A stretch of 64,000 nucleotides of DNA. Source: Glandiceps talaboti. Taxonomy: Eukaryota > Hemichordata > Enteropneusta > Spengelidae. A program made the position numbers and the translations under genes. The first letter of the stretch is position 1; each line of letters starts with the position of its first letter. Location: assembly GCF_964340395.1 (NCBI RefSeq), contig NC_135558.1:4420001-4484000 (forward strand), in the 5' to 3' direction. Shown piece after piece: positions 1-64,000 of this stretch. The notes under the pieces were generated by a model that was not told the DNA's origin, did no database searches, and saw only the letters and a list, made by a program, of their open reading frames with translations.

Positions 1-217
1 TTTTTACCTACAGGTCTTCTATCCAGCAACAACTGTTCATTTGGATATTGTTGGCATGGTGTACTCAGGTTGTCTTGACCTTTATACAATTCAGTCCATT
101 TACATATGGTTCTCGGTCTTTATCAGAAAAGGAAATAGAACATTGTCAGTGGATGGATTCATGGGCTTTTTTACAACATGGGAAACTGTCCTATTAGGCT
201 CCTTAAAAAGTGTTTGA
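1..217 (+). CDS. Possible 3'-terminal exon of an unrecognised gene (partial)
   Basis: A pyrimidine-rich stretch ending in an acceptor-like TTTTTACCTACAG occupies bases 1-13. From base 14 one frame stays open for 67 codons to a TGA at 215-217. The translation includes GMVYSGCLDLYTIQSIYIWF, a partly hydrophobic segment, and ends in GSLKSV. I recognise no family. The only support is the acceptor plus the open frame, and an open run of this length arises by chance fairly often. It could equally be non-coding sequence before the minisatellite. No polyadenylation signal was identified close by. Confidence 0.18.
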   Translation, partial: FYLQVFYPATTVHLDIVGMVYSGCLDLYTIQSIYIWFSVFIRKGNRTLSVDGFMGFFTTWETVLLGSLKSV

Positions 218-404
218 AACCCGCTAGGATTTTGAAAATACTAAAGTGATAAACAAGTGATAACCGCAAAATATGAGCCTATTTATTATAATAAAGCTAG
301 TACCAAAATGCATCGTAGACATGTTCCAATGTTGTCGGGTAACAAGAAGACTTACCTTTACAATCTGATGGCCGTTATGCATGTAGAAAGTCATCCTGTA
401 AAAC

Positions 405-2105
405 CAGAAGAGACAGTTACCTTCTTACCAACTTATCATGGGCATGCGGGGAGAGACAGTAATATTCCTTACCAACTTGCAATAGGTATTCCTGGAGAAA
501 CAGATATCTTATATGCCAACTTACCATATGTATTCCTAGAGAGACAGATATCTTCCTTACCAACTTACCATAGGTACTAGGTATTCCTTCAGAGACAGAT
601 ATCTTCCATACCAACTTACCATAGGTATTCCTGGAGAGACAGATATCTTCCATACCAACTTACCATAGGTATTCCTTCAGAGACAGATATCTTCCTTACC
701 ATCTTACCATAGGTACTAGGTATACCTTCAGAGACAGATATCTTCCTTACCAGCTTACCATCTTTAGGTAAACCTACACACTTATCTCCCATACCAACTT
801 ACCAAAGCTAAACCTATACTAACACTTACCTTCCATCCCAACTTACCAAAAGTAAACCTATACAGACAGTTATCTTCCATCCCAACTTACCAAAGATAAA
901 CCTATCGAGACAGGTATCTTCCATATCAACTTACCAAAGGTACACCTGGAGAGACAGTTACCCTCTATACCAGCTAACCAAAGGTAAACCTGGAGAGACA
1001 GTTACCCTCTTTACCAACTTGCCAAAAGTAACCCTATAGAGACAGTTACCTCTACACCAGCTTACCAAAGGTAAACCTGCAGAGACAGGTACCCTCGAAA
1101 TCAGCTAACTGTAGGTAAACCTGCAGAGACAGGTACCCTCTATACCAGCTTACCAAAGGTAAACCTGCAGAGACAAGTACCCTCGAAACAAGCTAACCGT
1201 AGGTAAACCTGGAGAGACAGTTACCCTCTTTACCATTAAAAGTAACCCTATAGAGACAGGTACCCTCTATACCAGCTTACCAAAGGTAAACCTGCAGAGA
1301 CAGGTACTCTCGAAACCAGCTAACTGTAGGTAAACCTGCAGAGACAGTTACCCTCTATACCAGCTAACCAAAGGTAAACCTGGAGAGACAGTTACCCTCT
1401 ATCACCAGCTTACCAAAGATAAACCTGCAGAGACAGGTACCCCCTTTACCAGATTACCAAAGGTAAACCTGTAGAGACAGTTACCCTCTATACCAGCTTA
1501 CCAAAGGTAAACCTGGAGAGACAGTTACCCTCTTTACCAACTTGCCAAAAGTAACCCTATAGAGACAGGTACCCTCTATACCAGCTTACCAAAGGTAAAC
1601 CTGTAGAGACAGTTACCCTCTATCACCAGCTTACCAAAGATAAACCTGCAGAGACAGGTACCCCGTATACCAGATTACCAAAGGTAAACCTGTAGAGACA
1701 GTTACCCTCTATACCAGCTTACCAAAGGTAAACCTGCAGAGACAGGTACCCTGTATACCAGATTACCAAAGGTAAACCTGTAGAGACAGTTACCCTCTAT
1801 ACCAGCTTACCAAAGGTAAACCTGCAGAGACAGGTACCCCGTATACCAGATTACCAAAGGTAAACCTGTAGAGACAGTTACCCTCTATACCAGCTTACCA
1901 AAGGTAAACCTGTAGAGACAGGTACCCTCTATACCAACTAACCAATGGTAAACCTGTCCAGACAGTTATCTTCCATGCCAACTTAGCAAAGGTAACCTAG
2001 AGAGACAGTTACCCTCAATACCAGCTAACCGTAAGTATGTTTACAGAGAGCATTATCTTCCGTACCAGTTTGCTATAAGTATACCTGGAGAAACAGTTAT
2101 CTTAT
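405..2105. repeat. 44-bp minisatellite, about 1.7 kb
   Basis: The array is built from tandem units of the type GAGACAGTTACCCTCTATAC followed by CAGCTTACCAAAGGTAAACC and TGTA. Two successive GAGACAG starts at 1871 and 1915 give a 44-bp period. The central part (about 900-1960) is most regular and alternates GTTACC and GGTACC variants. The left part (405-770) is more diverged, reading TATCTTCC with TACTAGG insertions. Open frames over 257-580 and the reverse strand are by-products of the repeat. No coding function is inferred. Confidence 0.95.
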
Positions 2106-5100
2106 TGCTTCACACATAAACAGCACTTGTATCATTTCATGTAGTCATGGCAACATTCACAATAAAGAATCATTTATCGAGTTATTCAAGTTTATTGTGT
2201 ATAGCTGATAGATTTTACTTTAATTTAAGACATGCAATAAGTTTATAGTGTCATCTTACAAGTTGTATTAGCAAATGGTTCTGTGTCTGTTGGAAATAAT
2301 TGAATAATTCAATAACGAAATCAGGTTATTGTATTTGAGTAGACAAATCAATTATCTGCAATCAGGTACATTAACCTCAACGGAAATGAATTTGTCATCA
2401 AACTTTCAAATTGGATTCCAACACAATGTATGGTTACAACTGACATCTCTCCATGACTTGCAACACAGAATCGCATTCCCTGGGGAATTTATCAGTTGAA
2501 CATTTCATACAGAGAAGAACCATTTAAAGGTGGTGTTTAATTGATTTATGATTTGACCATGAACCTAGCAGTTCATTAAAAAAATCATTATATAGGTTGC
2601 ATGCACATACTGCTGGTATTTTCACTTTAGTGCAATACTGTAAACATTATTGCATACATTTCTACAATTAAAGGAGTGCACAATCGTTCCTTGTACACAA
2701 AATCATGTGATTGCAAAACATGATTTTTACCGAAATTTCTGTTTAGTAAACATATGTAACAATTACAGAACCCCTGCAGTGTAGGTACTCGATTATTTTC
2801 ATGTATGCTTGTGATGTTTCTGCTGCTCGTTCACTCTCCAGAGAACACCGCAACCACTCCTATACATACCCCATGTATGCCATACTTGCACTCGTGTGTC
2901 AATGTTCTGTTATAGAGTTGATTCTGTCTTAATAGTGGCTATTCTGTATGCTTATCAGATGGCAAAATGGTATGCCTTGGTGTAAGCATTGGATGAACTA
3001 TTATGCATGGATTTTTTGTAATTTAACTATAAAGATGGAATATATTCTTTTTCAACACAAAGAAGCATTGCAAGTAAAACTGACAAACCTATTTATGCCA
3101 CCCGTTTCCCATAAGTCATTATAACACATCATTTTATACAGCCTTTAGTGATTGGCTCAGACCGTATCACGTGGTATAATCTAGTGACCCATGGTGACCT
3201 CAATTTGCATACAGAGGGCAATATAATTTTTTTTTATTCCCTAGGGCACTATTACAGTAGCACAAATGTTTTTTTTACTCTGGAAAGAACATGTGCCTTG
3301 GAATTTGCTGTTATAAAAGACCTATTGCCTGCCTTAGTTGTGCACTAGTAGATATCGTACAACCCCTCATGCATGCGGTTATGTTGCAACTATTTCTGAC
3401 TAAACATGTTCAATGTTGAAAAAAACACTTTTCAGATGCATCAAAGAATCCAACTGTTCAGCAGTAGATTGATTCCTTGTTTTATTTTTATGTGTAATTT
3501 ACTTGAAATCACTGTACTGACTAGATATTACCGTCAATGATACTAGGAAGTAAGCATGATTGGAACATGTTATTTTCACAGCTAATTATCCTGTTCAATC
3601 ATGTCTGTTAACTAGCAATTTCCTGCATAGCTTTCCAGATCTTACATTGTATATTTAAAACTAACTTTGTCAAGTTCTTCTTGGTTTCTATATCATTACT
3701 GTACTGAGGTGCATTGTTCGTGTAGTTTTTATCGCAATCGGACTTCACATAGTATACAAGTTTATCAGGTTTGGTAACTTCACAGTATTCTTCTCACTGA
3801 AATAACTTACATAAGGTGTGTCCACAAGCAGTATTCGCGGTAAGAATTAAAATTTTGTACAAGTGTATGATGAATAACGCTTTGTAGAAAATCAAGTAAA
3901 CCTGTCTGTAGTTATTCCTTAAGTATCCAGAAACATGTAAAGATGTGAACTGTGACAGAATGATTAATCTTTACGGTTCAGATATGGGTTTGCAGACCGA
4001 GGTTGTTCGGCGGAAGTGTCCGATTTTAGGAGGACCCGTAAGCCGTACTACCGAGGTCAGAAAAACCCATTCCGGGCCGGAAAGGTATATCATATACCCC
4101 ATGTGGTGACACGGAAACATCATTTGAATTACATAATCGCATAAATTGGTAGTGAACTACTATTTTTATTCGCAAAAACGTACAAATAGTGAAGAAATTA
4201 ACAAAGCTAACTCACTGAGCAAAGACTCATCGAACTGGTATAGATGAGCCATATTTGGGCAAAAGTGTACCAGGGCGAGATACGCCCGGGTTCAATTTCA
4301 TTGTGCGTCTCTCCATTGAATATTGTATTGGAATCGATACTGGGTATGTGATACATGTAATGTACTATGTACTAGCCAAGTTGTATGCGTGCAAACAGAA
4401 CATAAAGTAAACTCATAACCTACTTATGACGTAAAGGACCCCCTATGTCACTCATATTTTACTCAGCTGAAGGAAAACATATATTAGATGGATGATATCT
4501 TGGTAGACGTTTCATTGAAGACATATATGCAATAAACTTCAAGAACTATTTGGACTGGGAGAGCTTTGTACATTTATAAGTTTGCCAACTGATGTTAAAG
4601 CGTCCAGAATATTACATTCACCCACTTATATTGACAGAACATAGGTCTATAATGTGAAAAACCGACAATAGTCCCTCTGATTCCTGTATAAATGTATTTG
4701 TGCAAGTGATGTCAATGGTCCCGTCCCCATCTCGTTTGTAAATTTATATAAGCCATTAAAGAAGTGTTCTAGTGAATATCGAATCCTGATCTAGAATCGA
4801 TCATCGCACACATGCAGTTTTACTATTGGCATCGAGAGTGACAACTGAAAGCAAACATTAGATTTAAATCACCTCTAATGGCTATATTTGAGCATATGAT
4901 TTTGAAATCTGGGTTACATTGAACGAGCTATATGCCAAGAAATGTTAAAATATCGTTTTTTTATTTATATGATTACAAACTGAATTGGGTATCATTGATT
5001 TTATTCTCTGTGGGCGTACATGTATATACTATTGTTTGTCACAAACGGACCACACTATGAGAGTTCTGTTCAATACTCTTTTTCCCTGGGCATCAGCTCC

Positions 5101-6500
5101 ACTGTACATCGTATATGGGAATCGACTTTTGATGAAATATTAACATTCGAATCGTATGCCCCAAGAAGCTTCATAAAATGTCGACTTGGGATTTCCTAGA
5201 TGTCATTTCCCAATGGATTGAGTACATAATATTCTCATTCCTGAACGTTGTAAAGTCAATAGATTGGAAAACAATAAGTCATCCTGTAAAACGGAAAGCA
5301 AATTGCCATTAGGTCTCCTAGCCACGGAAGACATTTATTCTCTCCAGTTCAATCATGGACGCCCTATGGAGAAATCACAAGATTTACTGCTCAGAAAATA
5401 TATATAATTTCCTCCTATCCTTTCTATACATGTTTTCATTTATTAGTATGCAATATTATATTTTATTCAACAGTTCACACTTATATGTATATGTATGTTG
5501 TGTGTGTTGTTATAGTCCACCCAAACACTGATGTGTAAGTACCATAGCATTTTCTGATGTATTTATGTATCCTTTTGGTGTATTCTAAACCCTTCTGTTT
5601 TGTCTGTCGTGTAACCCTTTGTACAGTAACTGTTCATTTTGTTCTTGCAAAGAAATATATATAAAAAGTACCAGCAAGTGATATTTGTCACACTTTAACA
5701 TGTTGTTGATAAATTGGCTCTTACAGTTAAGCCGTTAATATCAAGTTGCCCTGGATAGTACTTTTTAAGTTTTAATGTATAAGCCATTGAAGATGTTCAC
5801 ATGTTTATACGAATGCCTGGGGATGTACAGTCGGATTACGAGGAAATCGCACACTGTGTTATCCACACAGGTGATGACAGAGTTTCTCACAAGGACATTC
5901 ACAAGGTAGTTGAACACTACTTGACCAGTGGGAAATCCTGAAATGTTTTGACGGGATTGAGTTGAATACTGCACGGTCGTAGACCAAGCAATTCATGTCT
6001 TTAATGGACTTGCTATATATTGAGAGTTTAATCTTTTTCTGAAGACCTGGGTGACTTTTCGATACATTTATTTAACCTGGACCTAATTCTTGTTATCAGG
6101 TAAAAATACACGTAAATAAAGAAACAAGCTCTTTAAAAAAATATTATATTCTTGAAGTGCCCAAATATATTCATGTGGCACTTGTTCGTCACCTCGGTTA
6201 CAAGTATGTACACATTTGATAGTAAGTAATTTAAAAATACTTCAGAGCAAGGTTATTCAACTCCTTCCTGCATTTGTAATTTAAGAAGAAACATTGAATT
6301 ACACGATTACAAAATTGTAGTTTAAAGTTCATATGATTGTGTCCAGAACATTGAGAAAATAGATAAATTTCTCAACAAAGATGCACTTGTACAATATATT
6401 TCGGAGGTGAATATGTATATGTACATGGGTTTGTGATCGATGAATGGGAATATAGTGTATCGAACCCCCAACGACACGTTGCCACTTAAACATAATGTGG
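2106..6500. other. Gene-poor AT-rich spacer
   Basis: No exon, RNA gene or protein domain could be supported on either strand. Open frames are short and lack similarity to anything I recognise. A GC-richer block at about 3980-4110 contains the motif CCGAGGT twice and flanking ATGGGTTT / AAACCCAT, so it could be an old short mobile element. Nothing else stands out. Confidence 0.6.
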
Positions 6501-6521
6501 CACAAGCTGAGTTTATCATTC

Positions 6522-6601
6522 TCGCAAACCAGCGCTATTATTTCTTTGAAATAGGGACCGGGTCGTTAAGAAAGGTACCGTAAAACGGTCGTGGTTTGCG
6601 A
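6522..6601. mobile_element. Short inverted-repeat element, copy 1 (MITE-like)
   Basis: An 80-bp segment is bounded by perfect 10-bp inverted ends TCGCAAACCA and TGGTTTGCGA, with weaker pairing continuing outward (CAT..). A related copy lies at 30041-30136 and shares the ends plus inner pieces such as TATTATTTCT, TAAGAA and CCGTAAAA. Two dispersed copies with matching inverted ends suggest a small non-autonomous element. No transposase is encoded, and target-site duplications are not obvious. Confidence 0.5.
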
Positions 6602-6811
6602 CGATGAAGTTTATAAGCTTTTCATTTAAATAGTTGCAAATCCTTACAAAATACTTGGATTCTAATAATGTTTATGTTGATGCATCCCTTCTATGACATT
6701 ACCATTTGCGGTGTGTCATTCCTAGAACTGTTGATTGCATACACTAGTAAGGATTTCTCTATATTTTTGGTACCTATAATGAATTACATCATTGGATCGT
6801 TTATAAGTTAT

Positions 6812-6965
6812 AGCTCGCGCAGCGGCAGCGAAGCTGCTGCGTTTCGGCTCAATGGCTAGTACGCATGCGCGTCGTATATACTATGCGAAAAAAATTGGTG
6901 GTTCTCCCAGGGATGCATTGCGGCGCACAGTGACTACGCATGCGCCTTCCATATACTTCGTGCAA
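6812..6965. promoter_or_regulatory. GC-rich patch with NRF1-like and ZNF143-like motifs
   Basis: Within AT-rich surroundings this patch holds two copies of TACGCATGCGC (6860 and 6935, 75 bp apart), close to the NRF1 palindrome. Between them is TCCCAGGGATGCATTGCGG, close to the vertebrate ZNF143/Staf submotif TCCCAGNATGC. Upstream is a CAGCGGCAGCGAAGCTGCTG palindromic stretch. In vertebrates these motifs mark housekeeping and snRNA promoters. Here no downstream gene is recognised on either strand, so a promoter role is inferred from motifs alone. A mobile element carrying these sequences is the main alternative. Confidence 0.35.
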
Positions 6966-9900
6966 ATTCTACGTGCATTCTCCACGCGCTACCGTATCGT
7001 CATATAGCATAGGCGACATAACATCACCATGCATTGCAATATTGTAACAGTAGGCATGTTGGCACGATTATCGTAACATTGTAACGAGTATCGAGGCATC
7101 ACTGTACCTCAAGGAGAAATTGTTACACTATTTGGAAGTTTGATGCATGGCGGTACGCGATACGGACCACTGATGACATAGCGCAGTTTAATTTCCGGGT
7201 TGTGGAAGTGTGGTTTTGATATTTATATTGTCGATAATAGATTTTTGTACATGTTCTAAAAAGAATAACTACTTTCCTATGTTTGTTGGTACAGTAACAT
7301 TCCTAAATCATCGAGTTGAACTGAGAAATCGTAATGTTCGGCAACATGTCAACAAAACATTTGTCCAAAGACCAACGTACGTCGGTGGAGGGTCTATGAT
7401 AAGTTGGCTGATTGAAAATGGACAATATTAATCTAATGGCTATGATGGTTTTTGAAACCAACAACCACATAGAGTGTTGACTTTCTTTACTTCTCGTCGA
7501 TGTCAGAGAATTAGATGTCATTCAATAACATAAACTTTGATGGTCAAAACCCCTGGAAAATGACCCAAATCAAGTGTATCAACCCTGGCCCAGGCAGCCG
7601 GTCACAAATGAATCTACCCTGCGCGAGCTTATGGGCTTTGCCTAGTTATGATATTATCTTAATACCAGATTTGAGTTCAGTCAGTTGCAAATGATAGTTA
7701 AGCATACATTAGTAAGTAGAATACTGTGAGTACCTATTAATGTGTAGAAAAAATTACATCCCAAAGACAGATAAACTCAGCCTGTGCCCTTTAATGTACA
7801 AGAAACTTGAAAGACTCCCACAATTATGAAATCCGTCCTCTAATCTAAGGCAAATCGAATCTAACTGATTGATAGGGAATACGCCAAATAGGATTTAGGT
7901 TTTGCGGGGAAGTACTACATATGCCAGGTGTGTTACATTTGAATGGCGCAGTTTCAGATCGATTATCTCATCTGACGTAGTTTGTATTCATAATTACATA
8001 ATGTAAGACAGCACATGACAATACATCAAATAATCATTTTGATCCATCTATGAAGGAATCAAACCCAGATTTATATTCGTGCCTACCTTTACCTTCTTTG
8101 AAAATGGGAATGAAGTTTGGAAGCGTGATGACGCATGAGAAATGTGTGGTTGAACCTTGAACTTCATACATGGTGGGATAATCTGCGGATTTCTGAATGT
8201 TTTTCTAAAGCCATTAAAAAGATCATTGCTCGTTGAGAAGGGGCATATCAGATATATATGCCTGTCGTCATACGAATGCCAATATCCATCCAGTTTCAAT
8301 AAATCATAATTTTGATGTTAAGAAGTGATAAATGACGCATAACGTGTTTATCAAAGACGGTGCAAATATTACTGAACGCCGTAGTACTGCAATTCAATAT
8401 CTTCTCCGATCATATTGTTGAAAGGTCGCGTCGCTCAGCAAATGTTTGGCACTGAGTAAACTATGGGGTATAAACTTATACCATTCCGAATGCATAAGTT
8501 TAATATCAATACTGCATCAGTTTAAAAATAGAAGTATCACAGAAATAAAATATAGAAATTCAGTCTTTCAAAAATGTATGCGTAAAATGTATTATTGTGA
8601 TTAATTATTGATTTTAGCTGTATGTTTTACTGTTGGTTTCAAGGTAATGGAATGATGCTTTGGTGCAACTAGGCAAAGCCTATGAATTGTAGAAATAAAA
8701 TTATACTTTCAATCAGTCGGTGGTGAGAAGCATTACTTTGGACGCTTAAGGTTACAAATATAATAGTATTATTTATAATTATTCATCGTACATTGAAGAC
8801 ATTTTCAGCTTAGATTAAGTTTTAAGTCTAGCTTCCAAACGTCTGCTTGTTTATGCATATGTTTTTATAACTTTAAGCTTGTGCTTATTACGAACACGGG
8901 AAATCACTCACTAGATAAACTACTGCCCTTGAAAAGGCCTGCAGCGAGCATTAATTCATTTAGTAATTGTTGACATGATATATATTTATTTCTTTGTAGT
9001 ATGACGAGACTTGTCCACAATTGATGACTTGAGACTTTGTAACATATTCAGGAATTGTTCAAAACATTGGAAGTAAAACATACAGAACTATTTTACGATC
9101 TATTAATTGACCTTTAACCTTTATTGGAAGAATTGTCCCAAATAGGATAATTCCAACATTTTCTATTTGAGGGTATAGAGTTTAACATACAAAGTAGTGA
9201 ATTTCTCTTGGCATACCATGAAATTACACCAACTTGATTTTTGAAATATACAACTTCAGAAAATAGGGATGTACATGAGTCAATAGGGTCTGATATTTTT
9301 TGAAACAGATGTTTGTGAAGATAGGGTACGCAATACAACACCTCCATTAGGTCGTAATCAGATCATCAACAGTATAGTAATATTTTGTTGAATTGTAGCT
9401 CTTTTGTTCCTTCCTTTGAATACGTTATTTGAAGTAAATCTCAAAACGAATGGGATAAGGTATTAACAATTCCAAAAATAGTGTTTTTCTGTAGACATAA
9501 AACAAGGAAATATTCTTTCTTCGTTACTAATCATCTGATGATTTTTTTTCACCATGAAGATGGCATACTCCAGGAGATAATAAACACGATATTCAGTGTA
9601 AAATTTTACTATGGTTGATAGATCTCTAAAATGAAGTTACTAATAAAAGTGACTGTTGATATTTATTAAGGTCGCCAGGTTCAACAAGTGTAGCTCTTTT
9701 TCTTTTAATATTGAAATGAATCAGTTGCATGTATGATACCTATGTAGGAATATATACAAAGATAGATGCGTCTCACTGGTGAGAACAGTGCTCAATGCAA
9801 TATTAGAAGCAAGCAGGTCTGATCGCAAATGCATGAAACTCGGAGTTACTTCTTATGACTTCCTAATTTCTTGGATGAGGTGTATGTATATGTTTGTTTG
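6966..9900. other. Spacer with no recognisable gene
   Basis: No exon with convincing splice sites, RNA gene or repeat array was found. The 13-mer CCTCAAGGAGAAA occurs near 7107 and again beside the inverted-repeat element at about 30143, hinting at shared mobile-element sequence. Otherwise I see only AT-rich unique-looking DNA. Confidence 0.5.
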
Positions 9901-9904
9901 TATG

Positions 9905-9938
9905 TACACACACGTGTGTGTGTGTGTGTGTGTGTGTA
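9905..9938. repeat. (TG)n microsatellite
   Basis: An uninterrupted run of TG dinucleotides preceded by ACACACACG, forming a short AC/GT palindromic junction. Confidence 0.95.
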
Positions 9939-11338
9939 CATTTGATTAATTATCATGATATCGATTTGTGTGAGCATTTGATTGAATTATTTCATAATAG
10001 GGCTAAACTAAAACTGTCTTCGATAAACCAATGTTATTAACTGCATCCTTATAGATACTATGTTTGTGATTTATCCTTTTGTTGTCTATACAATTAACAG
10101 ATGTGCCAGGCAGACTAAACAGAAACCGGACAGGCTAATCAAGAGGTTCACTGCAGCTCAGCAGATTAATTAAAACAGGACACACGCAGATGAAAAGGAT
10201 AAAATTGAATGATAAAATGTTAGAATGTTGAAAATACAAGTTAAGCATGTGGTAGCCAGGGCCCTATCAGCTACATCCTACCAAGAGAACTGAACCTAGT
10301 TACCAAGTTAGATGTACCGTTCACCTGCACTTCTGGGCTTCCATACCAGTAGGTACGTATATCAGTCTGAATATCACAATACATGGTTAAGACATTTACA
10401 GATTTCATAACCAATTAGTTTACCTATACCTTACGGTGTGTGTAATGGATATAAAATGAATATTGAATCCATCATACATGGTTAACGATCGATAGATGTG
10501 ATAGGTCACTGAACAGCGTGTCAAGAATTCGCTGATAGCAGCTTTTCTATGCGTTTTGATTCCCCCCACCCCCGACCAACGAGCGTTTTATGAAACTGAA
10601 GGAGAAAGAAATTATTCGATACTTCACTCCATTTAGTATGATAAAATGATCACTGTAACATGTGATTCGGGTTGTCGTAATTGGTAAACCATAAAGTAAA
10701 ACACCACTCGTACATAACAGAGATTTACCCTTATACATGGACTGCCTACACAATTCCTACGTATACTTTACTTTTCTTAACAATGATAAACACAAAGGGT
10801 TAACCAACGAGACAGTTGTAGCAGGTGAATACACGAGGAAGAACCCATTAGTGAAATAAGTTTTGAACAATAATTACAGTTTCTAGCAGCTCAAAGGTTA
10901 GCAATGGTTAGTATATGTTTAAATTCACGTGGCCTGCATATTTTAATCATTTACATGCTTATAAACATCACCTGCGTTCGGTTGTAAAGTCTTGCTACCC
11001 CTATTTGTTAAGCACAATCTACCACAATGGTAACACATAATCCAGGTGTAAGGGTATAAGAATTTGAATGAGTTTTCAGCTTTCAGTTCTGCTGTGTATA
11101 ACAGCTTTCATACTTGTTTTACTTGTTAACGAAACTGTTCCAATGTGTTCCCTATCCAGTCAATACCACTTGATTATAGTTTGAACTGCGATTTTTAAAA
11201 ATAATCCCATTTATTTTAAAAGAACGGTGTTGTAGTGGCAAACTCTACATGTAGGTTGATAGTTTGTCTGAACTTCAAATCCATCCAGTATTTAGTAACG
11301 TCGTTGGCGGTGGCGATGGTGGTGTCGTCGTTATACTG
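9939..11338. other. Spacer with no recognisable gene
   Basis: AT-rich sequence with short open frames only. No splice-bounded exon, RNA gene or repeat array was supported. Confidence 0.5.
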
Positions 11339-11339
11339 T

Positions 11340-11580
11340 TTTTTTTCTCGCTCTGTCTCTGTCTCTGTCTGTCTGTCTTTCTGCCTGTCACTGTCTGTCT
11401 GACTACCTCTGTTGTATGTCTGTCACTGTCTCTGTCTACCCCAGTCTCTGTCTCTCTGTATCTGTCTCGGTCTCTGTCTGTCTGTCTGTCTGTGTCTATG
11501 TCTGTGTGTGTGTGTGTATCTCGTCGGGCTGGCTGGCTATCTTTCTGTTTCTCAGTCTGTATGTTTCTCTGTCTCTCTCT

Positions 11581-11664
<84 letters not shown>
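11340..11664. repeat. TCTG/TC-rich tract followed by long (TG)n
   Basis: A pyrimidine-rich TCTG/CTCT stretch (11340-11580) runs directly into an approximately 80-bp pure GT array (11584-11664). Several overlapping frames are open on both strands only because of the low complexity; none is coding. Confidence 0.95.
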
Positions 11665-11666
<2 letters not shown>

Positions 11667-12267
11667 CAATAGAGGGACACACTGGACGAATGCCCAAAAA
11701 CTACCAGTTGACGTGTTAGCTCAGCTGCACATCCTACACTAACTAGAATTCAGGATATGTATTTTCAACTCCTACTTGTGTCACTTTTCCCCTCAATTTA
11801 TTTGTATGAAACATAGTCGTGAACCATGGATCGGTTGGTATATTCAAACTATAGTGTAAAAAAGTTCATGATCAAAGCATATATATTACATATTGCGTGT
11901 CCTTACATTTTCACATTTTCAGCAGACCGATTGGGCAAATACTATTAACATGTCGATGTCATTGCTATAACTCTATCCCTCTTAATTTGTGGCTTATCAG
12001 TTGTATATCCTAAATATATGTTCCCAGTTAACGCCCACAATCGAAATGATACATCAAATTTATATTGTGCTTGCATGGGTGTATGTTAAAGCATTTACGT
12101 CAAGGAAGTACACGATAATTACCTTATTTAGTATCTCTCCACTATCGCTTGACACTTTACGTATGTTATGGGGTATATGGTTTATAGATTGTGAGTTTAC
12201 AGGTAAAAGTGCATGAAAGCTAACATTTTTACTGTGAGTCAAATAATTTAAAGTGTTTTATACTATG

Positions 12268-12298
12268 CATGCATACATACATACATACATACATACAT

Positions 12299-12333
<35 letters not shown>

Positions 12334-12425
12334 TATACATACATACATACATACATACATACATACATACATACATACATACATACATACATACATACAT
12401 ACATACATACATACATACATACATG
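12268..12425. repeat. (CATA)n microsatellite with (AC)n interruption
   Basis: ATAC/CATA tetranucleotide repeats, interrupted by an AC run at about 12313-12333. The array is bounded by GCATGCATA-type palindromes on each side. Confidence 0.95.
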
Positions 12426-12502
12426 TATGCATAAAATCGTGACCGAAGACAGGCATGGTGATGTAGCTAGCGTCGCAAATCTTCCATTTCATAGACATAC
12501 AT

Positions 12503-12533
12503 GCAGACAGACAGACAGACAGAGAGACAGGCA

Positions 12534-12573
<40 letters not shown>

Positions 12574-12606
12574 GACAGACAGGCAGACAGATAGCTAGCT
12601 AGATAG

Positions 12607-12671
<65 letters not shown>
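12503..12671. repeat. Compound (GACA)n / (CA)n microsatellites
   Basis: GACA repeats, an AC run (12535-12568), GACA again, GATA, then a second AC run (12609-12671). It resembles a decayed compound microsatellite. Confidence 0.93.
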
Positions 12672-12673
<2 letters not shown>

Positions 12674-15600
12674 AGAAGGATAGAAGTAGAGATAATGAGA
12701 CTTTAACAACTTCATTCATATATGTCAATAAACCAGTTCAGGATTACAAATACAGTTGATTATTTCACACGTGTATGGAATTGAGTATCAAGTCTCGAAA
12801 GGTATCGTCTCGGAAGAACATCGTACTAGACTGTGATTGAACGTAATCAAGATTCACTATATATAACATCATCTCCTGATGTTTTCTATTCAAACCAATT
12901 CATGTACTAATAAATAAGAACGAAATTGTCTGGACAAATCTTTTGTTAACCTTTACCGACAGGGTATATATTTACAAATGTAATTTGTACGAGGAAATGT
13001 TGAGAACTTAAATGGAGTGATGGACATAACTTCTGTGATTACTCCCCGCAGGTGGTTGCACCGAATAAAATCTGATAATATCCAGAGTCCACAGTTCTTG
13101 ATCAATTTTCTCCGAGTGAAAATATTTAAAGAGTGTTTGATAACATTGTTTAAACGTTGTAGTGAGATCGGACGACGAATTAAGATTGTAATATCCCTTT
13201 TCTCCTAAACCGAAGAACTTACTAACTTACCGACTCATTTGCGCTTCTGGGAATATTCGTATCGTGTTCGGGCTTAGCATTTCTCTATATTATTGAAGGT
13301 TTTGAGTTCATTTCTTAGGATCTTCTTTCTTTGCAACTTTTTTTTTTTTACATAACTTGATATTAATATTACTCATTTTCGTTGCCTTTTCGCTTACACG
13401 TGTCCGTACTGTATATTATGACTTTAGCTACTCGCCTTTCTTGAGGCGAAATGCATCGTTAATTTTAATTTAGTACATGTACATAGATGAAACTGTATGC
13501 TTCTATTGATGACGTGTTAATATGGTACGCATGTTACTGTTAGTTCCTGGAAATAGTTATTACTTAGTCAATTTGTCTAACATTTACAGGTGATACGAGA
13601 ATTTATGAAAGGCCGATGCCTTTAGTCATATTTTGACTTAATTTTCAAGAGTTCATCTTTGATACTAGCAAGAACGATGAACGGGCATTACCAATATATA
13701 TCGTGTACACTGAATGAACTTGTGCATTATTAAAATTTATTCAACGCCCATAACACGTATGGTCATAATCTTACGTTACGTCTTTTACCATGATCTTATT
13801 AAAACTCGGATATATCTCTGATTGCCATACATGATATCAATGCATTATCATCAAATATTGAGTAGGCGCAGATTGGATAAATTGTATTATGAATCGCCTT
13901 GCAGCATTTTTCATGATAACTTGCGACACATTGAGAATTATTTTCACCTTATGTAACGACTTTGTTTTGCTATATTGTGACTTAAAGCTGCCCAGAAGTC
14001 GAGCTTTGTACCCAACACAAAATGGAACCACCCACAGTACTACGGCAACAAAGATGATTGTACTGAGGATCTGATATTTTGTTTGCGGATGATACTATCA
14101 ATTAGGAAAACGTTTACTACAAAAAAATGGGTGTATGTAACATGTGTTGTAAAAAGTTTTCTGCAACTCACAACGGTGATTTGTAAGTTTGAATTACGTC
14201 TTGTCTCAACTGTTACATTTATTATTGATGACAAAAGACCCAGCTGCAGGCATACGAACCAATCACTCAAAAACACAATGAGACTTGTTTGATGTAACAT
14301 TATCAACTCAAGAAGATCCTCTTTTGAACTATCTTTGTTATAATCTTCCCTTGCCCGAGTGGTTAACGGTTGTAAGAGGTAACATACATGTATATAGATG
14401 AGACATAGACGCAATGAAATAATAACTTGAGTGTCTCTAAAAAGGATGTAGAATTAATATAAGCTTAGATGTTGTGTATATCGGCGTTTACAGACAACAT
14501 TTGTTCTGGGGATATGTAACGTTTACTAGATGAACAAATAATTATTAGATATTGTTTGTTTATCTAAACTTTTCTTTGTTCGGCCAAGGCAAATACGGGT
14601 GAAATAAAAGGGTCTTGTCACAACCAATTGAAGGCACGTCACGAATATTTTCGGCTGAATGAAGACAAATATTGCAGAATAAAACAATCATAGCTGCAAA
14701 AGCTTAATTTTACGGGGAAATAGGGAAACGAAAGGCGATTCTAAACGTTATGACTTATATTTCGAAGCAATGACGTAGACACACATTGTCGTGACATAGT
14801 ACAGCCAGTGTATCAATATCGTATGTTTTGTTCGAACACGTACAACTTAGCTTTCGCCTCGTATAATCAATTGTATACGACAAGGGAACAAAGATGATAT
14901 CATGGTAATTAGTTTTCTACAACGTTAAAATCCTTGCAGTCTTAAAAGTAATGTGGTTTAAAAGGTACGTGCCGTCAAATACAGCTAATCAAATTATGGA
15001 CTCCGACTGCTTTAACGTTTTTGGAGATTCTTTCAGTGACTTCTTAGACTTCTAACAGAGAAGAGCTGTCACTAAACATTATATCAATTAGCATTTACAG
15101 AAAATTGCACTCCTGCATAGGTTGTCATGATCATATTCGTAGACATAATGCTATCCTGTGAACTTTGGCAGGTTGTCTGTAAGGCTTATATCCAAAGATA
15201 TGCGGAGAGTGGTAAATGGATTCTAATTATCAACTTATTCATATTAGGATATTTGATCTCCTTCAATTACCTACCAATTCTCCTGCCTTATTGAAACATA
15301 CGTCCAAAGTGGTTCTTCCGAACAGTAATAGTTAATATATATATTATTACTATACCTTCCGGCATCGATCAATGCATATTATGGTCGGTCTAATACTGCT
15401 TTTTATCGACACACGCCAGTGACATTTGAAGAGTGAATAACTGAAATAATACGGAATCGCTTGTGAGATGTCAGAATAATAGCTGTGAACCGATAACAAG
15501 TGACAGATACCCTGACTATATATGTAAAGTATTATAGGTCGGTTCTCTTCATGTTAGCAATGTAGGAAATGCATATATAGCGAATAAGTACATGAACGTT

Positions 15601-17860
15601 AATTTCTCAGGGAATTTATGCATGGTCGCTAATGAAATGTCTCCCCCTGTTACTAATATACTTTGAAGCTTGTCACGTAAATTGTGGACATATAGTAAAG
15701 GATTCAGTAATTGACGAATAAGTACTATTTCCTGATCTCCTGGGCAGGTTTGTTCATGGTCACGTGTTGATTGATTTTTTGGCCGTACTCAGTGCATTTC
15801 CGTTTACAGTTGTCAGTTTTCACAAGTTCCCCTCTACAATATATACATATACCTGGTACCTGATGATAATAATAGTGCATTTTTATTGTCTACCTGATTC
15901 AGTTCATACATGAATCATGAAACTTATTATTTTTATATAATCAAATACCAGTTCAAATATTAAAGATTATTTGAACGTAAATTCTTTGTGTTGATGTCAG
16001 AAGTGAATTCCTGTGCGATTCTGATTCATTTATTCAAATATTGTAAAGTACTTCCTTTAATTAAGGCCGAAACACATATTTTTATAAAACTTAAACCGGT
16101 GCATTAAATCTGGGAGTCAGTTCGAGAGTAGTGGAAAATTCATATAAGCATACAAATAACCGCAAATCAAATGTTGAGCACATACAGTCCACTGATGTCG
16201 AAACTCTCTATTTGAAATTGCTGGAAGCGGTTTCAATCTCTGAGTTATGAACGGTTCACATTCTAATCGTTGATGATTGATGGGACAGACAATAATTCAT
16301 GAAAGCATGTTTGGTTCTTGACATTGTACTTCCATGCATATACTTTCAGTAAATGTGAATATGAAATATGTTTGTTGAGGGTGAAACGGTAGTGTACATT
16401 TAAGGTAAATTAGTGATTTTTTGACTGGCATGAGTGATTTGTCAGTTTTATAACGGATATGAGGAGTGTTTCAATTTGTCCCAAAAGGGTTACGTCGTGC
16501 TACCTGGAAACGATGCCCTCTGGCTTGCAGACCTCTGATGTACCTTTAATTTAAAACAGTCGCATCTCATAATATGAAGTGTGTTTAGCCAACTAAATTT
16601 AAATGGATTGGAGAAACCTTATAAAAACGCTGACATAAAATTAAAATAGATGTTCATTGTATCAACCTTCGGCAAAATGTGAAAGTTAGGGGCTAGAATG
16701 AATAGTTATAGTTTTGTTGTAATAATGGCGTTGTATATGACTATGAATGCCGACAATCAGATTGAAGTCGCCGAAAAGCTACAATTGCAAAATTTCTTAG
16801 ATTGTCAAAACAACAACGAATTCAATATGCGATCCGAATAATCAAGTTATTTCCGTTAACGGTTCAAGCCAATCAAACGTGAATCCAATACAATCAACTT
16901 AATTACATGAAAATGATACATCGACAGACAGGAAACTAAATATTAGTCTGTCAGCTAATCTGTCTGTCTACATGTCCGTCCGCCTGTGTGTCTGTTTGTT
17001 TGTCTCTCTTAAGTTATATTCACGTGTAAGTTGAGACTCTGCCGTCTCAGTGTGCTAACAAAGTTAATAAATATATGAAGGTCGGGTTAATAATGATGTC
17101 ATTTATTACCAAAGTTGAATCTATAAACGCTATACGACAGCATTCCTTTATCATTTTTACAACAGTCTCGAATTACAACGAGCATCTCTGTGGTGAAATT
17201 GTCAAAATCGATCGGAACAATTAGTCAATTTTACATCAAAATATGAATATTTGTTTACTCTCATGCTCACTTACATTGCATCACTAATTAGATCTTATCA
17301 CAGTGTTACTAGTTGCCAATCACCAGGGTTAACAGTAGCTTTAGCCGCTATCGTAACCATAGCATTTCTGGTTCATATATGCAACGAATGAATGCTGAAC
17401 GATTGCGTTTATTTAATTTACCATGACTAATCAGAATGATATCGAACATCCTGAGAACAAAATATTAGATTTCTCCAGGTATCCAACCTGCCGTTTTCTA
17501 CCACATAAATACTTAATGTGTCTGTACATATGTTGTCTTTGTCCCCTGGGTTCTGATTTTTCATCTTTGTATAGTCCTACAAATATATAGATATATGAAT
17601 ATCTCATTTACATACTTAATTACTTAGTGCCGCCTGATAGACTGGCTTTGAGTGACTTTCTAATTAATGGACTTACTCGTTTCCCACGTGGCAAGCGATG
17701 TCACACTGACATGCAGCGGTAACACAGGACAATAACCTTTGTGAAATGGACTGTAATACATATTTATCGGGCCTTAAAAGGTTACATGATAATATCTTGT
17801 AGATTGAGATTTGTATTTATTTTTAATGATGACCATGCAAACGTTTCTGAAATTAGGCTG
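12672..17860. other. Gene-poor spacer
   Basis: No supported gene. At 14347-14365 the string TGCCCGAGTGGTTAACG resembles the A-box end of a class II tRNA, but no B-box or cloverleaf follows, so it is at best a tRNA-derived fragment. A few CTGT/GTCT repeats lie near 16940-17010. The remainder is AT-rich. Confidence 0.5.
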
Positions 17861-17862
17861 TT

Positions 17863-18140
17863 TGAGCAGTTGCCTTCAAAGCTAGGGTATGTGAGCAGTT
17901 GCCTTCAAAACTTAGGGCATGTGAACAGTTGCCTTCAAAGCTTAGGGTATGTGAACAGTTGCCTTCAAAGCCTAGGGTATGTGAGCAGTTGCCTTCAAAA
18001 CTTAGGGTATGTGAGCAGTTGCCTTCAAAACTTAGGGTATGTGAAGAGTTGCCTTCAAAACTTAGGGTATGTGAGCAGTTGCCTTCAAAACTTGGGGTAT
18101 GTGAGTAGTTGCCTTCAAAACTTGGGCTTTGTGAGCGGGT
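17863..18140. repeat. 30-bp minisatellite, about 9 copies
   Basis: Tandem units of the form GAGCAGTTGCCTTCAAAACT plus TAGGGTATGT. The period is exactly 30 bp, so all three forward frames (and a reverse frame) stay open and spell 10-residue repeats. Units differ at a few sites without preference for synonymous change. There is no signal peptide, domain or splice structure, so it is best read as non-coding. Confidence 0.92.
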
Positions 18141-18228
18141 ACGGGAATATGGGTTGAATGACAAACACCTTACTGAGAACACACACACATACATACACAC
18201 AGAGTATGTTGTTCGCCTATCTGAATGT

Positions 18229-18230
18229 GA

Positions 18231-18279
<49 letters not shown>
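18229..18279. repeat. (TCTG)n microsatellite
   Basis: A pure run of GTCT/TCTG units shortly downstream of an ACACACATACATACACAC stretch. Confidence 0.95.
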
Positions 18280-19025
18280 CATGTACTTCTTTTTGGACAA
18301 AATAATTATCTTAATTAAATTTATAAATGCTAAGCTGGAAACCTATTTATTGTACATATTATACTTATTCGCAGTTCTGCAGTTAGATTTTATATCAAGC
18401 TTTCATAATTTCCATAACGAGTTCATTTTACTGAATACTTAATCCATTTTATGAGTTGAACTTAGGAAATTAACTCGGCTTAAACTATATATGTGGCAAA
18501 ATGAACTATGGTAGAAACTGTAGAAACATATTTTAATAATCTTTAAACTACATTATCATGTTGAATTCTATAAAAGTCAGTAACTTACAAAAATGTAATC
18601 CTACTGTTACATTAACCTAGTAAATCCTAACACAGCGTTGGTAATTTGCATATACGAAATACTCATGGGACAAACACAGCTGGGCGACAAAATGTATTAC
18701 TTATTTCTTCACTATGTATTTATTTCTTTTGTCTAACAATTGTTTCAAATGTATATAATTTAGATAGATGTAAGCTTATAGAATTTACAGCCATAATCGT
18801 AGTTACACGTCAAATGGGGAATATTAAATATTCAACAATTGTGTGTCATTTCCCACACAAGGAAAACTTATATGAATAATCGGGTAAAACAAATTTTGTC
18901 TAAATTAGTATGCACAACTACAGTATATAATATGTGGATTACCGACTATACTGGATGAGTTCAAGAAAAGGATATATTTATTGTCATGGGCATTGTTAGG
19001 ATGTTAGTTTTCATGTACAAATTTT
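18280..19025. other. AT-rich spacer
   Basis: No gene, RNA or array recognised. Confidence 0.5.
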
Positions 19026-19275
19026 ACATATAATATTTCGTATTTCTTCAAATAGTACACCATATTCAAATGTGAACACAGAACTAGAATAACAAAGAAC
19101 CCTGTCATTAGAAGAAAAAAAAGCCAAGTGCACGGTGAAAATATCAAAAGACATATAATATTTCGTATTTCTTCAAATAGTACATCATATTCAAACGTGA
19201 ACACAGAACTAGAATAATAAAGAACCCTGTCATTAGAAGAAAAAAAGCCAAATGTACGGTGAAAATATCAAAAGA
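19026..19275. repeat. 125-bp tandem duplication
   Basis: Two nearly identical head-to-tail copies start at 19026 and 19151 (ACATATAATATTTCGTATTT in both). They differ at only a few positions (for example CACCATATT/CATCATATT) and by one A in a poly-A run. A period of 125 is not a multiple of three. The reverse-strand open frame across it includes a hydrophobic FFLLMTGFF segment in both copies. Confidence 0.93.
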
Positions 19276-19497
19276 CTGTCTTGTGTTAACGATTCCACAA
19301 TATCTCTGAAGAGCAATACGTGGAAAGTCCAAGTCGCAAATCCCAACAGACACACCATTGACTTGTTCAGATTGCCCAATTATTTCTCGACGACGCTCTT
19401 TACCAAGCGTCAAATCAAAGCCGGTTGATAGGGGAAAAAATTCCCACAATGATCCGAATTCAGAATATAGGCCCACGTGTCTCTCTAATCGGATCAC
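19276..19497 (-). other. Unrecognised open stretch beside the duplication
   Basis: On the minus strand an ATG at 19495-19497 opens a frame that runs leftward into the duplicated block. The unique part reads MIRLERHVGLYSEFG and later FPLSTGFDLTLGKERRREII, with a codon-like mixture of charged and hydrophobic residues. I recognise no family and see no donor or acceptor that would define it as an exon. It may be a decayed exon or chance. Low confidence. Confidence 0.15.
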
Positions 19498-22400
19498 TCT
19501 TCCTACTTCAATATACTAGACTTAAAACTTACCTTATTCATAAAAAGTGATTAGTTGATGTCATGCTGGCCACGTAAATTTCAAAAACACAAAATGCGAT
19601 TATTTAATGTTTTGACCAAGTAAGTTTGGAAAACACGAAGTGCGTCATGTATTACTTGATCACCAAAATAATTCGAACCTCATCTATGATCAAAGTTGTA
19701 ATCCTTGCTGTATTTCCGACACACGACGTCAATGGTAATATCAAGTTGAAATTGTGTTTTTAGAGCTCAGTAATATCATTGGGGAGGGTTCAGTGTTAGT
19801 GCAGGAGGAAACCTGCGTTGTTCGGTAGAGTCAAACTGAACGACACTCTTCTTACTTACAGCATGGTAAATTTAATCAAACCCTGAATGGGTTCGAACCC
19901 CAATCGCACTGGTAAGTTGTACATTAAACTCGGTTAACTAATGTTTCGCAAGTCTTCCACACCTTCCAACTACTAGTATTTCAATCACTCTTAAAGTGAC
20001 AATTTACAAGACTATATATATGTGTACCCTGGGTATAACCATTCTTGATAAAGGTTTGATATTTTGGAGATTGTTACTTACTCACTGTCTGTATACATAC
20101 ACTTAAATGTTTGCACATTGTTCCCATAGCAACACATGCTTACTTTTTAAACATCACCAATACATTATATAGAAGAGGGGGTGTTTGCATTAGCATATTC
20201 TTATCTGGATCAACCAATGGCATCGCCGTACGTATTGGTATGGGACTGCTGGTTCGATTATGATTGACAGCAGAACAAATATAGTGGCAGAGATTGATCC
20301 CAAATCACATCTATAATTGGTTCAACATTGACTGCTTCTTTCTTTTCCTGCAAATACGTAAATCACTGATTTGATAGTTTTACCGTGTCTACGCGAGCGA
20401 CTACTCCTACGCATCCCCCTCTTTCCGTTAGAGCATTCCTCTAAAGCTTAATAAGCGGATACCGCGCTACCAGTCTCACTTTGGAAATCGTCGTCATCGT
20501 AGGATTTTTCGAGTCAGTGACGGAATCTATCTTATTGCCGTGTGAACACAATTTCAAACAGGTAAGTGTCAAATTAAGTTTACTCATGCTGCGGTGAAAG
20601 TTGGATTTACTGCAGAGATCAGAAAATGTGTCGACTTTCTGAATTCTCTCAACGAAATGCGTACCATGTATTTGAAGCGAGTGTACATTTTGATGTAATC
20701 GTTAGTAAATCAACATCTAAGAAAATCCCAAGGAAATGAAAAAAAGAAAGTGTGTTTCCTGATTTTGCATTGAAAAACTTCACATATGCTGTAACATACA
20801 GGAGATTCCGGCTTCATTGGAAAACATTTGAATAGATCATAAGGTACATTTCCCACTGGTCTTGGAAATTCTACCAGACTTGTTTGCGGGAAAATGTAAA
20901 AGTTGTTCATATAGTAAAATTAATCAGGGTTTTAGTCTCGATGTGAAGGACAGCCACAAATCAAATTTTCTAACTAGCTACTCTTACAAAACAATTACAA
21001 TTTCTTCATACGGGAGAGCGCCTCTTAACATTCGCAAGTCATTGCCCATAAAATGGAAGTGAAATGCGATGTTGATATTTACATACAAAGTATAGCAGTT
21101 ATGTCTTGATATGATAGGATTAGGAAATACGATATTTCCATGATAGCTAAAGAAAATTGGAAATAGTAATTGAACTGATTTGGCTATAGCTTAAACAAAG
21201 AAAAGGTCGATGAATTTTTAGAGACATTACATATATAACGAATAAAGTGGATCTTGTATACTGTACAAATGTTTAATTTGAATAATTGAGTTCATTTTAT
21301 AATTATATAAACATTACCGTTGTGAATGTTACCTTTCTTCCTTCCACCCAGAACGGTGATGTGGAAGTAAAATGGGGTATTATTCTATTACCAGCCGATC
21401 TTATGTCTTCTTATCCAAATGACATTTTCGAATATTTCAATGAATTTTTACGTGGAATTTCCATATATATTGCGGTAGATTTTTTCTACATTTAAAATTT
21501 ATCAATACTTCTAGCATTACAGTTAAATATCTCTCCAATGTAAGATAAAATGTTTGCGATTTCAATTGTTTGTGTTTTCTCTTTGTAAACTCTGAAAATG
21601 ACTGGCTTTTCCTCCAGACATGATTCTCAGTTTTACATTGTCGGTTTTTCAAAGATACAAGTATATGTTCATGAATCGTAAGTTAATGTAAGGTTTGGAA
21701 ATTATTCAGTTGAACTACTTTGGAATTAAAATCGTGTAAAAAAACCCACCTAAAAACACTCTTTGTATACTCATTGCACATACGAATTCTTGACTACTTC
21801 AATGATATACGATGTAAAATCGCTAAATCGAAACGTGTGGAGCCCTTTCTGCGCAGTGCATAGTCGTACACAGAACTTCAACCGACTTGAATCATGATAG
21901 CGCCACCCATCTATCGAATGCTTATTTCAACGCTCTTAGACTGCATAGGAGTACACAACATCATTTGATCAACTTTTAAGAAAAGACTGTAGTCAAGGTA
22001 ACAAGAAGTGCAAAAACACGGAAAGGGAACCTGTGCTGGAAATCTGACTTTTAATATCACATACGAAATGTAAAGAAAGCGCGACTAACCTCATATTAAA
22101 ATCGTCATTTTGCCTGTTTTCTTTATTAAAGCTATAAAAATAGGAACTGGCTCAATAGTTGTATTTTTACTGTGTATTATTCACAAATTCCAATAGAACG
22201 CAACTCGAATCCTTCATCCTAACCACAAATGCACAAATTGATGATATTTTCTCGACTCTCTTTTGGACGCTATTAATCAGTATTATGCAAAGTCATAATT
22301 TCTATGGCAAGTGGTGCAATTTACAAATGAATCCATCAGTAATAATCGTTTTACCACTTTGATAAGTCTACTACAACCGTCATGATATATTGCTTTTGTA

Positions 22401-22639
22401 GATATTCAAAATGTCTTCATCCGTAGGGTCACATTATATTGTTACAACACGTATTCTGTAGTGGGCAATGGACAAAAATGCTTACAAAAACTACTTATGG
22501 GTAGCTGTTCATTCTAATATTGATTAGCTAATATATTTATAAGGACATTCTAAACAATTTAAGTGGCTTGGTTGTCTTTATTCTCGCCAATAAACTCCAC
22601 AATTCATTCCGTTAACACTTCTACTGTTCAATGTTAAGT
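19498..22639. other. Spacer; possible decayed tRNA-like or SINE piece near 19890
   Basis: TGGGTTCGAACCCCA at about 19891-19906 is a perfect T-arm-like palindrome containing a GGTTCGAACC B-box. I could not fold a tRNA around it on either strand, so it may be a SINE head or chance. No coding exon was supported elsewhere in the interval. Confidence 0.35.
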
Positions 22640-23335
22640 AATTGTTTGAAGCAAATTCGTGATGTTTTATGTACTTGTAAATGGAAGGATGCTTGTACGC
22701 AGACGTGAGAAATTTTTGAACAAGTCAAGATTAAACCAGCTTTCAAATCAGAAACTTGAATGATGCGAACATGTTGAGTTGCTATGTTTTTTAATAGACC
22801 TAAACAAAGCACACTTCGTTATGTGATAGTTTTGCGTATTTACAGCCCAAATCACGAAAAGTCAAGCTGTATTCTTTAAAGTTCTGTATAATATGAAAAA
22901 GATTATTGTCTGCTTGAAGCGTGACAAACGTTCGTACAATAAACCGGAGTTTAACAGATTAGGGAGAAAAGAAACTGTATACATTATTTCTTCGTATGTT
23001 AAATTTAGTGCATTACGTTTGGTGTACTTGCGAATGGACGGATGGTCACTACGTGACACAGTTTTGAACTAGTGAAGAATAAACCAACTTTCAAATCAGA
23101 GTCTTAAATGATGTGACATGTTAAATATTATGCTTTTTAATGGACCTAAACAAAGCTTGCTTGGTTTGTTAGTTTTGTGTATTTCCAGTCAAATCACGAA
23201 AAAGCAAGTTGTATTCTTTATCAGTACCATGAGATTAACGTCCGTTTCAACCTTGAAGAAAGTTTGTATAAATTTAACCGAGGTTTTAAATATTGACTCG
23301 AAAAGAAACCTTATACCTTACTTCGTATGTTGAAA
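22640..23335. repeat. Diverged tandem duplication, about 340 bp per unit
   Basis: Two diverged head-to-tail copies share anchor strings in the same order: GTACTTG(T/C)(A/G)AATGGA at 22671 and 23024, CCTAAACAAAGC at 22799 and 23145, and CTTCGTATGTT at 22990 and 23321. The spacing shrinks from 353 to 331 bp, showing indels. No coding signal. Confidence 0.8.
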
Positions 23336-26300
23336 ATTAATTTTATTGAAAACATTGCTTACTAAATTATGCAATAACATCAATATAATATTGGCCAGTA
23401 AGTCTTGCTAGAGCCCAGTGTAGAATTAGAAGCAACACAATTGAACAATATTTTAGAACCTCAATCTAGAGGGAATTCAAATACTGCTTGCAAAAGTCAG
23501 TAAGAAAATCAGTTGCGCTCAGTGATAAAACGATAAAGTCTTCTGAGCTGAATTAGTAAATCGTGAAATGGTCGTACCCAAATATAACATTTTCATCAAT
23601 CAAGAGCATAATCGGTAATATAACCTGGAATTTGATCACAAAACACAAATATCCGTTGGGGAACTATACTTTTGGGATAGAATCAACACTTCAGTAGATA
23701 TGAGCCAATTATTTGGAACGATGGTTCAATTTTACTGCCATGACCTAGAATATCTCAGATTTCGTATTTCATGATCGGTCTAACCAAACATTTGCAAATC
23801 TCGTTCTGCGTTTCTTTGCCATCGGTCGAGTTGCTCGGTTTATTAGACAGAAAAAATACAGTCCTGGACGCCATTCTTAAACCATGTGGCTTTAGCGATT
23901 TTCTATTTGATGAAGTCGTTTCGAACCTTATGCTATATAAATTTATCAGTAACCTTTCCCATGTCACATTTAGGTAAAATACTCCAAGGGGACAAATTTT
24001 CCTGAAAATTAAAGTTATTCAATTCTCTCCAAATCCAAATTTTGCCACATGAAAGCTTGTGCCTGGTCCTTTTTGAAGTAATAAAGAAATTTGCGGTTCG
24101 TCGTTTTGTTTTCTTAGATAATCGCCATTTTCCCCCATAGAATGAACACGGTATTCAGCGGCCATATTGGATTCAGCAGCCATATTGGTTTCTACAATGA
24201 CCACATTTGGATATCATTTTGAACTTTATCTGAAAACTTTGTACGGTGACCCCAGATGTTTTTGATTGATTTTAACTGAGAATGGGTTGGAGGTTTCGTG
24301 AACTAAAGGAACAGCAAAAGTGTAAAGAGTTTGTATCCGAGGCACAGGCTACTTTAAAATCACTCCATACGTAATTTGTAATGTTCAGAAAGTAATGGTG
24401 ATCTATCAAACGCGTCATTGCGAAATGTTCACTGAGTTTTTATTAACTTTTAGCGAATTGGAATAAGTTTGGACGAGGTGTATTTGGGAAATATTTCGAA
24501 TTAACAAATAACGATTTATCACAACCCCTTGAAATCAAATGGAATAATACAATGAATATTTCATTTATAATAATTACACAAATACAGATATATATTGAAT
24601 TCAGCTTAAATACGTTATTAATAACATGATATTCACATCGTGAACATTTACACATGTTAAATATAAAGACGCCAAATGACACAGGAAAGTTCGTACGCTT
24701 ACAGCACTCATAGAATACGTTGTTACTTTTCATTATAAAGGACACGTCTGCCGTTTTATCATAGGTCTTTGCATGGGTATGGGACTGTTGTTGGCCCTTC
24801 CAAAATCTCTTACAATGTTAAGATCCAAATGAACTCACCGTACTTGTAACGATGCTACTTAGTTTTTCAAAATGAAATGAGTTTGAATATACCATATCCA
24901 GATTTTATGGTTGCATGCCTTTGATAATTGTTGGCGCAATGAAGTCGAAAATAGGTATGAGCTGTCGTGCACACTATTACGAATTCCAATCACTGTTGTC
25001 TAATCAATCAATCATTTCAATTTGACTTCTATAATCATTTGTTATAGATAATGTCGTCATCATATTTTATATCGTGTGATTTGCTATCAGTGTGGATCGA
25101 TTGGTGCGTCACGTTCCTTGCAAATTACTTTAATATCAAGTAAATGTGCCAACTGTCACTTGTACTATTTATAGCTCAAGGACAGCTGAGCGGAGCTTAA
25201 GAGTTAGATGGATTGTGCGTCGTCGTCCGTGTTCTGTTTTCAGTCAACTTTTTCTATTTCTTCCCGAAACTGGGTACTTTTGGTCAAAAATATCATTGTA
25301 GATGATAGGATTGGTTTGATTATTTGGTGTACATGTGCACGGAGACAGTCTATTCTGATTTGTTCATGCCAAGTTGGTATATATTTTTGACTTCTTCTCC
25401 GAAGCCAGTGGTTGGATTGCTTTGATGTTTGGTGTGGATGTGCCTTAGGGAAAGGTTATTCGGATTTGATAATGACAAGTCGAGACGAGTCACTTCTATA
25501 TTTTAACAGATTGTTTGCAGATTTTGGAGATATTATTTTGGTCAGAATGATATTTATACCTATTCTCCGAAATGGATGGTCGGATTGTTTTGATATTTGG
25601 ATGGGCCTAAGAGGAGGGGGAGGAGATCTGATGTTTACTTTGTCCACCCCTTTACCATTTATGTAACAAAAGTAAAAGAATGGCGAAACAAATAAGACCA
25701 ATATGTTGTTTGGTTTGAAAATAGAACTGCTGTTTCAGAGACTAGCTCTAATGTCATACTTAATGATGTGTGCAATTTTTAACCATTTCATAGATAGGCA
25801 TTACTGTAAAGAATAGTGTGTCAAACCGTTAGTCTCTAGAAGTAAATCCGCGAAAGATTCATTGAAGTGCCATTGCACATTTGACCTATCATTTGGTTCG
25901 GTTTAGCTTGTTTAATTGTTTCTTTGTCTGTTTTTTTCTTTCCAATATACGTTATGTTAAAGGTTGCCATAACAACAGATTTGGCACTCAATCCAGAGTA
26001 TTGAAAGTACTAGTAAATCGACAAATTGCTAAGTTATTATTTTTGCATCTATCATGAGTCATAACTTGAAAAAAATTGTTCGGATTTCCTCGATCCCATT
26101 AAAGTACATCTCTTCAAATTCTTTCCCGATAAATAGATTTATTCTGATCATTAAGCTTTATTTGAACAACGTAACTCCTTAATTCTTCAGCCAAAATGCT
26201 GCATATGAAGAAGGGTTATTGACGAGTCTTTCAGGGAAGGTATGTCTTTGTGAAACGTACGTTTTTAATATTTGATATCGATAAATTAAATGAAACGTTT

Positions 26301-27020
26301 TGTGTGATCATTGCATTTCATTAATGTGTCATCGACTGTTAATTTCAATTTTGATTACACTCTTTGATATTGCTAGTTTTGAATTAAGTAGTAATTTCAA
26401 TTTCAATAATTTAAGGAAGTGAATTTTGAAAGTACGTTTATTGATCTGTAAAGGTATTAAGACCCACTTATAGATAAAGGTAGTTTAACGTCTTGCATGA
26501 CGTCACGATGTGAGTATATTGAATGGGTGCGTAGGAAGTATTCAATAACATTCGTTTATTAAGGACATAATAACTTTAATGACAGCGCTCAATGTCGGTT
26601 TTATAGATTGCATATGCTTAAATCGAAGCGTTGAGTACTTTCTTTTGACTTTTATGGCAGTTTATACAAGCTAAAGTGTTCATCATGCTGCATTCGTGTT
26701 CACATGCAACGCCGTTTAAAAGAACATTCTGTATCACAAGTATGGAATATGAGGTAACACTTCTTAAATGTCACTCAACTTTACGAAATTTTTCATATTG
26801 TTCATATATTTGAATTTTGAATACAGTCTGTAATATATTGCTAGTGTTTAATCACTAAAGTAGTGCATGTTCGTAATTTCATATTTGACTTGTGACGTTT
26901 GACACCATTTGTGGATCTCGGTCGTACAGACAACAGTTCTTCTTGAGGTGGGAAATCCCACAGTAAACTCCTGATTCGCAAAATTGATATTCATGTATTC
27001 AGCTTGGCAGTAACATTTGA
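23336..27020. other. Gene-poor spacer; possible repeat-derived block at 25175-25640
   Basis: No gene was supported. At 25175-25640 the phrase TTTGATGTTTGGTGTGGATG / TTTGATATTTGG recurs at about 25425 and 25590 (and GATTATTTGGTGTACATG at about 25317). Each follows a CCGAA(A/G) motif, suggesting internal repetition of roughly 115-165 bp, as in an old dispersed repeat. The rest is AT-rich. Confidence 0.4.
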
Positions 27021-27021
27021 T

Positions 27022-27230
27022 ATTCATTCATTCATTCATTCATTCATTCATTCATTCATTCATATTATTTATTTTCACCAGACACAAAGGTAAAATGATA
27101 CACAACTGAGGAGGAAAAAAAAGAAAAACTGTACCTGGTGAGGGCCATAGAAATAGTTCAAGCAGAACTAATCTAGTCTATGGCCCTGATACTATAAAAA
27201 TAATAAAATAGGTCAATAAATGAACATAAG
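27022..27230 (-). mobile_element. Truncated non-LTR retroelement 3' end with (TGAA)n tail
   Basis: Read on the minus strand, about 165 bp of sequence ends in a run of about 10 TGAA units (27022-27062 on plus as TTCA). The body carries a hairpin with arms AGGGCCATAG and CTATGGCCCT (27145-27187). A simple-repeat 3' tail after a short hairpin body is characteristic of CR1/L2-like LINEs or their SINE partners. No reverse transcriptase is encoded, so this would be a 5'-truncated copy. The class is inferred. Confidence 0.45.
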
Positions 27231-27379
27231 ACTACATTTCCTTTGGTCCCTTGTTTCGATATACTCAGTCAGTAGAGTCACTTTTGATCGTTCAGGAAAT
27301 GTACTTTTTTATCTTATTTATACTTTCTATTGCTAAATATGTAGTCGATCTCCAAAGTAAGGAGATGATATTTTTAGCT

Positions 27380-27434
27380 CCCATAAGGTAGTGTTATGTT
27401 ATGCTTTTGTCCGCATGTGTGTCCGCGCGCGCGT

Positions 27435-27504
<70 letters not shown>

Positions 27505-27548
27505 ATGTATGTATGTATGTATGTATGTATGTATGTATGTATGTATGT
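27380..27548. repeat. Compound (TG)n-(ATGT)n array
   Basis: CGCGCGCG, then TG (about 27430-27487), then ATGT (27488-27548). Flanking text TTTTAGCTCCCATAAGG before and ATCTCAACAACTAAACTTCG after has the look of a dispersed repeat that acquired a microsatellite. Confidence 0.93.
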
Positions 27549-29080
27549 CTTTTTGTCTGTCTGTGGACATATCTCAACAACTAAACTTCGATTGTGATGA
27601 AACTTGCTACACATCTGATGGCACGAACTGATTAGACATCCAACAAACAGTAATGAGTCATTTGCAAAATAAATGTGTTTTTTTAGTAATTATGCTTTAT
27701 CTTTAGAACGTATAGTTCAAATTCAATATAATTTGATATATACGTTAACCATGACAAGGCTCATATGTCCTATAAAGTTTGGTAATTAACATCATGTATA
27801 ATAGCTGTAGTTTAGACTTTTGCATTCCAGCAAAGTGTGTTGGCCCAACAATCAGTTTAAATCTGGTATAAAATTGCGTTGTCAATATACAATCTCGAGT
27901 TGAAATGTTTTCCTGAGTTACACATAATGTTGGCAAAATAGCATAATCTTACGAAATTCATTCTCTGAATAATTAATGATTCGCCTGATGTAAAACAGGA
28001 TGCCTGAAAACATCATAATGTAAAAATCATATTCTTGGTTTTATTGGTCTCTGTGGATTGGATTATTCCATCCTTTATGTATTACAAGAATTCTTCATAA
28101 GCTTATATGTTTATCATTTGTTTTGAAATCAAGAAAGGCGATTTTTCGTCCTCACTTGAAAGTGTTTACTGCTTTACAATCATGCACAATAACTCACACT
28201 TTTACTTCCGAACGAGGGTTTTTCGACAATATGTCATGAATTCTATTTGAAAATTAAAGGGCCTATCCCTCTGTACAATGGTGTGCTTTTTACGCCACTT
28301 TATTAATTTCTTATATTTTGCAATTGCATGAAAACCCATACAATGGATGCAATGCCGTTTATAAATAAATAAATAAATTTATTTATAAGCTTATATTAAA
28401 ATATGACAGGTCTCAATTAAGCCAAATTTTTTAAATGTATTTTCTGAGAAGGTTTATGCACTCGAGATTAGAGTAAAGTATCTCTATAAGCCTTATCAAC
28501 ACAAGGGTATGCTTTAATTGTGGGATATGTCTCCTTTGTGACCCAGCATTTTCAGTACGGCTAATGTCACTGTGATGAAGCTAGATATTATGGACTAATT
28601 CCTCTCTGAATAATTCACTAGGATATTTATGAACGTCAACATACCGTGATTATCTGTATAACACCTTTCTTAATACTCATTTCACATGTAGCCATTGTTA
28701 ATATTACTTAATTTGTGTTTATAAGCTGCTTTTTTTACTTGGGTGAAAATACTAACACATACTTTGATTAACCATGGATTAACTAACTAACACTGGGGTT
28801 TTATTTTCCTGTCGATGTGATAACGTTTACATCATAATCTTCAAAACTGTTGCATTTTTATCAGCAAATGTTGCATTTTTATCAGCAAAATATAAAATAA
28901 AAGTAAGAAAATGTAGGTCAGAATGTGTCAAATTTACAATATCGAAACAGTCCTTCAAAGGCATTAGAAATCCTCCTTTTTGGCGTTGTTAACACGGCCG
29001 ATGGCATAGTACCGGTACCACTATTTAGCATGCGTACTTAACGAGTATTTGTACATATCTTGCCTAATTTCAATATCGAA
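27549..29080. other. AT-rich spacer
   Basis: No gene seen. An (AAAT)n run merges into an ATTTAT palindrome at 28358-28388. The duplicated phrase TGTTGCATTTTTATCAGCAAA occurs twice in tandem at about 28850-28890. Confidence 0.5.
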
Positions 29081-29084
29081 TATG

Positions 29085-29087
<3 letters not shown>

Positions 29088-29153
<66 letters not shown>
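29088..29153. repeat. (TA)n microsatellite
   Basis: An uninterrupted TA run followed by two copies of ATATCACATGA and then a 14-G homopolymer at about 29185-29200. Confidence 0.95.
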
Positions 29154-29156
<3 letters not shown>

Positions 29157-30040
29157 ATGATAATTAAATATCACATGAGGGAATGGGGGGGGGGGGGGGG
29201 TTAGCCAATAGCCAAGCGTGAAGTGTGTGTCTACCAAAATATCTCTATGTAGGTTAAAATGTAGACAATATAGCCATATCATAGTCAAGTTTTCTATGGT
29301 TTTTATAATGTGTGTGGTTTGAAATTTAACGCTCTCACTCGAACGCCTCTAAATGGCCTACATGTTATTATTTTCAAAAATGCGTTCATCGTGGGAGGAG
29401 AACACCAACTCCCACACCCTCCCCACCAGTGATCACGATGATGCTGTCCCCCTCCCCGTTATTTTCATGTCGTGTACCATAAAATTGTACATCACCAGAA
29501 TGTGGTGGGGTGGGGTGAAAGAGGGGGGGATATCGTATAATTGCTCATATAAAAATCTGTGTAGCCTTGGGGGAGGGGCTACGAAAATTGTGATGTTCAT
29601 TTAGGGTTGGACCAAGAAAGTTTGTGAGGGTGCGAAGGGAGCTGGACAATGTTTGACCAAAATATTTTCTCCTCGCTCCCCCCCCCCCCAGTGAAAATTC
29701 TGTTTGTCACTTAAGTTTCACCTATCTGGCATGGTATCATGTATTTTACCCCTACAACTACTTTCACTTCTTGAGTAGCTTCATCAAATATATACCGAAA
29801 CTAAGTTTCCTTAGATCCATAGCTGTAATTTAATCCCCAGATAAAGACAGAGAAATGACCTTTAACCATCGTTACCATGGTTATCCATACATATCAGTTG
29901 TTAATGTTAAAAACGAAACATTTCTTTCATCATACTATGTATATTTCGTCATGTTAAAAGTAGCTGCATGAATTTAGAAGCATTAAAAAGCGTAAATAAG
30001 CAAACATATGTGGAAGCACTTAGCTACCTCAAGGCATTCT
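29154..30040. other. Spacer with G- and C-homopolymers
   Basis: Homopolymer runs of G (about 29185-29200) and C (about 29679-29690), GGGGTGGGG-type purine-rich text at 29500-29580, and an RFX X-box-like GTTACCATGGTTAT at 29871. The C-tract plus AGTGAAAATT context resembles those near 39,960-40,085 and 58,740, suggesting remnants of one repeat family. No gene. Confidence 0.4.
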
Positions 30041-30136
30041 CGCAAACCAGAGTTATTATTTCTACCACTACATTTCGAAACATTTCCCAGTGGGAGGCTC
30101 GCTAAGAACGTTGCCGTAAAACAGGCCGTGGTTTGC
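30041..30136. mobile_element. Short inverted-repeat element, copy 2 (MITE-like)
   Basis: Ends CGCAAACCA and TGGTTTGC pair. The pairing extends outward to AGGCAT / ATGCCT with four mismatched bases between, giving an approximately 18-bp imperfect terminal inverted repeat. The interior shares TTATTATTTCT and CCGTAAAA with the copy at 6522-6601. Non-coding. Confidence 0.5.
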
Positions 30137-32836
30137 TACGATGCCTCAAGGAGAAACATTACGAAATGAAGATGCTTTCCTATATCTTGTCTGGTTGAAA
30201 CCCTATCTGTACAGACACTATGTTGTTGCTGTTTAGACGTTATCAATGACTTCTCGATACCTAAATGTTTGTAGTTTCCGTGTGTTTTCTACGAAACATG
30301 TTCGCTCATTCCTCCGAGTCTCATTTGCATTTCATTGTCGAATCAATTCATCGTGTTGCTTTTTTCTACCTTTTTTTGATTGAAAGTGTTAAAGTAGGAA
30401 TTTTTTTGACTTTATATTCAATCAGTTTCCTAAATGGTTTAGCCACTTGTTGGTTGACGAATCAAAGAAATTGAAGAGTAACCCTTTGAGATCGTATTTA
30501 TCTTGTCGATAGTATACATTGCCACGAAAATAGCTCTTGGAAAATTAATTTACTAGTCGTTGAATTGTATGCCTGGATTTATTTGAAAAATCACAAACTA
30601 ATCATAAGATCGTGTCCTCTGTACTGTTTAATATATCACGATTACATCAAATGACAAGTGGTGCGTGATTCCATTGACTCATAGTGATCCGATCATTGAC
30701 TTTATATAAATCTACAAGCGCTGTACTTTGTACTTTCTGCAAATCTAGCATTGTCAAAAGTTTCCTGAATAAGCCTATCGACTTTTCAATCTAAAAAAAA
30801 AACTTTTAAAAGATTCGAAAAGAACTTAGTGCAGATACTAACAGAGAATAATGTAGATTCTGGTATGCAAAGAATATTGTACATGACTTAGGATTTAAAC
30901 TCTAGGTTAAAATGAAGTTCGGCTGGGAAATACAGATCATAGATTATATTATGTCTAAGCGGAGTTACAAAATACTATTATAACATCTCGATTGCTTTAT
31001 CACAATATTCACAATTCTATAAAACATTCTTATTTGCTCAGACTTCAGAAAAAATCAAACATTGGACCTTGAATGAGGCCAAACAAGAAAGAATAGTATT
31101 TCCGATAACCCGACTAACCCTAGAGTAAGCCCCCGGCCCTGAACATTTTTTGAAGGTAAAATGGTAACAATTTACTTCTATTTCCGTGCAAACCTCCATG
31201 CCTTTGCCTCATCTGTGTCACTTTTTTAGAAATTGTATTCCAGAGAGAAACCAGGTCGTTTTAGACTATAAGAGTACAGTCTGCATAACGTGTTCGTCTA
31301 CTATTAACTTAAAGTTGTCTTCGATTCATTTACTTCTTTCCCCTCATCAAGGTCTCACGGAAGTATTGAGACCGATGAGTATCTTTTCTTGGGGTCGAAG
31401 GAATGTTTCAAAATTTAAAGTAAAATAAAATAAAATAAAATTCCGACCTATCTACCCTGTTTTTTGAAGTCATGTTATCGGAAGCAAACATTTTTGTTAT
31501 TGGTCTGAGTAATCACAAATCCCGAAATTGAATATTTTTTTAATGCACTTCATTGAAGTTCACAGGAGACCAAATTATGTAAAACTCGCTAAATAAATAT
31601 ATACAGCAATAGACATTATCGTTCGCAATCTGTCAATCTCACAACTCAAAGTGTATATAGTCAAAGAAGTGTAATAATGGAAGAGTGTAATAATGAAAAT
31701 CACTTTGAAAAGAACATGTGACCCCTGCAAACGCTACATAATGATTTAAACTGCCTGTCACTAAAATCTAGCCAAATTGATTTTTAGTCTCCAATGATGT
31801 GGAAAGGGTAAGGATATAAAAATACAAAGACACGTGTCGTTTAGATGTGTGTCCCGTGTAATTTGGCATGCAGTAAGTGTTTTTCAATTACTTAACAATG
31901 TATCACCTAGGTGTGATCTCAATTCACGTTTGAAAGCTTTCTCAGTTGCCATGAAAGTTTAATCAGAATCCAATCACAATGTTATCCTCCCCCTCGAAGA
32001 CTGGAAACGGAGACATACGTAGAAACACGAGTTCTGTAGCAATGATTTTGTTATAACATTATATCAATTGTTCAAAAACGGAGATCGGCATAATGTTCAT
32101 ATCCCGTCGTTTTATAAGTTCGTGTCTAACACTAAGCTTACATATGTTGATTATCTATGTATATGTTCTCAATGCATCCGATAATGCTTTACAAAGTGTA
32201 TGTATACCCTGTGTTGCGTTTCCAAATATTGAAATCACATCGATGATCAATTCAAACTACTGTAAAAGTACTTCCGAAAAGAAATTCAGCGGTGTTAATA
32301 TAATACACTACGGGTAAATGGTAGAGATTGTATGTTAGCGTTCAAAATAAATGAACATTACATAAACATGAAAAACGTTCTTTCGAAGGGGTATAAAAAA
32401 TAAGACTACATCCTTTTCACGGTTGGAAAACTTCCGGGCTTTCACTTGTGTAAGTCCTTTATGTATATGACAAGTTTTCATTCAAATAAATTTAAAACAC
32501 TATCAATATGATTTCGTCCTGTTTTCATAAAATTGGAAGGATTGACAATGATGGAATTACGTCAGAATCAGAGCTAGAGGCAAGGTTATATTGTGTTCAA
32601 TCGATAACGTTAGGCTTTCACGGAAGGAAGTGAGAAGGAAGACACACAACCAGCCTTATATGACAATAGTTCATACCTTGGTAACAGGATACATATATAG
32701 AAATATATTTATTCCTGTTGAATACTCTGCCAAAGCATTCATTTTGCTTCCATCGATCACCCTCATACAATAGACGTTTATACAATATTCACATCATTTC
32801 AGTATATATTTTAGTTATCTTTGGCCTATGTTTTAA

Positions 32837-32867
<31 letters not shown>

Positions 32868-35800
32868 TGTATGTATGTATGTATGTATGTATGTATGTAT
32901 GTATGTATGTATGTATGTAGGTAGGTAGGTATGTTTCTTCTCTTGCGTCTTACCACAAAAGTGATTTGTAAGTTAATCCTTTGCATCATGCAATCGTGAT
33001 CCTATTTGCTGTATAAACAATTCCTAGGTTGGCAACCCTTAGGCAGGGACACTGTGAATGAGTGGAACCAATTGATTTGAGAGGGAAAACTGAAACGTTT
33101 AGTAGTATTCGGGAAAAGCAGGATGGGAAGGGAAAGACATTAAAACAAGTTGATTATATCGAAGGTGTCTTTAATAGTACATCTTAGTACATCTTACTGA
33201 TAGAATTGTTTGAATAGGATAATCAAAAATATATACAAAATATATCACATATCTGATCCATCGGATTACGTACCAACTGTCATAAATTAAGTATTTAATG
33301 GGTCATATTAAGAGTTGTAACCATAGCAACCACATAGATCTATATAAAAAAGATTATATGACATGGACAACGTAATATTATATGGATTGATAGCGCTGGA
33401 ACCCCGCCTAAACTTCTCGGCACTTTGTCGGCTACTGCAGACAATGATTTCATCTATAAATGTCGACGTGTTCGAACTCGTAACATTTATACTGTTCTGT
33501 ACTTCCATTGGATCGTATACATCAACGGACGTCTATTTCTTAAAACTATTTTTTTTCTTCGCGTCAAAAGGAAAAACGAAGAGATTGTTAGCACCATAAA
33601 AATGACTAAATGTATTCAGGGCAATTGACGAAAGGTACATTAGCGAAACAAAAGATTCAACCTTGCGTGACTTGCTAATCGGTCTACCAACCCACCACAT
33701 GGAATGTGTAACCATAATTCGAATTTCAATCATATCAAAAATGACAGACATGGGAATAATGAATGGTGTTAGTCAAAAAGTCAATAGGAGATGTTTTCTT
33801 GTGAACTGGAAAAATCAAGTAATATGTTTCGAAATATCGATTATTGCTAACTTTAGCGGCAGGTGTTCATTTCAACCTATTTACTCTCCTGTTAATATAT
33901 CGAAAAACTTTCCAGTTTCTCTGGGTATTTAAGATTGGAGTTTGCAGAAATGGACAACTTTGCAGTGTAGTGCATTACATTTCATCGCACATTGTCAAGT
34001 GTGACAACGTGAATATCTTTCAATTTACTTTTATTGCGCTACATTTCTTTGTTCACTTTTTCACACTCTGCACTTAAAATTTAAAGAGTATATATTCGTC
34101 CAAACTGTCATAACATCCGTTAAAGACGTGCAACATTTTTCCAGGTGCTACAGACAAATTGGGCTGTCAACAAATAAGGCTGCAGATATTAAAACAGATT
34201 CTATAGTTTATTAGTATATATTGTAATTGGGTGTATATCTAATTAGCTAAAAGAGTGAATGTCAGACTGATTCTTTTACAGTTGTATATTTCAAGTAACA
34301 CTTCCTAGTCCAATATCAAGTACACTATTCATTGTCAACTTAATGATATGAGTTGTGCACCAGTTATGCTTGGTTAGACTTTTCCTCTGATATATTCACT
34401 CACACACGTGTGTTCGGTACAAATCAGTCCATTAAGTTCTTATTTAGTATTTTACAAATTAGGAGATTGGCTTATTGTGACTTTTTTTACTGCAGGTAAT
34501 AGTCTCTTAGGGGGTCATGAATATCCATTGTTCAACCATTGCATAAACATTTCTGCTGACACTCATGCATGCGGCAATGTGGCCCACATCAAAGATCACC
34601 AAATGGGGAACAACTAAAATTGCACATGAAATTACGGGGTGTATCTTAGTATCAAATGAAGTTTATCTACTTCATGATTAGTCCAGACAGATCCATTTAA
34701 CACTCTCCTAGCATATAATAGCTATCTTAAGCTCTCTAGGAGATTCGTTTCAGTGATCAAGATTGAACAGGTGAAGGTATAGAAATTGAATAGTATGTTG
34801 CCCAATAGAGGTTTATATTAGAGTGAATTCCCCTCTTGCATACCTAAATTGTCTTCTCTACACTGTCTGTTTTTTTTATAGCATGTAGTTCTGTCCATAA
34901 TGTTATGTATCTGGGCATGAATCTACCTGTACGCTAAGTGCATATTATCACGTATGCTACTACTTACATATGTTCACCTCATGATATCCATTTAGTACAA
35001 TAAAATGCTTTATTGCTAGAAACTTTATCGCAGCGATAGTATCCGAAAATGCTTACGCATGCCTTGGGGAGAGATTAAAGTTGTAGGCGGGACAGGCGAG
35101 AATGATACAGAAAAGGCGACAAGGAATCATTCAAAAAAGTGAACCAACTCGCTCATTACATATACAGTATACATTTGGGTTTGTGCATTTGGGTGTATTT
35201 TTTTCCTTAAATTGCCCTGTATGTACATTTCCGTTTTGCAGCTCGAATAGAAACTCCAGTGTGACTTCAAGCCTAAGTAATTAATGGAAAAATGAACCTA
35301 ATTTTCATTATATTTACCTCTTTTGTTACCATTTTTTTTATTACAGACCAAAATTGTATTTCAATATGCATTGGCAAATTTCCAATTAAGAGCTTATAAC
35401 TAAAGTACATGTGTTATTTCAAAATCTATTTTTTCTATACTTTTTATTCAAATTGAAAAACGTCACTCATTAAAGTGCATGTAAGATTGCAGTGATAGAA
35501 ATAGCCATAAATGACAACCAGAGACGACATCTGCTTTCTATATTTACGACCTTTACTTATAATATGTACGGATCCTTAACACCCGGAAAGCGGATGTTAT
35601 TAAATCACACGTTTGTACGCGAGTAATCGGAATTTATAGGAACGTCCTCGGCAATTTCCACTTTCGTTTAAGGGTATTCACTTCCAGTCACTTCGAGCAA
35701 ATGATTCGACAAATGGCGATGTGAGTTGAATCGTAAATCGACGATGACTTTCCAATCACATAGTAGTGCTACCTTATATTTTATCGTTCCTGACAATATT

Positions 35801-36953
35801 GGCGCAGAATACGGAACGACTAAACAGCATGCAGCACTCGGTACAGTAAAAGGACTATTTTCATGATACATCAAAAGGACACCTGGTACCGTAAAAGGGT
35901 ACGTGGTAGAGTACATAGCTCATCCAAAGCTGAGGGTGCTATCAAGGATTAAACTAGATAGATGTTTCTACCAATGCAATGTCTTCACTATTCAGGATCT
36001 TCACAAAAATCGTATCAGTTGCTCCTTGTGTTATCGACAACTGTTCGATAAAAGTTTCATCTAAATGCATCCACATTCTTTTTATAGTCAACCAACCAAC
36101 AATTAAAACAAACAGACAGGGTGGACGGGCGGGCGGACGGAGAGCCAGACAGACAGACGGGGATGAAAAGTATAAACCTCCATCTTTCTCTCGTTGACTG
36201 GCCTAACAATCGTTTCCGATGTCAGTTTAACAGAGTAAACTATTTTCAAGGTTTTCGTCGACAGTGAATTGTGTTACCTTATCGGGTGTATATTACTTCC
36301 AATACTATTGGCGATAGCAATTCATATGTGACACTTTACAGTACGCCATAAAGATGGTACTTAAAGAAGTGGATACCACGAATTCAAAGTATATGTAATC
36401 TTGTGTTGGTAATTGCTAGTATTACTCATGCTAACAAATGACACTTTGTCAAATTGTATGATTATATCAGACTAGAATTTCAAAAGAATAGTTCTCAGAC
36501 TGTCTAGTTTTTACATCGACATGAAAGTGATAAACTTGGGTGACAACAACATATATCTCAATATCGCGACCATTTGGAGAAACCTGATGCTGAACAAGAC
36601 GGCATAACTTATAATCTCGTCCTTATCTTGTGTTTCGTAATTGTCATCACACAAATGTGTATCTTTCTTTAGATAGAAATGTATATATCATTTCAAATAA
36701 CGAATTTGAGAAATGTTCAAAGACTTGAACGTAGATATACCACTCACTTGTACAGCTATCTAGTTGCTTTATAGTGTCATTTCTGAACCATTTTAAGATT
36801 CAACTTGAACGTACGGTAATGAAAGTCAAATCCCCCCCCCCCCGCAGCTATACATACGTCACACCATAGTAGAAAATAGTGTTCTGAGTATATACGTATA
36901 CACCCGCTAAATCAATCTTGAATAACTGAAAACTGTTTCTCTTTTTATTCCAG
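30137..36953. other. Gene-poor spacer upstream of the peptide precursor exon
   Basis: No exon with both splice sites and a recognisable product was found. It contains an (AAAAT)n run (31421-31441), the array at 32838, an RFX X-box match GTAACCATAGCAAC (33317-33330), and GGACGGGCGGGCGGACGG plus CAGACAGACAGACGG at 36120-36160. An untranslated first exon of the downstream peptide gene may be here but cannot be located from sequence. Confidence 0.45.
32838..32930. repeat. (ATGT)n microsatellite ending in (AGGT)n
   Basis: About 20 ATGT units followed by three GTAG units. Confidence 0.95.
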
Positions 36954-37336
36954 TTTTCTCTATGGCCGGCCTAGAAATAAGAGTGCTTTTGGTGTTGTCG
37001 ATAAGTCTATATTTATTAGCATGCACTGTACAACTAGTATCAGCAGCTGATGAAGATTGGACAGAGGATGAAAATGATGACACCATTGATAAGAAGAATG
37101 CTCATTTATTTACCAACCGACTTCTTTCGCATTTTCAAAATGCTGGATTTAAGGAGAGACGAAATGCCAACTTATTCACACAACGGTTGTTGAGCAGTAT
37201 CAGACACGAACTGGGACGTCGTGACAGGAGGAACGCTGCACTTTTTACTCAACGCCTATTGTCAAACTTAAAAGGATATAAACGAATGAGGGATTCCAGG
37301 GAATACGAACCTGCTGGAACCGTAGACTTACAATAA
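36954..37336 (+). CDS. Three-copy neuropeptide-like secreted precursor (NAxLFTxRLLS)
   Basis: A 124-residue protein starts at ATG 36962 and stops at TAA 37334-37336. The exon has an excellent acceptor (TTTTTATTCCAG, exon starts 36954), and a GTAAGG donor directly abuts the stop. Residues 1-29 form a signal peptide (basic/hydrophobic VLLVLSISLYLLAC, likely cut after VSA or SAA). An acidic spacer (30-43) follows, then three repeats beginning N46, N68 and N91: NAHLFTNRLLS, NANLFTQRLLS and NAALFTQRLLS. They are flanked by KK, RR, RRDRR and KR cleavage sites. Repeat 2 ends HELG-RR, which predicts an amidated C terminus; repeats 1 and 3 lack that Gly. Repeat DNA differs mostly at synonymous sites, strong evidence for selection on the peptide. 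A short acidic tail (109-124) closes the protein. Family unknown: the QRLL core resembles the middle of CRF/DH44/ELH-type peptides only weakly. Expected role: secreted neuroendocrine signal acting through a receptor. Confidence 0.88.
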
Positions 37337-37809
37337 GTAAGGGGCCTGGGTTATTTAAAAAATATACCATATATTCATGAACTGTATCTGTTTAGCATGT
37401 TTTGGGTAATTTTTACACTTGTTCGATACACAAAATAGTTCGATAACTACCAAACATGCACTGTACAATATATGTATATGTAAATGCCGCACACTTATGT
37501 ACAGTGTGTCATCGCAATATCTGATTTTTGTGTTAGCAGCACTCTATTAATATTGATAGACGGAGCAAGGGGCACGTCAACAAATGGGGCCGCATAGACA
37601 GTTCGAGATATTTACTTCTTAAAATAGTAATTGCTAAAATAGTAATTGCTTTTAAAGCATATGATATTGAACGACTGAGAAAAATAGCAAATTGAAAGCA
37701 TGAAGAGAAAAAACATGCAGCAAAATCGAAACATGGGGTCACAGGTGTGGTATTTTCACAACAAAGGTTATTACTGACTCCCTATTCTTCTTTTTTTCTA
37801 TACTTGCAG
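37337..37809 (+). other. Probable 3'-UTR intron and downstream UTR exon of the peptide gene
   Basis: GTAAGG begins at 37337, immediately after the stop codon, and a strong acceptor TTTTTTTCTATACTTGCAG ends at 37809. This suggests that the transcript continues in a non-coding exon from 37810. An AATAAA at 38451-38456 is a candidate polyadenylation signal. If the donor is unused, the 3' UTR simply reads through. The splice is predicted, not shown. Confidence 0.4.
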
Positions 37810-38456
37810 ACACGACAATCCATTATAGACATTGAGAAGTGATATTTCATTGGTATCCGCTGTGAATATAGCCTCGGATAATCGCTACCTGTTACAACTT
37901 ACGCATCCCACCTTTTTTGCTTAATAGAAGCTTGACTTTTAGTTTGTAGCTATTTGTGACATGTAAGGAGTAACAAGTAAACCTTTCGAGTACAACATGA
38001 TAACATTTTGAAGACAACCGTGTCTATACGACTGCCCTCTGTCTTTCAGTAGTGTTAGGAATCGCGCCCTCAACATAGCTAGGCGAATTCTTTCTTCTTT
38101 AACTTTTCCAAGTAAAATGTTTCACTATACAACAGTCAGCTAATAATGCCGTGCCTACTTTTATCTAAGAAATGTTCAATATAGGTTATTTGTACATAAA
38201 TTATATCAATACCAACTCGGTGTAATCTTTCATTCAAATTATTTATAGGACATTCTGTAGTGCATTCTGCAGTGTTCCAAATGATGAAATTGTCTGGCAT
38301 TACTCTGGACAACGCATGTATCACAACGCATGTATCATTATATTCTGAGTAAACTATATACTAAAAATGCCAACTGTGTTTCTTCAGCAACGAGAGGGTG
38401 ATGTTTAATCATAGTGTATGCCTGATTTGGACTTCAAGCTAACAATTTGAAATAAA

Positions 38457-40970
38457 ATGACGTGATTTACATATCGAGTGTAATTTCATAGAAATATTAG
38501 ATAGTAATATCATGATAATTATTTTAATCTTAGTACACTTGCCTTGTGTTGTATGTACAGTTTATTTTTCTTTCTGCAATTGAGGAAATAACACCAAAAT
38601 GTTGACGTTTACCATCAACGAACTTCATTCAAGATGACCAATAAATCGAACTGATCTCCATGTGAATGACAAGACTCCGTATCCCGTCACTTCTGTCTTA
38701 GAGAACAAAACAAATCAGATGGCACCAAATAGAAAAGATTCTACAAATGACCTTATGTGTAACCATTTCGAGAAATTAGGAGTTTCAAAATTACCCATTG
38801 CACGGATTAAGTAAGGGGTGAATAAAGCAACGTTTGAATATTCTGTTTGTGAAATTGAAGAGACCATGGTACGAATTTCCTAATTTTCACGTAAAATAAA
38901 TGGATTAGAACATTTATCAGAATCAATCTCAAAAGAATCTGGGTTGTATTTTCAAAATGGTTATATACGAGTATATATTTGACGTCTCTTGGTTCATTAA
39001 CGCTGGATCCAGACTTTACCTCCTCTAATAGCACATTGTTTACGTGTAGGGAAACGTTGACTTGAATTATTCAATATTTTACAAATCACCCATATCTAGA
39101 CTTGGCATTTGGTACATCAAATTATAACCAATAGTAATTTTCAAGCTTACGGACCAGAGTAAGACCTTCACGCCTTCGCCAAACTTCATTAACGTTTATC
39201 TATTTAGTAATAGATGTAACTGTGCATACTTTCAACTGTAGTGTAAAGACTGTGTGTGACTTTGAAATTTCATTAAAATGCAAAACGGTGTATTTTTAGA
39301 ACTGAAATCATCTTTTATTGTGTGAGGGGGTGACTGTGTGAGATTGTATGCTTGTTATCAAATGGATGGTAGTAAACATTGATAACAGTTTGTTTGTAGA
39401 TATAAAATGTAGACATACTAATAGTTATAAATACCTCGAGTTTCTATGAGCTAAAGCATCTGCTAGGAAATCTACGGATATAGCTCTTAGAAGGGGTACT
39501 CCGGAAACGTCAGTTATTTATAACTTTATTGTACTGTGTACAATTTAGCTCAACAAGTGTTTTATCTCATTCTGGTCCTAGCAGTGTTTACGTATATTTT
39601 CGTAAAAATTGGTTTTATATTTTCGGTTTTGTTTCTCACGTACACACGATACGACGTATGGAAATACCACGACGATGACAAACCATTGATCTTACTCTAA
39701 CCAATGAGCATATACAATTATGAACTTTACTCAGACTCAGTAACAGCATAGACATGTTTGCCTCGTTTCGTACTAAGGACCAAGTTATTATTATTACCCC
39801 TAGGCTGACTCTGACCTAAACTTATACCGAGTTCCCATTAGGGATCCGAGCCTTCAATAATTACAAGGGGAGGAGCGGGGGAAATCAAGCCCGGTCTGTG
39901 GCATAAAATGTGACCCACCCCAGTCCGTTGTGTTAAAAAAAATGACCATCACTCAATTTCCTTTCTCTAAAATATGACCCTCCCCATGAAAATTGGAACG
40001 AAACATCATTTCAAGAAATTAAAGCCAAGGGTAGTATTACTATACCACATCTAAATCCCCCCCCCCCCCGCCACCCAGAAAATTGGAACGGAAATGCACT
40101 GGAGATATGTCTCGATCGAGACATCGACTTATTTGCACTACGGTAACCTTTCGGTTGAACTGTATAAATTGATAAAGTGACAGTCAATGTTCATTTCTGA
40201 ATGTTCAATGCAGTTTTGATTAAATTGTGGACGTAAAATTGGTTTAGATATTGACAACATTGATAGTCTTTTCTAAAAATAGATTCTCAATTTAACTACT
40301 ATGTGTAAAAGTGATTTCATCGGTCCACGATATCAATATGAAAGTACAATTCGATGTGTCTACTGTGTAGGCAACACACAATTACAAGAATAAAAATAAT
40401 TGTAATTAAAATCGTGTTAAAAAATGTTTCGCGGAAAAATCTTGTACCATGATTCAAATTGTATATAAAACCTTTGAAATAAATCACATACTGTGTTACT
40501 TCATAGTGTAAATTAAATGCAGTTTGTCTCTTCAATGATGCTAAAGTCCATAATGTAGAACCTGAAACATCATAATATAAAGCAACGATGAGATTCAAGT
40601 ACACCCCAGTAACTCATCTGTAATCGAACAATACAGCATGTATTACATGTAACAATTATATGGAGGAATTGGTCGTTATATACAAACCAAAACCATGGGA
40701 AATTAGTAGTCAGTTTTCAGATTTGTATCATGACTTCAAGGTCTATTTATTGACGCCCCCAACACAATGAAATATATAAACATGTTCATTGTCTCTGTCT
40801 CTGCACAACATTAAGGATTTTTGTCAGGCACTGAATAAATGTAGGTCATGTTGTCGATCAGTTCGTATCATTCCTAAGTTAGAGTTTGTCTTTACCTCCT
40901 AAGATATCATTTAATTCATATACAGAAGCAACGTATGTATGGCAAAAAAAATCTAAAATTGTTAAAGTTA
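38457..40970. other. Spacer with no recognisable gene
   Basis: AT-rich. Around 39,960-40,085 the phrase GAAAATTGGAACG occurs twice (39,986 and 40,078), each after a CCCC-rich stretch, as in a degenerate repeat. No exon or RNA gene supported. Confidence 0.45.
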
Positions 40971-40972
40971 GG

Positions 40973-41343
40973 CCAAACAATATATATATATCTGGTTCTG
41001 GTCAGCGCGCGCGTGCCCTATACCCTCGCGTCGATCCTTTTTTTTCCGATAATATTTGCTTTCCCGTTCCTTATTTATTCCTGATATCAGGAGAACAAGC
41101 TGCTGAAATCTACCCTACATGCCAAAGACTGCTTAAATACAAAACCTAAACTGCTTTGAAGAAAAAGGAAGTTTTTCAAGAGATAAATATGATAGAACAG
41201 AGTATGTAAAGTGTCAAAAAAATGTGTATTTACTAATTTGCAAAAAAAAAAAAAAAAAAAAAAAAAAAATTAGGAAAAAAAAATTAGCGTCGTCGCACCA
41301 CTTTAGAAAGTTTACCCTGACCAGAACCAGATATTTTGTTTGG
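40973..41343. mobile_element. 371-bp element with terminal inverted repeats (MITE-like)
   Basis: Left end CCAAACAA...TATCTGGTTCTGGTCAG (40973-41005) and right end CTGACCAGAACCAGATA...TTGTTTGG (41317-41343) are inverted copies. They are 8 plus 17 paired bases, interrupted by a TA-repeat expansion on the left. The interior has a GCGCGCGCG stretch, a poly-A run (41241-41269) and no transposase. A poly-G run immediately follows the right end, so target-site duplications cannot be read. Non-autonomous DNA transposon is the best reading. Confidence 0.55.
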
Positions 41344-41574
41344 GGGGGGGGGGGGCCTTATGTACCGTCCACTACGTGCCATTGTAAAGAAAAGATGTTT
41401 GCACAGAGCAAATATTGTAAAAATGATGAACTCGATCGGATGATGGAAGCTAATTGTACTTCAGGATATGTCCAATAGTCCAGGGTATGGTTGTGTTTAG
41501 AACAGTTGTAAAGTGCAGAGGCCTTTGGTCAGGAGAGTGTCTAGTCAAAGGGTAGACGAACTTCGGTGAAAGTT

Positions 41575-41578
<4 letters not shown>

Positions 41579-41667
<89 letters not shown>

Positions 41668-41706
41668 CGCACACACACACACACACACATACGCACACAC
41701 ACACAC
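41579..41706. repeat. (AC)n microsatellite
   Basis: A long AC run with scattered GCAC and ATGC interruptions toward its right end. Confidence 0.95.
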
Positions 41707-42242
41707 ATGCGCAGAGAATAGGGACAGATATATTATACAAACAGGCAGATAAGGACAGAAAGATCGAGAAACAATGAAAAAGAAAGAGAAAGTGGGGGTT
41801 ATATATCCTATCAGCGAAAATCAAACCAAGAAATTCGATCAAATTCGTTCTAATAATCTAACGGAAATCGAGAAATGTTACACGTGACCGAAACTAAGAT
41901 ATATCCTTGACTCGTATGATACGATGCGTGTAGCCACGGTTACTAGTCACACGAGTGGTGTCCTACTGTTACAACGGTAGTAATGCAACACTGTATAATC
42001 ATATTAGAGGTTGTAAAACATGTAATGAAATAAAACATGTCAACACGTATCCTAAATGATGAAATTTGATAAATCAGCCCGAGGCAATTTTCAGCACAGC
42101 CGATAATATGACACGAAGGAAACGTACGGCTTCCGTACATAGTTAGCAGTAAACAAACTGATTTGACAAACGCTAGCCGACTAGTTACATGTCTGTGCAC
42201 ACATACTCTCTCTCCATAGCCAGATTCGGAAGACTGCTCAGA

Positions 42243-43660
42243 ATGGCGCTTATTCTTGTCTTGTATGTTACAGCTATCTTCATCTCGGAAGCTTATGGTA
42301 AATAGCCTTTAGATATGTATACCTCATAGTAATATCACGGAGAATGATATGTATATGGCCATATGGATTTCCGTGTAAACTGGTCATATTTGAGTTCATA
42401 CTACTTTGTAGATTAATAACCTTCGATTTATTTAAACTTGAGTCTATCTCTTGGTTTTTCAAAAGTTTTAATTTGAAAACCACAGTAACAAAACAGTAAA
42501 CATCTTTCCATAATTTAAATACCCCAACACTTTAAAATGTTACATGTGTATTATGCCTTTCCTAGTCTGCTAGGTTACATAGCCCAGAGAATTACTACTC
42601 CATAGATGTTGAAGTCGATTCTATGTGTGAACAGCCACCAGGCTATGTGTAATTTCACTGTAAATCTATTTCCATTTTATTTCCAAATTATCTCCTTAAA
42701 ATAGGTCATGGGAATAACGAATGCAGGGACAATTATTGTTCAAATGGCGGAACGTGTATTTCTAGAAGTTCCCGTAGATTATGTCGTTGTCCAACGCAAT
42801 TTTATGGAGACCGTTGCCAGTTTATGAGTACGTGTCCATAAACTTCCACATTTTTGGATTTTTCTTAGTCAAATATTGCACCCATGTCATCTAACTTTGT
42901 TTGGTTATGTTTATATGATATGATCAATGTGATTTTATGCCATACAATTTGTTTGGTTACAATATATTTTTTGATACGATATGATTTGTAGTCTTGTCTT
43001 GTCTTCTGTCGTGTCGTGTCGTCTTGTCTTGTCGTGTGCTTGTGTTGTGTTGTGTTGTGTTGTGTTGTGTTGTGTTGTGTTGTGTTGTGTTGTGTTGTGT
43101 TGTGTTGTGTTGTGTTATGTTGTGTTGTGTTGTGTTGTGTTGTGTTGTGTTGTGTTGTGTTGTGTTGTGTTGTGTTGTGTTGTGTTGTGCTGTGCTGTGC
43201 TGTGCTGTGTTGTGCTGTATTGTGCTGTACTGTGTTGTGTTGTGTTGTGTTGTGTTGTGTTGTGTTGTGTTGTGCTGTGTTGTGTTGTGTTGTGTTGTGT
43301 TGTGTTGTGCTGTGTTGTGCTGTGCTGTGCTGTGTTGTGCTGTATTGTGCTGTGCTGTGTTGTGTTGTGTTGTGTTGTGTTGTCTTGTGTTGTGTTGTGT
43401 TGTGTTGTGCTGTGCTGTGCTGTGTTGTGCTGTGTTGTGTTGTGTTGTGTTGTGTTGTGTTGTGTTGTGTTGTGCTGTGCTGTGCTGTGCTGTGTTGTGG
43501 TGTGTTGTGTTGTGCTGTGCTGTGCTGTCCTATGTTGTGCTGTATTGTTCTGTGTAATTTTGTTGTGTTATGCTGTCCTGTTTGTATTTTCTATGCCGTA
43601 TAGTAGTGTACGTATGTGTATCACGTAATGAAAACCATGGCTATCGTAAAAACAGAGGCA

Positions 43661-43722
<62 letters not shown>

Positions 43723-44351
43723 GTGTGTGTACGTACGTACTGAGAGTACATATATAATATAGTCGGCAACTATGTGTAGACAGATATTCATACATATAAG
43801 TCTCCATCGATAATCTAGCACGTACACCAGGTGATGGCACGTATTCCAATATAATTCCAAATATTCAATCTGATAACAACAAAAATTACCCACTGAACAA
43901 TATTTTAAATTGAAAAAAAAAACCACCTATATCCAGACTGTGAAACTCTACAGTCAAATGGATTTCCTGAGTAATTTGGATTGTAAAACCACCTTTTAAA
44001 CAACAACATTTTCGTCCTAAAAATTATTGATGTTAAAACGTAGGTCTCACGTCATCTGTTAGATTTTACTCTGTCATAAGATATGCAGAATTTATGTCTT
44101 GTAACCATGGTAACACGGTAATCATTTAGCCTGCTGTGTGCCTACACGGATCGGCCATAGCGGGTGGCCAAATTTCAAGGAAAACCGCTGAAACTAAAGT
44201 ACATGTATTAAATTAAATATTGTCTTCGCAGCTTACGATGCAAACATATGTGACACCAAGCCTTGCCAGAATCATGGTACATGTATTCCTGGTTTCCATA
44301 GTTACGACTGTGTCTGTAAATTCGGCTATTATGGACAGGATTGCGAAATAG
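42243..44351 (+). CDS. Secreted protein with two EGF-like repeats (at least three exons)
   Basis: Exon 1 (42243-42297) encodes MALILVLYVTAIFISEAY, a signal peptide, and ends in phase 1 at G|GTAAAT. Exon 2 (42705-42827, after ..TTAAAATAG) encodes an EGF domain with six cysteines spaced C-x4-C-x5-C-x8-C-x1-C-x8-C, including NYCSNGGTC and CRCPTQFYGDRC. Exon 3 (44232-44351, after CTTCGCAG, donor ATAG|GTAATT) encodes a second EGF domain, ICDTKPCQNHGTC then CVCKFGYYGQDCEI. Every junction is phase 1, the classic symmetric arrangement that lets EGF exons duplicate. No calcium-binding DxD/E signature precedes the first cysteines. EGF modules are extracellular and mediate binding. The ligand and orthologue are unknown. 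More exons may follow (see 44778-45001). Confidence 0.8.
42979..43575. repeat. (TTGTG)n pentanucleotide satellite, about 540 bp
   Basis: A near-continuous TGTGT/TTGTG pentamer array with interspersed TGTGC variants. It is preceded by TCTTG/TCGTG variant pentamers (42993-43040) that look like its degenerate margin. It sits in the intron between the two EGF exons. All three forward frames are open because neither variant creates a stop; not coding. Confidence 0.96.
43663..43730. repeat. (TG)n microsatellite in EGF-gene intron
   Basis: A pure TG run ending in GTACGTACGTAC. About 370 bp downstream is an exact X-box palindrome GTAACCATGGTAAC (44101-44114). Confidence 0.95.
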
Positions 44352-44490
44352 GTAATTTTAATGTAACATATTATATAACTAAGGCTGAAATGATAATTTC
44401 GTCAGATTGGACCTTGTTTAGTCCTATACGCGCTACGATCATTTCCACTGTATAGTCCATGGATGTCTCGAGAACAGCATTCCGTTCTTA

Positions 44491-44606
<116 letters not shown>

Positions 44607-44777
44607 CATCCGCCACTATTAAGAAAACGTTAACTGTTATCTTTGTATCGTCCCCTTAGAACTATACAGAAGCGGCTCCTAACTTTATCTAACTGAGATG
44701 TCAGTTGAATTTCCACCTTCACATCACAATAGTTGATAATGGCTGGAACAATTATTTTCTGACGTCCTCTATTTCAG

Positions 44778-45001
44778 CATGTTGTCATAATTCTATACCA
44801 AACAACTTGAAACACTTTCTAATCATAAAGAATTGTGTCTTTAACTTTACCTTATATTTACTTCTATTCTATGGTAAAATGTCAGATTTGAACTGTACTT
44901 GTATGATAGAGATATGGAACGATTTACACAATACACAAACATCAAGTTACAGTTCGGTGGCTCTGTTTGATACAACTATACGCAGAGACCATATACATTA
45001 A
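44778..45001 (+). CDS. Candidate last exon of the EGF gene
   Basis: A good acceptor (CCTCTATTTCAG) precedes an open frame that joins in phase 1 to exon 3 (ATA G|CA TGT) and runs 73 codons to TAA at 44999-45001. It begins ACCHNSIPNNLKHF and contains a hydrophobic FNFTLYLLLFYG stretch and NCTC. It is not EGF-like. AATAAA motifs at 45427 and 45448 would fit a 3' end. Support is the phase match plus open length only. Read-through of exon 3 or further unseen exons are alternatives. Confidence 0.35.
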
Positions 45002-45270
45002 GAAACTGCACATGCCACTACACTTTAAGACAGCAAAATTGACTGAATACATTGTCTTGCGACATTTTGTGTAATGAATTAAGTGCCATCAAGCAGACAT
45101 CAAATGCAGGCGTCAAAACATTGGCGCCCGCGTGTCTGCTTCCAGTTTCAGTGCGTGTAAATGGTTTATTTTCAGTGTATCAAGAAGTAGCGCTCTTGTT
45201 TAGAATAATCATGTAGTTTGTTATTTATTGGTTTCTGCTGAACGGTAACTTGCAACGAGCTGTACATTCA
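45002..45270. other. Possible 3' UTR of the EGF gene
   Basis: No coding signal. If the candidate last exon is real, this stretch through the AATAAA at 45427-45432 is untranslated sequence. Confidence 0.25.
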
Positions 45271-46440
<1,170 letters not shown>

Positions 46441-46713
46441 GTCACAAGGAAACTGTAAAGTATTATTGTATTAACGGATTTCAACGATTAATGATAATTT
46501 TTGTCCAACTTTCAACTTGTGGTTTCTACATCATATCATCAGTGACATGATGCTTTTTCTGATTTTAACGTAGAGGGCGTAGTTTAAGGTCACAAAGAAA
46601 ATGTAAACTATTATTTTATTAACGGATTTCAATGATTAATGATAATTTTTGTCCAACTTTCAACTTGTGGTTTCTCCATCATATCATCAGTGACATAATA
46701 CTCTTTCTGATGA
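46441..46713. repeat. Tandem duplication, 148-bp period
   Basis: Copies at 46441-46565 and 46589-46713 share TTAACGGATTTCAA(C/T)GATTA, then TTTTTGTCCAACTTTCAACT and CATCATATCATCAGTGACAT, with about 8 substitutions. It lies in the spacer between the EGF gene and the 3' end of PPAN. Confidence 0.93.
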
Positions 46714-46914
46714 TAAAATTGTTTTATAAATTTAAAATTCAAAATAAATACCCCAATCCTCATCTGTACAGCCACTTCAAAGAATTATAAGTTACAGCTA
46801 GAGTCTGTGTGTACAGCTACATAACATACTGTGAACAAATTTGATATCACACCATGAGAACACTTTCACAGTACATAATGCACCTTACCTCTGATCTCAC
46901 AAGAAAACGTATGT

Positions 46915-46952
<38 letters not shown>

Positions 46953-47913
46953 GCTTTACAATTCCTATAGCACTACTGAACCTTATACTAGTTTAGTTGT
47001 GATGATAAAAATGACAGCAACATATTTCTGAGGATAAAATACTAAATTCTTTATTTTTCCTTCCAATGCTAGAATGGGCTTGGCATTAGTTTCCATACAC
47101 TAGTATTCTCCATGTACAAGTAACTATTCATATAGAATTATTCATATAGAGCTATTGTGAGTAGGAGTCCTAAAACAAGCACTGTCAGTTGTTTTGTTAG
47201 GTTGTAGTTCAATAAAAATCTATTATACCATGCACAAGCCAAACTGAACACAGAAATACAGAATTTATACCCTGGTAATTCTACATCATGACAGCGTGCA
47301 TGTCTATGTCACAGCAATGCGTGTCTACATCACTGGTTCTGCTCTGTGTTGAAAATATGAGTCAAAATGTTCAAAATTGCCATTAATTTCCACTGATTTT
47401 CTTTGATATTACTGGCACTGGAATAGTTATATTATTCCTCATCTAGCGACTCATAGTGACAAAGCCCCCTGAGGTCACTCATATTTTCTTTGGCTGAATG
47501 AAGAAAAATATTGGGGAATAACATCTAACTCGACTTCCAACAGCATTACCACCAAATATACAGTACAAGCCATGGAAATATCTGCAAGCTTGAACTGATT
47601 GTATTAAATCTCTATGTAGACATTGTTGCCTTCATTAGCAAATGCACTGATTGTAAAAACAACAAACTTCAGAGTGTGAACACAGCCTTCTTTGCTGATG
47701 ACAAGCGATTGAAGTAGAGTTTTAGTTGTCTTCAAACTGTTTGGTGAACATATCTAGTGAAATCACTCTCAAAACTGTACAAAAAATAACATTTCTGAAC
47801 TTTTACACAGAATGTGATAAAATTAATATGCCAATTCTTAAATGTTACTTATGTTGGTTCCATTGGAATAAAAGTTCATCAAATGACACAGACATGACAA
47901 ATTTCTGGATCAT
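46714..47913 (-). other. PPAN 3' flank / 3' UTR
   Basis: Contains an (AC)n run at 46917-46950. A minus-strand AATAAA (plus TTTATT, 47050-47055) is a candidate PPAN polyadenylation signal, implying a 3' UTR of about 860 nt. No other gene seen. Confidence 0.35.
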
Positions 47914-50900
47914 TTATCGCTTTTTAAAGTTCTTTTTCTTTTTGGATTGAACTTTGGGTTTTCCTTGGAATTTTCCCGACTTTTTCTTATCTTGGGTGGT
48001 TTTCATTTTTCTCTTCTCCACTTTTGCAGCTTTTTCTTGTTTTACTTTCATCTTCTTCTTGGGTACAGTACTTTTATCAAATCGTACTTTTCTCTTCATT
48101 GAAGGCTTGCCTGTCTTTGCAGGAAAAAATTCTGAAATCAAAAAGGAGAACATAAAATACATTTAAGAATACTGACATATCTGGGCAGCTCCATTTATAT
48201 CTATGTTCTTCACTGTAACACCTTTAAGATGTTGGGTCTGTCAGTCGGTCGGTCGGTCGGTCAGTCGGTTAAAAATAAAAAAATGTATATGTTGGTGATA
48301 CTTTCAACTGATAACGTCTGAATGACTTAGAAATGCCAATTAAAGTCAGAAGTAAGCTATGAATAATTTGTTTCTTAAAATTAACAAATTACAGCAATAA
48401 TTTCACCCCTGATAGACATTTGTTGGCTCTGCAACATTATCCTTTTTGTTCAATATGACTTCCCCCCCCCCCCCCCAAAAAAAAAAAAAAAAAAATTCTG
48501 ACCTGGATCGGGCTCAACTCCTACTTCTTTGCGATACCAATCAACATCATCCTCCATGTCATCATCACTACCATCATTATACTTCGTGTCTAAAACAGAA
48601 AATAAAACTACATCAAATGATGAAGCTGAACTTACTATCCTGAAAGAATTTCACCTAAATTTAAACTTTGTACTGCACAAAATCCTAGATTTCAACCTGA
48701 ATCCTCAAAGCTTCTTCAGGGTTATTAAGTCAGGTGTTGTTTAGTCATGTGTGACTTCAACATACTGTCCCCGACAGGTGGTCAAATGCATCAGCCAACA
48801 TCTTTGTTGCGATGGTTGTACTTGTCTGGGAAAGTATTTTGAAGTCATGTACGCCCAAACAACACATAACTTCATATCCCTGAACAAAACATGAGGACTC
48901 AGATTGAAAACTATGAATTATAAACAGTGCAAACAGAGGAACAATAAAGTTGACATGAGAAAAAGAGTCTATATCACTGCCCTTGCCATCATGCATGTAT
49001 CCAGACCACAATACATTATAAATTATGTATCCAGAGTATGGCAATTTGGCACAGATGTATACAAAGTAAGGTACATTAACATATGCAGGTACCCTGGGTA
49101 TGTCAATATGACACACATGTATGCAGAATATAGTACATTCATATGCAGGTACCCTGGGTAAGGCACATTGACATTCATCCAACCTTCATGGTTGGCTTTG
49201 AATGTGCTAGTTGCAGATTCAAACCTAGCTGCAGACATTTGTCTCAAGTCCTTAGGCAAGATTTGAACCATGACTGTGCCTCAGTCAACCCAGCTGTATA
49301 TTTGGGGACCTGTTTGGACAGAGATTGCAATGTGAAGGCTTTAATCCTATGTGCTTATAAAGGCTGCAATGGATTGTATGCTCCCCAGGGAGTTGAGGAA
49401 GTATAAAAGGGCAGTTGTGTCGCCATAGATCCATGCCAGGGATAATAATTGTAAAGCGCTTTAAGCACAGAGTAGAAAAGCATTACATATAAACCAACAT
49501 TATAACCAACATGTATTCTTTTACAGTACAATTCATACCTTGTGCAGGCTCCTCTGTTTCATCATCTTGTCCTTCTTCTTTGCTTTTCCTTTTCATACCA
49601 GCTAACGATTTTTCCCTGAAATGAAAATATGAATTTAATGGCCAAAATCTATAACATACTTTCATCCAACTAAATTATCAAAAAGAAGCCAAACATACTC
49701 TTTGTGTAGGCACGCTGGAACAGTTGTCCATGTTATGTGGGATAGGTGGATTACATAATTATATGAAAAGTGAAAATCACACCATTAATTGTGAGTCTTC
49801 ACTTACTTATTTTTTTCTTTTGCAGCTATTTTCTTTTGAACATTACTTTCTTGGTCTTTCCTCCTTTTATCTTTAATCTTCCTGTTTTGAAATAATTAAT
49901 AAAAGGAAAAAGAATTAATGAAATACATAAAAAAAACAATCACAATGTTATAATTCCAATGGACAATCTAGCAAAAATGCAAACTGTATCCTCTTGCATG
50001 GATTTGAAGTGTCACTGATGTACAGGCATTTCTTACAAACACACACAAATTTAGTGTTTCCTTATCCTGTATAGTTTGACATCTGATTTTAAAGGTCAAA
50101 GTAAACTCAAATAGCACCATTTATTCATATGAAGTTGTGACTCTCTTTTTATATATCATACACCTGGTATTAAAGCTCTTAACCAATCATTTTATTTTGT
50201 ACACCTGGTATTAAAGCTCTTAACCAATCACTTCTAACCATTTTATTTTGTATACCTGGTATTAAAGCTCATTTCTTACCTCTTTGATTCTTTTCTTTTC
50301 TTTATTTCTGCTAGTTCTTGGTCACTTTTCTGGACTAAGAACAGAAGAAGAAAAACAGAAAGTAATACACACACACTTGGAAAATCTGGCAAATACCCCC
50401 TTTACAGTTAATGCACGTTTAAGATACCCAGCTAACACATTATACTACTCCCCAACTTGTCCCCATTGTTTCAATCGTGTTCTCAATTTCATTTAATGGA
50501 CATTTTTCAGTAAACGGGACAATTTTTACACAAAGAAAGTGTCGTCAAATGCTTTAACCATGAATGAAACTGTCCTCATTATCTTTAACCATTTCTTCTG
50601 GAAGTCACAACAAACTATTCCTCTGTCTTTTCGTGTTCATTATTTCTCAAGTGTAGGACATAGTTGTGTCTACGGTTGTCATAGAAACACAAATTAGGGA
50701 TCGTGCATCAAAATTGTATGTTCATATGGTTTCATTTTGACTTTGAATTTGTGTTCAAATGTACAGCATACACACTTACTGAATTCATGGAAGATAACTT
50801 CTCCATCCCAAAGACCCTCCTCTATCTTGAGTAACTGTAGTTTCATTCTGGGTCCAATCTAAAAGAATTTACAATGATTTTACAATAAGCTGACTGTACG

Positions 50901-53900
50901 ACAGGATAGGATCAAGACATTCAACCTCCACAACATATTAAGCAATGTGTGAGGAAAAGGGTAAAAATATTCAACCTCTCTGGTGAGCTTTTATATCAAT
51001 ATGTCAACTCCTACCAGGTGTGCAGAAAACATGCAGGTAGTGTTAAGAGAATGTACACTTGTAATCTACACAATCTGAAGTTTTATAAAACTGTAACATT
51101 CAAGTAAAGAAACTCTACTTTGTGCCAAACTTATTTATAGTCATGGTGTTCATATCAGTCACAAAAGTATGCTATTTCAAATGCTTTAAAACATAAGCCT
51201 AAAGCTTCCAGCTGAGGTACTGATTAAATAGTCTGTGTCTGCATCTATCTCAGTGTCTACCATTGTCAGTCTCCTTCTCTCTACAAGTGTGTCTCCCTGT
51301 ACGTCTGTCTGCATCTATCTCAGTGTCTACCCTTGTCAGTCTCTTTCTCTCTACAACTTACAAGTGTGCCTCCTTGTACGTCTGTCTGCATCTATCTCAG
51401 TGTCAACCCTTGTCAGTCTACTTGTCTACAAGTGTGTCTCCCTGTAAGTCTCTGTCTGTATCTATCTCAGTGTCAACCCTTGTCAGTCTCTTTCTCTCTA
51501 CAAGTGTGTCTCCCTGTACGTCTGTCTGCATGTATCTCAGTGTCAACCCTTGTCAGTCTCTTTCTGTCTACAAGTGTGTCTCCCTGTACGTCTGTCTGCA
51601 TTTATCCCAGTGTCAACCCTTGTCAGTCTGCTTCTGTCTACAAGTGTGTCTCCCTGTACGTCTCTGTCTGCATGTATCTCAGTGTCAACACTCGTCCGTC
51701 TGTCTTTGACTGTACGTGTGTTTCCCTGTTTGTTTCTTACCTCAACCAATCTGACAGCACTTTGTTGTGATGCTATATTTCCTCTGCTGGTGACTGTCTG
51801 TGGTAATGTCACTTCGTTATGTGGCCCATCTTGCTCTGCTTCACTTTCTGATAAATAACCCGGACTGAAACAAAGCAATCAACATGCTGACGTAAAATCT
51901 CTTCCAATTGGACAACATTCAAACATTTGAAACATGGCTATATATTCAACAAATCATCTTTGCTGTTCCTGTTCGTATAAATATTTAAATGTGCATGCAA
52001 ATCCAAATGGGAATGGATTCTTCTGATTGGTCAGCTGCATTATATAACATGCATATCAAAACAATATTTTTTGTTCAGTATTTTCATAAATATGAATCAT
52101 ATTTATATGATTAATTTGAATAAATCATCCATCCCATGATATACTTACTTCATTAAAAATTCACTGACATCATGGTACCTTGCCATATTTGGAATCTTGG
52201 CTTGGATCAGTTTCTTGACTCCCCGACTCATGCCAACAGGTACAACTTTGATTGAACTGCAATGGAGAGTCACAAAACAGACATGTAATAGGATACACTG
52301 TTGAGCTTAGAAAATACACTGAATGTCATAATTTTGTGCTGCTGGTGGCTTGAAACATTTAAGGAATTTCCAAACAAATGTAGAATTTGAATTCTAATGT
52401 TACATTTCAAATTCGAGGACGGACACTCCATGGAATGAATACCTCTGCCAATCCTGTGCAGTTCTCCATATATAAAAGCCTGCTATCCATTCATCATAGG
52501 ATGCCATCAAAAGTTGGAGCTCAATGGCTGATGCTACCAGTAGTAATGTCATGCAATATTTAACTTAAATTTCCACTAAAATACAGATCTGAAATCAGAT
52601 CTCTAACCAAATTAAAATGGGCCTTGTCTCTCAGTGATGATCTTTAAACAAAGGTTTGTCTAAATTCATCAATACTGTTTTTCAGATATCCAGCTAACAG
52701 ATGGACAGACAGACAGCCAGACAGACAGACAGATGGATGGATGGACAGACAGACAGCCAGACAGACAGACAGATGGACAGATGGACAGACAGACGGACGA
52801 ATGGAGAGTGTTAAACCTTGTTGGCATATATCATGAAGGATAAATTCTGTAGTGTATGTTATTAGGATTCAGTTTAACACTAACTTTCTTTGACTAAGAA
52901 ATAAATCTTCACACACTTTACAATGAAAGGAACTTTACACCCCTTTCCTTTGATAAGTGGAGTAGTCTTATCCCAGAAACCAATTGGAATATTCTATTAT
53001 AGCACAACAATGGGGTTGACGGTACTTACTAATGCCTCAATTCTACCAGTTTTGTTTCTGGATCGTAGTTGAAAAGAACACATCTTCTGATATCATTTAG
53101 ATGAACCTATGAAGAATACAATATACAAGAACTGTTAGTTTATTGTTACAAGCAATGGTTTTGTTAAGGGCAGTAAGCAGGTAAAATCTACCCGAGTTCC
53201 ATATGCTGGGAATCACCACCAAAGTTATGATACATGGTATGGAAAGCTTTGCAAATTATACCAGATTTTCCCCCTCTCTGTTACCGTGGTACCCAGATCT
53301 TAACTAACACGCAAGAATTCATAAAAGATAGAAAATGACAGATCAAACCGGGCATGAACAAACCTGACTAGATTCAACCCTAGATATATACATATGTCAA
53401 ACATCAAAGCATACTGGTGACGGGTTTCAAAGAATATGCAAATAGACAATATTGATAAAAGGATGACGTTGCAAAATCTCTTATGTTTTGCTGTAATTGA
53501 CAACGGATCTAAAATTTTTCTTCCTTGGCTGCCTAAGAAATAAAGATCCTTGCTATCTGTATAAGCACATAGGGAATAAATCCCTCATTCACATAATCAC
53601 AGACTTATCTTAGTTTTAGATAAAAACATTGTATCAATTCTCACCTTATTAACATTAATAGATGGAAACATATTCTGCAACATTGTAGACATTAGTTTAA
53701 AATGAAGACCTTCCCGTGCAAAGTTGTTGAGAACTAACAATGGATGATGTTGAAACTGTTCTGCATACATACTATGTCTCTTCAATGATGATATTATGTC
53801 TTTACTCAAACAGTACTGGAAAACAACAATATGAGAAAGTAATTTACTCTTTGTTTTTTAACACATATATTTTGATGTACAATGTAGATGTTTTGTTTCT

Positions 53901-56900
53901 ACGGTAACATTTCACTGTCTATTTACATTCATGTGCAAAAATTCATGTGTTAATGATTGTATCTGTGTATTGTAACTTGTAACTACATGTTTTGAAACAC
54001 TTTGAAATGCCCAGATTTTGTATGTTGTCTACATTTGATGTGTTTACAGGGGTTGGACTCAGTGAGTTGCTAGTCAACTACCTCCCTTTAAAATTACTTT
54101 ATTTTTAACATTTCGGCTACACATGTACACAGATGGCCTTCTTCAAGGAACAGAACTGGAGCAATGAAAGGATGCTTGTACCTGTGATGACTAGACACTA
54201 GTGAAAGCCATCATTCCAGGGTTACAACCTAGCCATCACTCCAGGCACAAACATTCTTTGATAGCCAATTTTGTTGTTGTGGGTCAAAATGATAACTGTC
54301 ATTTCTTGTTAGTCTCCATGTAGAAAGAGATAGGGGAACATCAAATTTTGGTGTGTCACTAGAAATTGTGTGCATCAGTGGCACATCAAATTGACTTAGA
54401 GGGCAAACTGACTACTACAGTATAAGGTAACAACTACAATTGTTGTTTATTACTAAAAGAATCCCGATCATTATGCAAGACAGAAAAACACAAATATACT
54501 TACTGAATTTACTCTAAATGTCAATGTTGGTCCTCTTGGCAATCTGCTAATTTTCTAAAAATGAAAAATTTGAAAGTATATGAGACAATTTCTTATTTAA
54601 ATTCATTTTGAGATATTCATAATGTAATATTTCAGTAGGTGACTGGTTATGTGTATCACAGTCCTCTTTTTTTTTCAAAAGATTGATTCTTGATACACTT
54701 CCTGTCATTTTTACAATTCAGTTCTGACAGGCCAAAAAAATAAAGATATTTACTTGCACCATCATGTTCTATGATTTTCATAGAGTGTGAATTCAGTCTT
54801 TTTATGATTTTTAGGTCCTAAATATCAACGAGAACAAATATTCTTGGACTCTGGGTTCATAGTATCAAATGAAAATTAAAAAGAAATTTTGTTGAAAATT
54901 TGGGATTTATTTTGAAGTATTTTTATAACTCTCAAATTAAAATGTCCAAAACTACCAACATTTTTGGTATGATATGATACATTTTTATAGGGATTAAGTT
55001 AGACTGTGTCACAATGGAATGCTTCAACAAACCAAATATTGCCAAATATATGTATACCTGTATCATTTCTATCACACATGTCCAGAGAACAAGAAAATGA
55101 AATTGGTAATTTTGCTCATCAACCTTGGTGTTCACGTCAGTGTCTTTGTTTTGGAACAACAAAATAGATGAAAGTTAATTAAGTATTGTTCATTGAAGAC
55201 GCTTAGATTACAGTGCAAAAAAATAATGATATGACGGCTGCAATATATGTGGAATTAATTTATGAAGGTAAGAGGGCAAGAATGTAGAACAGTGGACTGA
55301 CTTTACAATAGAATACATATTTGTATTCAAGTTAGGGAGTTCAGCTTAGATTTAGATGAGGGATAGGAACAGGATTAGACTCCCTAGCCTAAACCTGATT
55401 TGTACCGACTCAAATGAATGAGACACTGTTGTACATGTGTCCTGGTAACACTATAATGAGATGATAAACTTATCCTGAAAGATATTTTCTGTCAATCTCT
55501 TTGTAAATTAATGTTTTGAAGTCCTTATTTACTGTAACTTTTGAACTCACCAAATTAATTCCTACTTCTGTTCTTGTGAATGCTATAATATGACTAACTC
55601 CTAAAGGTCCAGCTACACTTACAAAGTCCTTCAATACATTCTTCCTGTGTACCTGAAAGAAACAAAATTACATGTACCTATGGTTAAGTATTTGTCACTG
55701 CAGTTGTCATGGTAACACATTCTTAATAATAACAGCACAACTCTACAGATGACATACACATACATGTATGCTCACAGCTAGCTATATCTCCAGTTTAAAA
55801 TTATGCACATTCCCCTGCCGCCACCACCACCACCACCACCACCACCACCACCACCACCACCACCAAACAACAACATTGAGTGGATCAGCTATTAGCATTA
55901 CTACCACATCACTATAGTTGTCACCACCACCACCACCACCACCACCACTAGTCATCATCATTACTGCCACCACCACCACCACCATCATTGTCGTCGTTGT
56001 CATCATCATCATATGGAAAGCCGGTTGGGACCATCGTCGTCAACACTACATTGCATAGAAAAAGCCTATCAAAGTCGTCGCCGTCATCGGCTGTTGTCGA
56101 CGATAAAACTAGCTACACACGCCAATGTGGACCTTCATCGTCGTCGTCATCACCATCACCATGCATGCAAATTTGTCGTCATCGTTGGCCAAGTATGTGA
56201 CATCATCGTTGATGCCTTTTAACAAGTCGTCATCGTCGATGGCCTAATATACTAAAAATAGCCTATATGCGACACCATCGATGTTGAAAAATGCACATGC
56301 GCAGAAGATGTCTTTTAACAAGTCGTCTTCGTCGACGGCCTAAATACTAAAAATAGCCTATATGCGACACCATCGATGTCGAAAAACGCACATGTGTAGA
56401 AGATGCCTTTTAAAAAAGTTGTTGTCGTTGGCAACTTTGCAACATGCATCGTCGTTGGCCGAGGGCGACGATGACAACAAGAAGTGCATGCACCAATGGC
56501 ACTCGGACAAAACAGCGTCAACAGCTAGCGCTGAGGACGTAAATGCAACACCGGTATCCAACACCGGTACTCGGTGATACTTACCATGAAAAACAAACCC
56601 ATAAAAAACGTAACGCCTTACGTGTAAATAAACGTGTAGTAAATAAACGATTTTTTCTTGATCTCTAATTAATGTGTGTCTGATATTACGTTTTATTTGT
56701 AGCCCTGTTTGAGAAAAACACAAGTAGGAAAACCAAATCTACACCCAAGGGATCATCAAAATATCATAATGATTATGATGACTACGGCTCAAAATGACAT
56801 GCTAAATTTATTTCCCTACACACTATGACAACTTGACATGATAAGTACTGAACACTGCCGAGTTCCAGGCATGGGGTTAGAAATGTCAGTCATTAATACA

Positions 56901-58045
56901 ACCCAGATTCTTTGAAAATACAAGCTATGAGTATAAACAGCCGGAAATAAACAAGATAAAAGTGTTGCATTTACGTCCTCAACGCTAGCTGTTGACGCTG
57001 TTTTGTCCGAGTGCCATTGGTGCATGCACTTCTTGTTGTCATCGTCGCCCTCGGCCAACGACTTTTTTAAAAGGCATCTTCTACGCATGTGCATTTTTCG
57101 ACATCGATGGTGTCGCATATAGGCTATTTTTAGTATTTAGGCCGTCGACGAAGACGACTTGTTAAAAGGCATCTTCTGCGCATGTGCGTTTTTCAACATC
57201 GATGGTGTCGCATATAGGCTATTTTTAGTATATTAGGCCATCGACGATGACGACTTGTTAAAAGGCATCAACGATGATGTCGCATACTTGGCCAACGATG
57301 ACGACAAATTTGCATGCATGGTGATGGTGATGACGACGACGATGAAGGTCCACATTGGCGTGTGTAGCTAGTTTTATCGTCGACAACAGCCGATGACGAT
57401 GACGACTTTGATAGGCTTTTTCTATGCAATGTAGCGTTGACGACGATGGTCCCAACCGGCTTTCCATATCATCACTACCACCACCACCAACAACAACACC
57501 ATCATCATCATCTATCGTCATTGACACCACACAACTATCCCTGTTGTTGTCATCATCACCACCACCACCACCACCACCACCACTGTGTACCACCATCACC
57601 ATCAATATTGTGAATTAACATGTGACGAACTGTCTGGAAATTGTAATTGATATGAAATGAACAGAGCAAAAAATACATACCCTAAGATTCGATGCTGTAT
57701 ATGGTTCCATCATTCTCCTTGTGTCTAGTACGAGTTGCCTGATGTTTCTACCAACCAGACCACGGTGAAATACAAATGAATGAGGTGCTTTGTTGATGTC
57801 ACTAAACTGTAATACTCTACTAGTTGCTGCGCGTATTTTTCGCGTTTCTTTGCTCTGGATATATAAAAAAATATATAGTTATTTCAAAAAGATGTTCCAG
57901 TACATCCTGAAGCTTCAGTGTAACATAAGCTTCGTTATGCCGCCTATGCGGGTTGCGAAGTTGCAAGGAATCGGTTACGTTACAGTCACTGCACTGAAGT
58001 TTACGGTCAAAATTCACTTACCTTTCCCTTCCGTTTGCGTGCCAT
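47914..58045 (-). CDS. PPAN: Peter Pan / SSF1 homologue, Brix-domain ribosome biogenesis factor (14 exons, complete)
   Basis: Nucleolar Brix-family protein needed for 27S pre-rRNA processing and 60S subunit assembly (SSF1/2 in yeast). Exons in transcript order: 58022-58045, 57681-57854, 55551-55652, 54504-54554, 53645-53815, 53030-53106, 52149-52256, 51741-51864, 50780-50858, 50280-50334, 49807-49881, 49539-49615, 48503-48589, 47914-48131. All introns are GT-AG; phases are consistent and total 1422 nt (473 codons plus stop), the length I recall for human PPAN. Diagnostic stretches: APHSFVFHRG and GRNIRQLVLDTRRMMEPYTA (exon 2), VAGPLGVSH, LPRGPTLTFRV, HPLLVLNNF and QNMFPSINV (exon 5), IKVVPVGMSRGVKKL, PGYLSESEAE, QQSAVRLVEIGPRMKLQLLK. 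The Brix domain spans roughly residues 28-300. The acidic DDDMEDDVDWY and very Lys-rich C-terminal tail (KKKMKVKQEKAAKVEKRK) match the family's nucleolar tail. The start MARKRKGK is the only in-frame ATG at the conserved N terminus. Confidence 0.96.
48240..48268. repeat. (GTCG/GTCA)n tetranucleotide run, PPAN intron 13
   Basis: CAGTCGGTCGGTCGGTCGGT-type repeat between the last two PPAN exons. Confidence 0.9.
48461..48495. repeat. Poly-C / poly-A homopolymer junction
   Basis: About 16 C then about 19 A, ending 8 bp before the exon 13 boundary at 48503. On the transcribed strand it is a poly-T then poly-G stretch starting just downstream of the GTCAGA donor. Confidence 0.9.
49018..49165. repeat. 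Tandem units of about 60 bp, PPAN intron 12
   Basis: The phrase ATATGCAGGTACCCTGGGTA recurs at 49080 and 49140. A more diverged unit (GTATCCAGAGTATGGCA) lies upstream, and each unit is followed by an ACACA(T/G)-GTAT(G/A)CA segment. Confidence 0.75.
49180..49490 (+). mobile_element. SINE-like retroelement, PPAN intron 12 (antisense to the gene)
   Basis: It begins with a degenerate tRNA-promoter-like head (GTTGGCTTTGAATGTGCTAG, B-box-like GATTCAAACC at about 49217). A middle section contains CCTTAGGCAAGATTTGAACC and CAGTCAACCCAGCTGTATAT. The tail AATAATTGTAAAGCGCTTTA then AGCACAGAGTAGAAAAGC is a motif type I associate with 3' tails of SINEs in marine invertebrate genomes. No open frame matters here. 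Family assignment is from memory of such tails. Confidence 0.55.
50155..50278. repeat. Three tandem units of about 45-50 bp, PPAN intron 10
   Basis: The phrase CACCTGGTATTAAAGCTCTT (third copy TACCTGGTATTAAAGCTCAT) recurs at about 50161, 50201 and 50253, with AACCAATCA and CATTTTATTTTGTA between. It abuts the donor of exon 10. Confidence 0.88.
51230..51722. repeat. 70-bp minisatellite, PPAN intron 8
   Basis: About seven units of GTCTGCATCTATCTCAGTGT, then CAACCCTTGTCAGTCTCTTT, then CTCTCTACAAGTGTGTCTCC and CTGTACGT. Unit starts at about 51523 and 51593 give the 70-bp period; one unit has a 6-bp insertion (TTACAA). Open frames on both strands across it are repeat artefacts. The array ends only about 20 bp from the exon 8 donor at 51740. 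Confidence 0.94.
52697..52803. repeat. (GACA)n/(GATG)n compound array, PPAN intron 6
   Basis: GACAGACAGACAGCCAGACA and GATGGATGGATGGACAGACA blocks alternate twice, an approximately 45-bp higher-order duplication of a tetranucleotide repeat. Confidence 0.92.
55818..55985. repeat. (CCA)n trinucleotide arrays left of the foldback
   Basis: Pure CCA/CAC runs at 55818-55865, 55922-55949 and 55968-55983, separated by short unique text and grading into ATC repeats (about 55983-56010). Confidence 0.93.
56011..57469. mobile_element. Long-arm foldback element in PPAN intron 2
   Basis: The left arm 56011-56551 begins ATATGGAAAGCCGGTTGGGA and the right arm 56962-57469 ends with its reverse complement (TCCCAACCGGCTTTCCATAT). 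The arms pair over about 505 bp with few mismatches; the left arm carries an extra approximately 33-bp segment (around 56417-56450). A 410-bp unpaired middle lies at 56552-56961. Inside each arm an approximately 95-bp unit (CTTTTAACAAGTCGTC...CACATGCGCAGAAGATG) is tandemly repeated about 2.3 times. There is no transposase or long open frame. It is flanked on both sides by CCA/ATC triplet arrays in the same orientation, as if inserted into a triplet array. Best read as a Foldback-type or long-inverted-repeat non-autonomous transposon. The PPAN pre-mRNA would contain a very long hairpin. Confidence 0.88.
57476..57605. repeat. (CCA)n/(CAT)n triplet array right of the foldback
   Basis: CACCACCACCAACAACAACA, CATCATCATCAT and CACCACCACCACCACCACCA runs, in the same orientation as the array left of the foldback. 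Confidence 0.92.
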
Positions 58046-60627
58046 GGTCCTATGTACGATCACTTCTTTTCACAGACACCTATCTATCTCCACTGTTTGA
58101 TTTAAACAGTCCGTAGTGTGTAATTCAGATCGCTTTTGCTCGCAACAATATTTACACACGTGTACTACAACACATGTATCCGGAAGCCATTTTGTATGTT
58201 GCAAGAGTATAACGCCCTCAAACCTGTTGATCAACAATCTTTTGTTTTTGGAAAAATCAGCTTGCTCACACATATCATTATTAGGAGTGCAAAAGTAATG
58301 AGTAAAACAGTCGTGATAAATAAATTCATACTCGCACATATACGTACGTACGTCTGTAGTTGCTCTGCCACTATTTACCGAAAGAGATTTGTCGATGTTT
58401 GTGTCCCTGTAACCACTCACTAAACTCGAGTTTATACAGGACCGCCAACGATACCCCCGGGACGATACCCCAAGTATAAATTGTGGCAGCTATGAATCGA
58501 GTTGAAAAATTATGGAGTATGGATTATAATAGTGATACATCTATGCATGAAGTATGAAGTAAAATCATGGGTGTATTATTTTAGTGAGACTCTCGTGGTA
58601 AAGTGCAGTGTTGCCACTGCTTCAAGTTGACGTGGGTTTATTTTCAAAAACAGTTTTACTGCCATCGTTGTTAGACTGGGGTCAGAACTTATGACGGGGG
58701 GGGGGGGGGCTGGGGAGAAATTATTTTGGTCAAAACAATTCCCCCCCCCCCGCTCTCTAAACATTTCATGCCCCCCCCCCCTGAAATGCTAACTTTTCAA
58801 CTTGTTTGTGTATATTTCACGTTATCATCAAACAAATGATCAAATGTTACTCTCCAAGAATTATCGTAGCCCCCTCTCCCCCTCCCCGGCTTCACATATT
58901 TTAATGTGTAACTATAAAGTCCCCATCCACTTCAGAGTTGTATAGTATATCTGGTACACTACATTAAACTAACTGTGACATCAACTTCAGCGTCCATACA
59001 TAACAATGAGAGGTTTTTTTTTTTTACAAATACATGTGGGCTTTGTGAAAAAGGTCTCACATTGGGCTATAACTAGTCTAGTTCCAGACAGGGAAAATAT
59101 TACGTATTAAATACTTCATCTTAAAAGGTGAAATGTCACAGCATGGTACAAATTACTTTTCACTCTTAGATACAGCCACACAGAAACCAGTAAAAAACTA
59201 CATAAGCTGCACAGGGTGCTGCACTTCAAGATGGAGAGATTGAATGAATTGAAGTTTCTTGCTACAATTTATCAAACTGAAATGTACTAACGTGCTACCA
59301 TGCAGACATGAAAACACTGTCACCCTTACGTCAGCATCTAGTTAAATTGCAGTACCTTTAAATGGTTTAATTCCATGATTCAGACTAAATGTAGACTGTA
59401 GATACGTCATGACGTTCCGCCCTCACCGGCCTCCTGTGAAGGGGTTGGCCGATGTGTGAGGGCGCCCATCACAGCGTACCATACAGACTTAGAATAAATT
59501 TAGCAAGAAATTGTGATCTTGCAATCTTAAAGTGGTCTCTTTTGGTTTGTACACAACTGTATCAAACCAAGTAAACAGTAATCTGCAATGCGCTGTATTT
59601 CAACATGGTTGTAGTAGTTTTACCGGGTCCAATTGTGGGATAAACACATGCAGAATTGGACATCAATTCAAAGTAAAGTGGCATCAGTTAGTACTAGTGA
59701 ACTATGTATTCAAAAATGCGTCACACTCTCAACAATCACACATCACTAACGCAGCCATAAAACAAACATCAACACAACAATTATGGATATTTGGAAAATT
59801 TATTTCCAAGTTTTTTTGTTTTTTTTTAATTACAAATAGTTTTTTTTCTTTTCTTGGAAAAAAAAAGAAATAAAGGAACAAATTCTGTAGTGTACCTTGA
59901 GAACAATGAATGAAATGTAACTAACCAGCATTACCTAATTTCCATAAAGTGTAGATTACAACTCTCTCCAAATTATACATTTACAGTATTTTTTTTTTGG
60001 AATCATAGAATAAATAGCCAATTTACATGTACAGTTCTATGTATTCGGAAGTCCAGAAGAGAAACAACAAAATGCTGAATTTCAGGCAGTAAATTCAGAC
60101 AACAAATAAACATGAAAATCACATTGAAATAGAGGTAAAATACAGACTACAAAACAAAGGCTACATGATGACATGATGAACAGATTGTGCCAACTGAACA
60201 CAACAAAAATTTTCCATCAAAGAAATTTACAATGACCTGACAAAATTAGACCAGTTGAAGTTTTTTTAAAACTGTTACAAGATAATTTATGCACTCAGCC
60301 CCATTTCCTATCTTTTGCATTACTGTAGTACATTTAACAATGTTGCATGCATGTATGTACATTTTTGACAAAATCATACATTTAAGTCAAACATTTTCTT
60401 TGACAAAATCACACTTGTGTACAATTTTTAACAATATCGCACTTGTGTGCGTTTTATTCAAAATGTCGGCCAGGAAAGGATTATGGTTTTGACGATGGTA
60501 CAAGCTTACTCATTTACATTCACACCATTTTTTTTCTTCAAATTTTGGGGTTTAAACATAAATAAGCAGTCCTTCAAAGTTTTTTTAATTTCATAAAAGT
60601 TTTTTTTAAATGTTTTGTTTGAAAGGT
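58046..60627. other. PPAN promoter region and HSPA5 3' UTR / intergenic
   Basis: PPAN's start lies at 58045, so its promoter and 5' UTR fall just right of it; no TATA box is evident. 58693-58785 holds G13, C12 and C11 homopolymers. 59405-59416 is the palindrome ACGTCATGACGT (two CRE half-sites), immediately followed by a GC-rich hairpin (59419-59463). A minus-strand AATAAA (plus TTTATT, 60453-60458) is a candidate HSPA5 polyadenylation signal about 170 nt past the stop. No extra gene is supported. Confidence 0.45.
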
Positions 60628-63686
<3,059 letters not shown>

Positions 63687-63793
63687 CTGTATTATTAGTG
63701 AAAAATAAAAAAATAATTTGAAATCTTTTGAAACAAAGAGCTGCATGCTTTTATTCATTTTATAACACAAATCAATAATTATATACATCAATC

Positions 63794-63862
63794 ATCATCA
63801 TCACCACCACCACCACCACCACCACCACCATCACATCACATCACATCATCATCATAAAATCA
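63794..63862. repeat. (CAC)n/(CAT)n/(CACAT)n compound microsatellite in HSPA5 intron
   Basis: CATCATCATCACCACCACCA, then CACATCACATCACAT pentamers, then CATCATCAT, in the intron upstream of the first visible exon. The remaining 63863-64000 is plain intron sequence. Confidence 0.92.
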
Positions 63863-64000
63863 AATGAGTATCTTTTTTAATGTACATGTAACTTATGATT
63901 TTACTTTGATTTGCAAATTCTTTTTTTGCTGATAGAGAGAAAATCACTTTCTTTGTTACATCATTAGAACAGTGCATAAGCAGAACAAGAAAGCTGGTCA

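Follow-up and report, generated by a model that had tools for sequence, protein, structure and literature searches.

A putative three-copy neuropeptide precursor of the acorn worm Glandiceps talaboti and its possible relation to the pigment-dispersing-factor type

A short open frame in the genome of Glandiceps talaboti raises two questions: does it encode a genuine precursor of secreted peptides, and to which family of neuropeptides, if any, would those peptides belong? The frame lies in a window (the whole stretch of DNA analyzed) of 64,000 nucleotides from contig NC_135558.1, and all coordinates without a contig name are positions in this window. An earlier note, made from the letters alone, had described a complete 124-residue precursor with a signal peptide, an acidic spacer and three tandem peptides, and had left the peptides without a family. 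Here the locus is dissected, the divergence between its repeats is measured, and its likeness to known peptide systems is weighed.

The precursor frame and its predicted products

The precursor coding sequence extends on the plus strand from an ATG at 36962 to a TAA ending at 37336 (36962-37336), encodes 124 residues and apparently occupies a single exon. Inspection of this frame bore out the anatomy claimed for it, namely a signal peptide, an acidic spacer, three repeated units and four linkers, but not the proposed start of the feature at 36954. That position is the first base 3' to an AG, is out of the precursor frame, and opens onto many stops when translation is begun there. The AG (36952-36953, plus strand; TTTCTCTTTTTATTCCAG) has the appearance of a splice acceptor, with a pyrimidine tract before it in which 15 of 17 scored bases are pyrimidines, and a 5' exon is presumed upstream of it. 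Directly 3' to the stop codon there is a donor-like GTAAGG (37337-37342, plus strand), a weak site that agrees with the consensus at 6 of 9 positions and is joint best with two other sites in the stretch scored for donors; it hints weakly at a possible intron in the 3' UTR.

Residues 1 to 28 (36962-37045) constitute the putative signal peptide, likely cut after VSA. This assignment rests on visual inspection and on the -3,-1 rule rather than on a trained predictor, and six neighboring positions, the VSA cut among them, agree with the rule. The rest of the precursor reads in the same frame and strand as follows. The acidic spacer ADEDWTEDENDDTID (37046-37090), with a net charge of -9, ends at a predicted dibasic KK cleavage site (37091-37096). 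Peptide 1, NAHLFTNRLLSHFQNAGFKE (37097-37156), has no amidation glycine and is bounded at its 3' side by a predicted dibasic RR site (37157-37162). Peptide 2, NANLFTQRLLSSIRHEL-G (37163-37216), has a glycine before the next basic residues and thus a predicted C-terminal amide; a predicted RRDRR site (37217-37231) separates it from peptide 3, NAALFTQRLLSNLKGY (37232-37279), which again has no amidation glycine. A predicted dibasic KR site (37280-37285) and a C-terminal tail, MRDSREYEPAGTVDLQ (37286-37333), known from translation of the frame, complete the precursor.

The three repeat units, which begin at residues 46, 68 and 91, share the motif NAxLFT(N/Q)RLLS. Nine of its 11 positions (N1, A2, L4, F5, T6, R8, L9, L10 and S11) are invariant across the copies. 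The predicted peptides are 20, 17 and 16 residues long, with a fixed N-terminal NAxLFTxRLLS and a variable C-terminal end. Were the precursor processed conventionally, the signal peptide would be removed, prohormone convertases would cut at KK, RR, RRDRR and KR, and a carboxypeptidase would trim the basic residues, giving three related peptides of these lengths with the second one amidated. Their calculated [M+H]+ values are 2344.19, 2011.12 (amidated) and 1809.00. Transcription, processing and neural expression are presumed here from the sequence.

Divergence of the repeats, copy number and genomic surroundings

The three copies encode nearly the same core with very different codons. Compared in pairs, the copies agree at 9, 9 and 10 core positions out of 11, with the same codon used for only two of the identical residues in each pair, and nucleotide identity over the core is 18/33, 19/33 and 18/33. 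Over the 11 core codons the proportions of synonymous differences, pS, are 0.98, 0.87 and 1.16 for the three pairs versus pN values of 0.30, 0.27 and 0.23; over 16 codons pS ranges from 0.79 to 1.07 and pN from 0.37 to 0.38. Since the silent sites are saturated and pN is low, the duplications look old, and the core peptide appears to have been kept by selection. The earlier note had proposed just this comparison, and its statement that the copies use different codons for the same residues because selection has preserved the peptide agrees with the result. A signal-like N terminus, repeats flanked by dibasic sites and a peptide conserved while its codons diverged, three of the features by which a neuropeptide precursor is recognized, were found. 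This anatomy gives good support to the reading of the locus as a neuropeptide precursor with several copies kept by selection.

The precursor gene is single-copy. A search of the genome (590.4 Mb in 47 contigs) with the precursor protein gave one match at E <= 0.001, two candidates having been scored. A degenerate pattern for the motif matched four times, three of these being the precursor gene and the fourth an 18-codon frame devoid of cleavage sites; the reversed control pattern matched once. With a single protein match, and this short frame as the sole motif match elsewhere, a gene family or paralogue was rejected.

Several other features of the window were recorded. Exons of an ER-resident HSP70, resembling BiP/HSPA5 and ending in RDEL, lie on the minus strand at 60628-63791 (Pfam E values of 1.6e-74, 9.5e-25 and 2.2e-36 for three frames). 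Two EGF-like frames above the Pfam cut-off, on the plus strand at 42653-42838 and 44198-44452, may belong, as exons, to a single extracellular multi-EGF gene that lies 3' to the precursor. A long minisatellite with units of 44, 88 and 132 bp occupies 409-2103, and an open frame at 245-580 runs into its start. Another minisatellite (17863-18136) consists of 9.2 copies of a 30-bp unit with 92% match and is open on both strands, the plus strand reading as repeated CLQNLGYVSS; because the unit length is divisible by three, these open frames are probably coincidental. A near-identical translated stretch (MESRLGPSSSTLHCIEKAYQSR...) is found on opposite strands at 55896-56413 and 57058-57614, with 95-bp tandem units in both. 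This pair forms a large inverted repeat and is possibly a mobile element.

The mitochondrial contig of the assembly (G000 C40; 51,222 bases) is a tandem assembly with three cox1 copies spaced 15,435 bases apart. Its G+C content is 53% over the 15,495 bases read, and the gene order, with names assigned by eye from open-frame translations, is cox1, cox2, atp6, cob, cox3, nd3, nd4L, nd4, nd5, nd6 (minus strand), nd1, nd2. In ten plus-strand genes, a set that leaves out atp8, nd4L and nd6, AAA codons number 0 versus 47 for AAG. The four ATA codons of cox1 fall at positions that we take to be isoleucine, and ATA apparently specifies isoleucine here. For comparison, excerpts of PMC2697986 describe ATA as isoleucine in echinoderms and hemichordates alike, and AAA as absent in Balanoglossus carnosus, read as lysine in Saccoglossus and as asparagine in echinoderms. 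The same excerpts give Balanoglossus a virtually vertebrate gene order, with nd6 as the sole minus-strand protein gene, and describe echinoderm orders as very different. The mitochondrion thereby indicates a hemichordate host, probably an acorn worm. One feature speaks against this: in Balanoglossus and Saccoglossus cob adjoins nd5 (PMC2697986, excerpts), but in the present contig its neighbors are atp6 and cox3.

Searches and alignments to known families

Pfam, NCBIfam, PDB, a set of 5.8 billion proteins and the text of published papers yielded no usable relative of the precursor. With the whole precursor as query, the Pfam calcitonin model matched below threshold (E 0.011; 16.7 bits against a cut-off of 22.3). 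This match, the one likeness to the calcitonin/DH31 system, was lost when the signal peptide was removed, and a calcitonin type was therefore rejected; the peptides contain no cysteines, so no cysteine pair, and have neither a DH31 motif nor a C-terminal proline. The three peptide pieces alone matched nothing in Pfam. Sub-threshold matches to DUF2279, a bacterial lipoprotein family (E 0.14 and 0.053 in two Pfam runs), and to archaemetzincin (E 0.11, far under the cut-off and the sole NCBIfam match) were set aside as chance. No PDB entry matched the precursor at E <= 10, and neither did any of 20 word-sharing candidates from the protein collection. Strings of seven or eight residues from the motif, and combinations of shorter ones, were absent from the text of 5.39 million papers, a search whose scope was running text as distinct from figures and supplements. 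In a paper on Saccoglossus peptides (PMC10508912), PDF does not appear in the main text and the motif does not appear in the portions available. Searches without a match count for little here, because the hemichordate protein content of the libraries is uncertain. The view that the peptide has no place in a known family stands for the searches run, and the further suggestion of an undescribed family goes beyond what they demonstrate.

Family models were also run on the genome as a whole. The Pfam model for pigment-dispersing factor (PDF; PF06324) does not single out the precursor. It gave three matches among 7 candidates, with E values from 0.59 to 9.94; the best (20.5 bits against a cut-off of 20.3) falls in a frame that reads by eye as leucine-rich repeats, and the frames of the other two are not precursor-like. 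The CRF model matched two of 5 candidates, E 3.66 and 4.68, both under the cut-off and not precursor-like, and the precursor gene was not among its matches. For each model there was also a match under the cut-off in a single one of the 14 control genomes. These negatives say little, as a short peptide has a poor chance of a high score in a search of 590 Mb.

Alignments to a panel of peptide families were made in two ways. By free local alignment to 12 families, a panel in part of sequences taken as typical of their families, with column shuffles as the null, the score was reached by 69 of 1000 shuffles for VIP/PACAP, 94 for NPY, 140 for PDF and 152 for CRF, and none of the 12 stood convincingly above chance. 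When alignments to 11 families were anchored at the mature N terminus, PDF was best, its score being reached by 16 of 2000 shuffles, versus 82 for VIP/PACAP, 171 for calcitonin and 480 for CRF. The PDF value becomes about 0.09 after correction for 11 families, and we treat it as a lead, not as proof, because the anchored test was devised after the local test had given nothing. The faint PDF-like character that the earlier note saw in the NA-L start comes out ahead in the anchored comparison and is not apparent in the local one. The likeness of the QRLL core to CRF, DH44 and ELH, also suggested there, does not exceed chance in either. VIP/PACAP is second in the anchored test and has the fewest shuffles in the local test, and its relatives, secretin and glucagon included, also have FT close to the N terminus, but the peptides here have no N-terminal His or Tyr. 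A review (PMC7251081, excerpts) places the origin of the PACAP system later than the divergence of protostomes and deuterostomes and gives cephalochordates as the invertebrates with the closest form of it.

Candidate receptors were sought with the HRM model of class B1 receptors, which gave five genomic matches over the cut-off from 46 candidates (L007-L011). Three were compared with PDB: L008 is calcitonin-receptor-like (E 1.1e-11), L010 is CRF-receptor-like (E 2.2e-8), and L009 is nearest to the PTH receptor (E 3.9e-6) but also near several others, so that its class is uncertain. These calcitonin-, CRF- and PTH-receptor-like N-terminal exons all lie within about 0.32 Mb on G000:C5 (18.19-18.52 Mb). 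The genome thus has class B1 receptors with which the peptides could pair, a result that suits any class B1 ligand and does not single out PDF.

Candidate identities of the peptides and their bearing on class B1 signaling

Frame length is no guide to whether the locus is a gene, since a frame of at least 136 codons turned up in 34 of 300 sequences of 10 kb simulated with a first-order Markov model. To that extent an unexpressed relic or a chance frame would suffice, but it would have to account for an acceptor just upstream, an N terminus that resembles a signal peptide, and three units, set between four dibasic sites, whose residues are conserved and whose silent change is saturated; we regard it as very improbable. 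What argues for a gene is the repeated unit with its dibasic borders, together with the saturation at silent sites and the signal-like start of the protein, and the locus is, with high probability, a genuine neuropeptide-like precursor. Acorn worms cover themselves with mucus, and a secreted, repeated precursor of short peptides that contain no cysteines might instead supply an epidermal antimicrobial or lytic peptide. The net charge of the peptides is, however, only +1 to +2 without His, their mean hydrophobicity is -0.09 to 0.05, and their hydrophobic moments are no better than those of shuffles (355, 341 and 473 of 2000 reach them). A lytic or antimicrobial role was rejected on these unremarkable values; moreover, a fixed N terminus with a variable C terminus suits a receptor ligand, which leaves a non-neuropeptide function improbable.

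The peptides would then be neuropeptides or hormones with a G-protein-coupled receptor as their target, most likely one of class B1, and may be a short, divergent member of the PDF type or a near relative of it. We give this reading a probability of roughly 0.45. Shared with the PDF type are an N-terminal N-[A/S]-x-[L/I] and an L-L inside about ten residues; the alignment requires a gap of one residue. Echinoderm PDF precursors likewise carry several peptides between dibasic sites. Excerpts describe a pair of peptides per precursor: in starfish (KT601709) one of 35 residues that has an amidation glycine and one of 29 (PMC4772807), and in the sea cucumber A. japonicus, from four coding exons, 35 and 32 residues, one with the glycine (PMC6586643), so peptides with and without the glycine occur together, as here. 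By contrast, those precursors have two peptides where the present one has three, their peptides are of 29-35 residues rather than 16-20, and the A. japonicus gene has four coding exons against apparently one; length and exon number describe the members known so far and need not define the type. A Saccoglossus PDF-type precursor (GI:187067819) is also cited in PMC4772807 (excerpts).

Nearly as likely as the PDF reading is a neuropeptide family of hemichordates only, unrelated to PDF and with a receptor of another class. The fruitless searches and the local alignments favor it, and phylum-restricted neuropeptide families exist in other animals (PMC8557429, excerpts); the N-anchored similarity to PDF and the uncertain hemichordate share of the libraries weigh against it. 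A CRH/DH44/ELH-type precursor, its peptide shortened and repeated, is unlikely. In its favor, insect DH44 and molluscan ELH presumably have the QRLL core too, and a CRF-receptor-like exon is present in the genome; the panel peptides of these families, at what we take to be 36-44 residues, are longer than those here. High copy number has a precedent in the annelid Platynereis, with DH44 precursors of 13 and 16 copies (PMC3890597, excerpts), but in the starfish CRH occurs as one peptide of 41 residues (PMC4772807, excerpts), and neither the alignments nor the CRF genome scan point to this family. Doubtful, yet of wider consequence, is a reading of the peptides as a hemichordate branch of the class B1 ligands that is as yet undescribed; its short, three-copy members would combine a PDF-like N terminus with a CRF/DH44-like QRLL core. 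If true, it could show how the PDF and CRF/DH44 families relate or how an acorn-worm class B1 receptor gained a new ligand. Returning to the PDF type, a mixed PDF/CRF character could well be seen in a PDF from an ambulacrarian: the sea-urchin PDF precursor was formerly named CRH (PMC4772807, excerpts), and the half-PDF, half-CRF look here resembles the sort behind that misnaming, a parallel that is suggestive only.

The peptides are short enough for direct synthesis and testing. Acorn worms serve as an outgroup for judging the neuroendocrine systems of chordates. In PMC4772807 (excerpts) chordates are described as having lost PDF signaling and ambulacrarians as having it, so a short multi-copy hemichordate ligand of this type would be informative about what the ancestral peptide looked like. 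It would also be informative about how that peptide came to be paired with the receptors for calcitonin and CRH, which are of the same class; in a sea cucumber, calcitonin peptides act on PDF-type receptors (PMC12638048, excerpts).
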